From contig JAURJQ010000017.1 of assembly GCA_030832185.1 (NCBI GenBank), positions 1 through 64,000 of the forward strand: DNA of 64,000 nt. The letters are read 5' to 3'. Positions within the stretch are counted from its first letter, which is position 1. Each line of letters starts with the position of its first letter. The position numbers and the translations under genes were made by a program. The notes beneath the pieces were generated by a model. It was not told the DNA's origin. It saw only the letters and a list, made by a program, of their open reading frames with translations, and ran no database searches. This document shows positions 1-64,000 of this stretch, piece by piece. Source of the DNA: Chitinophagales bacterium (GTDB taxonomy: Bacteria > Bacteroidota > Bacteroidia > Chitinophagales > JADJOU01).

Positions 1-155
1 CCCATCAAACCTAGTTCTCCCATTTTTTTCAAATATTCAGAAGCCATAATTTGATGTTCATCTCTTTCTATTACTCCTGGCAATAACTCATTAACCGCAA
101 AATCACGTGCCATCTTTTGGATCATCAAATGCTCCTCGCTAAATTCAAAATTCAT
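1..155 (-). CDS. Acyl-CoA dehydrogenase, N-terminal fragment (cut by window edge)
   Basis: Translating the minus strand from the ATG at 153-155 gives about 51 residues starting MNFEFSEEHLMIQKMARDF and continuing through VIERDEH. This is the helical opening of acyl-CoA dehydrogenases (FAD-dependent alpha,beta-dehydrogenation of acyl-CoA in fatty-acid or branched-chain amino-acid breakdown). The rest lies outside the window, so substrate class and catalytic glutamate cannot be seen. A Bacteroidota -7 motif (TATATTTG) lies about 29 nt upstream. It is divergent from feoA. Confidence 0.85.
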   Translation of the reverse strand, partial: MNFEFSEEHLMIQKMARDFAVNELLPGVIERDEHQIMASEYLKKMGELGLM

Positions 156-183
156 ATAATTAGAAATAAGATTTTATAAGGAG

Positions 184-191
184 CAAATATA
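184..191 (-). promoter_or_regulatory. Promoter -7 element of the acyl-CoA dehydrogenase gene
   Basis: TATATTTG on the minus strand matches the Bacteroidota consensus TAnnTTTG and lies 29 nt before the ATG. I see no matching -33 TTTG at the usual 19-21 nt spacing, so it rests on the -7 box alone. Confidence 0.5.
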
Positions 192-313
192 GGGAAAATG
201 AAAAAGAATATTAGAGCAAAATTAAAGGCCTCGAATAAAAAGGCTAAACTGTAAAAAGTGCCATTTTAGTAATTAAATATGACATTTCTATTTAGAATCT
301 CTCTAAATAACCC

Positions 314-321
314 TATATTTG
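314..321 (+). promoter_or_regulatory. Promoter -7 element of feoA, giving a near-leaderless start
   Basis: TATATTTG matches TAnnTTTG and ends only 6 nt before the ATG at 327. Transcription would begin at or within a few bases of the start codon, leaving no room for a ribosome binding site. This also argues against the upstream in-frame ATG at 279. Confidence 0.5.
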
Positions 322-326
322 TCCTC

Positions 327-560
327 ATGACTTTATCGGAAATCAAGCTAGGTGAAAGCGCTATTATTACATCTATACTTAATAATGAGTTTACTTTGAA
401 ACTAGTAGAAATAGGCTTTTATGAAAATAAAATGCTTACGGTAGAAGCTAAATCCCTAGGATCAGATCCTATATGTGTGAGTCTTGGAAATAGTAAAATC
501 ATGCTGAGAGATAAGGAGGCTAAAAGCGTTATTGTGCGAAAATGTGATAATAAGATGTGA
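327..560 (+). CDS. feoA: Ferrous iron transport protein A (FeoA)
   Basis: A 77-residue protein made of a single FeoA SH3-like domain (opening MTLSEIKLGESAIITSI, then LVEIGFYENKMLTV and a C-terminal strand MLRDKEAKSVIV). FeoA is a small cytoplasmic partner thought to modulate the FeoB ferrous-iron permease, which follows 133 bp downstream on the same strand. An ATG at 279 would add 16 hydrophobic residues not typical of FeoA. I prefer 327 because the family usually starts right before this domain and the promoter box lies between the two codons. No FeoC is seen. Regulation by iron is likely from the family, but I see no clear Fur box. Confidence 0.85.
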   Translation: MTLSEIKLGESAIITSILNNEFTLKLVEIGFYENKMLTVEAKSLGSDPICVSLGNSKIMLRDKEAKSVIVRKCDNKM

Positions 561-693
561 TGATATGGCAAAGGCATTAAATATTAGGTGCAAAGTGTCA
601 AGAATTTGATTTGTGATTTGAAAACAATTATTTATATACTTCTCAAAATATGAACTTTTTAGTTGCAATTAAAAACTATCCAAAAAACAATTC

Positions 694-2622
694 GTGGCTG
701 AAATAAAAAAAATACTTCTTATTGGCAATCCAAATTCTGGGAAATCATCCTTATTTAACCAGTTGACAGGAATTTTTCAGAAAATAGCCAATTATCCTGG
801 CGTAACAACAGAAAAGAAGTCTGGAATCCTAAAAACTAGTCATCAGGATTTTGAAATTATAGACTTACCAGGCTGCTATTCACTTTATCCAAATTCTATA
901 GATGAAAAAGTGGTTATAGATGAATTGATAAATCATCATAGTGAATTAATTATTTTTGTAGCAGACGCCAGCAATCTTCAGCGCAGCCTGCTACTCTACA
1001 CCCAGGTGGCAGACTGCTACCTTCCCAATATAGTCGTAATCAATATGGCCGATGAACTCTCAAGAAAAGGAGAGGAAATTGATATTGAATTTCTTAGTAA
1101 AGAGCTGGGGGTTCCAGTTTTTCTCGCCAACTCTAAAAAAGGTGAAGGAATCGACGCTATTATTCATTTCATAGAATATAGAGATTTTAAAGCAAATGAA
1201 TATTTTTTTGGTAATTCTGATTTATTTGAAAATAAAACGAATGACCATGCGCTCAACTACCGAGAGTGGCAGCAATACGTATATGAAACTGCCAACAATG
1301 CTATCATAGAAAATACGAAGCGAAAAGAAATCATATTTAGATACAATAAAATAGAAAAAATACTTCAACTTACCACCCGAAAGACCGCCAAGGCGTTTAA
1401 GCGACTCCGATGGACAGATAGATTAGACCAGTGGGCCTTGCACCCAATTATTGGCTATCTCTTATTATTTCTTATTCTATTCGCTGTATTTCAAACACTA
1501 TTTACACTCGCCTCCTACCCTATGGAATGGCTCGATAGCTTGTTTGGCGCTATTGCTTCATATCTCCAAACCTTTGAAAATCCAAAGTGGTTTATCGAAT
1601 TTTTAGCGGAAGCAGTTATTCCCGGAATAGGAGGAGTACTCATTTTTATCCCGCAGATAGCTTTGCTCTTTCTGCTAAATACATTTCTAGAAGAAAGTGG
1701 TTATATGGCTCGTATCGTCTTCCTTCTCGATAGATTTATGCGTCGTTTTGGATTGAGTGGAAAAAGCATTTTACCTCTCCTTTCAGGCAATGCCTGCGCT
1801 ATACCTGCCATGGCGTCTACTAAGGCGATTCCAACACACAAAGAACGCCTCATCACTATATTGACTATTCCATTTATGACCTGCTCAGCTAGGTTGCCGG
1901 TCTATGCTTTACTCATTTCTATCACCATACCTTTAAAATTTCAAGGGGCAACTCTGCTAGGACTATATCTACTAGGTGTTATTTTTGCTCTATTATTCGC
2001 ATGGATTCTCGATAAAAATATTCAGACCAAAGAAAAAAGTTTTCTCATCATGGAGCTGCCGCCTTATCGTCTTCCATCATTCAGGAATGTAGTGACGAAT
2101 ATAAAAAATGCGGTCATACCATTTGTAATGACGGCAGGAAAATTTATTATTTCCATTTCTATTATACTCTGGCTTTTAGGTTCTTTTCGTTTTGAAAATA
2201 GACAATTAGAACGAACTCATATTGAAAATTCATTTCTATCCCAGATTGGCAAAAGTATAGAGCCTGTTATAAAACCATTGGGTTATGACTGGAAAATTGG
2301 TATAGCCTTATTATCCTCCTTCGCTGCTAGAGAAGTCTTTGTATCAACCTTAGCTACGCTCTATCAGATAGACTCAGAAGATGAAGGAACTATTTTTGAA
2401 AAAATTAAAAGTCAAAAACACCCGAATACAAATCAACCTGTCTATACTTTAGCCGCAGGTGTTTCTCTTCTTTTGTTTTACGCATTTGCCTTACAATGTA
2501 TGAGTACCCTAGCGGCTATGAAAAAAGAAACTGGCTCATGGAAATATCCATTATTTTCATTTCTAGTTATGTTTGTGCTAGCTTACAGCAGTGCTTTTGC
2601 AGCCTATAATATATTTAAATGA
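694..2622 (+). CDS. feoB: Ferrous iron transporter FeoB
   Basis: A 642-residue inner-membrane Fe(II) permease with an N-terminal G-protein domain: P-loop GNPNSGKSS at residues 11-19, DLPG near 57-60 and NMAD near 117. Membrane gate regions follow; the stretch GNACAIPAMASTKAIPTHKE with the following TCSARLPVY is typical of the FeoB gate. It is at the short end of the family (E. coli FeoB is 773 aa), lacking much of the C-terminal cytoplasmic extension. It starts with GTG directly before AEIKKILLIGNPN, which fits family N-termini. It probably forms an operon with feoA; no separate -7 box is seen in the 133-bp gap. Confidence 0.95.
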   Translation: MAEIKKILLIGNPNSGKSSLFNQLTGIFQKIANYPGVTTEKKSGILKTSHQDFEIIDLPGCYSLYPNSIDEKVVIDELINHHSELIIFVADASNLQRSLLLYTQVADCYLPNIVVINMADELSRKGEEIDIEFLSKELGVPVFLANSKKGEGIDAIIHFIEYRDFKANEYFFGNSDLFENKTNDHALNYREWQQYVYETANNAIIENTKRKEIIFRYNKIEKILQLTTRKTAKAFKRLRWTDRLDQWALHPIIGYLLLFLILFAVFQTLFTLASYPMEWLDSLFGAIASYLQTFENPKWFIEFLAEAVIPGIGGVLIFIPQIALLFLLNTFLEESGYMARIVFLLDRFMRRFGLSGKSILPLLSGNACAIPAMASTKAIPTHKERLITILTIPFMTCSARLPVYALLISITIPLKFQGATLLGLYLLGVIFALLFAWILDKNIQTKEKSFLIMELPPYRLPSFRNVVTNIKNAVIPFVMTAGKFIISISIILWLLGSFRFENRQLERTHIENSFLSQIGKSIEPVIKPLGYDWKIGIALLSSFAAREVFVSTLATLYQIDSEDEGTIFEKIKSQKHPNTNQPVYTLAAGVSLLLFYAFALQCMSTLAAMKKETGSWKYPLFSFLVMFVLAYSSAFAAYNIFK

Positions 2623-2902
2623 ATCTAGTAAATTTGCAAGGCATAAAAATCAATAAATAGGCCTTAGTCTAAACTATCTTGAGATCAGTCAACAAGAGTA
2701 TAATTTATGTTTCTAGTCATTTTAATTTATGTTTTTCCACACTCTATCTACAAAACCGCAAAATAATTTGTGGATAAGTCCTATTTTAGGGCATATTAAG
2801 AAGAATTTTATTGAATTATTCCTACTATTGCATGGCAGGTGAATACAGCTCCCAAATCATTGGATTTAGACTGTGTCGAAATGAAATATAAATAAGTTAA
2901 GT
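2623..2902. other. feoB-smc intergenic region with DnaA-box-like sites
   Basis: 280 bp with no convincing gene. A perfect DnaA box (TTATCCACA, minus strand) lies at 2769-2777 and a one-mismatch copy (TTTTCCACA, plus strand) at 2733-2741, facing each other 27 bp apart. TAAATTTG at 2629-2636 fits a Bacteroidota -7 element and could start a long smc leader or a small RNA. The DnaA boxes may bind DnaA as regulatory or titration sites; two sites are too few to call an origin. Confidence 0.35.
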
Positions 2903-5900
2903 GTGAAGTTAAAGAGATTAGAGGTCAAGGGATTTAAAAGTTTTGCAGATAAAACGGTTGTTCATTTTAATGACAACATCACTGGTATAGTAGGCCCTAA
3001 TGGCTGCGGCAAATCTAATATAGTCGATGCTATTCGATGGGTATTGGGTGAGCAGAAGACGTCTCAGTTGAGATTGGAGAAAATGGACAATGTCCTATTC
3101 AATGGTACCAAAACGAGGAAAGCCAGCGGTCTTGCAGAGGTTTCGCTCTCATTTGACAATACTAAAAATATCCTGACAACAGAATTTCAAGAAGTCACCA
3201 TCACCCGCCGCCTCTATCGCACTGGTGAGAGTGAATATAGAATCAATGACGTACAATGCCGTTTGAAAGATATCCATAATCTATTCATCGATTCAGGAAT
3301 TGGCAGTGACAGCTACGCTATTATAGAGCTGGGTATGGTCGATGAGATATTGCAGAACAAAGAACAATCGCGTAAACGTCTATTCGAGCAGGCCTCGAGT
3401 ATCAGCAAATACAAAATTAGAAAAAAGGAATCACTTCAAAAGCTGAAAGATACTGAAGAGAGTTTAGAGCGTTTGAAAGACATTTTGGCGGAGATAGAAG
3501 CCAATATGAAAACGCTGGAAACTCAAGCTAAACGTGCTGAGAGGTATTATCAAATCAAGGAAGAATATAAAACCTATTCCCTAGAATCCATCAAGTATCA
3601 GGTCAGCAACTATAAGACGAGCTACAATACGCTCTATGCCGACAAGGAAAAAGAGCTAGATAAAAAGAAGGAAATAGAAACAAGCATACAATCTAAAGAT
3701 GCCGAAACTCAGCGACTAAAGCTAGAGCTAGTCACCAAAGAAACAAGACTAACCGAGGTTCAAAAAAAGGTCAATGAACTGATAAGTGGTATAGGAAAAA
3801 ATGAGAATGAGCGAAATCTATTGCGTGAGCAAATCTCAAACCTAGCTAAAAACAATGAGCAAATAAAAACTCAAATTCAGGAAAGCCAAGCAGAGATAGA
3901 GCGAGTGAATGTATCACTGAGAGAACTCAATGAAGTAGTCCATGTATCTCAAGAAAAATTCAATCTAGTAGAGATAGATAAAAAAGCGATTCAGGAAGAA
4001 TTGGATGCGAATGAAAAGACATTCTTAGAGAGTAAATCACTTGTGGATCAAGATAAAAACTTATTCTCCGAAACACAGAAGCATGTATACGAACTAGATA
4101 AAAATAAATCGGTACTTCAATCGCAGATCATCTTAGCCGAAGAAAATAGACTGAAAATAGAAAATGAATACGAAGGCCTTTATCTAGAAAGAGAGACACT
4201 AGATAGTGTATTCCATACGCTGACGCAGTCTAAAAATAAACTAGAAGAAGAGCTCCAGATACTCTTAAAAGAAGAGGAGGCTATTAAAAACAGCATCGAA
4301 GAGAAAACCGAACTAGTCAATCAGAAAAAAGTAGAACTCAATCAAGTTCATCGAAAAAATGATAGTAAGAAGAATGAATACAATCTTCTGAAATCTATGA
4401 TAGATAATCTCGAAGGCTTTCCAGAGAGTATAAAATTTCTCAAAAAGAATATACCCCTCTTCGAGCAGAAAAATGTCTTCTCTGACCTCATCGTATGTGA
4501 GGAAAAATATAAAATAGCCATCGAAGGACTTATCTCAGGCTATGGAAACTACTTTATAGTCGATACACTTTTTGATGCGCAGCTCTCTATCCGAAAACTG
4601 AAAGAACAGAACGCAGGTAAGGTAGGCCTCTTCGTGATGGAGCTCGTAGATAAAATAAAAACTCCTGCGCAGAAGACCTACCCTGGTCTTATTTCTGCTT
4701 CCGAGGTGGTTCGACTCGACCCCAAATATCAGTCGCTCGCAGATTACTTATTTCATAATATTTATTTTGTAGAAGATCTAGAGCAACTCAGCCTTAACCA
4801 ATTTGAAAATGAAAATATAAAAATCATAGACCTCAAGGGTACCGCAATACTAGATAGACATGCCCTCTATGGAGGCTCTGCTAGTTTATTCGACGGAGCG
4901 CAGGTAGGGCGTAGTAGAAATCTAGATGCACTCAATGCCGAAATTATAGGACTAGATAAAGAAGTAGCTATCGTAGAGAAACAGCATAGCACGCTGCTCA
5001 AGGAGATAGAAGAACTCAAAACCAAAACAAAAATCCAAGCAATAGAAGAATTGCAGGTAAAATTCTCCAATGTAAAGGATGAATATGCTAAAAAATCAGT
5101 CATGGTGGAACAGACCAAAACCAGACTGATGCAGCTAGAAGAAAAACGAGTAGAATTAGCTGATAGCAAAGTGACCAATGAATTAGCTCTTCAGAAAATC
5201 GATTTAGAACATACCGATTTACTAAAAAATCTAGACGCTCTAAAAGATAAAAACGACCAAAACCAGATAGCACTGGATGCCTATATGGTCAAATACAATG
5301 AGATCAAAGAGAAAGCAAATAAAGTAGATGTCGAGTACAATACTCTGCATATTACTATCATGCAGCAAAATCAGCAGATACTATTTTTCACTAAGCAGCT
5401 AGATACATTGACGAATAATGTCATTCAATTTCAAAATAAAATAGATAGCCAATACAAAGAAGAAGCAGAAAAAACAGAGAAGTTATCTAAAATGGAGATG
5501 GATATTCTATCGAACTATACAGAGAGAGATAGTCTCAATACCAATGTACAAGATGCAGAAAAAGACTACTTCACTTCTAGAAATTTAGTAGCTGAGCAGG
5601 AAAACACGCTGCGCGAAATCCAAGGACTACTAAGCCGTCAGACAGAAATTGTCTACACGTATGACAGCAAAATTCAGGAAATGCGTCTGCAACTGCAGTC
5701 TATCAAAGAGCGATTGAAAATCGAATTCGAAATAGAACTAGATGAATTCATCAATTCTGACCTCACGGTGACGATGCCGCAAGATGAGGTAGATACTAAA
5801 CTAGCTCACTTCAGAAAACGACTCGACACCTATGGAGAAATTAATCCGATGGCTATAGAGAGCTATAATGAAATGAAAAAGCGCTACGATTTCCTCGTAG

Positions 5901-6445
5901 AGCAGAAAGAAGACGTCTTAGCTGCTAAAAATGACCTGCTAGAAACCATACGAGAGATAGATGCCAATGCCAAGGAGAGATTTTTAGAATCCTTCCATAA
6001 GATTAGAGAAAACTTTATCCGTACCTTCCGCATACTATTTACCGAAGATGATGACTGCGACCTCATACTAGTAGATCCAGACAATCCGATAGACTCGGAC
6101 ATAGAAATTATAGCGAAGCCCAAAGGTAAAAAACCACTGACCATTAATCAGCTATCAGGCGGAGAGAAAACACTCACGGCTACGGCTCTTCTCTTCTCTC
6201 TCTATCTGCTCAAACCTGCACCATTCTGTATATTTGATGAGGTCGATGCCCCACTGGATGACACGAACATAGCTAAGTTCAATAAAATCATAGAGGAGTT
6301 TTCTAAAAACTCACAGTTCATCATAGTCACTCACAATAAGCAAACTATGGCCAGTGTAGAGGTGCTCTATGGTGTCACCATGATAGAGCAAGGAGTAAGT
6401 CGTGTAGTGCCTGTAGATTTTAGGACTTTGGCGGAGAGTGCGTAA
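2903..6445 (+). CDS. smc: Chromosome segregation protein SMC
   Basis: An 1180-residue structural-maintenance-of-chromosomes ATPase, the usual bacterial length. The N-terminal half-ATPase has Walker A GPNGCGKSN at residues 31-39. Long coiled coil fills roughly 170-500 and 680-1000. The central hinge lies around 500-660. The C-terminal half has the signature LSGGEK near 1084 and Walker B with the D-loop (FDEVDAPLDD) near 1110. As a homodimer with ScpA/ScpB it compacts and individualises the nucleoid. It starts with GTG directly before KLKRLEVKGFKSFADKT, the canonical SMC N-terminus. The kleisin partners are not in this window. It converges on ndk. Confidence 0.97.
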   Translation: MKLKRLEVKGFKSFADKTVVHFNDNITGIVGPNGCGKSNIVDAIRWVLGEQKTSQLRLEKMDNVLFNGTKTRKASGLAEVSLSFDNTKNILTTEFQEVTITRRLYRTGESEYRINDVQCRLKDIHNLFIDSGIGSDSYAIIELGMVDEILQNKEQSRKRLFEQASSISKYKIRKKESLQKLKDTEESLERLKDILAEIEANMKTLETQAKRAERYYQIKEEYKTYSLESIKYQVSNYKTSYNTLYADKEKELDKKKEIETSIQSKDAETQRLKLELVTKETRLTEVQKKVNELISGIGKNENERNLLREQISNLAKNNEQIKTQIQESQAEIERVNVSLRELNEVVHVSQEKFNLVEIDKKAIQEELDANEKTFLESKSLVDQDKNLFSETQKHVYELDKNKSVLQSQIILAEENRLKIENEYEGLYLERETLDSVFHTLTQSKNKLEEELQILLKEEEAIKNSIEEKTELVNQKKVELNQVHRKNDSKKNEYNLLKSMIDNLEGFPESIKFLKKNIPLFEQKNVFSDLIVCEEKYKIAIEGLISGYGNYFIVDTLFDAQLSIRKLKEQNAGKVGLFVMELVDKIKTPAQKTYPGLISASEVVRLDPKYQSLADYLFHNIYFVEDLEQLSLNQFENENIKIIDLKGTAILDRHALYGGSASLFDGAQVGRSRNLDALNAEIIGLDKEVAIVEKQHSTLLKEIEELKTKTKIQAIEELQVKFSNVKDEYAKKSVMVEQTKTRLMQLEEKRVELADSKVTNELALQKIDLEHTDLLKNLDALKDKNDQNQIALDAYMVKYNEIKEKANKVDVEYNTLHITIMQQNQQILFFTKQLDTLTNNVIQFQNKIDSQYKEEAEKTEKLSKMEMDILSNYTERDSLNTNVQDAEKDYFTSRNLVAEQENTLREIQGLLSRQTEIVYTYDSKIQEMRLQLQSIKERLKIEFEIELDEFINSDLTVTMPQDEVDTKLAHFRKRLDTYGEINPMAIESYNEMKKRYDFLVEQKEDVLAAKNDLLETIREIDANAKERFLESFHKIRENFIRTFRILFTEDDDCDLILVDPDNPIDSDIEIIAKPKGKKPLTINQLSGGEKTLTATALLFSLYLLKPAPFCIFDEVDAPLDDTNIAKFNKIIEEFSKNSQFIIVTHNKQTMASVEVLYGVTMIEQGVSRVVPVDFRTLAESA

Positions 6446-6479
6446 GTTGTTCACTCTGCATACTATTGTGAATAACACT

Positions 6480-6510
6480 AAAAAAAGCTGCTACACATTG
6501 TGCAACAGCT
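6480..6510 (-). terminator. Rho-independent terminator of ndk
   Basis: On the minus strand an 11-bp stem (AGCTGTTGCAC / GTGTAGCAGCT, two G-U pairs) with a 3-nt loop is followed at once by seven T residues. It lies 27 nt after the ndk stop codon. The smc side has no T-run, so it works mainly for ndk. Confidence 0.8.
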
Positions 6511-6536
6511 CTAGTATAAAATTTGATTATATCTGT

Positions 6537-6956
6537 CTAGAATATCTCACTAGCAGAGAATAGAAGAGCACCTTCTATCTGAGCGTTTTCATCGCTATCA
6601 CTTCCATGCACCGCATTTCGCTCTATGCTTTCAGCATATTTTTTTCGTATAGTTCCTTCTTCTGCGTTGGCAGGGTTAGTAGCACCTATCAGTTTACGGA
6701 AAGACTCTACAGCATTTTCTTTTTCTAATATAGCCGCTACGATAGGACCTGAGGTCATAAAGGTTACTAACTCCATATAGAATGGTCTCTCTTTGTGCAC
6801 AGCATAGAATTCTTTTGCTAATTCCTCGGTCATGTGAGTATATTTCATAGCCTTGATGGTAAAACCATCTTTTAGGATCATATCGATGATGCCGCCAATG
6901 TGACCATTAGCTACTGCATCTGGTTTTATCATAGTGTACGTTCTATTGCCTGCCAT
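6537..6956 (-). CDS. ndk: Nucleoside diphosphate kinase
   Basis: A 139-residue cytoplasmic enzyme that transfers the gamma phosphate of ATP to NDPs through a phosphohistidine, balancing nucleotide pools. The N-terminus [16 protein letters not shown] is diagnostic. The active-site histidine is H117 in NAVHGSDS. Length and start match the family. It is monocistronic, with a terminator behind it and its own promoter box upstream. Confidence 0.97.
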
Positions 6957-7657
6957 TTTTCTGTTTGTTTGGGGGTTAATATTAAATTTTGAGTTGCAAA
7001 ATTAGACCATTTGGTTTAAAGGAAAATTTAAAACATACTAAAAAACTAAGGCATAAAAGAATAAACTGTTGGGGATAAGCTAATTTTTTTGGTGGTTCTT
7101 ACTTTTATATTTTTTAACCACATAGGACACAATAGAAAATCGAAGATTTTTTCTATGTATTCTCTTGACTTAGACCCTCATTAAATATTGAACTTATTTG
7201 ATATTTTATCATCTATTTTTCTCAAAGTCTTATTGCATGAAGTGCTTATATCCTTGTATAAAAGAATTATTCTTCGTTTTCAAAATATTCAAAAGTAGAA
7301 AACTATGTGCACTATGTGTTTGATTTTTCATAATAGAATTAAGTTTAAAACAAGTTTTACTCTAAGGAAAAAGCATGGACTCAGAAAGTCTGAATATTAT
7401 GCGCTATAAATTCCTCAAATAAAAATTTTACATTAGATTTGCATAAATCCAAAATCAGCATTAAAAACGCTGATTCGTACAAGATTTTGTATTTCAATCT
7501 TTTAGAAATATTGAAACAGAATCTATAACGGGGTTAAACCCACTTAACGCCTCAGTCTTCTCCTTCGTCAAAGCCTAATGCGTAATGTGGGATAAATTTT
7601 ATAAGTTGGGGTTAATTATTGATTTTCAACGACATACATAAAACCAAGTCTATACAA
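6957..7657. other. Long non-coding gap with several small hairpins
   Basis: About 700 bp between ndk and nrnA without a convincing reading frame. Beyond the ndk promoter it holds three perfect short inverted repeats close together: AATCAGC/GCTGATT at 7453-7475, TTTCAAT/ATTGAAA around 7492-7516, and GGGTT/AACCC near 7531. The block from about 7440 to 7590 looks structured and could be a dispersed repeat, a small RNA or the decayed end of a gene. No TAnnTTTG box for nrnA was found. Confidence 0.35.
6997..7004 (-). promoter_or_regulatory. Promoter -7 element of ndk
   Basis: TAATTTTG (minus strand) fits TAnnTTTG and lies 41 nt before the ndk ATG, implying a leader of roughly 35 nt. No good -33 TTTG is seen. 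Confidence 0.5.
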
Positions 7658-8665
7658 ATGGAGCGATTCCCAGAAAATGAGCTAAAAAAACTACTAGATG
7701 AATTAGGGAAACGACCTCCTATCACCATTATCACTCATTTCAACCCAGACGGGGATGCCATAGGTTCTTCCATGGCACTCAAGTTGTATCTGGAGAAGCT
7801 AGGATTCAGCGTAGACTGCCTCTTCCCTTCCCCTTTCCCCCCATACTATAACTGGATACCTCGTGTGGCTGAAGCCAAAGTATATACAGAAAAGGATAAA
7901 CAAAGTTTCGAGACTTATTTCTCAGCAGACCGATTGATTTTTTGTCTAGATTTCAATCATCCTTCTCGAGTCAACCAGTTGTCTGAATTTTTAACCAACT
8001 CCAAGGCTAAAAAAATCCTCATAGATCATCATGAAGAGCCTAGTTCTAATTTCGATATGTGCTTTAGTTATCCAGGTAGCAGTAGCACTTGTGAACTGAT
8101 TTACGATTTTATGATGCGCTATGATACCAGTGCGCTAGATAAGGATATAGCTAGCTGCTTGTATACCGGTTTGCTTACTGATACGGGCGGGTTTCAATTT
8201 TCTTCGACCCATCCCAGTACCTTACATATGGCCGCTAACTTGATGGAAAAAGGTATCAATGCGACAGAGATATATAACTTGGCGTTCAATAATTTCAGTT
8301 TAAATCGACTTAAATTATTCGGCCATTGTATCTCTAATAATATGAAAATAGTCGAGGACAAGAAACTAGCCTATATGTGGATAGACAGACGGACTAAAAC
8401 AAAATTTGACATTCAAGATGGCGATACAGAAGGCTTAGTCAATTATCCTATGAAGGTTCTGGATATAGAAGTCTCCGTATTATTTAAGCAAGATTATGAT
8501 AAAATTCGGATTTCATTTAGAAGCAAAAACGATGTTGATGTCAATAAAATAGCTCGTCAATACTTCAACGGAGGCGGTCATATCAATGCCGCTGGAGGTA
8601 TGAGCAAACAGAGCTTAGATGAGACTTTAGCTTATTTTGAAAGCCTAATACCTACCATATTTTAA
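7658..8665 (+). CDS. nrnA: DHH-family bifunctional oligoribonuclease/pAp phosphatase NrnA
   Basis: About 335 residues from the ATG at 7658; an in-frame TTG at 7619 would add 13. It belongs to the DHH/DHHA1 superfamily: THFNPDGDAIGSS near the N-terminus, the DHH motif in ILIDHHEE, LTDTGGFQFSS in the middle and the C-terminal DHHA1 glycine motif FNGGGHINAAGG. By family it degrades short oligoribonucleotides to mononucleotides and dephosphorylates 3'-phosphoadenosine 5'-phosphate, using Mn2+. It is the first gene of a tight four-gene run; the next gene starts 1 nt after its stop. Confidence 0.88.
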   Translation: MERFPENELKKLLDELGKRPPITIITHFNPDGDAIGSSMALKLYLEKLGFSVDCLFPSPFPPYYNWIPRVAEAKVYTEKDKQSFETYFSADRLIFCLDFNHPSRVNQLSEFLTNSKAKKILIDHHEEPSSNFDMCFSYPGSSSTCELIYDFMMRYDTSALDKDIASCLYTGLLTDTGGFQFSSTHPSTLHMAANLMEKGINATEIYNLAFNNFSLNRLKLFGHCISNNMKIVEDKKLAYMWIDRRTKTKFDIQDGDTEGLVNYPMKVLDIEVSVLFKQDYDKIRISFRSKNDVDVNKIARQYFNGGGHINAAGGMSKQSLDETLAYFESLIPTIF

Positions 8666-8666
8666 T

Positions 8667-9548
8667 ATGAGTAGCCCTCAACAAAAGTTGGCTTATTTTC
8701 TCCTCATCCTAGTCAATCTGATCTATGGAGCGAATTATAGCATAGCTAAAAATATAATGCCAAGCTACATAGGTCCTTATGGATTTATATTTTACCGTGT
8801 ATTCATTTCATTGATACTTTTTTTCTTCATCTACCTTATTTTCCTCAGAGAAAAAATAGCTAGAACGGATTGGTGGCGTTTTTTGGGCTGTGGTTTATTC
8901 GGTATTGCACTCAATCAGTTGCTTTTTTTCAAAGGCATCAGCCTCACCAGCTCTGTGCATGGAGCACTCCTAATGATAACCTCACCTATGTTTACCTATC
9001 TACTATCGCAGCTTCTAGCCCGCAAGAAAATAAAACTAAAAAAAATTGGAGGGATTGCCCTTGGAATCCTAGGAGCATCTATACTCATAGTCAGCTCTAT
9101 AGAGAAAAATCAGACTGCTAGTGCTTTAGGTGACCTGCTTGTTATTATTAATGCCTTATCATTTTCCATTTACCTCATCCTCGTCAAGCCACTGATTAGT
9201 CGCTATCATCCTCTCACGATTACCTTTTACGTATTTCTAACTGGCAGCGTGTGGGTCGCTATTTTTGGTTATCAGGAAGCTGTGGCTATCGATTTTTGTC
9301 AGCTACCAAGTTCCTTTTATTGGAACTTTAGCTTCGTCATCGTATGTGCTACCTTTTTAGTTTATTTATTCAATAATATGGCCATGCGCGCTGCATCTCC
9401 CACTACTGTTAGCAGTTTCATTTATCTACAGCCCCTTTTTGCCATACTTATTTCTATCTCATTTACAGCAGAAAAAATGACATTATATACTGTCTTTGGA
9501 GGTATTTTGATTATATTTGGACTTTGGCTCGTAAATCAATCTAAATAA
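8667..9548 (+). CDS. DMT-superfamily EamA transporter
   Basis: A 293-residue integral membrane protein with about ten predicted helices arranged as two repeated EamA domains, the drug/metabolite transporter fold. The first repeat opens LLILVNLIYGANYSIAKNIMP; the second ends in the conserved EKMTLYTVFGGILIIFGL. Such proteins usually export amino acids or other small metabolites, but the substrate cannot be read from sequence. It sits between nrnA (1-nt gap) and yicC (11-nt gap), so it is co-transcribed. Confidence 0.9.
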   Translation: MSSPQQKLAYFLLILVNLIYGANYSIAKNIMPSYIGPYGFIFYRVFISLILFFFIYLIFLREKIARTDWWRFLGCGLFGIALNQLLFFKGISLTSSVHGALLMITSPMFTYLLSQLLARKKIKLKKIGGIALGILGASILIVSSIEKNQTASALGDLLVIINALSFSIYLILVKPLISRYHPLTITFYVFLTGSVWVAIFGYQEAVAIDFCQLPSSFYWNFSFVIVCATFLVYLFNNMAMRAASPTTVSSFIYLQPLFAILISISFTAEKMTLYTVFGGILIIFGLWLVNQSK

Positions 9549-9559
9549 TCTCTTCAGAT

Positions 9560-10423
9560 ATGGTCAGTTCAATGACAGGTTTTGGTTCAGAAAATCTCAC
9601 CCTAAGAGATATCAATTACGTGCTAGAGTTAAAAACACTCAATAGCAAGGGTTTAGATTTCATTTTCAAATCACCTAGCCTATTTCGAAATCTTGAAATT
9701 CAGTTCAAAGCCTTAGTTCAAAAAAATCTAGAGCGTGGGAAGCTAGAGCTATCAATACAAAGTAAAGATGGCAAAAAAGGTTTTTTTAGCATCAATGAAG
9801 ATCTTTTTATACAGCAATACGATTTTTTAAAAAATCTAAAGCTCAAAGTAGATTCAAGGGCCGAGGTATTTCCCCTCGTAGTGCAGAATTATAGCACACT
9901 AGTAGATATAGAGGAACTGACACCAAAGGAAGTAGTGCTCATTACCAATACCATAGAGAGTCTTTGTCAAAAAGTAAATCAGTATAGAATAATAGAGGGC
10001 AACGTAATTAAAAATGACCTCCTAGATTGGTTAGGCAAAATTGACCAAACTAAAACGATCATAGCTGGACTAGGTGATAAACGGATTGAGAACAGGAAGG
10101 AAAAATTATTAACTGGGATACATGAAATTACCACCGCTACAGAAATAGACTATAATAGGCTAGGACAAGAAATGATTTACTACATAGAAAAACTAGATAT
10201 TAGCGAGGAATTGAGCAGGCTTCATCAGCATATCATCCTTTTCAAACAGACCATAGAAGGCGATGAATATGCTGGGAAGAAATTAGGGTTTATAGCACAG
10301 GAACTAGGACGCGAAATCAATACTATCGGCTCCAAAGCAAACGATAGCGAGATACAGCATTTGGTTGTAGATATGAAAGATTTATTAGAGCGAATTAAAG
10401 AACAATTAAATAATGTGGTTTAA
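9560..10423 (+). CDS. yicC: YicC-family endoribonuclease
   Basis: A 287-residue cytoplasmic protein of the YicC/YloC family: N-terminal MVSSMTGFGSE, then ELKTLNSKGLDFIF, and a C-terminal DUF1732-type region with GKKLGFIAQELGREINT and a helical tail ending DLLERIKEQLNNVV. The family is described as an endoribonuclease acting on RNA, including small RNAs. It lies directly upstream of gmk, a very common order across bacteria, which strengthens both calls. Confidence 0.93.
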   Translation: MVSSMTGFGSENLTLRDINYVLELKTLNSKGLDFIFKSPSLFRNLEIQFKALVQKNLERGKLELSIQSKDGKKGFFSINEDLFIQQYDFLKNLKLKVDSRAEVFPLVVQNYSTLVDIEELTPKEVVLITNTIESLCQKVNQYRIIEGNVIKNDLLDWLGKIDQTKTIIAGLGDKRIENRKEKLLTGIHEITTATEIDYNRLGQEMIYYIEKLDISEELSRLHQHIILFKQTIEGDEYAGKKLGFIAQELGREINTIGSKANDSEIQHLVVDMKDLLERIKEQLNNVV

Positions 10424-10444
10424 CCTAAAACCTAAGTCATTTTT

Positions 10445-11011
10445 ATGAAGAAGAAATCCATACTCATCACAGCCCCATCGGGTGCAGGAAAGACTACTTT
10501 AGTAAAAAAACTATTAATCGATTTTCCACATTTAGAATTTTCTATCTCGGCCGCTACGCGTGAACCTAGAGATCATGAGAAAAATGGTGTAGATTATCAT
10601 TTCATTACAGAAAAGGAATTTCGTAGGAAGATTGAGGAGAATAACTTTTTAGAATGGGAAGAAGTCTATGAAGGCTCTCTTTATGGCACTCCTAATTCAG
10701 AATTGGATAGAATCTATAGACTAGGTAAAATTCCAATCTTCGATATTGATATTATGGGAGCCATGAGTGTAAAAAAGTTATTGTGCACAGATGTACTTTC
10801 TATATTTATAGCCGCTCCTAGCTTACAGGTATTGGAGGAAAGGCTGCGAAATAGACATACAGAAACGGAAGAGAAAATACAAACAAGACTAAATAAAGCC
10901 ATCAGCGAAATGAAATTTGCAAACTTCTTTGATAAAAAAATAGTCAACGATGATCTAGAAATAGCTTATGCCAAATTGAAAAAAATTGTGATACATTACC
11001 TAGAAGGATAA
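10445..11011 (+). CDS. gmk: Guanylate kinase
   Basis: A 188-residue cytoplasmic enzyme phosphorylating GMP to GDP with ATP. The P-loop APSGAGKTT is at residues 9-17. The GMP-binding region includes SAATREPRDHEKNGVDYHF, and the lid carries RLRNRHTETEEKIQTRL. Length is typical. It is the last gene of the nrnA-DMT-yicC-gmk operon; the small ORF downstream converges on it with a 10-nt gap. Confidence 0.96.
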   Translation: MKKKSILITAPSGAGKTTLVKKLLIDFPHLEFSISAATREPRDHEKNGVDYHFITEKEFRRKIEENNFLEWEEVYEGSLYGTPNSELDRIYRLGKIPIFDIDIMGAMSVKKLLCTDVLSIFIAAPSLQVLEERLRNRHTETEEKIQTRLNKAISEMKFANFFDKKIVNDDLEIAYAKLKKIVIHYLEG

Positions 11012-11021
11012 TCTATTTTCA

Positions 11022-11198
11022 TTAAGAGCTTAGACCTCTAACCGCTTTCATAGAAAAGACGAAATTGCAAAGAGTGAATGGATAAGTTTCTTCATCTAAT
11101 GTATCTACTTCTAAGACTCCAAAATCACCCAACCCAAGTCCTAACCAAAAAACTAGTGAAAAGAAAAATGCTCCAAAAAATATGCTTGAAAATTTCAA
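11022..11198 (-). CDS. Small putative membrane protein, 58 aa, overlapping the menE stop
   Basis: A minus-strand frame of 58 codons opens with TTG at 11196-11198, overlapping the menE TGA at 11195-11197 (the four bases TTGA). It reads MKFSSIFFGAFFFSLVFWLG, one hydrophobic helix (about residues 4-22), then an acidic stretch (VDTLDEE) and a tail with KAVRGLSS, stopping at TAA 11022-11024. The stop/start overlap suggests translational coupling with menE. I do not recognise a family. The coherent helix-plus-soluble pattern and the position argue for a real gene; the TTG start and small size argue for caution. Confidence 0.5.
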   Translation of the reverse strand: MKFSSIFFGAFFFSLVFWLGLGLGDFGVLEVDTLDEETYPFTLCNFVFSMKAVRGLSS

Positions 11199-12250
11199 CT
11201 AAGTTCAGATAAAAGCATCTTATTCCTGATTATTTCCCTTCTTAATGGCTTTAAACTATCGGTCTCATGCCAGGATTTGGCTAGGTAAAATACTTTAGGT
11301 ATAAATTTAACCCCTATAGAATTGCCGTGAAACAATTGTAAAATCTGAGGCTTGGTTATAGTGCATTCAGGTTCCAATACCATAATTACTCGCTGACCCA
11401 AAACAGCATCCTCCTCTCCTGCTAATATAAATTTAAAAGGCAGAAACAAACTCCATTCCTTTTCTAATTTTTCAGGGTTTATTTTCAATCCACCAGTATT
11501 AATTAAATGATCTTTTCTTCCTAAAAAAATAAAATTTGACGAATTTATGCAGTCTATAATATCATTCGTCACTACCTTTTCTGGCAGAATAAAAGGGTGA
11601 TAAACTTCAAGACAATCCATTGTATTGACATTGACCTCAAAACCTTCCAAACACTCGAAATAAGCATCATTCCTACTTATACTTCTCACTGCAAAATGGC
11701 TAATAGTTTCGGTCATAGCAAAACTCTCATAAAAAACAGTTGTTAGATTCAGACCTAATATTTTATCCTCTAATTCTCTAGAAACTCCACTAGCTCCAAT
11801 AAGGCAAGTTTTCACCTTAGAGAAAAATTGAGGATTATTCTCCAATATATGATTTACGTGTATTGGGGTTAGTGATATAAAATCAATAACGGGAATAAGT
11901 ACCTCGCTATAAAAATTTAATGAAGGGCGGACGACCTCGACCTTGGCACCTGCCAAATGCGCGCGAATTAGTAGCATTTTAGAACCTATATACTTAATAT
12001 CAAGGCATAGGACTAGATGCGTCAAATTCGTTATTCTGAAAAAGTTATTGGACAGATGAGCACTTTCAATAGCCTTAATCTTATCTATTTCTAGTGCCTT
12101 GGGGTCTCCCGTGGAGCCAGATGTATAAGAAACGAAACTATTGGAAACTAGAAAACACTCTAGAAAATCCAAAACGGACGAAAAATAAGCATCCTGTGCG
12201 TAATTTTCTCGTAGAGAATTTATATTTAAATGTTCGAAATCTAAGAACAT
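11195..12250 (-). CDS. menE: o-Succinylbenzoate-CoA ligase-like AMP-binding enzyme (MenE, short form)
   Basis: A 351-residue member of the ANL adenylating superfamily. The phosphate-binding loop YTSGSTGDPK is near residues 42-51, YESFAMTETISHFAVR lies in the middle, and LGRKDHLINTGGLKINPEKLE marks the hinge to the C-terminal subdomain. It is much shorter than acyl-CoA synthetases (about 500 aa) but matches the compact MenE form of Bacteroidota, which activates o-succinylbenzoate for menaquinone synthesis. No other men genes are adjacent, so the substrate is inferred from family and length. Its stop overlaps the start of a 58-aa ORF; yajC lies 14 nt upstream. Confidence 0.8.
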   Translation of the reverse strand: MFLDFEHLNINSLRENYAQDAYFSSVLDFLECFLVSNSFVSYTSGSTGDPKALEIDKIKAIESAHLSNNFFRITNLTHLVLCLDIKYIGSKMLLIRAHLAGAKVEVVRPSLNFYSEVLIPVIDFISLTPIHVNHILENNPQFFSKVKTCLIGASGVSRELEDKILGLNLTTVFYESFAMTETISHFAVRSISRNDAYFECLEGFEVNVNTMDCLEVYHPFILPEKVVTNDIIDCINSSNFIFLGRKDHLINTGGLKINPEKLEKEWSLFLPFKFILAGEEDAVLGQRVIMVLEPECTITKPQILQLFHGNSIGVKFIPKVFYLAKSWHETDSLKPLRREIIRNKMLLSELS

Positions 12251-12264
12251 TTCAAGTTTAAAAA

Positions 12265-12573
12265 TTACTTAACGCCATGCAATGCTTTAGTTGCCTCATA
12301 GTTGAGGGCAGTCTTCTCCATTCGCACTTTCACGTTTGTATCTATTTCGATAACCATCATATTCTCCTCCGTTCTGATATACTTACCGTGAATACCAGAT
12401 GTAGTGATGATTTTTGCTCCATTTGCAAGACCATCTATAAATCCAGCCATTTCCTTTTCTCGTTTCTTCTGCTTAGGGCCAATTATAACGAACTGAACTA
12501 CCAAAAAGATACCCATCATTAATAATAATAATGGCATCATATCCATACCACCTTGTGCTTGTAAATAAATCAT
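12265..12573 (-). CDS. yajC: Preprotein translocase subunit YajC
   Basis: About 102 residues from the ATG at 12573. One transmembrane helix (MMPLLLLMMGIFLVVQFVII) is followed by the conserved GPKQKKREKEMAGF and the beta-rich domain GAKIITTSGIHGKY, the hallmark of YajC. It associates with SecDF in the inner membrane and assists Sec export. A longer frame beginning with TTG at 12594 is unlikely because that TTG is part of the promoter box. It lies directly upstream of menE. Confidence 0.93.
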   Translation of the reverse strand: MIYLQAQGGMDMMPLLLLMMGIFLVVQFVIIGPKQKKREKEMAGFIDGLANGAKIITTSGIHGKYIRTEENMMVIEIDTNVKVRMEKTALNYEATKALHGVK

Positions 12574-12591
12574 TATTATAAAAATTATTGG

Positions 12592-12599
12592 CAAATATA
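12592..12599 (-). promoter_or_regulatory. Promoter -7 element of yajC
   Basis: TATATTTG (minus strand) fits TAnnTTTG, 19 nt before the chosen ATG. Its final TTG is the in-frame upstream alternative start, so the box itself decides the start codon. Confidence 0.55.
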
Positions 12600-12649
12600 T
12601 ATATCTAGAGCAATATAGACGTATTAATCTTATTACTTAGTCAAATAAA

Positions 12650-13096
12650 TTATGGTTTAACCTGGACTCTAAAAGATAGCGTATGTACTTTTTCGCTTGA
12701 ATTACAATTCACCTTGACACTTTTTTGATAACTCCCAGCTTTCTCGTTGCTATCAAACTTAGCTACAATAGAATCTTTACCTCCAGCTTGCAAGGGATGG
12801 CGAGAAAACTCAGCTATCGTGCAGCCACAGCTCGGACTGACGGAAAAAAGCATAAGTGGAGCTTTCCCTTTATTTTCATAGTGATAAACTAGTTGATATT
12901 CCTTCCCTTCTTTTACTGTGCCTAGATCCAGCATTGTATCCTGAAAATAAATTTCTGTAACTTTGCTATACATTACAGTATCTATTGAAGATATATTAAT
13001 ATTATTGTTAAATTTATCTTTAAGGCCTTTAGAAAAATCTTGACATGAAGACAAACACAATGAAGTAATCGCAATAAGACAGAATACTTTATTCAT
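12650..13096 (-). CDS. DUF1573 lipoprotein
   Basis: About 148 residues. The N-terminus MNKVFCLIAITSLCLSSCQD is a lipoprotein signal peptide with lipobox LSSC, so the mature protein is probably anchored in the envelope. The rest is a DUF1573 immunoglobulin-like domain: FQDTMLDLGTVKEGKEYQLV, YENKGKAPLMLFSVSPSCGC and a final VKVNCNSSEK strand. DUF1573 is very common in Bacteroidota; its function is not established. An in-frame TTG at 13108 lies inside the promoter box, so the ATG at 13096 is preferred. Confidence 0.85.
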   Translation of the reverse strand: MNKVFCLIAITSLCLSSCQDFSKGLKDKFNNNINISSIDTVMYSKVTEIYFQDTMLDLGTVKEGKEYQLVYHYENKGKAPLMLFSVSPSCGCTIAEFSRHPLQAGGKDSIVAKFDSNEKAGSYQKSVKVNCNSSEKVHTLSFRVQVKP

Positions 13097-13105
13097 AATT
13101 GGAGT

Positions 13106-13113
13106 CAAAACTA
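13106..13113 (-). promoter_or_regulatory. Promoter -7 element of the DUF1573 lipoprotein
   Basis: TAGTTTTG (minus strand) fits TAnnTTTG, 10 nt before the ATG at 13096, implying a very short leader. Confidence 0.5.
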
Positions 13114-13163
13114 GCTGGTAAGAGTTTTTATTGTTTGAAAAATACTTAAAAGAAACTTTAAAC

Positions 13164-14774
13164 CTATTTAAATCGAATATTGAGTGTTGCCATGATTTGA
13201 CTAATAGAATTATTGGTAGAATATCCTACCTCATAATTATTCGCATTATCTTCATAGCTATAGAATGGTCTATAGTCTTTGAAACTTGTATTCATATAAG
13301 CGAGGTCTAATGACACCTGTTTTCCACGATACCCTAGTCCAAAAGTATAGGTGAGGGCAGAAGCATTATTAGCACCAAAAATAAAATCTTTACTGTAAGG
13401 AGTCGTACGATAGTTCATACCACCTCTAAACCTAAGACTTTCCAGCACAAATTCCCCACCTAGTTTAAATGTATGGGTATTGTTATTTTGTCTCCACAGA
13501 GCATCATTTAAGGCTGAGGTGAATTGAGGCTCATTATCTAGGGCGATCATCAAGCTTTTAAGATTATTAAATTCATATTCAGCGCCAATAAATCCGCGTT
13601 TACCTAGCAGATAACTTAATCCACCCCCAAACTTAAAAGGTGTGATGTAATTGAATTGGAACTCTTCTGTTGTCCATGGGGTACTAGAGCCCGCAGTGCT
13701 ATTAGCATAGTAAGAGCGAGCGGTAATGGCATATTCCTGAGTTAGCTGAGTAAATGTAGGGGTATGTATATAGGCTGAAGCTCTCAAATTATCAGTCAAT
13801 CTAACTAACCCTCCCAATTTAAGATTAATTCCAGCTCCGCTATACTTATCTATTTCAGAAATACTAAATCCACCATAACGACCATAAATTGAATTAGGAC
13901 TAGAGCTAACTGGGCCATTATTGGTCTCATCGAGTATAAATTCTGTCTGATAGTTGACGATTGGAATACCCATTGAGACCCCAAAATAGTATTTATCCTT
14001 AATACTCGTAGACCATGCAAAAGAAAGCTCTGTAATACCGCCGCTAGTCTTCATTTGACCAAATTGAGATACATTGACAGAGTCCAAGTTTAGTGCGTCC
14101 TCATAAAAATCATACGGTGAAAACGAATAAATAGCTTCCGCATTGCGGGCTGCTAAAATTCTATTATATGAGTTAGCTATCGATGAATAGTTATTTTCAA
14201 TCGGGAATGTGCCAGGAGCAGGAAAGTCTGTATTGAAATCTCTTCTCAAATACTCTGCCTCAGTGGCTTGAAGCGCCAAGTAGCTGCTATAGGAATAGGT
14301 CCGATTTCTACCCATACCAAAGTTAGTCGATCGGTTAAAATCTGCAGTTCTATTGAGGCCGATAGTTATATTGGATGAACGCATGACATCCTTATCACTT
14401 TTTCTATTGGCTATAACTGCACCCAGACTATTGATAGTAAATTTATATCTCCGCTGATCGAAATCTGTTTCAAATTGTCCTCTACCATCATTGAGGATAT
14501 AAGTACTATTGACACTATTCAGTGAAAAAGTCGGAGTAAACTCAAATTCTGAGCGAGAGAACATACCTAGTCCTGCCGGATTGGTGCTTAGATTGGATAC
14601 ATCTCCACCTACGCTGCCTAGCACTCCCCCAGACCCTACAAACCTCGCGGTACCTTGCAAAGTGCTTTGACTAATATCTGTTCCCATTCTGAGCACTGCT
14701 CCAGAATATCGCTGTGCTGCGAGAAATAGTATACCCGCAGACATACCTATGGTGAGAGTTATCCTTTTTAACAT
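13164..14774 (-). CDS. OmpP1/FadL-family outer membrane protein
   Basis: A 536-residue secreted beta-barrel. An N-terminal signal peptide (LTIGMSAGILFLAAQ) is followed by GTARFVGSGGVLGSVGGDVS and NLSTNPAGLGMFSRSEFEFT, the hatch-region pattern of Bacteroidota OmpP1/FadL/TodX-like proteins. Alternating amphipathic strands run to a terminal aromatic/basic strand (IMATLNIRFK). The family takes up hydrophobic molecules such as long-chain fatty acids; the substrate here is unknown. It lies 34 bp downstream of the Trp/Asn-rich secreted protein and is probably co-transcribed with it. Confidence 0.85.
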   Translation of the reverse strand: MLKRITLTIGMSAGILFLAAQRYSGAVLRMGTDISQSTLQGTARFVGSGGVLGSVGGDVSNLSTNPAGLGMFSRSEFEFTPTFSLNSVNSTYILNDGRGQFETDFDQRRYKFTINSLGAVIANRKSDKDVMRSSNITIGLNRTADFNRSTNFGMGRNRTYSYSSYLALQATEAEYLRRDFNTDFPAPGTFPIENNYSSIANSYNRILAARNAEAIYSFSPYDFYEDALNLDSVNVSQFGQMKTSGGITELSFAWSTSIKDKYYFGVSMGIPIVNYQTEFILDETNNGPVSSSPNSIYGRYGGFSISEIDKYSGAGINLKLGGLVRLTDNLRASAYIHTPTFTQLTQEYAITARSYYANSTAGSSTPWTTEEFQFNYITPFKFGGGLSYLLGKRGFIGAEYEFNNLKSLMIALDNEPQFTSALNDALWRQNNNTHTFKLGGEFVLESLRFRGGMNYRTTPYSKDFIFGANNASALTYTFGLGYRGKQVSLDLAYMNTSFKDYRPFYSYEDNANNYEVGYSTNNSISQIMATLNIRFK

Positions 14775-14808
14775 AACCTATATTTGTATAAATTTGAAAA
14801 AATAATAA

Positions 14809-15693
14809 TTAAAATCTGGATCCACCACCACTTCTTCCCGATCTACTGGAACCACCACCACTAGAGCCTCCAGAATTTTTTGTACCACCAGAACTATTAG
14901 AACCTGAATTCATATTACCCATTCGTGTAGGTGATGGATTGACCGTTGGACTAGGGGAACTAGTACCTTGACTTCCTCTAAATACAGGTGTATTAGTATT
15001 AGTATTCGTATTTGGACTAGGATTTCTGTTAGTATTACTTTGATTCTGTGAAGGTCTATATCGAGTATTTCCATAATCTCTATCAGGATCCATAACCCTT
15101 ACCGCTCTGGAAATACGTCTTTCCGGTGGATTGACACTATTCCTGTTTCCATTATTCCAACCACCGCCCCAGCCGTTATTCCAGCCACCTCGCCATGAGT
15201 TCCAACCGTTATTCCAGCCGCCACCCCAAGAATTCCAGCCTGTATGACATCCCCATGGATTGTTCCAAGCATTCCATGAGTTCCAGCCATATGGATTACC
15301 CCATGAATTCCATCCGCCACCCAATGTGTTCCAGCCGTTATTCCATCCCCATGGATCGTTCCAACCGTTTCCTACTGAAATGACCAAACCACTTCCCCAA
15401 TAAGGGTTATAGAAATTGGCAAATTGAGGATAAGAATACATATTTATAAATGCAGAACTAGGCATAACGTAATATGGGTCATACATCCTTCTCAGACTTC
15501 GTCTGTATCGGTAATCAAATTCTGGATTATAGCTGTCGTCTATATTTTCATAACTACCATCCCCTCTATTATCTGGTGGGTTTTGATAGACTATTCTAGG
15601 TTTTACTGGCTCCGGCTGATCATAAATGTCATCCTGCGCTTGGAGGATTAAACTGCCAAAAAGCGTACATTTTAAAAGCAATAATAGTCTCAT
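14809..15693 (-). CDS. Secreted Trp/Asn/Gly-repeat protein with Ser/Gly-rich tail
   Basis: 294 residues, no family recognised. A signal peptide (MRLLLLLKCTLFGSLILQAQ) leads to an acidic/tyrosine-rich section (YDQPEP to YRRSLRRMYDPYY). Residues about 109-182 are a degenerate tandem array of GWN, GGWNNGWNSW-like units. An Asn/Thr/Pro-rich linker with NTNTNT follows, then a Ser/Gly-rich tail ending RSGGGSRF. The aromatic repeat suggests an exported structural or binding surface rather than an enzyme. It is probably in an operon with the FadL-like porin behind it. Confidence 0.6.
   Translation of the reverse strand: MRLLLLLKCTLFGSLILQAQDDIYDQPEPVKPRIVYQNPPDNRGDGSYENIDDSYNPEFDYRYRRSLRRMYDPYYVMPSSAFINMYSYPQFANFYNPYWGSGLVISVGNGWNDPWGWNNGWNTLGGGWNSWGNPYGWNSWNAWNNPWGCHTGWNSWGGGWNNGWNSWRGGWNNGWGGGWNNGNRNSVNPPERRISRAVRVMDPDRDYGNTRYRPSQNQSNTNRNPSPNTNTNTNTPVFRGSQGTSSPSPTVNPSPTRMGNMNSGSNSSGGTKNSGGSSGGGSSRSGRSGGGSRF
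15148..15371 (-). repeat. Degenerate tandem repeat coding for GWNNGW-type units
   Basis: About 225 bp inside the secreted protein gene made of imperfect copies of short units encoding G-W-N, W-N-S-W and G-G-W-N-N-G. Copies differ at the DNA level, so the array looks old or selected rather than freshly expanded. It covers residues about 109-182. Confidence 0.7.
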
Positions 15694-15781
15694 AACTAGC
15701 GTAATTATAGTTTACATCAATATGACGTTAAAAATACAAATAAAGTTTAAATGTTTCACACTTAAAATCTGTTATATTTGG

Positions 15782-17266
15782 TTAAGCGGGAGTAGGCAAA
15801 GTTTTCGACTTTCCAAAATAAGAAAAACTCCATAATCCTATTACGGTTACGAGTCCATTTAAGATTAATATAGTATTGCCGTAATAAAAAGATGAGCCTC
15901 CATAAACAAAGGGATGCGTATCGATATAATAGGCTATAAATGGCGAAGTTATACATATAATTGGCACCACGCTATCCTGCACCTTTCTCTTAGTTGCTAA
16001 GCCGAAGACAAATAAGCCTAATAAAGGACCATAGGTGTAATTAGCAATTTTTAAAACTATATCTATGACAGCAGAGGTATTTAGTGCTTTAATAATCAAT
16101 ATGGCAAAAAGCAATAGAACAGCAAAACTTAGATGAATCAAGTTGCGGAGCTTAATATCAGGATTTTTATCTGCATCTTTTCCTAAAATGTCTATATAAA
16201 AAGATGTAGTCAAGGTCGTCAAAACACTATCTGCACTGGAAAAGGTGGCAGCAGTAAGACCTACTATAAAAGATACACTAGCCCATAACCCCAGCTGAGT
16301 GAGAGCTAAATAAGGAAACACCTTATCGGTATCGAATGACCCATCTCCTTTAACTGGCAAAGCTATACCCATGTTGTCCGCATAGATATAAAGCAATACT
16401 CCAAGAGATATAAAGAATAAATTAGTAATCAATAGAACAACACTAAACCAGAAAATATTCTTTTGAGATTCTCCTAAGGTTTTACAGGTAAGATTTTTCT
16501 GCATCATATTCTGATCTAAACCTGTCATACAGGCTGCTATGAATGCTCCACCTATAAATTGTTTCCAAAAATAATTTTTGCTATGTACATCCCAGCAGAA
16601 CAATTCGCTGAGTTCATGCGCTTTGACTATACTAGGCGATTCTATCCAGCTAATGTTCAACTGACTTAATATAACGATAATAGAGACTAAAACCCCAAAA
16701 ATTAGCAATCCAGACTGAAAGGCATCCGTCCATACTAAAGTTTTTATGCCGCCCTTAGTCGTATAGAGCCATATCAGAAAGATGATTATAGATACCGAAA
16801 GTGCGAATGGTATTCCCCACTGATCAAAAATAAATAGCTGCAATACAGAGGCAGCCAAAAAAAGCCGAGCTGCAGAACCTAATACCCTGGAGAGGATAAA
16901 AAAAAAGGACCCAGTATATTGCGAAAACAAACCATATCGCTCTCTAAGATAGCCATAGATTGATACTAAATTTAGCCTATAATATAGTGGTAATAAAATA
17001 AAAATAATAGCAAGATAACCCACGAAATAACCAAGAACGATCTGAAAGTAGCCAAATTTCGATAGCAATACAGCCCCAGGCACGGATATAAAGGTAACTC
17101 CTGAAAGGGAGTCCCCGAGCATACCAAAAGCTACTACATACCATTTAGAACCCTTGTCTGCATTAAAATATGAATTAGATTGGAGACGACGAGTCGTGCA
17201 ATATGAAATAAATAATAATATACCGAAATAGACTAATATACAAATGAGTAGAGCAATTGCTGACAT
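15782..17266 (-). CDS. Sodium:solute symporter (SSS family)
   Basis: A 494-residue inner-membrane protein with about 13 hydrophobic helices. SSS hallmarks include an early FNADKGSKWYVVAFGMLGDSLSGVTF, TTKGGIKTLVWTDAFQ in the middle, GLDQNMMQKNL and GLTAATFSSADSVLTTLTTSF. It imports a solute with Na+; the family covers sugars, amino acids, pantothenate and sialic acid, and the substrate is not readable here. Spacing to neighbours (about 70-90 bp) suggests it is a separate unit. Confidence 0.92.
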   Translation of the reverse strand: MSAIALLICILVYFGILLFISYCTTRRLQSNSYFNADKGSKWYVVAFGMLGDSLSGVTFISVPGAVLLSKFGYFQIVLGYFVGYLAIIFILLPLYYRLNLVSIYGYLRERYGLFSQYTGSFFFILSRVLGSAARLFLAASVLQLFIFDQWGIPFALSVSIIIFLIWLYTTKGGIKTLVWTDAFQSGLLIFGVLVSIIVILSQLNISWIESPSIVKAHELSELFCWDVHSKNYFWKQFIGGAFIAACMTGLDQNMMQKNLTCKTLGESQKNIFWFSVVLLITNLFFISLGVLLYIYADNMGIALPVKGDGSFDTDKVFPYLALTQLGLWASVSFIVGLTAATFSSADSVLTTLTTSFYIDILGKDADKNPDIKLRNLIHLSFAVLLLFAILIIKALNTSAVIDIVLKIANYTYGPLLGLFVFGLATKRKVQDSVVPIICITSPFIAYYIDTHPFVYGGSSFYYGNTILILNGLVTVIGLWSFSYFGKSKTLPTPA

Positions 17267-17290
17267 ATTTGGTTTGGATCAAAAGTTAAG

Positions 17291-17324
17291 AAAAAACTCT
17301 AGGCTTAGCCGAAAAACGACTAGA
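17291..17324 (-). terminator. Weak candidate terminator after the DUF5606 gene
   Basis: On the minus strand a 5-bp stem TCTAG/CTAGA encloses a 17-nt loop containing small GGC/GCC and CG/CG pairings, followed within one base by six T residues. It lies 15 nt after the DUF5606 stop. The stem is short, so this is only a possibility. Confidence 0.3.
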
Positions 17325-17338
17325 CTATTTCACTGAAA

Positions 17339-17854
17339 TTATTCCTCCGTTTTTTTCTTCCTTGTCGTTTTTGCCTTTGGCTTCACTACTGGAGTTTCTT
17401 CTGCTGCCTTTTCTTCTGCAGAGGATGAATCTACCACATTTTCAGAATTGAACGATGCACCTATTGCAGATTCAGCTGGCTTGATGAGATCTTTATCAGC
17501 AAGTAAATTATACCATTTGACTATTTTTTGAATATCGCTAATATATACTCTCTCTTCATCATAATTTGGAATCACAGAACTAAAAAACTTCTTCAAATCT
17601 GCTGAATCAGCTTTAGGATTAGGTAAAACTGATTTTTTTTCCTTTATTTTAAGCATAACCTCTAACAATTCCATAGGCTCTTCGGAAGTGTAAATAGTTA
17701 TATTATCTAATGGTGTAAATGAATGCGCTCTAGATGCAGCGAAAAACACTTTATCATCCTGCAGTGATTTTACGATTAGGCCATCTGCACGATGCTTGTG
17801 CATTTGATATAAACCTGGCAATTTTGAAATGGCTAAAATTTCACTAAAACTCAT
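17339..17854 (-). CDS. DUF5606 protein with lysine-rich tail
   Basis: 171 residues. The N-terminal domain (MSFSEILAISKLPGLYQM, then IVKSLQDDKVFFAASRAHSF and LDNITIYTSEEPMELLEV) matches DUF5606, a conserved Bacteroidota family of unknown function with a predicted small beta-barrel. A helical section follows (FFSSVIPNYDEERVYISDIQKIVKWY). The last 40 residues are acidic then basic, ending TTRKKKTEE, likely a disordered tail able to contact nucleic acid. No signal peptide, so cytoplasmic. It has its own promoter box with a leader of about 40 nt. Confidence 0.75.
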   Translation of the reverse strand: MSFSEILAISKLPGLYQMHKHRADGLIVKSLQDDKVFFAASRAHSFTPLDNITIYTSEEPMELLEVMLKIKEKKSVLPNPKADSADLKKFFSSVIPNYDEERVYISDIQKIVKWYNLLADKDLIKPAESAIGASFNSENVVDSSSAEEKAAEETPVVKPKAKTTRKKKTEE

Positions 17855-17898
17855 CTTTTCAATTAAATTATTGGGGTTATAGACTAAACTTCTAGGAG

Positions 17899-17906
17899 CA
17901 AATTTA
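17899..17906 (-). promoter_or_regulatory. Promoter -7 element of the DUF5606 gene
   Basis: TAAATTTG (minus strand) fits TAnnTTTG, 45 nt before the ATG. Confidence 0.45.
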
Positions 17907-17957
17907 ATTGTTTTTTTTAATCTTTAGTTTAAATCATAGGAGCGAAGGCAATAATGT

Positions 17958-18797
17958 CTATTTCTCGAGGATTCTCACATTATCTATATACGCCATAGAA
18001 GCACTAGATCCCTTAGGTGGAGTAATAATAAATACAGGGGTAAAGAGGCCTGTCTTTCCTATTCTATCAATAATGTATGTGTAGTTAAAGTACACATGCG
18101 TCCAATTGGAATTTTTGTTGAGATAACTCTCTCCAAACATCAACCTAGTATTACCGCTAGCATCTGTGTATGCTAGTGCAGGTGCTAATATTCCCTCAGG
18201 CATATAATAATCAAATTCTAAAAATGTAGTTTTTTCAAAATTGAATGCTAAGGGTTTATTAAAGAAAGAGGTGGCGCTAGAATCTACTGATGTAAAATCA
18301 GCTTGCAACAGCATGCTGAAAGATCCATTTCTAGCCACACTACTTTTAGTACTTGCTGAAAAATTTAGCGTAGACTCCATATCATCATTTAAAATCAGAC
18401 TAACGCCCGTAGCATAATCAAAGGATAAAATAGTATCTAAGAAATTGCCTCTAACCATATTGACTCTCAATAATTTAGAACTTAATAAAGGGTAGTCTAT
18501 AAATCTAGTTGATAGATTATTTACCTTTACTATTGGAGTTACTACCATAGTTTTCAAGCCATCTTTTAGGATTGGCATATTAAATGGCAACTGCCATCGC
18601 CCACGAACATCAGATTCTACCGAAACATATAATCCGTAAATACCGGCATTGGCAATACCAAAGCCACCAGGAGAAACCTTAGCCGAGTCACATTTGAAAT
18701 AAAAAGGAATCTCACTCGCTGCTTTTCTACAACTTTGAGTAAAAAAAATAAATAGCCCGAGGATAATTAAGCTAGACGATATCTTCAGATTTTTCAT
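17958..18797 (-). CDS. Lipoprotein of unknown function downstream of ftsH
   Basis: About 279 residues from the ATG at 18797 (an in-frame TTG lies at 18803). The signal peptide [16 protein letters not shown] ends in a lipobox with cysteine, then RKAASEIPFYF. The C-terminal half (about 140-279) reads as a beta-sandwich: NFEKTTFLEFDYYMPEG, NSNWTHVYFNYTYII and a final strand SMAYIDNVRILEK. The last strand resembles the end of carbohydrate-binding-like jelly rolls, but I do not assign a family. Its 5' end overlaps the ftsH 3' end by 26 bp, so the two are co-transcribed. Confidence 0.6.
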   Translation of the reverse strand: MKNLKISSSLIILGLFIFFTQSCRKAASEIPFYFKCDSAKVSPGGFGIANAGIYGLYVSVESDVRGRWQLPFNMPILKDGLKTMVVTPIVKVNNLSTRFIDYPLLSSKLLRVNMVRGNFLDTILSFDYATGVSLILNDDMESTLNFSASTKSSVARNGSFSMLLQADFTSVDSSATSFFNKPLAFNFEKTTFLEFDYYMPEGILAPALAYTDASGNTRLMFGESYLNKNSNWTHVYFNYTYIIDRIGKTGLFTPVFIITPPKGSSASMAYIDNVRILEK

Positions 18798-20805
18798 TAT
18801 CAATTGTTTCTTCTGCGCTATCTTCTATAGATTCTATTTTTACTGGTACATCAATAGCTCCCTCCACTTTATCCCAAGGGCACTTACCAAGTAGTATTTC
18901 TAAATCCGACTTGAGGAGTACCTCTCTTTCTAATAAGAGGTTTGCCAAATTATCTAGTTGCTCTCGTTTTTCAGAAAGCAAATCAACAGCACGTTTAAAC
19001 TGCTCATCTGATATGAGTCTCACTTCATCATCTATCAATTTTGCGGTCTCATCTGAATATGGCTTATCATAAGAATTCTGTGACATTTTGTAAAACGAAA
19101 GATTACCTACTTTCTCACTCATACCATAATAGACAACCATAGCATAAGCTTTTCGAGTGACGCCATCTAAATCGCCTAATGCACCTGTAGATATTTTATT
19201 AAATACGATAAGTTCCGCAGCTCTGCCGCCCATCGATACGCAGATATCATCGAGTATTTCCTCTTTAATTGTCAGATACTTTTCTTTAGGCAAATAAAGT
19301 GCGTGACCTAAAGACTCACTTCTAGGTACAATTGTGACACGAACAAAAGGGTGAGCATACTCTAAATACCAGCTTGTCAGGGCATGACCGGCCTCATGGT
19401 AAGCTATAACTTTTTTCTCCTCTGGAGTAATAATTGTATTCTTTTTTTCTAGACCTGTAGTCACTCTATCAATCGCTTCACTGATATCTATCATATTGAC
19501 TTCCGTCTTATTTTTTCGAGCAGCTATTAAGGCTGCCTCATTGCAAACATTGGCAATATCCGCTCCTACAAAACCTGGAGTTTGCTTAGATAGCTCATGT
19601 GCACTGATATCTGCTCCTTTTTTTATTTTAGATAAATGGACATTAAATATTTGCTCTCTACCATTTAAATCTGGTCGATTAATATGAATTTGTCTATCGA
19701 ATCTTCCTGCTCTCAATAACGCATCATCCAAAACATCTGGTCTATTGGTAGCAGCTATAACAATGATGCCCGTATCGCCACTAAAACCATCCATTTCTAC
19801 TAAAAGTTGATTCAATGTATTTTCACGCTCATCATTTCCCCCTACAAGACCTTTTCCTCTTGCTCTGCCTATCGCATCGATTTCATCTATAAAAATAATA
19901 CAAGGGGCTTTTTCTCGAGCTTGCTTAAATAAATCTCGAACTCTCGAGGCGCCAACACCTACAAACATTTCTACGAAATCCGAACCTGAGATACTAAAAA
20001 ATGGAACTTTTGCCTCGCCTGCCATAGCTTTAGCTAGGAGGGTTTTTCCGGTACCTGGAGGACCAATTAGAAGCGCACCTTTCGGTATTTTACCACCAAG
20101 GGCAGTATATTTATCTGGAAACTTTAAGAAATCAACTATTTCCATAACCTCTTGTTTTTCTTCATCGAGACCCGCTACAGAGGAAAAATTAATATCACTT
20201 TCCGCGTCCTTATCGACCATGGTAGCCTTGGATTTTCCGATATTAAATATGCCCCCACCGGGAAAGCCACCTCCGCCGCCGCCGCCCATTTTACGCATCA
20301 TAAATATATAAAAGGCAATCAAAAGTAAAATTGGTCCAAACATGCTTAAAAGACTACTAAATAAAGAACCAGTCTCCGTCTGTGGTATTAACTCTACTTC
20401 ATTCAAGTTGTTTTTTTTCCTCAACTCTTTAATATGTTGTTCAAAACTACTGTGAGAGGCAATTTGAAGAAAAAATACAGGATTTTTTTCATCTAAAATT
20501 GTCTTCTTTTTCCTGAACGTATCGTAAATTCCCTTTTTAAAAGAGTCTGGTAAAATGTAAATTAAGGCTTTTTTACCATTGATAGTTTTTATTTGACTGA
20601 TATCGCCTCTGATATACATCTTATCAAACTCCGTTCGGTATACTTCGCGACTTTCTGCCTCTGAAAACACATTGTTAAAAACCAAAATGCCGGTGAGTAC
20701 TGCCATCACTATATAAATCCATATATAGCTTGGCTTATTATCAGGATTTAATTTTGCCTGCGGTTTTGGCGCTGGGGTTGGATTTGTATTTTTATTTTCT
20801 TCCAC
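18772..20805 (-). CDS. ftsH: ATP-dependent zinc metalloprotease FtsH
   Basis: A 677-residue membrane-anchored AAA+ protease degrading membrane and regulatory proteins. One N-terminal helix ([15 protein letters not shown]) is followed by a periplasmic domain, a second helix near 150-170 and a glycine-rich linker. The AAA domain has Walker A GPPGTGKT at 248-255, Walker [12 protein letters not shown] and arginine fingers in [12 protein letters not shown]. The zinc motif is H470-E-A-G-H474. It starts with GTG and is 15 bp downstream of rsfS, a common Bacteroidota order. Confidence 0.97.
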
Positions 20806-20820
20806 TTTTGCTTGTTATTA

Positions 20821-21201
20821 TTATTTATTCTTTATCTTTTCTTCTAAAGGGATATAGGAGTCTGACCAGAGTTCTTCAAGTTGATAAAACTCGCGCATTT
20901 CTCTGTAAAACACATGGACGATAACATCTACATAGTCTATTATAACCCACAAAGCGTTTCGCTCTCCCTCCATATGATGTGGCTTAATTTTCAGAATATC
21001 GTTGACATCTTTTTCTACATTACCAGCTATGGCATTTACCTGCGTAGTGCTATCTCCATGGCACACTATCATATAATCTACAAAAGCATCTTCATTCCCT
21101 TTGAGGTTAATACATATCACGTCTTGCGCTTTTCTATCATCCAAGGATTTTAGGATTTGATTTACTAGTGGATTCTCTATTTTCTTTACTTTTGTGGGCA
21201 A
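20821..21201 (-). CDS. rsfS: Ribosome silencing factor RsfS (Iojap)
   Basis: A 126-residue cytoplasmic protein of the Iojap/RsfS family, which binds ribosomal protein uL14 and blocks subunit joining under nutrient limitation. Family features: KAQDVICINLKG, FVDYMIVCHGDSTTQVNAIA, EGERNALWVIIDYVDVIVHVF and the tail REFYQLEELWSD. It starts with TTG; no ATG lies in a suitable place. A TAnnTTTG box lies 37 nt upstream. It is first in the rsfS-ftsH-lipoprotein unit and divergent from birA. Confidence 0.95.
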   Translation of the reverse strand: MPTKVKKIENPLVNQILKSLDDRKAQDVICINLKGNEDAFVDYMIVCHGDSTTQVNAIAGNVEKDVNDILKIKPHHMEGERNALWVIIDYVDVIVHVFYREMREFYQLEELWSDSYIPLEEKIKNK

Positions 21202-21237
21202 GTCTAGCTATTTAATTGTAATAATTTAATAAAGATA

Positions 21238-21245
21238 CAAATTTA
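21238..21245 (-). promoter_or_regulatory. Promoter -7 element of rsfS-ftsH
   Basis: TAAATTTG (minus strand) fits TAnnTTTG and lies 37 nt before the TTG start of rsfS. The birA gene diverges from the same 63-bp gap. Confidence 0.5.
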
Positions 21246-21264
21246 AAGTAAAATAAGTTTCGTT

Positions 21265-22020
21265 TTGACATCTATTTCAGAATTAACGTTTTTTGGCACG
21301 CCAGTAGTGCATCTTAAAGAAATAAACTCTACCAATGAATACCTAAAAAATGTGACGAACCATACCCCTATGCTAGTTATAGCAGATTATCAGACTAAGG
21401 GTCGCGGACAATATGGAAAAGTATGGGAATCAGTAACCAAACAAAATTTAACCTTTAGTTTTCAATGGTATCCATGTAGCTTAAAAGTGGAGGAAGGTTA
21501 TAAAATAGCTCAATTAGTTTCTTTAGTCATTTTAGAAACTATAAATCACTTTATAGATCCTAATAGAGCATCTATTAAATGGCCAAATGATATCATTATA
21601 ATGAATAAAAAGGTCTGTGGTTTACTTATAGAGCCTAGCATTCAAAACAACCTCATTCAAAAGGTAGTCGTCGGTATTGGCCTCAACGTGCATCAGACTA
21701 AATTCCCCGAGAATATGCCTAATGCGAGCTCTCTTTCTAGTTTATTTCCAAATAGAACTTGGGCAATAAATGTAATTCTAGAAAAGATGATCACTTTTTT
21801 TGAAATGCAACTGCCCATTCTTCAGAATATAAATACTAGACTTTTCTTTAACAGCAACCTATATAAAATCAATGAGGTAATTACTATAAAAAAAGAAAAT
21901 GAAATACTTCCATGCATCAATCTTGGTGTAGATGAAGAAGGATTCTGGGTATTGAAGAATTTATCCAACAATGATATCTTAACTATAGCTTCAAGTCAAG
22001 GAATAGAATATGTTTATTAA
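21265..22020 (+). CDS. birA: Biotin-[acetyl-CoA-carboxylase] ligase
   Basis: A 251-residue cytoplasmic enzyme that activates biotin with ATP and attaches it to biotin-dependent carboxylases. Motifs: HLKEINSTNEYL, QTKGRGQYGKVWES (biotinyl-AMP loop), SIKWPNDIIIMNKKVCGLLIE and VVVGIGLNVHQ. It lacks the N-terminal helix-turn-helix of E. coli BirA, so it is ligase only and not a repressor. It begins with TTG. It is divergent from rsfS. Confidence 0.93.
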   Translation: MTSISELTFFGTPVVHLKEINSTNEYLKNVTNHTPMLVIADYQTKGRGQYGKVWESVTKQNLTFSFQWYPCSLKVEEGYKIAQLVSLVILETINHFIDPNRASIKWPNDIIIMNKKVCGLLIEPSIQNNLIQKVVVGIGLNVHQTKFPENMPNASSLSSLFPNRTWAINVILEKMITFFEMQLPILQNINTRLFFNSNLYKINEVITIKKENEILPCINLGVDEEGFWVLKNLSNNDILTIASSQGIEYVY

Positions 22021-22140
22021 AGTCTGAAATTGAAATTATAGAGAACCGATTAATTTTATGCCGCATGCGCGGGACAACAAGAATAATTATGGACGGTATA
22101 TATTTTGTAATAATTTAGATTTCAGTTAAATATAAATATA

Positions 22141-22148
22141 TAATTTTG
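22141..22148 (+). promoter_or_regulatory. Promoter -7 element of the Wzz-like gene
   Basis: TAATTTTG fits TAnnTTTG and ends 19 nt before the ATG at 22167. It would start the left plus-strand unit of the polysaccharide locus. Confidence 0.5.
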
Positions 22149-22166
22149 CGAATAAAAGATATCTGA

Positions 22167-22997
22167 ATGGGCATAGAAAATAATTATACAGACGAAATAA
22201 GTTTAAAAGAACTTTCCAAAAAAATTATACGAATAAGCAATAAAAAGAAAAAGACATTTACATTATTGTTTGGCGGTATTATGTTGCTTTCTGCGGCTTA
22301 TTTTATAAAGGTAATTATAAAACCAAGCTATAAGTCTGAGGTTGTTTTAAAATCCAGATATATAAAAAAAGAAACATTAAGTAAGATTTTAGATAATTAT
22401 AATAATGCTGTAACTGATGAAAAGAATTTACTTCCAAATGAATTAAAATTTATATTTGAAAAGAATCATATAGTAAAGTTAGAAGCTCAAGAAATCAAAC
22501 CAGATATAACCAGTCCAGACAGAAACGATGCAACTAAATACTACACAATGTTAACGACTTATTCTCAAAAACCGAGTAGCGACAACATTGAGAATGTGAA
22601 CGCGATTATCAATGATATTAAGTTAAATGCAACTATTGATAATGATATAACCATAGGTAAGATAAAGACCGAAGAAGCCATAGCAGAACTAGATACTTTA
22701 CTTAAAACGGCTTTGCCAGCTGGAAATTCTTTTAAAAATAGGCTGGAAGGCAACACAACAATGCTTGTAATGAATGATTTATATAAAAGTCTGAATGAGT
22801 TATTAAGTCGCAAATCGCAGTTAAAGACCGAATTGATGTATTATCAAACAGAAAATTTAATCTTCAAAATATCTCCTTTAGTATTGAAAAAAACCATCAC
22901 TTATCCACTAGCAATATTTGCGATCGGAATAGGAGTTTGGTTTTTAATTTATACCTTCTGGATAGGTGTTACTATTGTTTTTGAAGATGAAGAATAA
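22167..22997 (+). CDS. Wzz-like polysaccharide chain-length determinant-type membrane protein
   Basis: 276 residues with the topology of Wzz/PCP proteins: a short cytoplasmic N-terminus with ISLKELSKKIIRISNKKKK, a helix at about 33-50, a large periplasmic helical part and a second helix at about 244-268, ending EDEE. Sequence identity to known Wzz proteins is not obvious by eye, and I see no clear proline-rich motif beside the second helix, so the call rests on topology and location beside glycan genes. Such proteins set the length of O-antigen or capsule. The next gene overlaps its 3' end by 11 bp. Confidence 0.55.
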   Translation: MGIENNYTDEISLKELSKKIIRISNKKKKTFTLLFGGIMLLSAAYFIKVIIKPSYKSEVVLKSRYIKKETLSKILDNYNNAVTDEKNLLPNELKFIFEKNHIVKLEAQEIKPDITSPDRNDATKYYTMLTTYSQKPSSDNIENVNAIINDIKLNATIDNDITIGKIKTEEAIAELDTLLKTALPAGNSFKNRLEGNTTMLVMNDLYKSLNELLSRKSQLKTELMYYQTENLIFKISPLVLKKTITYPLAIFAIGIGVWFLIYTFWIGVTIVFEDEE

Positions 22998-24591
22998 GGT
23001 CTATCCTTTTCTTAGTTTTATAATTCTTGTTCTTACTGCTTTCTTCTTTCTGCTTTTAGGAAGTGTGAATCTATATGATTGGGATGAAGCTAATTTTGCG
23101 GAAATAGCTCGTGAAATGATTCTTACAAAGAATTATCTTCAACCTCAGATTAATTATTTGCCATTTTATGAAAAGCCTCCTGTATTCATTTGGATGCAAG
23201 TGGCAAGCATGAAGCTATTTGGGATAAATGAATTTGCCGCGCGATTTCCAAATGCTTGCTTAGGTATCCTTGTAGCAATTACCTTATTTCTAATCGGAAG
23301 AAAAGAACGAGACTGGAGGTTTGGACTTATTTGGCTTATGTGCTATATGGGTTCATTTTTACCATTCATGTATTTTAGAACAGGACTCATAGATCCATGG
23401 TTTAACTACTTTATGTTTTTGAGTTTGTACTTTTATTATTTAGGAGTACAAAGTACAAAGTATAAGATACAAAGTATTGTAGCTAGTGCGATGTTTTTAG
23501 GATTCGCGGTACAGACGAAAGGACCTGCAGCTATGATTATTGTATATGGCAGTTTGGGGATTTTATGGATAATCTCTAGGTTTAAGTTCTACCTTGGATT
23601 TTGGAAAAGTATAGCTTGGTTCATATGTTCGCTTATTTTTTCTTGTATATGGTTTTATGTAGAAACGAAGGCACATGGAGATAACTATATTAAAAAATTT
23701 ATAACATATCAAATTCGACTATTCACCACAGAGGATGCTACCCATGGAGGTCCATTTTACTATCATTTTATTGTATTATTGTTTGGCTGCTTTCCAGCCA
23801 GTTTTATTCTACTATTTAAAACCAACTGGAAAGAAAACTGGAAAGATGATTGGTTTAAAATTATGAGTATTTGTGGACTTTTTGTTGTGATTTTGTTTTC
23901 CATAGTCCAAACGAAGATTATTCATTATAGTTCTATGGCCTATTTTCCAATAAGCTATATTGCTGCTGTCGCTATTTATTCTAATAGTTTCAGAAATGAA
24001 AAATGGTTAAAACGTATTTTGTCTATAATTTTTTTCCTTCTCATAATTGCTATGATACTTTTTCCGATTTTTGGGAAAAATATAGAATCTTTACTTCCAT
24101 ACATTCAAGACACCCAAGCTAGATTGCAGCTAGGAACAGAGGTGGATTGGTACTATTGGGAAATATTGATTGGATTATTAGTGCTCGGAATATTTTTTGT
24201 GTTACGATACTATTTTGAGAATAAACTATATCCTTATTTTATATCGACGACCATTTTAGTCTTCTCTATGCTCCTGTTTTTCGCACCGAAAATTGAACGC
24301 TATACCCAAGGGACCTATATTGATTTTTGTAAAAGTTTAAAAGGTCAGGATATATATATTCAAACCTTATTTCTTAAGAGCTATGCTAGTCTATTCTATA
24401 GTGATAGGCAGCCTTTTCAGAATGATATTACAAAGGGGCATAATTGGATTCTCGAAGGCGACATTGACAAAAATGCATATATTATATATAAATCCAAAGA
24501 TAGTGTTCTCTATAAATATCCGAAATCAGATATTGTTTTATACAAAACGATAAACGGATTTGATATATGGTATAGGAAAGGGGAGAAATAA
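22987..24591 (+). CDS. GT39-type (ArnT/PMT-like) membrane glycosyltransferase
   Basis: 534 residues from the ATG at 22987 (a GTG at 22966 would add 7). It is a GT-C fold polytopic enzyme with about 12 helices. After the first helix comes LYDWDEANFAEIAREMI, with the acidic pair expected in ArnT/PMT enzymes, and YLPFYEKPPVFIWMQ, a very conserved family stretch. These enzymes move a sugar from a polyprenyl phosphate donor to lipid A, protein or another acceptor on the periplasmic face. The acceptor is unknown. It is translationally linked to the Wzz-like gene. Confidence 0.85.
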   Translation: MKNKVYPFLSFIILVLTAFFFLLLGSVNLYDWDEANFAEIAREMILTKNYLQPQINYLPFYEKPPVFIWMQVASMKLFGINEFAARFPNACLGILVAITLFLIGRKERDWRFGLIWLMCYMGSFLPFMYFRTGLIDPWFNYFMFLSLYFYYLGVQSTKYKIQSIVASAMFLGFAVQTKGPAAMIIVYGSLGILWIISRFKFYLGFWKSIAWFICSLIFSCIWFYVETKAHGDNYIKKFITYQIRLFTTEDATHGGPFYYHFIVLLFGCFPASFILLFKTNWKENWKDDWFKIMSICGLFVVILFSIVQTKIIHYSSMAYFPISYIAAVAIYSNSFRNEKWLKRILSIIFFLLIIAMILFPIFGKNIESLLPYIQDTQARLQLGTEVDWYYWEILIGLLVLGIFFVLRYYFENKLYPYFISTTILVFSMLLFFAPKIERYTQGTYIDFCKSLKGQDIYIQTLFLKSYASLFYSDRQPFQNDITKGHNWILEGDIDKNAYIIYKSKDSVLYKYPKSDIVLYKTINGFDIWYRKGEK

Positions 24592-24630
24592 ATCCATTTA
24601 TTTTTCCCATAAATAACCACATAAAACAAT

Positions 24631-25218
24631 CTACCTTATAATTTTCAGACCAGTTTTTAAAATGAGTTTAGAATAATTTATCAAATTAGGGTTCTCAATA
24701 TACAACATATTAAGTTCAATCTTTTTAGGCATGATCTCTCTAATATAATATTCTTCAGGATTAGACTGTTTTTCCAATAGTTCATTCTCATTAGAAAACT
24801 CAATGGAAGCTAAATCTGTGATTCCTGGTTTAACTGATAAAACTTTTCGTTGAGTTTCGGTATACAGGTCTACATATTTTTTGACCTCAGGTCTTGGACC
24901 AACTAAGGACATTTCACCTTTTAAGACATTGATCAATTGAGGTAATTCATCTATTTTATATCTTCGAATGAATTGTCCCGACTTTGTTATTCGAGCATCA
25001 TTCATACCTACAGTCAATAATCCTTTAGAATCACTTCCTACTGCCATAGATCTAAATTTAAAAAGTTTAAAAGGAATTCCATTTTTACCAATTCTTTCTT
25101 GCAGGTAAAAAATGCCTCCCTTAGACTCTAATTGAATAATTAATGAAATTATTAATAAAATAGGGCTTAATAATAGTAAACCTAAGATTGAAAAAAAAAC
25201 ATCTAAGATGCGAATCAT
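24631..25218 (-). CDS. PglC-like phosphoglycosyl transferase (initiating sugar transferase)
   Basis: A 195-residue monotopic phosphoglycosyl transferase. The N-terminal reentrant helix (RILDVFFSILGLLLLSPILLI) is followed by QERIGKNGIPFKLFKFRSM, the catalytic Asp-Glu in RRYKIDELPQLINVLKGEM and SLVGPRPEV. It contains only the catalytic domain, like Campylobacter PglC, and moves a sugar-1-phosphate from a UDP-sugar to undecaprenyl phosphate, starting repeat-unit synthesis. It overlaps the aminotransferase by 4 bp (ATGA). The preferred sugar may be the product of the neighbouring aminotransferase and acetyltransferase. Confidence 0.92.
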   Translation of the reverse strand: MIRILDVFFSILGLLLLSPILLIISLIIQLESKGGIFYLQERIGKNGIPFKLFKFRSMAVGSDSKGLLTVGMNDARITKSGQFIRRYKIDELPQLINVLKGEMSLVGPRPEVKKYVDLYTETQRKVLSVKPGITDLASIEFSNENELLEKQSNPEEYYIREIMPKKIELNMLYIENPNLINYSKLILKTGLKIIR

Positions 25219-26429
25219 GAACCTAATACTTCTTGATAACTATTAACAACTGCTTGAATCACAGTATTGGTCTTTTCTTCATCTAGTCCGAAGAATATTG
25301 GTAAAGAAATTTCATTCTCCCATAGTGCATTAGCCACTGGATAATCTTCAATTTTGTATCCTCTAGACTTGTAAGCAGTCAATAATGGTAAAGGCTTGAA
25401 GTGCACATTGACACTTACATCTTTATCAAAAATTTTCTGAATGATCGCATTGCGCTGTTCTAATTTAATCCATTTTATTCTTAATAAATATAAATGATAA
25501 GAAGATGTTCTATTTTCATCCTTGTGAACAGGAACTATTGCCCAATCTAATTTAGAAAAAGCCGCATCATATTGTTCTACAATTCTTTTACGTTCTATTA
25601 AAGTTTCGCTATCATATCGTGCAAGCTCTATCAATCCTATACTAGCCAAAATATCCGTCATATTGCATTTATAACCTGCATCGATGACATCATACTCCCA
25701 AGCTCCTTTCTTGGTTTTATCGAGTGCGGATTTATTCTGACCATGAAGACCATAAGTGGAAAGCTCAGCATAGAGTTCGGTATTATTATATGGTTGAGGA
25801 AGATTCATAGCAATAGCTCCTCCTTCAGCGGTAGTTAAATTTTTCACAGCATGAAAAGAAAACACCGTAAAATCACATTGACTGCCGATGACCTTCGATT
25901 TATAGCGGGCACCAAAAGAATGCGCGGCATCATTCAAAACTAAAATTCTTCCTAATTTTTTTTGTCTTTCTGTGTTGGCTTGAAACTGAGCTCTGATAGA
26001 GTCTTCATTTACTAGGCTCATAATACCATCATAATCTACTGGCAATCCAGCTATATCTACAGGTATGATTGCTTTGGTTCTGGGAGTGATCGCTTTTTTA
26101 ATATTTTCTATAGCTATGGTAAAATCCTCATTGACATCTACCATGATGACTTTAGCACCGCAATGTACCACGATATTGGCACTAGCACAATATGTATAAG
26201 CAGGAACAATGACTTCATCGCCTTCTTGAATCCCAAACCAATGCAAAAGCATTTCCGCACCTGAAGTCCAGCTATTGACAGCCATTACCTTTTCTACAGA
26301 GCAATAATCTGCCAATTGTCTTTCGAATTCTTTCGTTCTAGGACCTGTAGTTATCCAACCGCTTTTCAGCGCAGCTATCACTTCGTTGATTATTTTATCA
26401 TCTATTCGAGGAGGGGAAAATGGTATCAT
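25215..26429 (-). CDS. DegT/DnrJ/EryC1/StrS-family sugar aminotransferase
   Basis: A 404-residue PLP enzyme that aminates nucleotide-linked keto-sugars. N-terminal MIPFSPPRIDDKIINEV and SGWITTGPRTKEFE are ArnB-like. The PLP lysine lies in FHAVKNLTTAEGG, and LNDAAHSFGARY contributes the Asp and His contacts. It is slightly longer than usual because of an insertion around residues 145-165 (NEDSIRAQFQANTERQKKLG). Between a GNAT gene and a PglC-like gene it probably makes a 4-amino (or 3-amino) sugar used in the locus. Confidence 0.93.
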   Translation of the reverse strand: MIPFSPPRIDDKIINEVIAALKSGWITTGPRTKEFERQLADYCSVEKVMAVNSWTSGAEMLLHWFGIQEGDEVIVPAYTYCASANIVVHCGAKVIMVDVNEDFTIAIENIKKAITPRTKAIIPVDIAGLPVDYDGIMSLVNEDSIRAQFQANTERQKKLGRILVLNDAAHSFGARYKSKVIGSQCDFTVFSFHAVKNLTTAEGGAIAMNLPQPYNNTELYAELSTYGLHGQNKSALDKTKKGAWEYDVIDAGYKCNMTDILASIGLIELARYDSETLIERKRIVEQYDAAFSKLDWAIVPVHKDENRTSSYHLYLLRIKWIKLEQRNAIIQKIFDKDVSVNVHFKPLPLLTAYKSRGYKIEDYPVANALWENEISLPIFFGLDEEKTNTVIQAVVNSYQEVLGS

Positions 26430-26430
26430 A

Positions 26431-27030
26431 CTATGTTATAATTTTTCGCAAATATAAGGTTTCCCCTTTTTCCATTTCAATTTCAAAACCTTTACTCATG
26501 TAAAATTTAATAGCACGAGGGTTGTCTATTCGAACCGACAGACCATAAGACTCTACACCTCTTTCTTTCAATAAAACTTCAAATTGTGACAACAAATTAT
26601 TTCCTATACCTTTAGATTGAATACTATTATCTACAGCTATAGAAAGCAATCTAAATTTAGTTGAATTTACATGAGATTTACTGAAAGCCGCGAATACTAC
26701 TGAACTAATCTTTTCAATTAAAAATTTAGGATTTGAGACTAAAAGTATTGCTAAATAGAATCTATTCAATCGTTTAAAAACACTTACTCCCTGGGAGACA
26801 TTAATACCAGAAACAATGAAGCCAAGCGCCTTCTCGTCAGCATAAATAATAAGTGATAAATCAGAACACTGTATTAGAGCTTTATAATACTGCTTCAGTT
26901 TATTTGACGAAAATAATGATGTAAAATGACTATTGGAATATGCCGATTGATGAATACTAGCAAAATCATTGAGATATTGGTCAATATGCTCCAAGTCATT
27001 CGTTACTATCTTAAATTGATAATTGCCCAT
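26431..27030 (-). CDS. GNAT-family N-acetyltransferase
   Basis: 199 residues. The C-terminal half has the GNAT acetyl-CoA-binding pattern: LLSIAVDNSIQSKGIGNNLLSQFE (Q/R-x-x-G-x-G/A) followed by ESYGLSVRIDNPRAIKFYMSKGFE. The N-terminal half is less conserved. Its place directly upstream of the aminotransferase suggests it acetylates the new amino group on the sugar, a job done by a left-handed beta-helix enzyme in the Campylobacter Pgl pathway but by GNAT enzymes elsewhere. The acceptor is inferred from context only. Confidence 0.8.
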   Translation of the reverse strand: MGNYQFKIVTNDLEHIDQYLNDFASIHQSAYSNSHFTSLFSSNKLKQYYKALIQCSDLSLIIYADEKALGFIVSGINVSQGVSVFKRLNRFYLAILLVSNPKFLIEKISSVVFAAFSKSHVNSTKFRLLSIAVDNSIQSKGIGNNLLSQFEVLLKERGVESYGLSVRIDNPRAIKFYMSKGFEIEMEKGETLYLRKIIT

Positions 27031-27036
27031 ATACTG

Positions 27037-28056
27037 CTATCTAGAGAGAGTTTTGTGCTTGTCAGAAGGCCTTTTACCTAATAAAGCAAAATCTATAATT
27101 CCATTTAGGTAACCTAGCCCATATCCAACATGTAAAATAATAAATGTATAGATAGAGTATAGAACTCCTTTCAAATGCTTGGAAACCCTTACACTAGTTA
27201 ATAAAGCTAATATTAGGTACAAATTTAAAATTGCTGCAAACATTATAAAAAAAGGCTTTGAAATAAATGTAAATGGAAATGTCATTAGAAAAATCACGAA
27301 CAAAGCTGGAATAACTTGACGCAGTGTAGTTATAGTACTGTGTTTCTTGTTTACATATACTTTCCAATAACCATATTGGTAAAACTGCTTCCAAAGACTT
27401 TGAAAGTTGCTCCTCACGTAATATTTTAAGGATATCTCAGATGAAAAAAATATCTTTCCTCCAGCCTTAGCTACTCTATAATTGAAGTCATCATCTTGAT
27501 TTCTTACTAATTCCTCATCAAAAAAGCCAATTCTTTCAAAAACAAATTTAGGATACATTGGACTAGTTACTGTATCGGTATATCCAGAATCGTTTAATGT
27601 CCTGAAATTTCCAATCCCCATGCCAAACTGAGAGGCCATACACTTAGAAATTACCTCACTTAAGAAGTTGGTATAACTATTTATTAGCTTACCACCTACA
27701 CACCAGGTATTCTCATCATTTCTCAATGTTTTTAGGGCAACTCTCAAGTAATACTTCGAAATAATGTGTCTTGAACCAACAATTTGAAAAAAATCTACAT
27801 CTTTGAAATGACTTTTTATTCCCAGATTAAAGGCAAATGGTGTCAACTGATGCGTATTGTCAATAACATGAACAAAACTAAACTTTTCAGCTATCTCCTT
27901 TATTACATCTCTAGTGCCATCATTACTCATACCATCTACTATAAAAATTGAGATAGTATCTCCAGCTTCTAAATCAGAATCTGCGATTGCATGAATGCAT
28001 TCCGAAATATAATCTCTTTCATTACGGCAAGGTATAATTACAGCTATTTGACTCAA
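27037..28056 (-). CDS. GT2 family glycosyltransferase with C-terminal membrane helices
   Basis: 339 residues. The N-terminal GT-A domain begins IAVIIPCRNERDYISECI and has IFIVDGMSNDGTRDVI for donor binding. RNQDDDFNYRVAKAGGKIFF is the ED-type acceptor region. Three or four C-terminal hydrophobic helices (about 240-320) tether it to the membrane. It begins with TTG. Such proteins, related to ExoA-type enzymes, add a sugar to the undecaprenyl-linked intermediate; specificity is unknown. Confidence 0.88.
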   Translation of the reverse strand: MSQIAVIIPCRNERDYISECIHAIADSDLEAGDTISIFIVDGMSNDGTRDVIKEIAEKFSFVHVIDNTHQLTPFAFNLGIKSHFKDVDFFQIVGSRHIISKYYLRVALKTLRNDENTWCVGGKLINSYTNFLSEVISKCMASQFGMGIGNFRTLNDSGYTDTVTSPMYPKFVFERIGFFDEELVRNQDDDFNYRVAKAGGKIFFSSEISLKYYVRSNFQSLWKQFYQYGYWKVYVNKKHSTITTLRQVIPALFVIFLMTFPFTFISKPFFIMFAAILNLYLILALLTSVRVSKHLKGVLYSIYTFIILHVGYGLGYLNGIIDFALLGKRPSDKHKTLSR

Positions 28057-28069
28057 TACAACTGGATAT

Positions 28070-29914
28070 TTATGATTTACGAACTAGATAATTTAAAAAT
28101 AATAAGTCATTATTTCGCAGATGTTCTGACTTTAGGGAAGACCTTGAAATATTTTTCTCGTTAACATCAATTCCATAATCTTTAATTTTTGATTTATTCG
28201 CTAGAATAAAATTAATCAAATAGTCTTGGAGACCTAATTCCATCAATTTCTGACTAACATCAAATCCTCTCTTTCGCTTATTAAATAATATTTCCCTAGG
28301 GATTTGGTCTCTGTATATATCTCTCAAAATCCATTTTCCATAGCCCTTCTTTATTTTATACAATATAGGCAATGAAATTGCAAATTCTACCAATCTATAA
28401 TCCATCATAGGTAAACGGCTTTCAATACTATGATACATCGAGTTCCTATCTTCATATCGCAAAAGAGTAGGTATACTAGATTGAAGGACATCCATTACTT
28501 GTCGATCAATTATGGTCATTGAGGCATCCCCAATCATTTCTAACTTTCGCGTAGGTCGAATACTTATATAATCTGTGATTCCATGATTACTCTGGTTAAA
28601 GTATCGGTTTCTAAAGCCCCAAAACAGACCAATTTTTTTAGATTCATAAAACAACATATTACCAAGAGAGTACAATAGATTAAAAGAATTGCTAATTTCT
28701 CCATTTTTTAATCCATTTTTTAGAGAATGAATAAAAAACTTTCTATATCCAGCAAATATTTCATCTCCACCCTGTCCTCCTAATAAAACTTTAAAATTAT
28801 TCTTCTTTACATTTTTATAGACTTGATTTTGCGCAACTATCGACAATCCGAAAAAAGGCAACTCTTGTGCTTCAAAAGTTTCTTCGAAAGCAGTAACTAT
28901 TTCATCTTTAGTTTCCTCTATTGAGATATAGTTTACCTTAATTCGATTTTGAGTGGCGAACAATTCTACTAATTCCCCTTCGGAGATAGGATTAGAAGGA
29001 TTACCAAAGGTAAAACCTTCAATATCAGGACTAATCGATTTGGCAATTTTTGCGATGATAGTAGAATCAACTCCTCCACTTAATGATACGGCCACTGGAA
29101 CATCACTTCTTAGCCTAACTTTAACCGCATCATACATTAAATATCTGCACACTTCCATCAATTGGTCATATGATTTGCCGACATTTAACGCTAGTTTTTT
29201 CTCAACTTCTATTTTTAAATCATACCATCTATTTAAAGAAAACTTCAATCCGTCATTTAAGGATATAGTTGCTATTGTTCCTGCTTCTAAATATTTTACT
29301 GATTCATAACTAGTATTATCGCCTATGCCCTCAAATATGCCATAATGATAACCCCTCGAAAGATAGTCCATATCTAATTTCACGTTATTAGAATGAACTG
29401 AGACTGAATCAATAGATGAAGAAAAAAACACACCTCCATTAGATAAAAAAGAATAAACTAAAGGCTTAACGCCAAATCGATCACGAACTAAATTAAGCTC
29501 TCCATTTTGACTATCATAAATAGCAAAGGAAAACATTCCATTAAACCTATGCAGACAAGCTGAACCCCAATAAATCCATGAATACAATAGTACTTCCGTA
29601 TCACCCTGAGTTTCGAACTGAACACCATATGATTTTAGCTCTTGACGAAGTTCTATATAATTATAAATCTCACCATTGAATACAACTAAATAGCGCTTAT
29701 CACTGCTATAAAATGGTTGATTAGACGCCGATGATAAATCAATAATAGAAAGTCTAGAGTGAGCTAATGTAATTTTATACCTTTCGTAGTCTATTGATTT
29801 ATAACTATAACTATCTGGTCCCCTTCGCGCAATACTTTTGTGCGCAAAAGAGTCTCGACTAAAATCAATTTTCGCAAAATCCTTTAACTCAATGGCCCCA
29901 GAAATACCGCACAT
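28070..29914 (-). CDS. asnB: Asparagine synthetase-like glutamine amidotransferase (glycan locus copy 1)
   Basis: 614 residues, AsnB architecture. The class II glutaminase domain starts with the nucleophile Cys2 (MCGISGAIE), then RRGPDS and the FNGEIYNY loop. The synthetase domain has the PP-loop SLSGGVDSTIIAK. Paralogues in surface-polysaccharide loci are thought to amidate uronic-acid sugars rather than aspartate, and this copy lies among glycosyltransferases. All catalytic motifs look intact. Its start codon overlaps the stop of the GT4 gene by one base. Confidence 0.9.
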   Translation of the reverse strand: MCGISGAIELKDFAKIDFSRDSFAHKSIARRGPDSYSYKSIDYERYKITLAHSRLSIIDLSSASNQPFYSSDKRYLVVFNGEIYNYIELRQELKSYGVQFETQGDTEVLLYSWIYWGSACLHRFNGMFSFAIYDSQNGELNLVRDRFGVKPLVYSFLSNGGVFFSSSIDSVSVHSNNVKLDMDYLSRGYHYGIFEGIGDNTSYESVKYLEAGTIATISLNDGLKFSLNRWYDLKIEVEKKLALNVGKSYDQLMEVCRYLMYDAVKVRLRSDVPVAVSLSGGVDSTIIAKIAKSISPDIEGFTFGNPSNPISEGELVELFATQNRIKVNYISIEETKDEIVTAFEETFEAQELPFFGLSIVAQNQVYKNVKKNNFKVLLGGQGGDEIFAGYRKFFIHSLKNGLKNGEISNSFNLLYSLGNMLFYESKKIGLFWGFRNRYFNQSNHGITDYISIRPTRKLEMIGDASMTIIDRQVMDVLQSSIPTLLRYEDRNSMYHSIESRLPMMDYRLVEFAISLPILYKIKKGYGKWILRDIYRDQIPREILFNKRKRGFDVSQKLMELGLQDYLINFILANKSKIKDYGIDVNEKNISRSSLKSEHLRNNDLLFLNYLVRKS

Positions 29915-31026
29915 TACTCTACAATTAATTTATTATATAATTTAATCAGTTTTCTCTCCTCAATATCCCAATTATACTTAGTTTTTACTAACTGATATCC
30001 ATTTTCAGCCATAGATAATCTCAACTCTTTGTTATCAATTATTGTTTTTATTGCATTCGCTATCTGATTTATATCTGTTGGATTTACGCATAGACCACAA
30101 TTATTAGCTTCAATTATTGATTTCCATAATTGAAAGTCCGATGCAATAATAGGCAATTTTGCTGCCATGTATTCGAACATTTTGACAGGCAGAGAATTAA
30201 TAAAATTATTTGCTGGCAAAAGTGTAACCATACCTATCATAGACTCACAAATAGCCTTAGACACTCCATCCCTATCCAAATGGCCTAATTCATTAACTAA
30301 TGACCATCCCTCATTAATCGATACTATTTCATTTCTGAGATTTTCGCTTTCAAACTTTCCGACTAGATTAAGTCTAACATTATCGGCTAATTCCAGTGAT
30401 TTAACTACCTCTAATACTCCACGCACCTTAGTAATTCCTCCCACATAACAAATTAATCTTTTTTTCTCACTATCGGGCAAATGATTTTCAAATTCTTCCA
30501 AAATAGGATAGTTATTAATATCAACCGAATTTACACCTATTTTTAAGAATTTATCTCTAATATCAGGAGTAGCTGAGACAATAAAATCAAAAAAACGAAA
30601 TACTGTAAATTCTAACAACCTAAATAAATAACTAAATAAAACTCTCACAATTAAATTCAAATACATTTTGTCCTTAATATCGCGGGGTATATCCTCGTGA
30701 GAGTCGAAAATAACCTTCCTACCACTAAGTTTCAATAAAATACCTATAGGAATAAGCTCCGGGTCATGTAGGTGATAAATATTAACTTTAAGATTTTGAG
30801 CAAGTCTGAATACATTAATCACCATTTTTGACATTCGTGATACTCTGCCACCTGCATTTCCACCAGCATCAAGTATTTGAACATTATCTTTAATTTCGTC
30901 TCCTTTACCATCCGCTACAACTAAGAAAATTTCATTTCCCTCTATTCTAGCTAATGATTTACACATTTTATGAAATATGCGAGTATCGTATCTAGGATGG
31001 GCGGAAGTTAAATGAGCAACTTTCAT
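29914..31026 (-). CDS. GT4 family glycosyltransferase
   Basis: 370 residues, GT-B fold. N-terminal VAHLTSAHPRYDTRIFHKMC with a conserved His, DSHEDIPRDIKDK, and the C-terminal donor-binding half ending with LPVKMFEYMAAKLPIIASDF, the E-x7-E-like motif of GT4. It would add one sugar to the lipid-linked repeat on the cytoplasmic side. A good promoter (both -33 and -7 elements) precedes it, so it may start the left part of the minus-strand glycan operon. Confidence 0.88.
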   Translation of the reverse strand: MKVAHLTSAHPRYDTRIFHKMCKSLARIEGNEIFLVVADGKGDEIKDNVQILDAGGNAGGRVSRMSKMVINVFRLAQNLKVNIYHLHDPELIPIGILLKLSGRKVIFDSHEDIPRDIKDKMYLNLIVRVLFSYLFRLLEFTVFRFFDFIVSATPDIRDKFLKIGVNSVDINNYPILEEFENHLPDSEKKRLICYVGGITKVRGVLEVVKSLELADNVRLNLVGKFESENLRNEIVSINEGWSLVNELGHLDRDGVSKAICESMIGMVTLLPANNFINSLPVKMFEYMAAKLPIIASDFQLWKSIIEANNCGLCVNPTDINQIANAIKTIIDNKELRLSMAENGYQLVKTKYNWDIEERKLIKLYNKLIVE

Positions 31027-31077
31027 AAGTTTTTTTCTATGGTGTATCTATAAATTTCATTGACAAAACGATTAAAT

Positions 31078-31110
31078 CAAATCTAATATATTAATTGATA
31101 TCTATTCAAA
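31078..31110 (-). promoter_or_regulatory. Complete Bacteroidota promoter inside the glycan locus
   Basis: On the minus strand TTTG (31107-31110) is followed after 21 nt by TAGATTTG (31078-31085), matching TTTG-N19-21-TAnnTTTG. It lies 52 nt before the GT4 start in a 127-bp gap and would drive GT4, asnB copy 1, GT2, GNAT, aminotransferase and the PglC-like gene separately from the upstream genes. Confidence 0.6.
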
Positions 31111-31153
31111 AAAATTGATATTTGAATGTTTCATAAAGCTGTCGTACTTAATC

Positions 31154-32959
31154 TCATTTTAACTTATATATTTTCTCCCATTTCGCCACATTATATAGCC
31201 TCCATTTCTGATTATTGTCAAGCTTTTCGATGTTTAAGTTTTCATTTAAAATCTCTTTTAATAGATTAGAAGCCAAAATCTCGTTTCTTAAATCCTTTTC
31301 AATATATTTCATCCATTCATTGGTAGGAGCTTCAAAGCCTTTTTTATTTTTTCTCCACACGATTGATTTTGGCAATAAGGAGTCAACAGATTGCCGCAGG
31401 ATAAACTTAGTCCAACCATTTTTGATCTTATGCCAAAAAGAAATTGATAAAGATAATTGCAACATTCTATAATCAAGAAATGGTAACCTGGCTTCAATAG
31501 AGTGTCGCATAGAATTTTTATCCTCATATCTTAATAAAGCTGGTAATTGAGTGCTATATATTTCTTGTTTTTGAAGATTGAAAAGATTGAAATAATTTAC
31601 AGAATTCATTTTCAAATGGCTCTCATCTGCTTCAGCAATATATTTACTCTTTATGAAATTCGCTTTTTTTATAAGCAAGCATTTTCTTAGTTGAAATATA
31701 GGGAAATAGAAAGTAAATCCCAACATTTTGATAAGCGAAATTTTAGAATTTCGAATACCCTTTATAAATTCTCTTATTCCATTCAAGTTTCTTTGTTCTA
31801 GGAATATAGCTGGATAATACCTTTCATATCCTAAAAGACATTCGTCGCCGCCTTGGCCATCCAAAAGTACTACACAGTTTTTTTTACGAGATTCTTGCAT
31901 AACGAAGTATTGCATATAAATTGAAAGCCCACCAAATGGCTCTTCTTGGGTGTAAATAACCTCATCTATATTTCTAATAAAATCATCTAAACTAGGTTTT
32001 ACTATTGCTAAGTCTAAACTACAATGCTCCTGAACTTGAATAGCAAATTCACTTTCGTCAGTAGATTTTTCCGTTGACATAGCATGGATTGCAAAAAATG
32101 GATTTACATTTCTTTGAGAATTTAAACTAGAGGCAATTGCTGCAATTGATGAACTATCTAGCCCTCCGCTAAGACATGTTCCTACCTTTACATCAGATCT
32201 AAGTCTTAAACTTACTGCATCATACAAAGTATCTTTAAAAAGACTTAATACTTGATCATCTTTATAACCAGAGTAATTTGTTTTCTCAATATCAAAATAC
32301 TTCTTAATTTGATAATCATTTGTATTTAAATCGTATACTAAATTATGAGATGGTGCTAATTTTGAAATACCTTCAAAAAAAGTATTATTCGTATGGTCAA
32401 TAAAACCCCATACTAAGTAATCAAGTAGAATTGTATAATTAACTTTACGAAAATTCGTAATCTCTAAAATCTGCTTTATCTCCGATCCAAAAATAAATTG
32501 GGAATTATATCTAGCATAATAAAATGGTTTAACTCCAAATCTATCTCTACTAATAAAAAGAACATTTTTTTCTTTATCTAAAATAGAAAATGACCACATA
32601 CCATTGAATCTAGAAACACAATCCTCCCCCCAGTAATCGTATGCACATAAAATTACCTCTGTATCACTATTTGTTTCGAAAGTATATTCATTTTTAATTA
32701 ATTCATTTTTAATTTCGATATAATTATAGATTTCACCATTAAATATAATAGTATATTTTTCTTTATAATGCATTGGCTGATTTCCATCTATCGACAAATC
32801 AATAATCGAAAGCCGCCTATGACCGATTCCTAAGTTTTTGTATAAATATATCTGACTAGCGTCCGGACCTCTGTGATGAATGACTTCATTCATGCGTGAT
32901 ATTTCAGTCTCTGAGGCAGGATTCTTATTCAAATTTATTATACCTGAAATTCCACACAT
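31154..32959 (-). CDS. asnB: Asparagine synthetase-like glutamine amidotransferase (glycan locus copy 2)
   Basis: 601 residues with the same architecture as the copy 3 kb away: Cys2 (MCGISGIINL), HHRGPDAS, FNGEIYNY and the synthetase PP-loop CLSGGLDSSSIAAI. The two proteins are clearly paralogous but diverged well beyond a recent duplication, suggesting different acceptors. This one lies 3 bp from the polymerase gene. It may amidate a sugar carboxylate made through the UDP-HexNAc dehydrogenase in this locus. Role inferred from context. Confidence 0.9.
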   Translation of the reverse strand: MCGISGIINLNKNPASETEISRMNEVIHHRGPDASQIYLYKNLGIGHRRLSIIDLSIDGNQPMHYKEKYTIIFNGEIYNYIEIKNELIKNEYTFETNSDTEVILCAYDYWGEDCVSRFNGMWSFSILDKEKNVLFISRDRFGVKPFYYARYNSQFIFGSEIKQILEITNFRKVNYTILLDYLVWGFIDHTNNTFFEGISKLAPSHNLVYDLNTNDYQIKKYFDIEKTNYSGYKDDQVLSLFKDTLYDAVSLRLRSDVKVGTCLSGGLDSSSIAAIASSLNSQRNVNPFFAIHAMSTEKSTDESEFAIQVQEHCSLDLAIVKPSLDDFIRNIDEVIYTQEEPFGGLSIYMQYFVMQESRKKNCVVLLDGQGGDECLLGYERYYPAIFLEQRNLNGIREFIKGIRNSKISLIKMLGFTFYFPIFQLRKCLLIKKANFIKSKYIAEADESHLKMNSVNYFNLFNLQKQEIYSTQLPALLRYEDKNSMRHSIEARLPFLDYRMLQLSLSISFWHKIKNGWTKFILRQSVDSLLPKSIVWRKNKKGFEAPTNEWMKYIEKDLRNEILASNLLKEILNENLNIEKLDNNQKWRLYNVAKWEKIYKLK

Positions 32960-32962
32960 AAT

Positions 32963-34366
32963 TTAAATCTTAGTTTTTGAAAAAAATTTGCTTAAAAATA
33001 ATAAGAAAACGTATGTGGCAATAAAAGGAAGAATATAAAATAAAGACATATTATCAAATTCACCTTTAGGATATATGGCAAAGAAGTAAACCAATATCTG
33101 TGAGTATATCATTAAATACCATATATTATTAAATCTATTTAATAGATTATATGTATAGGCCATAAGAACACCAAAAAAAAACATTCCCAAAATTACCCCA
33201 AAAAGTCCAAAATTAAGATACATCTCACCAATACCAGTAGGAGGAATACTTCCTCCGCCAAGTAATGCACTATACCACCTATTTTTTATGACAAAACTTG
33301 TTTGATAGTCTACTGGTCTAATTGTCGAAGGTAATACGTTATACAACCATGTAAAATAGGATTTACCCATGTAAAATCCAATATCAGACTCCCAACTATC
33401 TATAATTTTCATGAGTACGGGGATATTCGGAATATTGCCCTTTTCTATCAAAAATTTAAACAAACTCTCTATCTTAAAAAATTCTGTCATTTGATCAAAA
33501 AATGATTTATTTACCATATTATTAAAAGCTAAGCTGCTTAGCGCCCGCAAGAAATACATAAATATACCTAAGCCAATGAGACTCATCAATCCCCAAATGT
33601 ATAAAAAATGCTTTTTTCTTAATTTTTGGTAATGGTAGAAATATTGAATGACAAATACAGATAAAGCAAAATTTATTGTATGCAACAATCTACCCATCGA
33701 AAACTTTATAATAATAATCGATAAAAGGACAGAATAAAAGCGAAAGGTAAATTTATTTCTTTTTAAGCACAGATACAAATAAAGATAGACAGCAATAAAC
33801 CCTAAATTATACATAATTGTGGTTCCAGATGACTCAAATTCATAGGTACGAATAGAAACATTGCTTAAATAATTAAAAACATTTCCTCCAGCAAAAATCC
33901 AAACATTATAGAAAAAATTTGCATAACATAATACTAGAAATAGTACAATACCAATTTTAAAAGAAAAGTCTGAAATATTTGATTCTGGTTTTATATGAAT
34001 TTTAATTTTTTTTCTGAAAATAAAATATCCCAAATTCGTCATTATTAATCCAATAAGGCAGAGATAGGTTGCTTTTATAAAAAGCAAATCAATGTCCTGA
34101 CTAAATGAGGTCAGTGTGATATATTCACTCTTATAAAATCCTACATTAAAGTAATAAACTATGGCTATAAACGAACCTATTGTGAAAAAATTGAAAAGTA
34201 CAATAGGTTCAAAAAAAACTAAATTTCTATTTAATACAAAACCCCCTAAAATTGAAAGACCATATAAAACTATTCCACCTAATAAAATAGTATTATCGTC
34301 TAACCCCCCGATCAAAAGAAAAAGCAGAGACGATAATACAACTAATAGATAAGAAAGAATCTTCAT
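32963..34366 (-). CDS. Wzy-type oligosaccharide repeat-unit polymerase
   Basis: 467 residues with about 12-14 hydrophobic helices and the architecture of the O-antigen polymerase family: helices from the very N-terminus (LSYLLVVLSSLLFLLIGGL), a longer periplasmic section around 270-370 containing SWESDIGFYMGKSYFTWLYN and GGGSIPPTGIGEMYLNFG. The last motif resembles the conserved loop of this family. It would join undecaprenyl-linked repeat units in the periplasm. Base composition is especially AT-rich, as is usual for polymerase genes. It overlaps the next upstream gene by 4 bp. Confidence 0.75.
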   Translation of the reverse strand: MKILSYLLVVLSSLLFLLIGGLDDNTILLGGIVLYGLSILGGFVLNRNLVFFEPIVLFNFFTIGSFIAIVYYFNVGFYKSEYITLTSFSQDIDLLFIKATYLCLIGLIMTNLGYFIFRKKIKIHIKPESNISDFSFKIGIVLFLVLCYANFFYNVWIFAGGNVFNYLSNVSIRTYEFESSGTTIMYNLGFIAVYLYLYLCLKRNKFTFRFYSVLLSIIIIKFSMGRLLHTINFALSVFVIQYFYHYQKLRKKHFLYIWGLMSLIGLGIFMYFLRALSSLAFNNMVNKSFFDQMTEFFKIESLFKFLIEKGNIPNIPVLMKIIDSWESDIGFYMGKSYFTWLYNVLPSTIRPVDYQTSFVIKNRWYSALLGGGSIPPTGIGEMYLNFGLFGVILGMFFFGVLMAYTYNLLNRFNNIWYLMIYSQILVYFFAIYPKGEFDNMSLFYILPFIATYVFLLFLSKFFSKTKI

Positions 34367-35052
34367 TTTAAACTATAATTTAGTTTTATCGAATTAGCTA
34401 AATAATTTTCTTCGAAGAAAAAATTTAATTCAGCGGAGAGCTTGCTTATAATATTAGTGTCATATTCAGGCTTAAAACCCTTCTCAATTAATTTTACACA
34501 TGCAGCTTTTCCAGTAAGTATTTCAATTGTATGAAGAATTTCTGGCACTGAATAGTAATTTAAATTTGTTATGTTAATGATTTGGTTTTGAAAAATTTGT
34601 TTATCTATAATATGCGTAATAAATCTAAATAGTTCTTGAATGCCGATTAAATTCTTATAAGCATTTACCCATAGGTCGAACTCGATACTATTTAAGACGT
34701 TCGATATAAATAGATTAACTAATGAATGATTATTCTGAGAGGCACCTATAATTTGTGGAATCCTGAAAATATAATGTTTGGGATAATTTTCCTTAAGGTA
34801 GTTTTCCATAGCTAACTTATGAAAATAATAAGGTTTGTTTATTTTTTCGGCATAAATCACATCACAGCTGCTGAAATAAACAATTGTTGAATTCTGATAA
34901 GGTAAAAAAGACTTTAAAAGGCCCATTTCTCTATCAAAAGAGTCCTCAGATGTAGTATTGGAATTTGAAACTCCTGATGCAAAAATCAATACATCCTTTT
35001 GTAATTCATATTTCTTAAATACTTTAGCAAGCATTCCACTACCTATCACCAT
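34363..35052 (-). CDS. Small NAD(P)-dependent sugar epimerase/reductase-like SDR
   Basis: 229 residues, shorter than typical extended SDRs (about 300). It opens straight into a Rossmann glycine motif (MVIGSGMLAKVF). TIVYFSSCDVIY gives the catalytic-serine strand, and PYYFHKLAMENYL carries the Y-x3-K pair. YIFRIPQIIGA and INITNLNYYSVPEIL fit a sugar-nucleotide epimerase or RmlD-like reductase. The substrate domain seems reduced. The reaction is unknown; it probably tailors a nucleotide sugar of this locus. It overlaps the GT56 gene by 14 bp. Confidence 0.7.
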   Translation of the reverse strand: MVIGSGMLAKVFKKYELQKDVLIFASGVSNSNTTSEDSFDREMGLLKSFLPYQNSTIVYFSSCDVIYAEKINKPYYFHKLAMENYLKENYPKHYIFRIPQIIGASQNNHSLVNLFISNVLNSIEFDLWVNAYKNLIGIQELFRFITHIIDKQIFQNQIINITNLNYYSVPEILHTIEILTGKAACVKLIEKGFKPEYDTNIISKLSAELNFFFEENYLANSIKLNYSLK

Positions 35053-36109
35053 AAAATAAACTTTTCCAATTTTTCAATATTGTCGACGCATCTAAGTCTT
35101 TAAGCATTTTCTGCTTATTAGATTCTGCCTCACTCTCAGATAAGTAAATAAAGTCTGAAAATGAAGAATTTTGAATCTCGTCAGTATCAAAAATATGTAC
35201 TCCCATTTCTCTGTAATAATTATAAGGCGTAGTAATAGATTGGATGTATACTTTTTTATAAATACACAAAAGCAAATTAATATTACCTAAACCCTGCTGA
35301 TGATAATGATTAAATACGCAAATATCTATATTTTTTAGAAAATCAAAGTACTCATCTTTGGACATATAGTCGTCTATAAATGTAATTTTATCTTTAAACA
35401 GACTTCTCCCTTTTGATTTAACTTCATTAATATACTGTAATCCACCACCATATGATAATATAACATATATGTGTATGTCTGAGTTTGAAAATTTTGAAAG
35501 TATTTCAAAGATTTCTAAGTGATTATTATTTGGGTCAGCTGAATTACCAGCTAATATTTTAGTAAATTTCCCACTAGGTTTTATTGGCTCAAATTTTTGA
35601 ACAAAATTTAAGTCAATAGTTCCTGGGTACCAGGACTTTACATATTGTGCTGAGTGGTTATAAACTTTTTTACTTACTATAAAATCACCAAAAATATAGG
35701 AAGAAATATATCTTAGTCTTCGAATAAATACTTTTCGAATAGATTCAATAAATCTGTAATGTATACTATCATTGCATATTTTGTAGAAATAAAGATCGCC
35801 TCCCCAGATAACCCAAATAATTTTATCAAATGCTTTATGGTAACAAAACAGTATAAACAACATCAACTTAATATTATTAAGCTGATGAATAACTATTCTA
35901 CTGGAATTTTTTATTTTTTTATATCCTAATATAAGATCTAAAGCAGATTTTGACAACTGACAATTAGACTGATTTATGTAGAATTCATTAAAACTACTTT
36001 CCTTTCCTCCGTAAATTACAAAAAAATGACCTCTTGGGTCAAAATTATTATTAATAAACTCGATAAAATTACGAGTATAGATTGAGTCTGAAATAAAATG
36101 TATTATCAT
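35039..36109 (-). CDS. GT56 (WecF-like) 4-acetamido-4,6-dideoxyhexose transferase
   Basis: 356 residues similar in pattern to WecF, the TDP-Fuc4NAc:lipid II transferase of enterobacterial common antigen. Matching features: IIWVIWGGDLYFY, ILAGNSADPNNNHLEIF, then ITFIDDYMSKDEYFDFLKNIDICVF and HQQGLGNINLLLCIYKKVYI. It would add a 4-acetamido-4,6-dideoxy sugar to a polyprenyl-linked acceptor. That fits a locus with a 4,6-dehydratase, an aminotransferase and an acetyltransferase. Sugar identity is inference. Confidence 0.75.
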   Translation of the reverse strand: MIIHFISDSIYTRNFIEFINNNFDPRGHFFVIYGGKESSFNEFYINQSNCQLSKSALDLILGYKKIKNSSRIVIHQLNNIKLMLFILFCYHKAFDKIIWVIWGGDLYFYKICNDSIHYRFIESIRKVFIRRLRYISSYIFGDFIVSKKVYNHSAQYVKSWYPGTIDLNFVQKFEPIKPSGKFTKILAGNSADPNNNHLEIFEILSKFSNSDIHIYVILSYGGGLQYINEVKSKGRSLFKDKITFIDDYMSKDEYFDFLKNIDICVFNHYHQQGLGNINLLLCIYKKVYIQSITTPYNYYREMGVHIFDTDEIQNSSFSDFIYLSESEAESNKQKMLKDLDASTILKNWKSLFYGDR

Positions 36110-36201
36110 AGTTCGTCTGCGTATAATTTAAATTTCATTAAGTTTATTAGCAATAGTCGACATGCAGAAAGACTTTGATAGTATTTTAATTAAATTATGT
36201 A

Positions 36202-37425
36202 CTAATTAGTTAATAGCGCTCGATACCAGATTAAGACTAAAATAAGCAATAAGCTAGACATAATCATATAAATCAGTAGAACATGAGTTATAGCCAATCC
36301 TAAAAATCCTGCACCGATTGCAAATGGAAGAATTTTAATTAATGAATATATAATTTCAATTTTAAGTGCTGTCTTTTGTTGATTAAAAATAATTGGGATA
36401 TTTGCAAATGAGGATACGATAAAATTTAGAATTATCCATAAAGAAAGTATACAAATAAATTTCCCTGAAACTGCCCATTGATTGCCAAAAAAGAAACTAA
36501 AAATAGATTCAGCAAATAGTAAACAAGGGAAAAGTAAAATTGAAAACAAAATAAGTTTTTTCAATACATTATAAAATTTTAAACTTAAGGCTTCTTTATT
36601 ATTTATATTTTCAGAAAACTCTTGACTAATTACATTATAGATAGCAGCAGAAATCAATGCCAATGGAGCTTGTATATATTTAAGACCAAAGGTAAAACTA
36701 CCTAAGACCGATTGATCATAATAAATCGGAATTAAGAGAATTGGAATACTAGTGGATAGAGTATTTAAAAATGTATGCGGAAGGGTATACTTGGGGAAAT
36801 CTATATATCGTAACAATGTCAACCGAATCCGTAATGAACTAATTTTTGAAAATACCTTTTTAATTGTCTTATATTCATTTATCCAAACAAACAGAAATGA
36901 AACTAAATAACTCAAAATAAATCCATAAATTAAATTATATGATTTGAAAGTTTTAATATAGCCCAGCAAATTATATCCAGATTCGATACTTGATTTAGTT
37001 ATTCTTTGATAAGACATTTTTTTATATTGCTTTTCTCTATTATAAAATCTATCATAAATATTTACCATAGATAAAAGAAAGACAGCAAAAGGTAATGTAA
37101 GAAATATTAACTCATAATGAAAGATAAAATAACCAAGTATAGTAATTGCTAAAATTAAGCTTGATGCAAATACACTTAATAATATTGAAGTTAGCAAAAG
37201 TTGATCGGCTATTTTAGTATTAGAGGGGAGAATAATTGCCATCTCATATTTTAATGTTACAATTATTGAAAGCAACCCCACTAAACTTATAAAAAATGAA
37301 TAGAAGCCAAAATCAGCAGGACTATATAGTCTAGATATTATTGGTGCTACTATAAATGGTATGATTTGAGAGATAGTGCTCCCAGAAAATAAGGCTATAA
37401 AATTTCTGCTAAATTCAGTTTTCAT
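36202..37425 (-). CDS. Wzx-type oligosaccharide flippase
   Basis: 407 residues with about 12 helices, MOP/PST superfamily. N-terminal SRNFIALFSGSTISQIIPFIVAPIIS and YSPADFGFYSFFISLVGLLS are typical of Wzx proteins. It moves the completed lipid-linked repeat unit across the inner membrane. It overlaps the O-antigen ligase-like gene by 4 bp. With the polymerase and Wzz-like gene, this marks a Wzx/Wzy pathway rather than an ABC-export pathway. Confidence 0.85.
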   Translation of the reverse strand: MKTEFSRNFIALFSGSTISQIIPFIVAPIISRLYSPADFGFYSFFISLVGLLSIIVTLKYEMAIILPSNTKIADQLLLTSILLSVFASSLILAITILGYFIFHYELIFLTLPFAVFLLSMVNIYDRFYNREKQYKKMSYQRITKSSIESGYNLLGYIKTFKSYNLIYGFILSYLVSFLFVWINEYKTIKKVFSKISSLRIRLTLLRYIDFPKYTLPHTFLNTLSTSIPILLIPIYYDQSVLGSFTFGLKYIQAPLALISAAIYNVISQEFSENINNKEALSLKFYNVLKKLILFSILLFPCLLFAESIFSFFFGNQWAVSGKFICILSLWIILNFIVSSFANIPIIFNQQKTALKIEIIYSLIKILPFAIGAGFLGLAITHVLLIYMIMSSLLLILVLIWYRALLTN

Positions 37426-38732
37426 TCTTCATTAAGCTCAGGCAGCCATAAAATTAAATTCCCGAATGTAAAGATAAAGACTCCAAATGCTCTATTGAGA
37501 TAATCTTCAAAGAGGCAATTTAGAATAATCAAGACAATAAACAAGCCTCCCCATAAATTATCTTGCAGGTAGTATCTATAAATAAGATATAAAAACATAA
37601 ACATAAACGATACTAAAACAACTATACCACCTGAAAATAAATAAAACAAGAATTGTGAATGTGGACTATTTAAATATGAAGGTACATTGAATTTGTATAA
37701 ATGTGGCGACGATATCATAATTGAGTCTATAAGAGGATATACATTGTTAATTCCTACACCAGAAACAATATGATTCTTTATAGTTGGTAAAACTCTATTA
37801 TACAAGGTTATTCGCTCCTCATCTATACATTCAGTTACAAAACTCATTGGATTTTCAACAAAAGTTGACACATCAATAAATCTCTCAAATTGGATAAAAC
37901 ACAAAATAAGCATTATTCCAAAGAACAAGAGTAGCAATTTTTTCTTCAAAATTTTACTTAGCAAAAAAAAGATAGTCAACATTAGGAGTAGTAGAAGGAA
38001 AATAATATTTAACTTAGAACCCAGATAAAAAATACTTAAACAGAAAAATAAAATAATGATTAAGTAAAAAAACTTTTTTTCTTTAACACCGCAGTAAAGT
38101 TTCCCTAAAAAAAGTATGTTCAAGTTTATCAAGGAAGATATATAAGCATGGTGGGTATTAAGTTCTATGAACATATTTTTTTTATAATAGCCCCAAGAAG
38201 CTAAACTATTGATGTACTCAAACGAATTAGTAATTAAAAAAGAATTAAAATTTATTCCATTGAAATTCTTAAAGTCGATAGAAGTTTTATAAAAAATATA
38301 TGCTTGCTCAACTCCATACTTTAAATATAAATATAAAATAATGAGATAGAATATTACAGATGTGGTCAATGCCCAAACTATATATTTAAAATTAGCTGCG
38401 TTATTTTTATGACAAAAAATCATAAAAAAAGGAGCAATCGCTAATAGAACACTTGATTGAACTATCGTTAAATTAAGTGTATGTTCAGTTTCGTAGAAGA
38501 ATGTAAGAAGATTAAGTAAGTAAAATATTGTAAGAATCAGGTATGAGCGCCAATTATAAATCAATGAAAGCCTATGACTTAACTGCAATCTAACATCATA
38601 TAAACGTTGCAATAGAAAAATAGCAAAACTAATTGCTTGCAGTGCATTTGGTAAAATTGGGAAAATTGAAATAAATGTAGTAGGTAGGGAATTAATATAA
38701 TTCTTAACCTTAATTATTTTTCCGAATCCCAT
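37422..38732 (-). CDS. O-antigen ligase-like membrane protein (WaaL/Wzy_C type)
   Basis: 436 residues from the ATG at 38732 (an in-frame TTG is at 38738). About 11-12 helices surround a periplasmic loop near 310-360 with HIVSGVGINNVYPLI and SPHSQFLFYLFSGG, the G-x-G and H-S/N-x-F/Y pattern of the Wzy_C/O-antigen ligase family. Because a different polymerase-like protein is encoded nearby, this one could be the ligase joining glycan to lipid A core, or a second polymerase. Sequence alone cannot decide. Confidence 0.72.
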   Translation of the reverse strand: MGFGKIIKVKNYINSLPTTFISIFPILPNALQAISFAIFLLQRLYDVRLQLSHRLSLIYNWRSYLILTIFYLLNLLTFFYETEHTLNLTIVQSSVLLAIAPFFMIFCHKNNAANFKYIVWALTTSVIFYLIILYLYLKYGVEQAYIFYKTSIDFKNFNGINFNSFLITNSFEYINSLASWGYYKKNMFIELNTHHAYISSLINLNILFLGKLYCGVKEKKFFYLIIILFFCLSIFYLGSKLNIIFLLLLLMLTIFFLLSKILKKKLLLLFFGIMLILCFIQFERFIDVSTFVENPMSFVTECIDEERITLYNRVLPTIKNHIVSGVGINNVYPLIDSIMISSPHLYKFNVPSYLNSPHSQFLFYLFSGGIVVLVSFMFMFLYLIYRYYLQDNLWGGLFIVLIILNCLFEDYLNRAFGVFIFTFGNLILWLPELNEE

Positions 38733-39606
38733 GTACAATTTCTATTGCTTTTTTACTCACAGATATTCGAAATCCATTACCTGCTAAAATCTCCTTATAA
38801 CTATCTGTATGTAATTCTGTAAATCCATCAGAAAACTCAATCTCCTCCCCTTCCATACTTAGAGTACGATAGGTACGCTTTCCTGCTAACTTGACCTCAT
38901 CTGGTATTTGATTGTAATCTATACTTAAAAACCAATTGATACGAGCCTTCTCAAGATGTAAAAATCCTGCGGCAGTATCATTATCGTGTCTAGTGACTTT
39001 ATTTTCTACAATATCCCCAAATACCCATGTGAGCATATCAAAGAAATGTACTCCAATATTAGTAGCAATTCCACCTGATTTATCTAGTTCTCCTTTCCAG
39101 CTATGGTGATACCATTTGCCTCTAGAAGTGATATATTTTAGATCAATATCATAGACCTTGCCTGCAGGAGAATTGTCTATTCTATGTTTTAGAGCTACTA
39201 TGTTAGGATGCAACCTCAGCTGTAGTATAGTATATGCATGCTTTGCCGTTTCTTTCTCAATATCCACCAAGGCATCTACATTCCAAGGATTTAGCACCAA
39301 TGGCTTTTCACAAATGACATCACAACCACTCTTGAGAGCAAATCGAATATGAGCATCATGCAGATAATTAGGACTACAAATACTAATAATATCTATCGGA
39401 TTACCCTCCCTTCTCAACTTATCAATATGACGATCGAATCGCTCAAACTCTGTGAAAAAATCAGCGTCTGGAAAATGACTATCCATAATACCTACTCCAT
39501 CATAAGGGTCGAATGCACATACTAAGGTATTACCTGTGTCCTTAATGGCTTTCATATGTCTAGGTGCAATATAGCCCGCTGCTCCAATCAATGCAAATCT
39601 TTTCAT
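38710..39606 (-). CDS. WlbA/WbpB-like Gfo/Idh/MocA oxidoreductase
   Basis: 298 residues with an N-terminal Rossmann fold (RFALIGAAGYIAPRHMKAI) and the diagnostic CDVICEKPLVLNPWNVDAL. AYTILQLRLHPNIVALK and KSGGIATNIGVHFFDMLTWVFG match WlbA/WbpB, which oxidise UDP-GlcNAcA at C3 with NAD recycled through 2-oxoglutarate. It lies directly behind a UDP-HexNAc 6-dehydrogenase, the enzyme that supplies such a substrate. WbpE/WbpD/WbpI partners are not obvious here, except that the DegT aminotransferase could serve as WbpE. Confidence 0.82.
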   Translation of the reverse strand: MKRFALIGAAGYIAPRHMKAIKDTGNTLVCAFDPYDGVGIMDSHFPDADFFTEFERFDRHIDKLRREGNPIDIISICSPNYLHDAHIRFALKSGCDVICEKPLVLNPWNVDALVDIEKETAKHAYTILQLRLHPNIVALKHRIDNSPAGKVYDIDLKYITSRGKWYHHSWKGELDKSGGIATNIGVHFFDMLTWVFGDIVENKVTRHDNDTAAGFLHLEKARINWFLSIDYNQIPDEVKLAGKRTYRTLSMEGEEIEFSDGFTELHTDSYKEILAGNGFRISVSKKAIEIVHGIRKNN

Positions 39607-39621
39607 TCGTCTTTTATTATT

Positions 39622-40902
39622 TTAAAGTCTTATATCATATTGTCCTACAGGTAAAATCCCTTTTATATCATAAATTACAGATTGCTCTTTTTTGTATCCC
39701 GACAAGTCTAGCGCAATAAACTCTGTGTGCGCTACTGCTAAAATAAGTCCATCATATTTTTTACTAGGCATATCATTGTTTATCTCTAGATCATACTCAT
39801 GTTTTACTTCGCCTTTATCAGCATGTGGATCATAAATATCTACAGATACCCCAAAAGATTCTAACGATCGAACTACGCTTTCTACCTTAGTATTTCTGAC
39901 ATCGGGGCAGTTCTCCTTGAACGTAAATCCTAAAACTAAGACATTAGAATTTTGCACATCAATTTTTCGCTTGACCATCTGCTTCACTAACTGAGATGCA
40001 ACAAATTCTCCCATGGAATCATTCATCTTCCTCCCTGCAAGTATGATTTCTGGAAAATAACCGTGCGCTTGTGCTTTTTGAGCTAGATAATAAGGATCCA
40101 CTCCTATACAGTGACCTCCAACCAATCCTGGCTTAAATGGAAGGAAATTCCACTTTGTGCTGGCCGCTTTTAAAACCTCATGCGTATCGATACTCAAAAC
40201 ATTGAATATTTTGGATAATTCATTAACAAATGCTATGTTTATATCTCTTTGTGAGTTTTCAATGACTTTGGCGGCCTCTGCCACTCTTATGCTCGACGCC
40301 AAATAGGTTCCAGCGATAATGACGGATGAATACAAATCATCTACTTTTTTAGCTATTTCCGGTGTAGAACCAGATGTTACTTTTAGAATTTTTTCTACAG
40401 TATGTTCTTTGTCTCCCGGGTTTATCCTCTCTGGAGAATATCCTGCATAAAAATCAGAATTAAATTTAAGACCGCTAACTCTTTCTAGGACGGGAATGCA
40501 CTCTTCTTCCGTTACACCAGGATAAACTGTTGATTCATAGACTACAATATCTCCTTTTTTTAGCACTTTACCGACAGTTTCACTGGCTTTATAGAGAGGC
40601 GTCAGGTCAGGATTATTATTCTTATCAACTGGTGTAGGAACTGTTATTATATAAATATCTGCTGATTTCAATACCTCGATATCGTTCGTAATATACAGTC
40701 CTGGTTCACTAGCTCGCATATTATCAATCAGAACGGACTTCAATAAATCAGTTGATATTTCATGGGTTACATCAACGCCATTATTTAACTCAGCAATTCT
40801 CTGCGTATTAATATCAAAACCGATTACTTTGTATTTAGTGGCAAACAGTCGTGCTAATGGTAATCCTACATATCCTAAACCGATAACTGCGATGGTATTC
40901 AT
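39622..40902 (-). CDS. Nucleotide-sugar 6-dehydrogenase (WbpA/TviB-like, UDP-HexNAc)
   Basis: 426 residues of the UDP-glucose/GDP-mannose dehydrogenase family. The NAD motif is IAVIGLGYVGLPLA at the N-terminus. The catalytic Cys lies in PGLVGGHCIGVDPYYLA, and the C-terminal domain has VLVLGFTFKENCPDVRNTKV. The wording of these motifs is that of UDP-GlcNAc or UDP-GalNAc 6-dehydrogenases, producing a uronic acid. It is the first gene of the long minus-strand glycan operon, with a strong promoter upstream. Confidence 0.92.
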   Translation of the reverse strand: MNTIAVIGLGYVGLPLARLFATKYKVIGFDINTQRIAELNNGVDVTHEISTDLLKSVLIDNMRASEPGLYITNDIEVLKSADIYIITVPTPVDKNNNPDLTPLYKASETVGKVLKKGDIVVYESTVYPGVTEEECIPVLERVSGLKFNSDFYAGYSPERINPGDKEHTVEKILKVTSGSTPEIAKKVDDLYSSVIIAGTYLASSIRVAEAAKVIENSQRDINIAFVNELSKIFNVLSIDTHEVLKAASTKWNFLPFKPGLVGGHCIGVDPYYLAQKAQAHGYFPEIILAGRKMNDSMGEFVASQLVKQMVKRKIDVQNSNVLVLGFTFKENCPDVRNTKVESVVRSLESFGVSVDIYDPHADKGEVKHEYDLEINNDMPSKKYDGLILAVAHTEFIALDLSGYKKEQSVIYDIKGILPVGQYDIRL

Positions 40903-40924
40903 TGACTTATTTCTTATAATGATG

Positions 40925-40954
40925 CAAAAATAGTAAAAAAAAGGTAACCCTCAA
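40925..40954 (-). promoter_or_regulatory. Main promoter of the minus-strand glycan operon
   Basis: On the minus strand TTG (40952-40954) is followed after exactly 19 nt by TATTTTTG (40925-40932), a textbook TTG-N19-TAnnTTTG promoter, 23 nt before the ATG of the dehydrogenase gene. It is the best-formed promoter in the window. Confidence 0.7.
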
Positions 40955-41063
40955 CTTTAATTGACCCCTAAAACCTATACCCAACCATGGAAAGAAATCA
41001 GATTTAATGGTTCACTGCATATACCTTTAAATTCTGTGGTAGATACTTTGAAATAAAAAACTA

Positions 41064-41071
41064 TAAATTTG
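41064..41071 (+). promoter_or_regulatory. Promoter -7 element of the PglF-like gene
   Basis: TAAATTTG fits TAnnTTTG, ending 18 nt before the TTG start at 41089. No well-spaced -33 element is seen. It diverges from the main glycan operon promoter within a 186-bp gap. Confidence 0.5.
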
Positions 41072-41088
41072 TGGTTTAAATTTTTGTA

Positions 41089-42969
41089 TTGAAAAAATTA
41101 TACACTTTCCATTCTTCTCGTTTCTTGATATTAGGATTCGAGATATTCGTTACTGTATTCTCTTCAATACTCGCTTCAATTATTTTTATCCAAAAAATAA
41201 TTGATATTCAAGTTCACATAGTTTATGCCATTTTATTAGTTACGATTCTCAATAGCATTGGATTTGTTATATTCAAAACACATATTACCGTTTTAAGATA
41301 TACCTCATACCGTGATATTTTTAAGGTTTTTATTTCCCTAACATGTACATACTTTGTAATTATATCTCTAAGTAATCTTCTCAAAAGCCAATATCCCAGT
41401 ATCTTTCTGAGTAACTTCATTTTGATTTTCTCTTATTTCTTCAATTTATTTTTTATTGTACTCTACAGATTGGTCGTCAGGTACATAATATCCATCAATG
41501 TTTTAAATTCTGAAACCCGTCCTGAAAAAAGAATTGCGCTTATAGGAACTGACTACCAATCCATAATAACGAAGCACTATTTAGACTACGAGAGGGCTCA
41601 GTTTAAATATAAAATTGTCGCTTATTTCACTAAAGATACAAGTCTAGTAAATAAAACGATAGAGGGGTCTCCAGTATATCACATTCAAACATTGGCAACG
41701 ATGCTTGATGTCATAAATATTGACACCCTTATTTTGGTAGCAGAAAAAGGATATGGATTATACACTAAGTCTGCGCAGGAAATATGTGAAGTAAAAGGAA
41801 TTCATTTTATAGAAAGCCAGCGGCTTAAGAATTGGCTTTCAATCAATGAAAAAAGTCAGATACAATCTAAACAATTAAATATAGAGCAACTACTGCAAAG
41901 ACCACCTATACAGCTAGATATAAATAAGATTAAAACAGAAATCGCCAATAAAACAATTCTGATTTCAGGAGCAGCAGGGTCCATAGGAGCAGAGTTATGC
42001 AGGCAAATAATCAAATATAATCCTAAAAAAATTATACTCATAGACCAGGCTGAATCCCCCCTATTTGACATAGAAAATGAGCTAAAATCTAAATTTAATA
42101 GTATTCAGTCATATATAGCAGACATATCTGACAAGGAGCGAATCGTAGGTATTTTCAATCAAGAATCACCCAATATAGTTTTCCATGCTGCTGCCTATAA
42201 GCATGTACCGCTTATGGAATTGCACCCTTATGAAGCTATCAAAACAAACTTCAATGGTACGCGAATTATGGCAGATAACGCCATACTTGCGAACTGTGAA
42301 AAATTTATTTTTGTATCCACTGACAAAGCAGTAAACCCTACCAATGTAATGGGTGCCACCAAAAGGGCAGCTGAACTCTACGTTCAGTGTCTGAATCATC
42401 GTTCTGACCATATAACTAAATTCATAACCACTCGTTTTGGGAATGTATTAGGAAGTAATGGCTCTGTCATACCTGTTTTTAAAAACCAAATAGAGTCTGG
42501 TGGTCCAATAAAAGTAACTCACCCGGATATAACTCGATTTTTCATGACAATACCCGAAGCATGTCAGCTAGTACTAGAAGCCGGAAGCTATGGCAATGGT
42601 GGTGAAATTTATGTTTTTGACATGGGAGAAGCTGTTAAAATCGTAGATTTAGCTAAAAACATGATTCGTCTATACGGTCTAGAAGAAGGAAAAGATATAA
42701 GTATAGAATATATAGGCCTGCGACCAGGTGAAAAACTTTATGAGGAACTTCTAGCTAATGAAGAGAATACGATGCCTACTCATCATTCTAAAATACTCAT
42801 CGGAAAAAATGTTCAACATAATTTCGAAGATATAATAGGAAAAGTAAGTAACATTATCCATTGCTTTGAGGAAAATAGGAGTCCAAAAGATTTAGTTCAA
42901 TCCTTAAAAAATCTTATCCCCGAATACATAAGTAATAATTCTGAGTTTTCAATCTTAGACAAGCAATGA
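41089..42969 (+). CDS. Membrane nucleotide-sugar 4,6-dehydratase (PglF/WbpM/CapD-like)
   Basis: 626 residues. Four N-terminal helices (about 10-140) and a CoA_binding_3-like Rossmann domain (about 145-260) precede the catalytic SDR domain, with TILISGAAGSIGAELCRQI near 285-303. KFIFVSTDKAVNPTNVMGATKRAAE gives the Thr/Asp/Lys site in which Met replaces the usual Tyr (M-x3-K), as in PglF and WbpM. It converts UDP-GlcNAc to the 4-keto-6-deoxy sugar that a DegT aminotransferase can aminate. It starts with TTG and overlaps the next gene by 4 bp. Confidence 0.92.
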   Translation: MKKLYTFHSSRFLILGFEIFVTVFSSILASIIFIQKIIDIQVHIVYAILLVTILNSIGFVIFKTHITVLRYTSYRDIFKVFISLTCTYFVIISLSNLLKSQYPSIFLSNFILIFSYFFNLFFIVLYRLVVRYIISINVLNSETRPEKRIALIGTDYQSIITKHYLDYERAQFKYKIVAYFTKDTSLVNKTIEGSPVYHIQTLATMLDVINIDTLILVAEKGYGLYTKSAQEICEVKGIHFIESQRLKNWLSINEKSQIQSKQLNIEQLLQRPPIQLDINKIKTEIANKTILISGAAGSIGAELCRQIIKYNPKKIILIDQAESPLFDIENELKSKFNSIQSYIADISDKERIVGIFNQESPNIVFHAAAYKHVPLMELHPYEAIKTNFNGTRIMADNAILANCEKFIFVSTDKAVNPTNVMGATKRAAELYVQCLNHRSDHITKFITTRFGNVLGSNGSVIPVFKNQIESGGPIKVTHPDITRFFMTIPEACQLVLEAGSYGNGGEIYVFDMGEAVKIVDLAKNMIRLYGLEEGKDISIEYIGLRPGEKLYEELLANEENTMPTHHSKILIGKNVQHNFEDIIGKVSNIIHCFEENRSPKDLVQSLKNLIPEYISNNSEFSILDKQ

Positions 42970-43679
42970 ACCAAAAAATAAATATTCATTTAAGTAAATT
43001 GCTATTTGATCTTCTAGCTATTAATATAGCTCTAGGATTGACCAACCTAGTCGTTTTCTATACATTTTGGGTGGATGGTTGGTCGTATCCCTCACTTTTT
43101 ATTGTTATAAATCTAGCTGTGATTATCAGCTATGCTCTGAGCCAGCAACATCTTCTAAATCCATCCTTTCAGTTTTCAGACATAATAAAGATTACCTTAA
43201 AACATGCTCTTATCATTTTTACCATTACTACTTTGTATTGGTTAATAGCACTCAATAAAAAATATTATCTAGTTCATTTAGTTATGTTTTTTACTCTTGG
43301 TATTTTATTCCTTCTCATTTTTCGTAGCCTCTGGGTAGCAATTTTCTCCAGAGTCTTGAGTAGGTTATACATGAGAAAAAATGTAATGATAATATCACCT
43401 CGCCATGAGAGTGTTTCCTGCATATTAAACCAACAAAAGTGGTTAAATTATTCAATTGAATACGGTATTGAAAAAATTTATTTCGAAGATTTGAGTCTTT
43501 ACGTGACACAATATAATCTAGATCTTATACTTATAGATATGCTTTCTGTAACAGAACCTTTTGGAGAGTTGAAAATCAAACTAAAATCTATGAATACTAA
43601 TTTTTTGTTTTTAAATCCCGTCAAAACTGATAATCTAAAATTAAAGAAAGTTATTTCTTATATCCACCTTTATGGTTAA
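42966..43679 (+). CDS. PGT-like membrane protein lacking the catalytic domain
   Basis: 237 residues: four hydrophobic helices in the first 125 residues, then a small Rossmann-like domain (KNVMIISPRHESVSCIL, then LDLILIDMLSVTEPFGELKIKL). This is the layout of the N-terminal half of WcaJ/WbaP-type phosphoglycosyl transferases and of PglF, but it stops before any sugar-transferase or dehydratase domain, ending SYIHLYG. No frame continuing the missing domain is visible downstream, where mutY begins on the other strand with a 29-bp overlap. It is coupled to the PglF-like gene by an ATGA overlap. It may be a regulatory or scaffolding partner. Confidence 0.6.
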   Translation: MNQKINIHLSKLLFDLLAINIALGLTNLVVFYTFWVDGWSYPSLFIVINLAVIISYALSQQHLLNPSFQFSDIIKITLKHALIIFTITTLYWLIALNKKYYLVHLVMFFTLGILFLLIFRSLWVAIFSRVLSRLYMRKNVMIISPRHESVSCILNQQKWLNYSIEYGIEKIYFEDLSLYVTQYNLDLILIDMLSVTEPFGELKIKLKSMNTNFLFLNPVKTDNLKLKKVISYIHLYG

Positions 43680-44721
43680 GGATACTTTCCCACCACCGAC
43701 TCACTATTCTCGGCATTGCAATCGTTTTCAAGTCTTCCATCTCAAAGAAATTCACCTTATCTAGACTCGTTTTTACGACTTTTATAATCGCCATTTTCAT
43801 AAAAATTTTTTGATGACTAAGCACTTGTGACAGCGTTTCGGACCAAATTGCTTTAGAAATATTAATACTTTTCTCGGCCCAAAATTTATTGTCTATTTCC
43901 GCTCCTTCCTGCACCATGCCTTGATATAATCCTTTCCAAATATCATTTTCTATTCGCTTTTCTAAATAAATTCTTCCTTTATATTCTACAAAAAGACAAT
44001 AAAAAAAGCGTTTTTTCAAGTCCGGACGTATCTTTTTAGGTGGGAAATTTAATATTTTGTCTCTTTGATAAGCATAGCAGTTATGGCTAAATGAGCAATT
44101 TAGACAGATAGGATTCTGAGGTTTACAAACTCTTGAACCCATGTCCATCATAGCCTGATTAAAAATGGCAGACTTTCCTATAAGCAATAGCTGATTAGCA
44201 AGGTCATGAAAATATCTCTTATCAGTAGAGGATTGAATGGTTCTTTCTATTCCGAATATTCGTGATAATACCCTATGTACATTCCCATCTAGCACAGCCA
44301 CGTCCTCATTAAAACTGAAACTTGCTATGGCAGCGGCAGTGTATTCGCCTACACCTTTGAGTCGGAGTAATTCTATATAAGAACTAGGAAATTTCCCCTT
44401 AAGTTCATTGACTATATATTTGGCAGTAAATTGAAGATTTCGAGCTCTACTATAATAGCCCAAACCTTTCCATACAGCGAATAAGTCGTCTTCTCTTGCT
44501 ATTGCTAAGTCCTCAATAGTAGGAAATTTGGTAATCAACCGCTCGAAGTAGGGCAAACCCTGCTCCATTCTAGTCTGCTGCATGACGACCTCAAATACCC
44601 AGATTTTATATGGATTTTTATCAATTATCCATGGTTTTGTTTCATTCGATTGTGAGTAAAACTCTAAGAGACTCCTTTGGAATGAGACAATAGAACTCTT
44701 ACTTAAAGCTTTATTCTTCAC
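43651..44721 (-). CDS. mutY: A/G-specific adenine glycosylase MutY
   Basis: A 356-residue base-excision repair enzyme removing adenine opposite 8-oxoguanine. The helix-hairpin-helix region includes LLRLKGVGEYTAAAIASFSF with the catalytic Asp in VAVLDGNVHRVLSR. The [4Fe-4S] ligands follow C-x6-C-x2-C-x5-C in CKPQNPICLNCSFSHNC. The C-terminal NUDIX-like domain recognises 8-oxoG. It starts with GTG and overlaps the upstream small membrane gene by 11 bp; it is last in the minus-strand run. Confidence 0.95.
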   Translation of the reverse strand: MKNKALSKSSIVSFQRSLLEFYSQSNETKPWIIDKNPYKIWVFEVVMQQTRMEQGLPYFERLITKFPTIEDLAIAREDDLFAVWKGLGYYSRARNLQFTAKYIVNELKGKFPSSYIELLRLKGVGEYTAAAIASFSFNEDVAVLDGNVHRVLSRIFGIERTIQSSTDKRYFHDLANQLLLIGKSAIFNQAMMDMGSRVCKPQNPICLNCSFSHNCYAYQRDKILNFPPKKIRPDLKKRFFYCLFVEYKGRIYLEKRIENDIWKGLYQGMVQEGAEIDNKFWAEKSINISKAIWSETLSQVLSHQKIFMKMAIIKVVKTSLDKVNFFEMEDLKTIAMPRIVSRWWESILNHKGGYKK

Positions 44722-45004
44722 ATTTATCTAATAAATCATCCCGCATAAAGCAATATATTAAGCCTACAATCAGCGGAGAAATAATTAGTCCAAATATCCA
44801 TAATGGTTTTTTCTTGATAGGAAAAGTCAACATATCATACAATAAAATGACACATAAAATTAGAGTGGTCAGCAAAGCTATTACAAGCATTTCATCAGCC
44901 CAAGGCCAGTGCATAAGTTTAAATAAAGCACCCAATAAACCAATAGTAATACTGAAAACAAAAACTGATACAAGATAAAACTTAAAATGAAATAAATTAT
45001 TCAT
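44711..45004 (-). CDS. Small GldL-like membrane protein
   Basis: 97 residues with three hydrophobic helices (about 8-28, 38-60, 67-88). The stretch GLLGALFKLMHWPWADEMLVIA closely resembles the G-A-L-F-K-I-M-H-W-P-G motif of GldL, the inner-membrane motor component of gliding/type IX secretion, and of related small Bacteroidota membrane proteins. It lacks the C-terminal cytoplasmic part of true GldL (about 200 aa or more). It sits between nadE and mutY in the operon that carries porU2/porV2. Function unknown. Confidence 0.65.
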   Translation of the reverse strand: MNNLFHFKFYLVSVFVFSITIGLLGALFKLMHWPWADEMLVIALLTTLILCVILLYDMLTFPIKKKPLWIFGLIISPLIVGLIYCFMRDDLLDKCEE

Positions 45005-45025
45005 AGATACTATTTTATAGAAATT

Positions 45026-46672
45026 TTAAAACTTAGCTACTATTGGAATCCTTCTCCCAAAACCAAATGCTTTGGAACTTACACGAATAATAGGTGGAGT
45101 CTGAAATCGTTTAAACTCATTGCGATTGACCATATTGAAAACTCGCTCAACGAGAGCATCGTCAAATCCCTGCGCTATGATTTCTTTTTGCCCTTTTTCT
45201 TTATTTATATATTCATAAAGTATGGCATCGAGAATTTCATAAGGTGGCAGTGAATCCTGGTCTTTCTGACCAGGTCTTAACTCTGCACTAGGTGGTTTGG
45301 AAATAGTATGCTGGGGTATAATATCTAGCCCTTTTTCTTTTTGCGCTCGTTTATTGATAAACTCACACATGCCATAAACTTCTGTTTTATAAACATCGCC
45401 TAGCACAGCTAATGCTCCACACATATCTCCATATAAAGTACCATAACCCACAGCCACCTCTGATTTATTGGAAGTGTTGAGTAGTAGATTGCCAAATTTA
45501 TTTGAAACTGCCATTAAGAGCAAACCTCTGATTCTAGCTTGAATATTTTCTTCTGTAACATCTTCTTTTTTTCCTTCAAATATTGGCTGAAGTGAATCTA
45601 GAATAGCTTCATAATTTTCCCGAATAGGAATAATCTGATAAGGACTACCTAGATTTTCACATATCTGAAGGGCATCATCAATAGAGTGCTGACTAGAATG
45701 CTGACTAGGCATCAAAATGCTGAGCACATTTTCTGGACCTAAAGCCTCCGAAGCTAGAGCCAAAGTTAATGCAGAATCTATACCCCCAGAAAGCCCTAAT
45801 ATGGCTTTACTAAGCTTAAGTTTTTGAAAATAATCTCGAATACCAAGAACCAAAGCATGGTACTTGCGTTCCACTTTAGAACTATTAGGTTGAATTTGAA
45901 TAATTTTATCTAGGAGATTTATATCCACAACACCAAAGTCTTCTTGAAAATAGTTTAATTCATAAACAATTTCACCTTGACTATTGCATACCATAGACCC
46001 TCCATCAAAAACTAGTTCAGTCTGCGCTCCTACTGAACTGACATAGACCATAGGAATTTTGTAAGAACTGCAATTGGCAATAACTACCTTCTTTCGTTCT
46101 TCACTATGACTATAAGAAAAAGGAGATGCTGAGAGATTAATTATTAAATCTGGTTTTTGCTTGGAGAGCTCCTCCATTGGGCTTTTTTGATAAAGCGGAT
46201 TCGAAGTATTGATATACCATATATCTTCGCAGATAGTCACTGCCAGCCTTTTTCCTAAAAAATCTAAACACTGGAATACTCTATTGGGTTCGAAATATCG
46301 ATACTCATCAAAAATATCATAGGTAGGCAGTAAAGTCTTATCAGTAATATGCTTTATTTCTCCGAGATGAAGAAGAAAAGCAGAATTATAGTAATCTTTG
46401 CCCTCTTTGGTTGGATTTTTCCTAGGTGCTCCTATGAATATACCGAGATGCTGACTGTAAGGCATAAGATCCTCAAAGCATTTATCTAGTTTTGAGTAAT
46501 AATCATCAAAATAAAAAAAATCGGTGGGAGGATAACCCGTTAGACATAACTCAGAAAAAACAATCAAATCTGCCTGCTCTTCTATAGCTCGAAGGATATC
46601 TCGGATAATTTTGCGGGTATTAAATTCAAAATCTCCAAGAATGTAATTTTGTTGTGAGAGTGCTATATTCAT
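45026..46672 (-). CDS. nadE: Glutamine-dependent NAD+ synthetase
   Basis: 548 residues. The N-terminal nitrilase-type glutaminase domain has the complete triad E41 (FSELCLTGYPP), K112 (DKTLLPTYD) and C148 (TICEDIW). The C-terminal synthetase domain has the PP-loop SGGIDS at 295-300. It converts deamido-NAD to NAD with glutamine as nitrogen source. Length matches the two-domain bacterial form. It lies 9 bp downstream of porU2, so it is co-transcribed. Confidence 0.96.
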   Translation of the reverse strand: MNIALSQQNYILGDFEFNTRKIIRDILRAIEEQADLIVFSELCLTGYPPTDFFYFDDYYSKLDKCFEDLMPYSQHLGIFIGAPRKNPTKEGKDYYNSAFLLHLGEIKHITDKTLLPTYDIFDEYRYFEPNRVFQCLDFLGKRLAVTICEDIWYINTSNPLYQKSPMEELSKQKPDLIINLSASPFSYSHSEERKKVVIANCSSYKIPMVYVSSVGAQTELVFDGGSMVCNSQGEIVYELNYFQEDFGVVDINLLDKIIQIQPNSSKVERKYHALVLGIRDYFQKLKLSKAILGLSGGIDSALTLALASEALGPENVLSILMPSQHSSQHSIDDALQICENLGSPYQIIPIRENYEAILDSLQPIFEGKKEDVTEENIQARIRGLLLMAVSNKFGNLLLNTSNKSEVAVGYGTLYGDMCGALAVLGDVYKTEVYGMCEFINKRAQKEKGLDIIPQHTISKPPSAELRPGQKDQDSLPPYEILDAILYEYINKEKGQKEIIAQGFDDALVERVFNMVNRNEFKRFQTPPIIRVSSKAFGFGRRIPIVAKF

Positions 46673-46681
46673 ACCTTATTC

Positions 46682-49600
46682 TTACCTAATGATAACCATT
46701 TTCCCCCAACCATCTTTATAGTACTGTCCTAAATTTTTATTAGTTTTATTAATAGTATTAAAGTCCTTTTCATCCATCATCGGTATATCCTCACCATTAT
46801 TTTTCACCGTTACTTTAAATAGATAAACTCCGTTAGCCAGTATATCACCATATTGATCTTTCCCATCCCATGCATATTGAGTCCTATTCAATCCTAGTTT
46901 GAGAGGTCCGAGGTCTTCTTTAAAAATTTCTTTCACTACTTGCCCTCTAACATTGATGATTTGAATTTTAATAAAATCGGGAATCCTAGCACCACTAAGG
47001 GTAAAGACAAACTGGGTAGAGGTAGTAAATGGATTTGGATAATTAATTACATGCGAAATCTGATTTTTGGTAATTACCTTAAAAGAAATCTTGTAATTAA
47101 AACTTCCGTTTGGACTACTTGAGTTCCCTGCTTGGTCTCTATCCTTGACTATAAGCTGGTAGGTGCCATCTGTCAATGTAGGTTTATAATTAATCTCAGC
47201 CATATTTTTAGTCCCTGCAGTGGCTAGAGTATATTGAACTCCAGGTTGAGAGAAATAGATAGGCCTTACACTGCCGTCTGGATGGCGAAGAGATAGGTTA
47301 ATAAGCGCAGTATCATTGAGCAGTAAGTATTTATTTTCATCCTTGAGTGCAATACGAATCTGAGGATTGCTAGACACTAGTTCATTATTGATAATATGAA
47401 CTCCATCAAAGGTTACATCAAGTAAAGGATTTTCAACATCTGATTTAACAAAAAAGTTGGATTTACTAAAGTTATTAACATCGTATTTTTCTTTCTGATA
47501 GCCAGTTTTATTTGGATTAATTTCATAAGATACGGAATTGACACCTTCAAAATAGTCAGACATATTCACTTCTCGCTGTACAAGTAGAAATGAATTACCT
47601 GCTATTGGTGCAGTCTTACCCTGTAATACTTTGGATTGAGTACCTTGGCTAATCGTGATAATATAAGTTACCGAATCAAAACTATTTGAATTCAATGTTT
47701 CTACGCCAAAGTTTAATACCATTTTTTCACCGTTTTCTATCGTATCTCGCATTTTGGGCACTATACTTGATAAGTTATTCATTGCTATTTCTCCTATATC
47801 CTCATAAAATACTCTCCAATACTTTAACTGAGTAGGAGTTCTATCTATTTCATCTTTACTATTAAGCTTTAATTGTAATTGAATGTATGTATTTGGGTCT
47901 ATCCATTCTAGTGAGGTATCTAGTGAAGATTTTTGGAAGGTCTTGAGCAACTCTCTTTGTTTATTGGCTCTGATACCATATAGATCTACTAAATTGATAT
48001 CATTATTGTTAGATTCTGCTGCCTCTAGGCGGTAATTAAGTGTATGCCACCGGCGTGCTGGACCCGCATTGACAGATTCTTTGTATCCCTCTTTCCAGCT
48101 GCCATTGATAAACATATCGCCAGTTGTAAAGTTCGTATAATTAGTCCCAAGTTTCTGATATACTGGAAAAATAGGAGTATTCTTTCTGTAACCGAATATA
48201 AATGGAGCGACTACCACACTGTCTATTAACTGCTGTAAGCCAGAAAATCCTGCATTGAAAAAATAATTTTTCAAATCATTACTCCAAAATTTATAAGTTG
48301 GTCTTTTATTAGAATAAAAAATGAGATAATCACCATCGGGAACTTGATTTATAAAATTCAACATAACTGTGGACCAAGGGGTGTTGGGCAAGGGGTGGTT
48401 AGCTGGGGTCAAACCTGTATCTTGGAATACAAAGCCCTCACGCGGAATGCCGGTATAACCAAACTGAATAGAGCCATAACTTCCCCATACACGACTACCA
48501 TAATTTGAATCCATACTCTGCCGAGCTACACCTGTTTTACCATCTATCCATATCACAAAAACACCATTGGTCATTCTACCCGCTTCGCGCAATACCGCCT
48601 GCCTAGCATTATTCAGATACCACTCTGTATCGTATACATTATTACTTCCATTTATCTTAAAAGAGATACTCTTAATATCATTGACAAATTGAAATCTTCT
48701 AGTGCCGGTATATACTATATTTTTATAGGTGTTTTTGAGAAATTGATAATAGTGAGACTGATTCCAACCACTGAGTGGTTGATTGGGTATGTAAATGAAT
48801 GATGAAGCATTCCATCGATAACCTTGACCGGGAGTAGAATCTTTACTTACTCGCCAATAATATACACTTGAATCTTTAAAAACCTTGGAAGGCAGCCAGC
48901 TAAATATACTTTCGGCACTGAGTTCAGTCTTATACGTTTTTAGTTCAGGACTATTAAACTCTTCGCTAGTATCTAGCTGAAATACATAACTTCTGCTTGG
49001 TCTATTGAGCATGGTAGACATAGCGATAAGTTTAGCGGTATTATTTGACACAATAGAAAAATCGTATGGAAATATAGGAATTATATCATCGTTTTCTATT
49101 AACAAATTGCCAAGATTCTTTATCTCATTATTCGCTTCTGATATTTCTGATATACTTTCATCAGCGTCTATTTTTATATTAAAAGTATTAATGCCTAATC
49201 CAAAATTTTGATCCCGAATTGGTAAATTAAAAATAAATGTATCTTTAAAATTAGAGGCAGGCACAGACTTTTCATATATAGCTGAATTGCCATTATTCCA
49301 TCGCTCCACTTTAATTTTGATATTAGCTTGAATTGCTTTCCCAAGATTTTGAATAATAATTTTAATAGGAAATGAATCAAGAGTAGTATTCAAATTGGTG
49401 CTAGGAAATAAGACAGAACTAGCTCCTATATAGTAATCTGGTTTAGCATACTGGGTTAGAGGTACTGAAGGATCGCCATTGAGATTAAACTCCATAAATG
49501 TAGCATTCAGATAGTTCATATTGCCATTGCTAAGCAAGGATTGGCTTGCATTCTTAGCTACTTGACCTAGGGTTGTGTTATAGCTATTTTTCGACATTTC

Positions 49601-51721
49601 TTTGAAAAATGCGTCTCCATATTGGTATAATGCAGCATCTAATGCAGTGTTGGTAGTAGCTAAAAAGCCAATAGCTCCTTTGTCTTTTAAATTAATAAAA
49701 CTTTCTGAATAGGATAATCCTCCGCCATAGAAAAAGCCAGAATTACAACCATTGGCCAGAAAAATTGGATACTTACCTTTATTGGTAAATGTAGTAGGCT
49801 CTCCTATGCCTACATCGAATATAGTCGCAGATGAATGACCAAAAAAGGTAATCAACCCCACCCCTTTATTGATTCGATTGGTCAAATCCACCGAAGTAAC
49901 ATCTTCGGAAATATCAGGTCCATTTTTGAATACAGAAAATGTACGCGCACCATAAAAACTATCCTCAGCTATTTTTTCATAAGATTGCAGATTGGCTCTA
50001 TAGTCTGCCTGCTGTGCAGCTCCTGTGCCACCGCCAAGATTTATAAGCCATTTCATATATTCTTTCTTATCAGGCCTTTGATCGGCCTCAGAGGTGGCAT
50101 AATACTCTAAGTTATACTCTTTTAGTTTTTCTAAATAATTTCTTACCGTTTGTCCGTTGGTCACTGCTAGTCGACCTAGTCCCATAAATTGTATATCCGA
50201 ACCATCCATTGTAGCATAGTGATAATCGGAGGATGCATGCCCAAAGGAAGGTATAAAATTATTATTAAAATTAGCCCCTACAGAGGAAAATAAGCTTGTG
50301 ACTGTAAATCCTTTTCCTACCAATAGAGCATGCTGTGCTTTAACTCCTGGCCATGTTTGCGACCATTGTAGAAATTTACGTATAGCTATAGGATGCTTGG
50401 GCTGACCATAACCAAAAAACTCTTGTAACTCATCCATATAAGCTACTACTACCTGAAAGCCCCCCCCCGCAACGGACTCTTTGTATGCTTTATATTCTGA
50501 TATAACATCAGCTCCACTAGAGTCAAGCTGCATAGCTCTATTGGCTATCAATAAGAAGTTGCCGCGCTGTGTTAATAAATTTCCAAAATTATATTTGCTG
50601 GTGTAAGGTATGGCTAGTATCGCAGAGATAGGCGTTATAGCCAGCAGACTCTTATCATTTTGAATATTAACTAAAAAGCGATGGTGGGCAGCTGGTTGAT
50701 GAGTTGTTCTGGTATTATTGGCTAAATCATGCAAGACTATTTCATTTGTAGAATTATAATTTGTCAATTGAAATCGGACAGAACCTGCCGAAACAGGAAG
50801 AGAAAAGCTATATTGGTTTAGACTATTAAAATTAAAATTACGAGGATAGAATAACGAGGCAAAGCCAAGGCAGTAGCCATGATTATTTGCTATGAGAGGG
50901 GTTATAGACAAAGAAGTACTAGCCGAATTAATAGAACTCGCATCTAGGTCTTTTTCAAAATTAATCAGCGTACTTCCGTTCGCCGACTGAGTACCAACTG
51001 TTATGCCATTTATTCGAAACTCTAAATTATGCGATAGCTCATTACGACCAAATAATCTCACTTTCAGCTTGGCATTCACGCCTGCTATACTAACGAAATT
51101 GGGAGTAGATATAGATAGACTAGTATATGCATTCGTTCCCCAACCTTCACCGTCATCAAAAGACGGTCTGAATGAAAACTGTGTAGCTGAGTAATACCAG
51201 CGTCTACCATCACTATATACTACTTTATAATTATTGATAACATTAGCGATACAGTAATCTAAATAAGGATTTGAAATACTAGCTGTATCATTGCTATAGT
51301 CTGTCATGCGAGCATTAGTGCCAGATCGAAGGGTTATATAGTAATAATTCGTATCTTTAAACAAACTAGTAAAAGGATTCAATACATGATTAGAATCTGA
51401 ATACAAACGTTTATCTATTTCAGCATCTAGACGTTTTCCATAAAACTCAATAAAATCTGAAGCGACAGGAATACCAGTCCATGAAATGAATATTGGTATT
51501 TGCTTACCATTATTGTAGATGCATATATCTAATCCACTCGCACTTGCTATTTCAGGACAATTTACCTGTAGGTAAGAATACGGAATACGATAAATACCTG
51601 TGGTGATAATTGGAAATTTATAATGCGGCTTTACTGGATCTATCCATTCATGTCCATATGGTGCTTGACTCTGTAGAAAGTAGCTTATTAGTAAAAAAAC
51701 TAGTAGTAAAAAAAATTTCAT
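46682..51721 (-). CDS. porU2: Putative type IX secretion system sortase PorU2 (C25 peptidase family)
   Basis: 1679 residues. The signal peptide is MKFFLLLVFLLISYFLQSQA. The centre holds a gingipain-type C25 domain with putative catalytic His629 (FFGHSSA) and Cys659 (LANGCNSG), both present. A CARDB-like section (about 760-850) follows, then further beta-rich domains. Near the end are NYPNPFTTSTQF and WDGKDQYGDILANGVYLF, a FlgD/CTD-like beta-sandwich followed by about 45 more residues. It is longer than classical PorU (about 1100-1300 aa), fitting the PorU2 group. porV2 lies 4 bp upstream. A G9 tract lies at 50460-50468. Confidence 0.85.
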   Translation of the reverse strand: MKFFLLLVFLLISYFLQSQAPYGHEWIDPVKPHYKFPIITTGIYRIPYSYLQVNCPEIASASGLDICIYNNGKQIPIFISWTGIPVASDFIEFYGKRLDAEIDKRLYSDSNHVLNPFTSLFKDTNYYYITLRSGTNARMTDYSNDTASISNPYLDYCIANVINNYKVVYSDGRRWYYSATQFSFRPSFDDGEGWGTNAYTSLSISTPNFVSIAGVNAKLKVRLFGRNELSHNLEFRINGITVGTQSANGSTLINFEKDLDASSINSASTSLSITPLIANNHGYCLGFASLFYPRNFNFNSLNQYSFSLPVSAGSVRFQLTNYNSTNEIVLHDLANNTRTTHQPAAHHRFLVNIQNDKSLLAITPISAILAIPYTSKYNFGNLLTQRGNFLLIANRAMQLDSSGADVISEYKAYKESVAGGGFQVVVAYMDELQEFFGYGQPKHPIAIRKFLQWSQTWPGVKAQHALLVGKGFTVTSLFSSVGANFNNNFIPSFGHASSDYHYATMDGSDIQFMGLGRLAVTNGQTVRNYLEKLKEYNLEYYATSEADQRPDKKEYMKWLINLGGGTGAAQQADYRANLQSYEKIAEDSFYGARTFSVFKNGPDISEDVTSVDLTNRINKGVGLITFFGHSSATIFDVGIGEPTTFTNKGKYPIFLANGCNSGFFYGGGLSYSESFINLKDKGAIGFLATTNTALDAALYQYGDAFFKEMSKNSYNTTLGQVAKNASQSLLSNGNMNYLNATFMEFNLNGDPSVPLTQYAKPDYYIGASSVLFPSTNLNTTLDSFPIKIIIQNLGKAIQANIKIKVERWNNGNSAIYEKSVPASNFKDTFIFNLPIRDQNFGLGINTFNIKIDADESISEISEANNEIKNLGNLLIENDDIIPIFPYDFSIVSNNTAKLIAMSTMLNRPSRSYVFQLDTSEEFNSPELKTYKTELSAESIFSWLPSKVFKDSSVYYWRVSKDSTPGQGYRWNASSFIYIPNQPLSGWNQSHYYQFLKNTYKNIVYTGTRRFQFVNDIKSISFKINGSNNVYDTEWYLNNARQAVLREAGRMTNGVFVIWIDGKTGVARQSMDSNYGSRVWGSYGSIQFGYTGIPREGFVFQDTGLTPANHPLPNTPWSTVMLNFINQVPDGDYLIFYSNKRPTYKFWSNDLKNYFFNAGFSGLQQLIDSVVVAPFIFGYRKNTPIFPVYQKLGTNYTNFTTGDMFINGSWKEGYKESVNAGPARRWHTLNYRLEAAESNNNDINLVDLYGIRANKQRELLKTFQKSSLDTSLEWIDPNTYIQLQLKLNSKDEIDRTPTQLKYWRVFYEDIGEIAMNNLSSIVPKMRDTIENGEKMVLNFGVETLNSNSFDSVTYIITISQGTQSKVLQGKTAPIAGNSFLLVQREVNMSDYFEGVNSVSYEINPNKTGYQKEKYDVNNFSKSNFFVKSDVENPLLDVTFDGVHIINNELVSSNPQIRIALKDENKYLLLNDTALINLSLRHPDGSVRPIYFSQPGVQYTLATAGTKNMAEINYKPTLTDGTYQLIVKDRDQAGNSSSPNGSFNYKISFKVITKNQISHVINYPNPFTTSTQFVFTLSGARIPDFIKIQIINVRGQVVKEIFKEDLGPLKLGLNRTQYAWDGKDQYGDILANGVYLFKVTVKNNGEDIPMMDEKDFNTINKTNKNLGQYYKDGWGKMVIIR

Positions 51722-51725
51722 AGAC

Positions 51726-52883
51726 TCAATCTAGCTTTACGGGCACATTATCATTACTATTTGGATTACCAATATCTATCGGAGTGGTCTCAGGAGATAC
51801 ATTTGGCTTGCTATACTTATCCTTTTTATTAAAGCGATAGGCTAGGGAAAAAACGTGCGAATATAGCCCTACTCCTGAATTGGCCACATTATTATAACTA
51901 TAATCAATATCGAATTGATTTAGTCTAAACCCTGCCCCTAAAGACGGCATAAAACTCATATACTCTTCGCCTAAGCTGTTTGTTGCCTTGGTAAAATTGC
52001 TTAAGCCGAATCGAATGAAAGCTATATGGTAAATATCCAACTCCCCCCCCATAGTTATATCTATACTTACCGGACCTGCGAGTAAGACGTTTCTTTTATC
52101 CGTATAAAGTGACACCTTACCTACAGGCGAGAACTGCAGGTTTTTACCTTTCCCAAATAAAAAATTATACTGACCTCCGAAATGTATAGAAGGCAAGGTA
52201 ATTTCACTCGAAGAACTTGGTATTTCATTACCTGTAGCTGCAAATACTTTTTTCGTAGTATCATCAAATGAGAAATTCCAACTAGAAAAAGTGGTTGTAA
52301 TATCCTGAAGGAAAATACCTAATCGATATTTATCCGTGGTATACTGAATGCCTGCATCTATACCAAAACCCCACGCACCTGCAAATGAGCCATAATCGCG
52401 TTTGATAATCTTAGCATTACCTCCATAGGATAGTCCTTGAGTATCCCTCATTCTTCCTCCGAAACTGAGAAAAAGCGCCATATCTGAAATAGAAAAGGAG
52501 GTAATTTTATCATAATTAATACTTCCATCTGGATTATAGAGCTGAATAGTATTAGGAATATTGTCTATACCGAAACGTATGAGACTTACACCTATATTTT
52601 TTTTATATTTAAGAGGGAAAATGACTCCTGCATAGTCGAAATTGGCTATACCAGCAAAGTAGGAATTGTGCATGGCAGATACCGCTACTCTGTCAAAAGC
52701 TCCTACGCCCGCTGGATTATAAAAAACCGTAGCTGGGTCAGATTCCGAGGATGTCAATGCACCACCAGTTCCTAGATACTTTCCTCCCACTCCTATTTTC
52801 AGAAACTCATTGGAATATTTTCTTACTTGAGAATAAGACACCTGAAAATATAATAGACTTAGGCAAATTAAAAAATTTCTCAC
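51726..52883 (-). CDS. porV2: PorV2, PorV/PorQ-family outer membrane protein
   Basis: 385 residues. The signal peptide (MRNFLICLSLLYFQVSYSQ) leads to FLKIGVGGKYLGTGGALTSSESDPATVFYNPAGVG, the opening hatch pattern of PorV/PorQ barrels. Beta strands run to HVFSLAYRFNKKDKY, followed by a short Pro/Asn-rich tail. PorV shuttles type IX cargo to PorU; pairing with porU2 here suggests a parallel attachment module. It starts with GTG and overlaps the gene before it by 4 bp. A G8 tract lies at 52043-52050. Confidence 0.85.
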   Translation of the reverse strand: MRNFLICLSLLYFQVSYSQVRKYSNEFLKIGVGGKYLGTGGALTSSESDPATVFYNPAGVGAFDRVAVSAMHNSYFAGIANFDYAGVIFPLKYKKNIGVSLIRFGIDNIPNTIQLYNPDGSINYDKITSFSISDMALFLSFGGRMRDTQGLSYGGNAKIIKRDYGSFAGAWGFGIDAGIQYTTDKYRLGIFLQDITTTFSSWNFSFDDTTKKVFAATGNEIPSSSSEITLPSIHFGGQYNFLFGKGKNLQFSPVGKVSLYTDKRNVLLAGPVSIDITMGGELDIYHIAFIRFGLSNFTKATNSLGEEYMSFMPSLGAGFRLNQFDIDYSYNNVANSGVGLYSHVFSLAYRFNKKDKYSKPNVSPETTPIDIGNPNSNDNVPVKLD

Positions 52884-53647
52884 GCTATGACTCTATATTG
52901 TTTTACACTATCAAATAACATATCAAAATCTATTTTCTGTTTTTGTACCTTTATGATATTTGCAAATTCATTTACTATACTATCGTTCAAGTCCCATTGA
53001 CTAATTTTTCCAGTGACCATATGCAGCGATTTGACTAAATTAGATTCCATGGAATAGAAGCCTAAAAATCTCCTAGCCAAAAAACACTCTAATGAATACA
53101 AATATAGCCCAATTTCTTCATTCTCTCCTACAATATTTCTTAGGAAATTGCTCAGAATAGTTATATCAATCTTAGCTAAGTTGTCATTTATTTCTAGCAC
53201 ATGGGTCGGATGTCGATCCAATATCATGTTATCTAAAATCAACTCGTATAATACATGTGAAATGAGAAACTTTCTTTTCAATAAAATTAGGGAGTCACTC
53301 AAATTCATAGCCTCTTCTATCTGCTGCATGCCTAATTTAAAAAAAGATAAGTCATGAAAGTAAGCATCATCTTGATAATGCTGGATAATTCCTCTCCAAA
53401 GCATTAGTTCGAGAGTATTCAAGGAAGTTGGAACATATGATCGAAAATAGCGGTTATATAAAAACGAAAAGTTTTTCAATATATCGGGCAGAAATACCCC
53501 CAGTGTATAGTAAGGATTTTTCTCCTTAAGACATAATAATGGGATATATAATTCACAAGCTAGATTATAATATGAACTATAATGAGCATTTGGTCCAAAA
53601 ATTTCCGCCTGGACATAAATGGTTAATATCAAAATTAACCTCAACAA
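52880..53647 (-). CDS. Unrecognised helical protein, possibly ACP-phosphodiesterase/HD-like
   Basis: Up to 255 residues from the TTG at 53647; the true start is uncertain because the first 71 bp overlap the preceding gene and there is no ATG. Mostly helical. HYSSYYNLACELY, GVFLPDILKN and RGIIQHYQDDAYFHDLSFF supply spaced His and Asp residues reminiscent of AcpH/HD-fold phosphodiesterases, where an early His, a G-x-x-L/F-P-D motif and an H-x3-D cluster bind metal. I do not claim that family. It overlaps porV2 by 4 bp. Confidence 0.55.
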   Translation of the reverse strand: MLRLILILTIYVQAEIFGPNAHYSSYYNLACELYIPLLCLKEKNPYYTLGVFLPDILKNFSFLYNRYFRSYVPTSLNTLELMLWRGIIQHYQDDAYFHDLSFFKLGMQQIEEAMNLSDSLILLKRKFLISHVLYELILDNMILDRHPTHVLEINDNLAKIDITILSNFLRNIVGENEEIGLYLYSLECFLARRFLGFYSMESNLVKSLHMVTGKISQWDLNDSIVNEFANIIKVQKQKIDFDMLFDSVKQYRVIA

Positions 53648-54464
53648 GCTTGACCTCCTTAAGAAAATCTAATGCTATTTTCAACTTAGGATAAGGCACA
53701 TCTGGCAGATAATTCCAGTCAGTATCTTGTATACACTGTTTCATATCGATTACAGAAAACTCGAGGTAGGTGGAAATATAGTCAATAGAGTCTAATGTTA
53801 TCTGCTTTAACTTATAAGTATAATCAGAGATAAGTTTTAAGAATAAAATGACAGCATTTTCATGATTATTTAGAATATCTTCATGCACCACTATACTAAA
53901 CGATGCCCAAGGAGTTGGGACTTCCCCAATTTTCTTTAAAGTGCCTCTATCGACATATGGTTTTGTCATAAAACGCTCCCATAGAAATAACTTATCAGGA
54001 TTCTGATTAAACTCATTTATTGCTCTAGAAAAATTAGCCACTTCTATGAATTCTACTTGATCCATAGACCACCTTTCTCGCTAACAAAACCTATATGACA
54101 TGAGGTGTGAGCCACTACCAAATCGGCTTATATAGAAGCTAGGTTGCTTTACGTCGTTTAATGATTGTAAAATAGAACCTGCTCCACAATACACTCCCCA
54201 GTGAAGAGGAGAATTTACATAAACTTGCACTATTTTAAATGAGTTCTGATCTGCTATAGCCTTTGCGTCACCCTCTGTGAGAAGTACACCAATATCTATT
54301 TGCTTTTCCACGAGAGCTTCGACGAGATCACCTGTACCTCCATTATAGTATTTCCAGTTTAGATCTAAATTCTTGGCGCAGAATACACCCTCATCTATAG
54401 CCTTGCGAAAAAGAAGATTAAAATGCTCTGGAACACCGCCAATGTTGAATGCTAAAGATTTCAC
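53577..54464 (-). pseudogene. Solute-binding (SsuA/THI5-like) protein gene interrupted by an in-frame amber codon
   Basis: Two open segments, 54464-54081 and 54065-53577, lie in the same reading frame and are separated only by a TAG at 54081-54083 plus five sense codons (RERWS). Together they make about 295 residues, the usual size of the stand-alone SsuA/THI5-like proteins of Bacteroidota: GGVPEHFNLLFRKAIDEGV, YYNGGTGDLVEAL, DIGVLLTEGDAKAI and FGSGSHLMSY before the stop, and LFLWERFMTKPYVDRG with PTPWASFSIVVHED after it. No other damage is evident. No signal peptide and no ABC permease or ATPase genes nearby. Confidence 0.75.
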
Positions 54465-54474
54465 AATTGGGAAA

Positions 54475-54510
54475 TGGATAGTAATAACTTAAACAACTTA
54501 AAACTATCCA
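54475..54510. repeat. 8-bp inverted repeat between tRNA-Arg and the binding-protein gene
   Basis: TGGATAGT (54475-54482) and ACTATCCA (54503-54510) are perfect inverted repeats 20 nt apart; the spacer contains AACTTAAA twice. It lies 19 bp behind the tRNA 3' end and 11 bp before the next start codon. It could fold in the tRNA precursor or serve as an operator. Confidence 0.45.
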
Positions 54511-54528
54511 CTGACGTCTTTAGTTTAG

Positions 54529-54602
54529 TGACCGCGAAGGGATTCGAACCCCTAACCAACAGAGTCGAAATCTGTTATTCTATCCAGTTGAACTACGCAG
54601 CC
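54529..54602 (-). tRNA. tRNA-Arg (anticodon UCG)
   Basis: A 74-nt cloverleaf on the minus strand: acceptor GGCTGCG pairs with CGCGGTC (two G-U pairs), D-arm with AACTGGATAG, anticodon stem ACAGA/TCTGT around the loop TTTCGAC giving anticodon TCG, and T-arm GGTTCGAATCC. The discriminator is A; CCA is not encoded. It reads CGA and related arginine codons. A TATATTTG box lies 13 nt upstream. Confidence 0.93.
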
Positions 54603-54614
54603 GATATTATATTA

Positions 54615-54622
54615 CAAATATA
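54615..54622 (-). promoter_or_regulatory. Promoter -7 element of tRNA-Arg
   Basis: TATATTTG (minus strand) fits TAnnTTTG, ending 13 nt before the first base of the mature tRNA. Confidence 0.55.
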
Positions 54623-54828
54623 ATTAAGTTTTAAATATAAGATCGTATAAGAATTAATAATTAACTAAAAATAAGTAGCCAGAAGGATTATTGTGTATAA
54701 AATTGCTATAAACTCCCTGATCCGTTAAGCAAAATTAAGTAATTGCTAATCGAGAATAAAAGGGATTGAAATGATTCTATAAAGAAAAAAAAATTCATAT
54801 TGAGAAAACTAGGACCAAAAAAAGGCGT

Positions 54829-55305
54829 TTAAACATTATGGCAAGATAAGCCATTAACTATTTCTATCGGCACAAATTTGCTTACATCTCCCTTACCTAA
54901 GATTATTTCTCGAACAATAGTAGATGATATGGACGAATATTCTGATGGAGACAGCATTAGGATAGTCTCAATTTCGCTTTCCATGGTATGATTTAGGTGA
55001 GCTATGGTTTTCTCGTATTCAAAATCCGATGCAGAGCGAATACCTCGGAGAAGATATTGAGCTCCAATTTCTTTGCAATAATTGATAGTTAATCCGATGT
55101 AACTGCTAACTTCTATCGTCGGATAATCTTTGAAAACCTCTTTAATCCATTCCGTTCGCTTCTCTAAAGAAAACAAATATTTCTTTTGTGTATTCACACC
55201 TATAGCTACTATGATTTTGTCAAATAAAGGTATTGATCGTTTCACGATATCGACATGCCCTATGGTTATAGGATCAAATGATCCCGGAAAAACTGCTATT
55301 TTCAA
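54829..55305 (-). CDS. coaD: Phosphopantetheine adenylyltransferase
   Basis: 158 residues; catalyses the penultimate step of coenzyme A synthesis (4'-phosphopantetheine plus ATP to dephospho-CoA). GSFDPITIGH at residues 8-17 carries the nucleotidyl-transferase T/H-x-G-H signature. LLRGIRSASDFEYE is the substrate-binding stretch, and SSISSTIVRE at 124-133 contributes to ATP binding. It starts with TTG immediately before KIAVFPGSF. It lies 21 bp behind the hydroxylase gene. The 220 bp downstream, up to tRNA-Arg, hold nothing I recognise. Confidence 0.96.
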   Translation of the reverse strand: MKIAVFPGSFDPITIGHVDIVKRSIPLFDKIIVAIGVNTQKKYLFSLEKRTEWIKEVFKDYPTIEVSSYIGLTINYCKEIGAQYLLRGIRSASDFEYEKTIAHLNHTMESEIETILMLSPSEYSSISSTIVREIILGKGDVSKFVPIEIVNGLSCHNV

Positions 55306-55326
55306 AATACTAGAATTGGTGGATTT

Positions 55327-55977
55327 TTACTCTTCATTCGCTTTCTTGCGAGCTTCTTCTAATTCAGTTTTAAAAACTACATCCCAGAATAGATTACTGA
55401 CACCAAACCCAGCTTCAGGGTGCACATAATGATGAGCCATATGATGCTTTTTCAATTTTTCAAAATACTTGTTTTGCCACTTCGCATGATGAAGAGCAAA
55501 ATGCATCATATCATATACTAAGTAACCTGATACCATACCAGAAAATGCAGCAAGAGATTCGCCGCCGCCCCCAAAAGCTAAATTGAAGAAAACAAAAAAT
55601 GGAATAGCTAAAACAATAGACATAATAGGGGGCATAACCAAACGCTTAGAATCATTGGGATAGTCGTGATGCACGCCATGCATTAAAAAACTAATTCTTT
55701 TACCAAAATCAGTTGTCGGATGGTAATGAAATACAAATCTGTGAACGAAATATTCTGATAACGTCCATATAAAAAGACCAATTAGAAAAAGAACTGGAAC
55801 TTTTATCCAGCCAATCTGCTGGACAAATAAAGCTTGATATAAACAGTATATAACAACTGGAACCCAGACAATAAGGGGGGTCGCCCAGTGAATTCTTGAC
55901 ATTCGATCCAATATTGGATTATCAAACATTCTTATTGTTTCATCTTTTAAGGAAACGAAATTTTTTTGTTGGCTCAT
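55327..55977 (-). CDS. Fatty-acid hydroxylase / sterol desaturase family membrane enzyme
   Basis: About 216 residues from the ATG at 55977. A di-iron membrane oxygenase with clustered histidine boxes: HRFVFHYH, HGVHHDYPND, HFALHH and KHHMAHHYVHP. The pattern and the WTLSEYFVHRFVFHYHP stretch resemble fatty-acid 2-hydroxylases, which would 2-hydroxylate acyl chains of sphingolipids or other Bacteroidota lipids. The substrate is inferred. A longer frame starting at TTG 56001 is rejected because that codon lies in the promoter box. Confidence 0.85.
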   Translation of the reverse strand: MSQQKNFVSLKDETIRMFDNPILDRMSRIHWATPLIVWVPVVIYCLYQALFVQQIGWIKVPVLFLIGLFIWTLSEYFVHRFVFHYHPTTDFGKRISFLMHGVHHDYPNDSKRLVMPPIMSIVLAIPFFVFFNLAFGGGGESLAAFSGMVSGYLVYDMMHFALHHAKWQNKYFEKLKKHHMAHHYVHPEAGFGVSNLFWDVVFKTELEEARKKANEE

Positions 55978-55998
55978 TTTATACGAAATTATCAAGGA

Positions 55999-56006
55999 CA
56001 AATTTA
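55999..56006 (-). promoter_or_regulatory. Promoter -7 element of the hydroxylase-coaD unit
   Basis: TAAATTTG (minus strand) fits TAnnTTTG, 22 nt before the ATG at 55977. Its last three bases are the rejected upstream TTG start. Confidence 0.55.
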
Positions 56007-56115
56007 AGAAGTTTAGAACAATTGCGAGGATGAATTATAATCAAGTGTATACGATATTTTTTAGAAGGAAATAGATTAAAAACATAATAATGAGACCTTT
56101 ACTATATGCCTATTA

Positions 56116-56685
56116 CTAAAATGATTTTGCATCAAGTTCCCTAGGATCTTGCTTCCAAATCTTATACTTAATTTCAATATCCCTTGGGGCATATACTACT
56201 AATGGCAAAACGCTAATATATTTTAGCAATTCCGTTTTTCCTGAAGGCACATTCTTCATTTTGGTAATATTATCCCCACAACTTATTTTAGTAGATATGA
56301 TTTGGGCATTTGACTTGAAGATATAATAGGGAAAGCCATGTACTTCGAGAGTCTTTAACTCAAAATCACCTAGAAGAAAATACTTGTTACAATTATCCAC
56401 TTCCTGATTCTTTACAGCATACATTTCCACTTTGTAAAGAGTCTCGTCTACTCTTGGCTCAAGGAAAATGGCATGCTTCACTAGCTTATCAATAGGAGGA
56501 AAAATAGTCAAATCATGCATAACAGTAATGGGTGCAGAAAGCGATGGATCTATTCCTATAAGCTCTGGTTTTACAGCAGATTTTGGAGCATCTTCTTCCA
56601 CTTTCTTGTCTATACTAACAGACTGCGCTTTAGATGTAGCTGATAAAATTAGTAGAGCTGACAATAATAAAACATGATAATTCAT
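56116..56685 (-). CDS. Ecotin-type serine protease inhibitor, predicted P1 lysine
   Basis: 189 residues with a signal peptide (LLLSALLILSATSKAQ), hence periplasmic or secreted. From residue 60 it follows E. coli ecotin closely: IFPPIDKLVKHAIFL, DETLYKVEMY, VDNCNKYFLLG, TLEVHGFPYYIF, then STKISCGDN, LLKYISVLPLVVYAPRDIEIKYKIW. C99 and C136 match the ecotin disulfide. The reactive-site Met84 of E. coli ecotin (S-T-M-M-A-C) aligns with K133 (S-T-K-I-S-C), predicting preference for trypsin-like proteases. A 30-residue N-terminal extension after the signal is extra. It lies 20 bp behind an SDR gene. Confidence 0.88.
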   Translation of the reverse strand: MNYHVLLLSALLILSATSKAQSVSIDKKVEEDAPKSAVKPELIGIDPSLSAPITVMHDLTIFPPIDKLVKHAIFLEPRVDETLYKVEMYAVKNQEVDNCNKYFLLGDFELKTLEVHGFPYYIFKSNAQIISTKISCGDNITKMKNVPSGKTELLKYISVLPLVVYAPRDIEIKYKIWKQDPRELDAKSF

Positions 56686-56705
56686 AAGGTAATATTTAAA
56701 TTAGT

Positions 56706-57482
56706 TTATAGACTGCTTGTTCTGCCGCCGTCTACCGGAATATTAATCCCAGTAATATAAGAGGCTTCATCCGACACTAGAAATGCTACAGCGGCAGCTA
56801 CTTCTTCAGGCGTTGCAAAACGCTTCATTGGGACTTCATTTTTCATCTCCTCTTCCACTTTTTCTTGGGGTAGGTTCAATTTATTAGACTTATTCTCAAT
56901 AATTGCGCTCAATCTGTCAGTAGCTGTAGCTCCAGGGAGTACATTGTTTACAGTTATTCCATGCACAGCTAATTCATTAGCTAGCGTTTTAGCCCAGTTA
57001 GCTACTGCAGCGCGAATTGTATTTGATACCCCTAGATTAGGCAATGGCTGCTTTACAGAAGTAGAAATTATATTAACTATTCTGCCGAATTTATTCTCAA
57101 TCATAGCAGGCGTTAAAAGCATAGCCAGAGAATGATTTACAAGTAAATGTTGCTTGAATGCTGACTCAAATTCTTCGTTTTTAGCAGAAGTAATAGGTCC
57201 TGCTGGCGGACCTCCAGAATTATTGACTAAAATAAGATAAGGACTCCCTATTTCATGAGCCTTTGCTTCGACTTTTTGACATAGTAAATCAATATTATTT
57301 GTATCTACTGCAATGTATCGATGAACTTGATTATTCGGGCTCGGTAGTTTACTGCATGCTAGCTTCAAATCTTCCTCATTTCTAGCTAAAAGGGTAACTG
57401 CGTATCCTTTTTCTGCTAATTTCATAGCACTTGCATATCCTATACCTTTACTTCCTCCGCAAACTAAAGCTGATTTAACCAT
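56706..57482 (-). CDS. SDR-family oxidoreductase with atypical active site
   Basis: A 258-residue classical-length SDR: cofactor motif GGSKGIG at 9-15, LVNNSGGPPAGP, the catalytic-strand serine S140 (IVNIIS) and the C-terminal ITGINIPVDGGR. Where Y-x3-K should stand, 13 residues after S140, the sequence is S153-N-T-I-R157, so both catalytic Tyr and Lys are replaced. Such SNxxR variants occur in some FabG-like proteins. Function is therefore unclear: it may bind NAD(P) without normal catalysis. A promoter box precedes it, and ecotin follows in the same unit. Confidence 0.85.
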   Translation of the reverse strand: MVKSALVCGGSKGIGYASAMKLAEKGYAVTLLARNEEDLKLACSKLPSPNNQVHRYIAVDTNNIDLLCQKVEAKAHEIGSPYLILVNNSGGPPAGPITSAKNEEFESAFKQHLLVNHSLAMLLTPAMIENKFGRIVNIISTSVKQPLPNLGVSNTIRAAVANWAKTLANELAVHGITVNNVLPGATATDRLSAIIENKSNKLNLPQEKVEEEMKNEVPMKRFATPEEVAAAVAFLVSDEASYITGINIPVDGGRTSSL

Positions 57483-57501
57483 GTACTTAATTTTTAATTA
57501 T

Positions 57502-57509
57502 CAAAGTTA
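57502..57509 (-). promoter_or_regulatory. Promoter -7 element of the SDR-ecotin unit
   Basis: TAACTTTG (minus strand) fits TAnnTTTG, 20 nt before the ATG at 57482. Confidence 0.5.
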
Positions 57510-57592
57510 GTAATTTCAATTTATCTAAGGTACATAAATGAACTTAAAAAATGGTCAGTTAATTTAATTTATTATAAAATTTTAAAAATAGG

Positions 57593-57600
57593 TAACTTTG
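57593..57600 (+). promoter_or_regulatory. Promoter -7 element of the formate dehydrogenase operon
   Basis: TAACTTTG fits TAnnTTTG and implies a leader of about 100 nt before the ATG at 57705. A perfect palindrome lies about 28 bp further downstream. Confidence 0.5.
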
Positions 57601-57627
57601 TGAGGTAATAACATAGGCAAATTAGTA

Positions 57628-57650
57628 ATCGGTCAATAAAAATGACCGAT
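57628..57650. promoter_or_regulatory. Palindrome in the formate dehydrogenase leader (operator candidate)
   Basis: ATCGGTCA (57628-57635) and TGACCGAT (57643-57650) are perfect inverted repeats with a 7-nt A/T spacer. It sits at about +23 to +46 from the predicted transcription start, a position suited to a repressor operator. It has no T-run, so it is not a terminator. Confidence 0.5.
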
Positions 57651-57704
57651 AATACTTAACCGCAGTATTATACCAGTTATTAATTGGTTTATTTCTAATT
57701 TATA

Positions 57705-59393
57705 ATGGGGTTAAAATCATATTCAATAATAGAAAGCAATCATATGCCAGAAAATTTAAGTCATCTTTTAGGTCGCAAAGGGTTAAATAAAAATCTCTTT
57801 GAAGAACTGGGTATAGCTGCACAGGATAAAGGGACTCCTGATATGGAGAGAATGGAGGCCTTAAGAAAGGAGTTTTTAGTAGGGAAATCTACCGTTTATG
57901 GAACGACAACTTTTTACGATTTTCTACGACCCGAAAACCAAGGAAAAAAAGTCTATATCTGCAATGGCAGCGCTTGCATGACGGCAGCTACGCAAACTGA
58001 ATTAAAAGATAAGATAAGTAAATATTACTCTGCGGACGAAATTGGTGAAATGTGCTGTCTAGGAAGATGTCATGAGAATAATGCCTTTCACATAGGTGGG
58101 AAAAATTTCTCTGGGACTGATATTCATGAAATCGCTCAAATCAAGTCTAACGCTCTTAAATCAAAGGAAAAATATAATGTAGCTCAGATCGGCACACCAA
58201 TTTTAACAGAAAAAATTCAAGACTTAACAAATTTCTATAAGTTACTGAAAATATCCCTGAAAAAGTCTCCTGATGAACTTTTAAATGAAATCAAAAAGTC
58301 AGGTATTCGCGGCAGAGGTGGTGCAGGTTTTGCCATGGGATTTAAATTGGAATCTTGTAAAAACACCCCATCAAAAGATAAATTCATCGTTTGCAATGCA
58401 GATGAAGGAGATCCTGGAGCCTATTCAGATCGCTATTTATTAGAAGAGCAGCCACATAAAGTATTACTAGGCATGATTCTCACTGGTTATATAATAGGAG
58501 CTAATTGGGGAGTGTTATATATAAGAGGGGAATATCCAGAATCAGTTGATAAAATCCATGAAAGTATTGCTTTTCTAAGAGAAAATCATTTAATAGGCGA
58601 CGCTATTCTTGGAAGTCAATTCAATTTTGATTTTAAAGTCATCAAGGCAATGGGGGCATACATTTGTGGAGAAGAAACTGCACTACTCTCTTCTATCGAA
58701 GGGCAGCGACCAGAGGTCCGAGTGCGTCCACCCTACCCTACTCAGTTAGGCTTATTTAATATGCCCACTGTGGTCAATAATGTAGAAACCTTAGCAAATA
58801 TTCCATTCATTTTAGCAGAAGGCGGTGAAAAATATGCTGCTATAGGTAACGCCAAATCGTCAGGTACTAAACTAGTATCCTTAGATAGTCATTTTAATAG
58901 ACCTGGTATATATGAAGTAGATATGGGCATTCCACTATCTAAAGTAGTAGAAGTACTTGGTGGAGGATTTAAAAATAAGATTAAAGCGCTCCATATTGGA
59001 GGTCCTCTTGGCGGTCTAGTGCCCGTAGCTAAAATAAATGATTTGCTAGTGGATTTCGACTCCTTTGCCCAGCAAGGCTTTTTATTGGGGCATGCTTCAG
59101 TAGTCTCCATACCTGAAGATTTCCCTTTGGTAAAATATATCGAGCATCTTTTTCAATTTACAGCGCATGAGAGTTGTGGCAAATGTTTCCCTTGCAGATT
59201 GGGATCTACACGTGGCTATGAACTTTTCAAAAAAGCTCAAAATGAAGGTTATATAATAGATAAAACACTATTAACAGATTTATTAGAGACAATGGAAAAG
59301 GGATCTCTTTGTGCCTTAGGAGGTGGATTGCCCTTGCCTATAAAAAATGCTTTAATGTATTTTGGCGAGGAGTTGAAAGAGTACATATACTAA
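57705..59393 (+). CDS. NAD-linked formate dehydrogenase flavoprotein subunit (NuoE/NuoF fusion)
   Basis: 562 residues fusing two complex-I-like modules. Residues about 20-135 form a NuoE-type thioredoxin-like [2Fe-2S] domain with CNGSACMTA and CCLGRC. The rest is NuoF-like: RGRGGAGFAMG for FMN, NADEGDPGAYSDR and GEETALLSSIEG, NAD binding, and SCGKCFPCR for a [4Fe-4S] cluster. With the downstream molybdo-subunit it would pass electrons from formate to NAD+. It lies 38 bp before that gene. A second in-frame ATG at 57744 is possible. Confidence 0.88.
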   Translation: MGLKSYSIIESNHMPENLSHLLGRKGLNKNLFEELGIAAQDKGTPDMERMEALRKEFLVGKSTVYGTTTFYDFLRPENQGKKVYICNGSACMTAATQTELKDKISKYYSADEIGEMCCLGRCHENNAFHIGGKNFSGTDIHEIAQIKSNALKSKEKYNVAQIGTPILTEKIQDLTNFYKLLKISLKKSPDELLNEIKKSGIRGRGGAGFAMGFKLESCKNTPSKDKFIVCNADEGDPGAYSDRYLLEEQPHKVLLGMILTGYIIGANWGVLYIRGEYPESVDKIHESIAFLRENHLIGDAILGSQFNFDFKVIKAMGAYICGEETALLSSIEGQRPEVRVRPPYPTQLGLFNMPTVVNNVETLANIPFILAEGGEKYAAIGNAKSSGTKLVSLDSHFNRPGIYEVDMGIPLSKVVEVLGGGFKNKIKALHIGGPLGGLVPVAKINDLLVDFDSFAQQGFLLGHASVVSIPEDFPLVKYIEHLFQFTAHESCGKCFPCRLGSTRGYELFKKAQNEGYIIDKTLLTDLLETMEKGSLCALGGGLPLPIKNALMYFGEELKEYIY

Positions 59394-59431
59394 TCTAGAG
59401 AATTAGACTTATTAAAGCTGAATTTAAAAAA

Positions 59432-62158
59432 ATGACAAAAACTGCATTTATAAACGACAAGCCTTTTGAATTTAAGAATGGAGATACCATATTACAATTT
59501 ATTAAGCGATACTTCGAAGACGACTATATCCCTACCCTATGCGACGCTCCAAATCTCAAGCCATTTGGCTCTTGCCGTGTATGCAGCGTAGATGTAGCAA
59601 TTCATCAGGGCGGCGAACGCAAGACTCAGGCCTCATGCCATACTCCAGTGATTGAAAATTCTTATATATATACACACAGCGAGACTATTCTGAAACTAAG
59701 AAAAAATATTATTGAATTAGTCTTAACGGACCACCCACTAGATTGTCTAACCTGTGAGGTAAATAACAACTGTGAGCTTCAAGACGTGGCGGCCAAAGTA
59801 GGCGTCCGAAAGGTTCGCTATCCAGAAGGGAAAAATCATTTGAATAGAGAAAAAGATTTGAGCCACCCTTATATGACCTCTGATTTTTCTAAATGCATCA
59901 ATTGTTATAGATGTGTCAGAGCTTGCGAAGAGGTTCAGGGAGAGTTGGTGTTATCTATGGCAGGAAGAGGCTTTGATAGTCACATTATTAAAAGTTTCGA
60001 AAATAATTTTTTCGAATCAGATTGTGTGAGCTGCGGTGCCTGCGCCCAGGCTTGTCCTACTTCGGCCATCTCCGATGTTTTTGAATCAAAATCTATCATT
60101 GGAACAGAAAAAACAAGAACAATATGCACATACTGCGGTGTGGGCTGTAATCTAGAGGTTTCTACTCTCAATGGGGAGGTAAAATCTATACGAGCTCCTT
60201 TCGATGCAGAGGTCAATGCCGGCCATACTTGTCTCAAAGGTCGTTATGCTTTTTCATTTTACAAGCACCCTGACAGGATTAAAACGCCATTAATACGCAG
60301 AAATGGACAATTAGTGCCCGCGACTTGGGACGAAGCCTATGACTTTATTGTAGATAAATTGACCCATATAAAAGAGACCTATGGTCCAGATGCCATCGCA
60401 GGCATTTCTTCAGCTCGCTGCACCAATGAGGAAAATTATTTGATGCAGAAATTTATTCGAGCTGTTATTGGTACTAATAATATAGACTGTTGCGCTAGAG
60501 TCTGTCATTCGCCTACAGCTCTTGGAATGCAGCGAGCCTTTGGTACAGGTGCAGCTACCAATTCTATTGAAGATTTAAAATACACAAACTGCATAATGAT
60601 TATTGGTGCTAACCCTACAGATGGTCATCCAGTAACTGGGGCTAAGCTAAAGCAGTTTGCGATGAAGAATAAAACAACCATAGTGATAGATCCTCGAGAA
60701 ACTGAAATTGCAAGATATGCTACCTATCATCTACAACTCCATCCAGGAACCAATGTAGCCCTCCTCAATATGATGCTCTATTATATTATCATAGAAGGCA
60801 TAGAAGACAAAGGTTTCATAGAGTCAAGAACAGAAGGTTATCTTGAATTTAAAGAACAAATACTGGCATTGAATCTAGATGAACTAGAGAAAATAACAGG
60901 AGTAGATAAAAGTCTAGTTCGTCAAGCAGCTATGGCTTATGCTAAAGCAGGCAATGCTATGTCTTTCCATGGACTAGGAGTCACAGAGCATTCTCAAGGT
61001 AGTTATACTGTGATGCTTATTTCTGACCTAGCCATGATTACAGGAAATATAGGTCGCAAAGGAGTAGGGGTAAATCCTCTACGAGGTCAAAACAATGTGC
61101 AAGGAGCTGCGGATATGGGCTGTCAGCCACATCAGGGTGCTGGCTACCTCGATGCATATAATCCAGAAATCAACAAACACTATGAAAATTTTTACCAAAC
61201 AAAAATTCCACAAGGAAAAGGCTTGAAAATTCCTGAAATGTTTGATGCCTCCATAGATGGTAAACTAAAAGCCCTTTGGCTCATGGGTGAGGATGTGGTG
61301 CAAACCGATCCGAATACTAATAAAGTCATTGCTGCTATGAAAAACCTAGATTTATTAGTCGTACAAGAAATTTTCATGACGGAAACGGCTAAGTATGCTA
61401 CCGTGATATTACCTGCTTCTTCATTTCTAGAAAAAAGTGGCACTTTCACTAATGGAGAAAGAAGAATACAACGCGTGCAAAAGGTGGTAGAGCCTCTCCC
61501 AGGTACAAAGCCAGACGGACAAATTGTAGCCGAGATCATGCAGCGAATGGGCTTTCCACAAGCAGATTATGATGCAGCCACTGTGCTTAATGAGGTCTCT
61601 CAGATAGTGCCATTTTTCGCAGGCGTGAAATGGGAAGAGCTAGGCGATAACGGAAAGCAATGGCCCGTGATGAAAGGCGGCAAGGATACACAGATTATGC
61701 ATTTAGATAAATTCTCTCGTGGTTTAGGTAAATTTCATTACTTCGACTACCAGGAGAGTAATGAATTGACTAGATACAAAAAGGAATATCCTTATATCGT
61801 GACGACGAATAGAGAACTGGAGCATTACAACTGTGGCACGATGACGCGCCGAACGGATAATGCTCTTATATTAACTGAGGATGTTCTTCTAATTCACCCT
61901 GAAGATGCAGCCAAACATCTGATTCACGAAGGTGATTTTGTATGTGTAGAATCTCCAAGAGGTAAGGTAGATATCAAAGCAAGAATTACAGAAGAAGTAA
62001 AGCAAGGAGTGCTGAGTACAACATTTCATTTTCCAGACATTATGCTAAATGTCATCACCAGCGACGAGCATGATTCAGAAGCTATGTGTCCTGAATATAA
62101 AATAGTAGCTGTGAATATTAGAAAAAGTAAAGGCAAGAAGTTAATCCCTACAGATTAA
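59432..62158 (+). CDS. fdhF: Formate dehydrogenase alpha subunit (Mo/W-bis-MGD, Cys form)
   Basis: 908 residues. An N-terminal NuoG-like part carries a [2Fe-2S] ferredoxin domain (FGSCRVCSV), the His-Cys3 region (HPLDCLTCEVNNNCELQD) and two [4Fe-4S] motifs (CINCYRCVRAC, CVSCGACAQACP). The molybdopterin part starts with TICTYCGVGCN. The active site is DCCARVCHSP, where C358 replaces the selenocysteine of E. coli FdhF. The C-terminal MGD domain follows. It oxidises formate to CO2, or the reverse, with the partner flavoprotein. No FdhD sulfurtransferase is in the window. Confidence 0.93.
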   Translation: MTKTAFINDKPFEFKNGDTILQFIKRYFEDDYIPTLCDAPNLKPFGSCRVCSVDVAIHQGGERKTQASCHTPVIENSYIYTHSETILKLRKNIIELVLTDHPLDCLTCEVNNNCELQDVAAKVGVRKVRYPEGKNHLNREKDLSHPYMTSDFSKCINCYRCVRACEEVQGELVLSMAGRGFDSHIIKSFENNFFESDCVSCGACAQACPTSAISDVFESKSIIGTEKTRTICTYCGVGCNLEVSTLNGEVKSIRAPFDAEVNAGHTCLKGRYAFSFYKHPDRIKTPLIRRNGQLVPATWDEAYDFIVDKLTHIKETYGPDAIAGISSARCTNEENYLMQKFIRAVIGTNNIDCCARVCHSPTALGMQRAFGTGAATNSIEDLKYTNCIMIIGANPTDGHPVTGAKLKQFAMKNKTTIVIDPRETEIARYATYHLQLHPGTNVALLNMMLYYIIIEGIEDKGFIESRTEGYLEFKEQILALNLDELEKITGVDKSLVRQAAMAYAKAGNAMSFHGLGVTEHSQGSYTVMLISDLAMITGNIGRKGVGVNPLRGQNNVQGAADMGCQPHQGAGYLDAYNPEINKHYENFYQTKIPQGKGLKIPEMFDASIDGKLKALWLMGEDVVQTDPNTNKVIAAMKNLDLLVVQEIFMTETAKYATVILPASSFLEKSGTFTNGERRIQRVQKVVEPLPGTKPDGQIVAEIMQRMGFPQADYDAATVLNEVSQIVPFFAGVKWEELGDNGKQWPVMKGGKDTQIMHLDKFSRGLGKFHYFDYQESNELTRYKKEYPYIVTTNRELEHYNCGTMTRRTDNALILTEDVLLIHPEDAAKHLIHEGDFVCVESPRGKVDIKARITEEVKQGVLSTTFHFPDIMLNVITSDEHDSEAMCPEYKIVAVNIRKSKGKKLIPTD

Positions 62159-62236
62159 GAAATAATTTGTCCTATTTTTTAACCACGTTTTCCAAATTGG
62201 TAGATAGTAGGACTATACAACTAGCTAATATTATAC

Positions 62237-62244
62237 TACCTTTG
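62237..62244 (+). promoter_or_regulatory. Promoter -7 element of the LUD-protein gene
   Basis: TACCTTTG fits TAnnTTTG and ends 17 nt before the ATG at 62261, suggesting that this gene and lpxH are transcribed apart from the formate dehydrogenase operon. Confidence 0.5.
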
Positions 62245-62260
62245 CATAAACATATACTGA

Positions 62261-62953
62261 ATGTTTTCAAATATATTACATAATCAAAATAATAGCAAAT
62301 CTCACGAGGGCATTGAATTAGATACAGATTTATCCAAGAAATTGTATACGACATATGTGCCACGAGATGTTTTAGAGAATGAGATCTATAATCATACAAA
62401 GACATTTGTGGAAATCCCCCACAATGCAGATTTGAATTTTGCACAAAAATTTATAGATAAAGAAGGTAAATTCATTTATTGTGCGGATAAAAACGAATTA
62501 AAAGAGAAGTTAATTCATTTTCTAAGCATGAATAACCTTACTAGAGCTTTTGTCTGGGAAGACTCTATCGTTCGCCTAATGAAGGATGAACAATTTCCAT
62601 CCCATCTTAAAATTGATAGGGTTATTGATTCTACCAATGTAGCTATAAGTCTTTGTGAAGGATTAGTATCTGATGAAGGCACGATTATACTTAACCCCAA
62701 CCAGAATAGATTTAGACCGCTTGATAATTTTCCAGAATACCATATTATTTTAGCGTCTAAAGGACAAATAAAGCTAAATATGGATCATGCTGTATCTGAT
62801 TTTATTTTAAAACATCAGGAAGTGTTTCCATTTATAATTGATATTTCAAAAGAAGAAAAAAGCACTCGTTTTGCACTAAACAAACCTATTCTTATCTCCA
62901 GAGGCACCAAGAGAATTTTTATTTTCTACTGTGAAGAATGTTGTTTCGAATAA
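62261..62953 (+). CDS. LUD-domain (LutC/YkgG-like) protein
   Basis: 230 residues of the LUD domain family. FIDKEGKFIYCADKNELKEKL matches the N-terminal part. STNVAISLCEGLVSDEGTIIL and NFPEYHIILASKGQIKLNMDHAV match the core seen in LutC and in the stand-alone LUD proteins of Bacteroidota. LutC belongs to a lactate oxidation complex, but no LutA/LutB genes are nearby, so the role is unknown. It is soluble, without a signal peptide, and has its own promoter box. lpxH follows 9 bp downstream. Confidence 0.82.
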   Translation: MFSNILHNQNNSKSHEGIELDTDLSKKLYTTYVPRDVLENEIYNHTKTFVEIPHNADLNFAQKFIDKEGKFIYCADKNELKEKLIHFLSMNNLTRAFVWEDSIVRLMKDEQFPSHLKIDRVIDSTNVAISLCEGLVSDEGTIILNPNQNRFRPLDNFPEYHIILASKGQIKLNMDHAVSDFILKHQEVFPFIIDISKEEKSTRFALNKPILISRGTKRIFIFYCEECCFE

Positions 62954-62962
62954 ATACTATAG

Positions 62963-63745
62963 GTGAAGAAAGTTTTATTTCTATCCGATTTCCACCTTGG
63001 CGTTCCTGATAGTGAAACTAGCAGATATCGCGAAAATAAAATTTGCAAACTATTAGAAATCTATGCAGAAGAAGTCAGTGATGTCTACTTGTTAGGGGAT
63101 GTTTTTGATTTTTGGTTTGAGTATAATACTGTAGTCCCAAAAGGATATTATAGACTTTTTGGCAAATTAGCTTCTTTGGCTGACAAGGGAGTTCAACTAC
63201 ATTTTTTCAAAGGAAACCACGATATGTGGATGAAGGATTTGTTTAGTATAGAGTTTAATGCTAGAATATACGCACATCCTATTCAGTTAAGGCTAGGCGA
63301 CAAAAACCTATATATTGGACATGGGGATGGACTAGGACCAGGAGATTTAAAATATAAATTTTTAAAGGTATTTTTCAGTTCGCCTATTTGTAAGTTCTTC
63401 TTTAAGTGGATTCATCCCGACCTTGGAATCAGATTAGCTAGTTTCTTCTCTTATAGAAGTCGATATGGTCAACCTAGTGAGCCTGAAACCTATATGGGAA
63501 ATAACAATGAATGGCTATATAATTTCTGTCAGACCAAGTTAAAAGAAGATACTGTCGATTACTTTATTTTTGGGCATAGGCATCTTCCAATATATACCAA
63601 ACTAGATGATTCTACCGCTACATATATCAATCTCGGTGATTGGCTGCAGTATGATACTTATGCTATTTTCCATGAAAATGAATTATCTTTGTATCAATAT
63701 GGTAGCGAAAAGAATAATTTCGATTTTAATCCTAACGCATGTTAG
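62963..63745 (+). CDS. lpxH: UDP-2,3-diacylglucosamine diphosphatase
   Basis: 260 residues, calcineurin-like metallophosphoesterase. Metal-binding motifs: FLSDFHLG, LLGDVFDFWFEY, FKGNHDMWM, IGHGDGLGPGD and FGHRHLPIY. The GDVFDFWFEY and GDGLGPGD wording is typical of LpxH, which cleaves UDP-2,3-diacylglucosamine to lipid X and UMP at the membrane surface in lipid A synthesis. It starts with GTG. The downstream gene begins inside its last 47 bp. Confidence 0.93.
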   Translation: MKKVLFLSDFHLGVPDSETSRYRENKICKLLEIYAEEVSDVYLLGDVFDFWFEYNTVVPKGYYRLFGKLASLADKGVQLHFFKGNHDMWMKDLFSIEFNARIYAHPIQLRLGDKNLYIGHGDGLGPGDLKYKFLKVFFSSPICKFFFKWIHPDLGIRLASFFSYRSRYGQPSEPETYMGNNNEWLYNFCQTKLKEDTVDYFIFGHRHLPIYTKLDDSTATYINLGDWLQYDTYAIFHENELSLYQYGSEKNNFDFNPNAC

Positions 63746-64000
63746 TTTTAGTTTTTTTTCTCAATCTATATTAGACTCTCTTAATTATTCTGTAGATTCT
63801 GCCTTATTAGATTTAAAGGTAGATAAACTCAATAATAAGTGGTATATTTATGACCACAAAATAGTAAGAAGCAGTTCCGAAATAGCCTATAATGACACTC
63901 TTTATTTTCAAAACATAGGTGATGTCCAATTAGATTTGCAAATTCCTCTTAAAAATCTTTTCTTTCATAAAAGTTCGAACACTATAGAAATAAACAATAG
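63699..64000 (+). CDS. Start of a secreted protein of unknown function (cut by window edge)
   Basis: An open frame from the ATG at 63699 runs to the window end (100 codons and two bases). It begins MVAKRIISILILTHVSFSFF, a convincing signal peptide with likely cleavage after SFSFFSQS, then LDSLNYSVDSALLDLKVDKL, WYIYDHKIVRSSSEI and further polar, strand-like sequence. It overlaps lpxH by 47 bp in another frame. The coherent exported N-terminus supports a real gene; the family is not recognisable from this fragment. Confidence 0.6.
   Translation, partial: MVAKRIISILILTHVSFSFFSQSILDSLNYSVDSALLDLKVDKLNNKWYIYDHKIVRSSSEIAYNDTLYFQNIGDVQLDLQIPLKNLFFHKSSNTIEINN

Follow-up and report, generated by a model that had tools for sequence, protein, structure and literature searches.

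A natural ecotin with lysine at P1 and a changed secondary binding site, shared across a genus of Chitinophagales

Ecotin of Escherichia coli (Pfam PF03974, MEROPS family I11) has a methionine at the P1 position of its 80s loop (Met84) and a secondary binding site, site 2, in its 60s and 100s loops. Natural ecotins with a basic P1 residue are listed in the 2023 review of De Meyer and Carlier, with lysine in Burkholderia glumae and arginine in Tatumella and Rhizobium (PMC9904509). The same review already reports ecotins in Bacteroidetes, and acknowledges as a gap the targets of ecotin outside mammals. The extent to which P1 and site 2 stand in for each other has so far been studied with laboratory mutants. 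In a 2022 study of the ecotin dimer, R108 and N110 were selected to represent the conserved site-2 core (PMC9136129). The R108A/N110A replacement crippled ecotin with P1 Met, and M84R largely compensated for it in inhibition of the lectin pathway. With M84R, trypsin-like MASPs were bound with an affinity 17- to 7000-fold higher (PMC9136129). The Y69F/D70P replacement in E. coli ecotin strongly boosts trypsin inhibition (PMC3701661).

The window analysed here, a stretch of 64,000 nucleotides, belongs to the 2.2 Mb genome of a Bacteroidota member whose nearest named relative is Saprospirales bacterium CE-Oct18-152. The genome contains a single ecotin gene.

56116-56685, minus strand: ecotin gene, 189 aa (PF03974, E 7.6e-27; PDB ecotins by sequence and fold)
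56386-56391, minus strand: C99-N100, first disulfide cysteine (ecotin C50) and start of the 50s loop, from alignments

The gene is one uninterrupted ORF with an ATG start and no internal stop. Its product scores 94.1 bits against the Pfam Ecotin family (gathering cut-off 22.2), and its sequence relatives in the PDB are solved ecotins only (E 5e-22). The AlphaFold2 model has a mean pLDDT of 81, with a core above 90, and superimposes on an ecotin crystal chain with a TM-score of up to 0.92. A fold search with this model returned 29 ecotin chains at E < 1e-8 and no non-ecotin fold at E < 0.001. The Pfam match, the PDB sequence matches and the fold all agree with the preliminary description of the protein as an ecotin homologue. 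Thus, the intact gene encodes a genuine ecotin of MEROPS family I11. As first stated the find is an ordinary one, an additional member of an already known family. Identity to E. coli ecotin is 34%, and the score against the NCBIfam ecotin equivalog NF002987 (PRK03719) is 100.8 bits for a cut-off of 162. The two cysteines pointed out earlier correspond in the alignment to E. coli C50 (C99) and C87 (C136) and are invariant in the genus; their disulfide is predicted on this basis. Ecotins form homodimers by swapping their C-terminal arms; here this arm, IWKQDPRELDAKSF, is present and differs from the E. coli arm, the model being that of a monomer only.

56623-56685, minus strand: N-terminal signal peptide, about residues 1-21, from reading of the sequence
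56500-56622, minus strand: N-terminal extension, about residues 22-62, from the genus alignment and pLDDT

As for E. coli ecotin, export by a signal peptide is predicted, with putative cleavage near SKAQ-S. Reading of the sequence revealed neither a lipobox cysteine nor a T9SS tail, and the secreted protein would most likely reside in the periplasm. Its N-terminus is longer than that of E. coli ecotin. The extension of about 30 residues noticed earlier ahead of the ecotin core is real, though variable within the genus and poorly modelled. Model confidence is low up to residue 45, with pLDDT mostly below 50 from residue 18 to residue 45, and both length and sequence of the extension differ among the four genus species. 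A conserved role for this region was rejected on these grounds.

56278-56295, minus strand: 80s loop S131-T132-K133-I134-S135-C136, with K133 as P1, from sequence and alignments
56287-56289, minus strand: codon AAA of K133 (P1, ecotin M84), from the genus alignment and codon comparison

K133 aligns with Met84 of E. coli ecotin (STK-I-S-C versus STM-M-A-C), three residues ahead of the second cysteine. T132 aligns with T83, which is invariant in the 119 other ecotins. By alignment, position and spacing bear out the assignment of K133 as P1 in place of Met. A structure prediction had been proposed as a check, and in the model K133 does fall in a non-strand stretch of the 80s loop, assigned as loop by DSSP, right after strand 129-131 and within a high-confidence block. 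Alignment and modelled secondary structure together place K133 at the putative tip of the loop. All four genus ecotins have a lysine at P1, encoded by AAA or AAG.

The P1 residue was compared in 119 natural ecotins sampled outside the genus. It is L in 49, M in 45, R in 15, K in 5, Q in 4 and N in 1, and is thus basic in 20, in a sample with biased frequencies: of the sequences in the scanned collection that fit the pattern Y[NIM]Sx[LM]P[IL]V[VIF]Y, the 80 that best matched the present ecotin were retained, and only the best 30 loci were taken from one other, ecotin-rich family. In these counts L003 and L014 represent one genome, and L012, a divergent second copy, was left out. Among those with a basic P1 are ecotins of Tamlana, of Xenorhabdus innexi, of Pseudomonas sp. 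PH1b and of planctomycete loci. At least 12 switches between a basic and a non-basic P1 are required on an ecotin tree that was built without the P1 column and has few columns and many unresolved forks. The idea that a lysine at P1 is unusual was rejected, because basic P1 residues recur both in our surveys and in the literature (PMC9904509). Its novelty in a Bacteroidota is not supported either, both points having been published (PMC9904509). Known and recurrent, the lysine adds little by itself, and the feature of interest is the rebuilding of site 2 across the genus. A lysine at P1 suits the acidic S1 pocket of trypsin-like proteases. From the established P1-S1 rules and the measurements on M84R ecotin (PMC9136129), we infer that the K133 ecotin would be biased to proteases of this type.

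56323-56343, minus strand: 60s loop V115-Y121 (VHGFPYY), with W67 replaced by H116, Y69 by F118 and D70 by P119, from alignments
56206-56223, minus strand: 100s loop K155-Y-I-S-V-L160, with R108 replaced by K, N110 by I157 and K112 by V159, from alignments

The changes in these two loops were not remarked on in the preliminary description. Instead of the usual site-2 set W67, R108, N110 and K112, which family membership does not require, this ecotin has H116, K155, I157 and V159. Position 67 is H or Y in the genus and W in 116 of the 119 other ecotins. N110, found in all but one of these (118/119), is replaced by I, M or V. Position 112 is V, M or L, as compared with K or R in 114/119, and R108 is replaced by K in three of the four genus species. 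D70 is P in all four. The residues at positions 69 and 70 are F-P in two species and Y-P in the other two.

Compared with the natural basic-P1 ecotins (PMC9904509), the genus ecotin shares the basic P1 residue. In contrast, the sampled ecotins of this kind retain W67 and N110 in site 2, with one Tatumella species as the only published case in the alignment. The engineered M84R/R108A/N110A ecotin (PMC9136129) also combines a basic P1 with an altered site 2. The genus ecotin likewise joins an invariant basic P1 to changes in site 2, which is suggestive of a parallel with these mutants. It differs from them in being natural, in having Lys rather than Arg at P1 and in having a hydrophobic residue rather than Ala at position 110. 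F and P at positions 69 and 70 recall the Y69F/D70P mutant (PMC3701661, PDB 1EZU). This parallel is weak because P70 occurs elsewhere too, in 10/119 other ecotins. With F-P in only 2/4 genus species as well, it is no signature of trypsin targeting.

N110 is lost in the genus although it is conserved and used in many complexes, so the affinity could be below that of E. coli ecotin. Site 2 of the genus ecotins may fit some other partner. Tentatively, and with less than even confidence, we propose a natural subtype in which the two-site clamp would have been traded for basic-P1, primary-site-driven inhibition, or in which site 2 would have been re-aimed at proteases whose surface differs from that of the animal S1 enzymes. 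If true, this subtype would be the natural counterpart of the engineered ecotins with a basic P1 and a weakened site 2. The value of the genus ecotin lies in being a natural case for gauging the degree to which P1 and site 2 can replace one another. A limited search of the open-access literature found no earlier description of a genus-wide basic P1 with a rebuilt site 2.

Two other readings of these changes were considered. The P1 and site-2 changes might represent drift in a tolerant, plain broad-range inhibitor whose range has not narrowed. Drift would agree with the free variation of P1 across the family (M, L, R, K, Q) and with the long stem branch of the genus (1.24 changes per column). 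It is nevertheless unlikely, as K133 is kept in four species despite saturated synonymous sites and the site-2 positions are almost invariant in other ecotins. Alternatively, inhibition may have been lost in favour of another role, such as the envelope or matrix binding reported for Pseudomonas aeruginosa ecotin and Psl. The disappearance of conserved site-2 contacts and the variable N-terminal extension point in this direction; the retention of the 80s loop, of both cysteines and of a P1 residue of functional type makes such a loss very improbable.

Our preferred explanation, which as a whole we consider probable, is that of a secreted, P1-driven inhibitor of trypsin-like (S1) proteases in which the primary site dominates and the target is external. 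After export, most likely to the periplasm, the 80s loop would be offered in a substrate-like (canonical) manner to trypsin-fold (S1) serine proteases, with K133 as P1 favouring those with an acidic S1 pocket. Four contact residues of site 2, in the 60s and 100s loops, have changed against a constant basic P1, and for this reason the primary site probably contributes more to binding in the genus than it does in E. coli ecotin. The target would most likely be an external protease that reaches the periplasm, from a grazer, a predator, a competitor or dead biomass. The lineage appears to be free-living, and this target is probably not a mammalian protease.

The host's own proteases were also considered as targets. 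Pfam identifies two trypsin-fold proteases in the genome, L097 and L098. L097 is an ordinary Do-family protease. HtrA/Do was set aside as a target because, according to the review, the proteases of E. coli itself are not targets of its ecotin (PMC9904509).

L098:826-2466, contig C24 of the same genome: 546-aa protease similar to Achromobacter protease I, a lysyl endopeptidase (E 2.7e-36)

L098 carries a T9SS tail. The catalytic triad (His, Asp, Ser) of Achromobacter protease I and Asp225 of its S1 pocket have aligned counterparts in L098. The protease is found in all genus members and is conserved through the family. Self-protection, in which ecotin would restrain this lysyl-endopeptidase-like enzyme while it crosses the periplasm on its way to type IX export, accords with these features, and a P1 lysine fits a Lys-cutting enzyme. 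However, L098 has Y and T (alignment reading) where the Achromobacter enzyme has its lysine-pocket helpers W169 and H210, the long N-terminal region of L098 could serve as its own propeptide, and the two genes are unlinked. In the order, 150/299 genomes have the protease and 7/299 have ecotin; nearly all of the former lack ecotin, which argues that the protease normally manages without the inhibitor. Among 30 ecotin-bearing Bacteroidota, it occurs in 6/11 with a basic P1 and in 8/19 with another P1, about the background level in each case and with no association. Of the earlier suggestion that ecotin guards against a secreted protease of its own host, the existence of a candidate stands, but this candidate accompanies neither ecotin nor a basic P1 more often than background. 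Self-protection was therefore rejected as the main reading and is kept as a quite unlikely rival. The same lack of association favours an external target.

Pfam searches, free of the bias of the pattern scan, gave the distribution of ecotin. The gene is carried by each of the four genus members with a completeness of at least 90%. It was not found in a 62%-complete genus member, nor in one family member from another genus (85% complete). In the order, four of the seven ecotin-bearing genomes are of this genus, and outside the family ecotin is found in 3/293 genomes. The phylum and class samples gave 5/395 and 3/395, and one other family of the class 161/296.

56706-57482, minus strand: short-chain dehydrogenase gene, upstream of ecotin with a gap of 20 bp, order conserved in the genus
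55327-56001, minus strand: fatty-acid-hydroxylase family gene, downstream neighbour of ecotin, conserved in the genus

The order dehydrogenase, ecotin, hydroxylase is found in 4/4 genus genomes, with a gap of about 20 bp to the dehydrogenase gene. coaD follows the hydroxylase gene in the three genomes whose contig extends so far. Co-transcription of ecotin with the upstream dehydrogenase gene is likely; a promoter scan gave no more matches than shuffled sequences did. A recent horizontal arrival is not supported, because the same neighbours flank ecotin in all four genomes. The tree places the genus ecotin among mostly Bacteroidota ecotins (96*), with many forks unresolved. Comparison with the nearest species gave a dN of 0.055 for a dS of 0.24, hence the gene is under purifying selection and the protein is maintained. 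With the other two genus species, synonymous sites are near or past saturation. Ecotin evolves faster than its neighbours (52-61% versus 74-89% identity to distant species), which is not unusual for secreted proteins.

Further observations concern the window and other ecotins. About 3 kb from ecotin, 46682-52883 (minus strand) encodes a PorU2-like type IX secretion sortase (1679 aa) and an adjoining PorV2-like protein. At 53577-54464 (minus strand), two ORFs of 127 and 162 aa each match one half of a substrate-binding-like protein (294 aa) that is whole in a genus member (L095:8104-8988), with 70% and 75% identity. The in-frame stop between them reflects either a broken gene or a sequence error. 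In the ecotin-rich family (that of G496), some genomes have second or further divergent ecotin copies (L012 in G550; L127), and G1229 has up to four ecotin matches. Finally, planctomycete and some proteobacterial ecotins have V or T at position 87 in place of the second disulfide cysteine and form one clade (L027, L033, L048, L058, L070, L075, L089, L037, L042 and L063).
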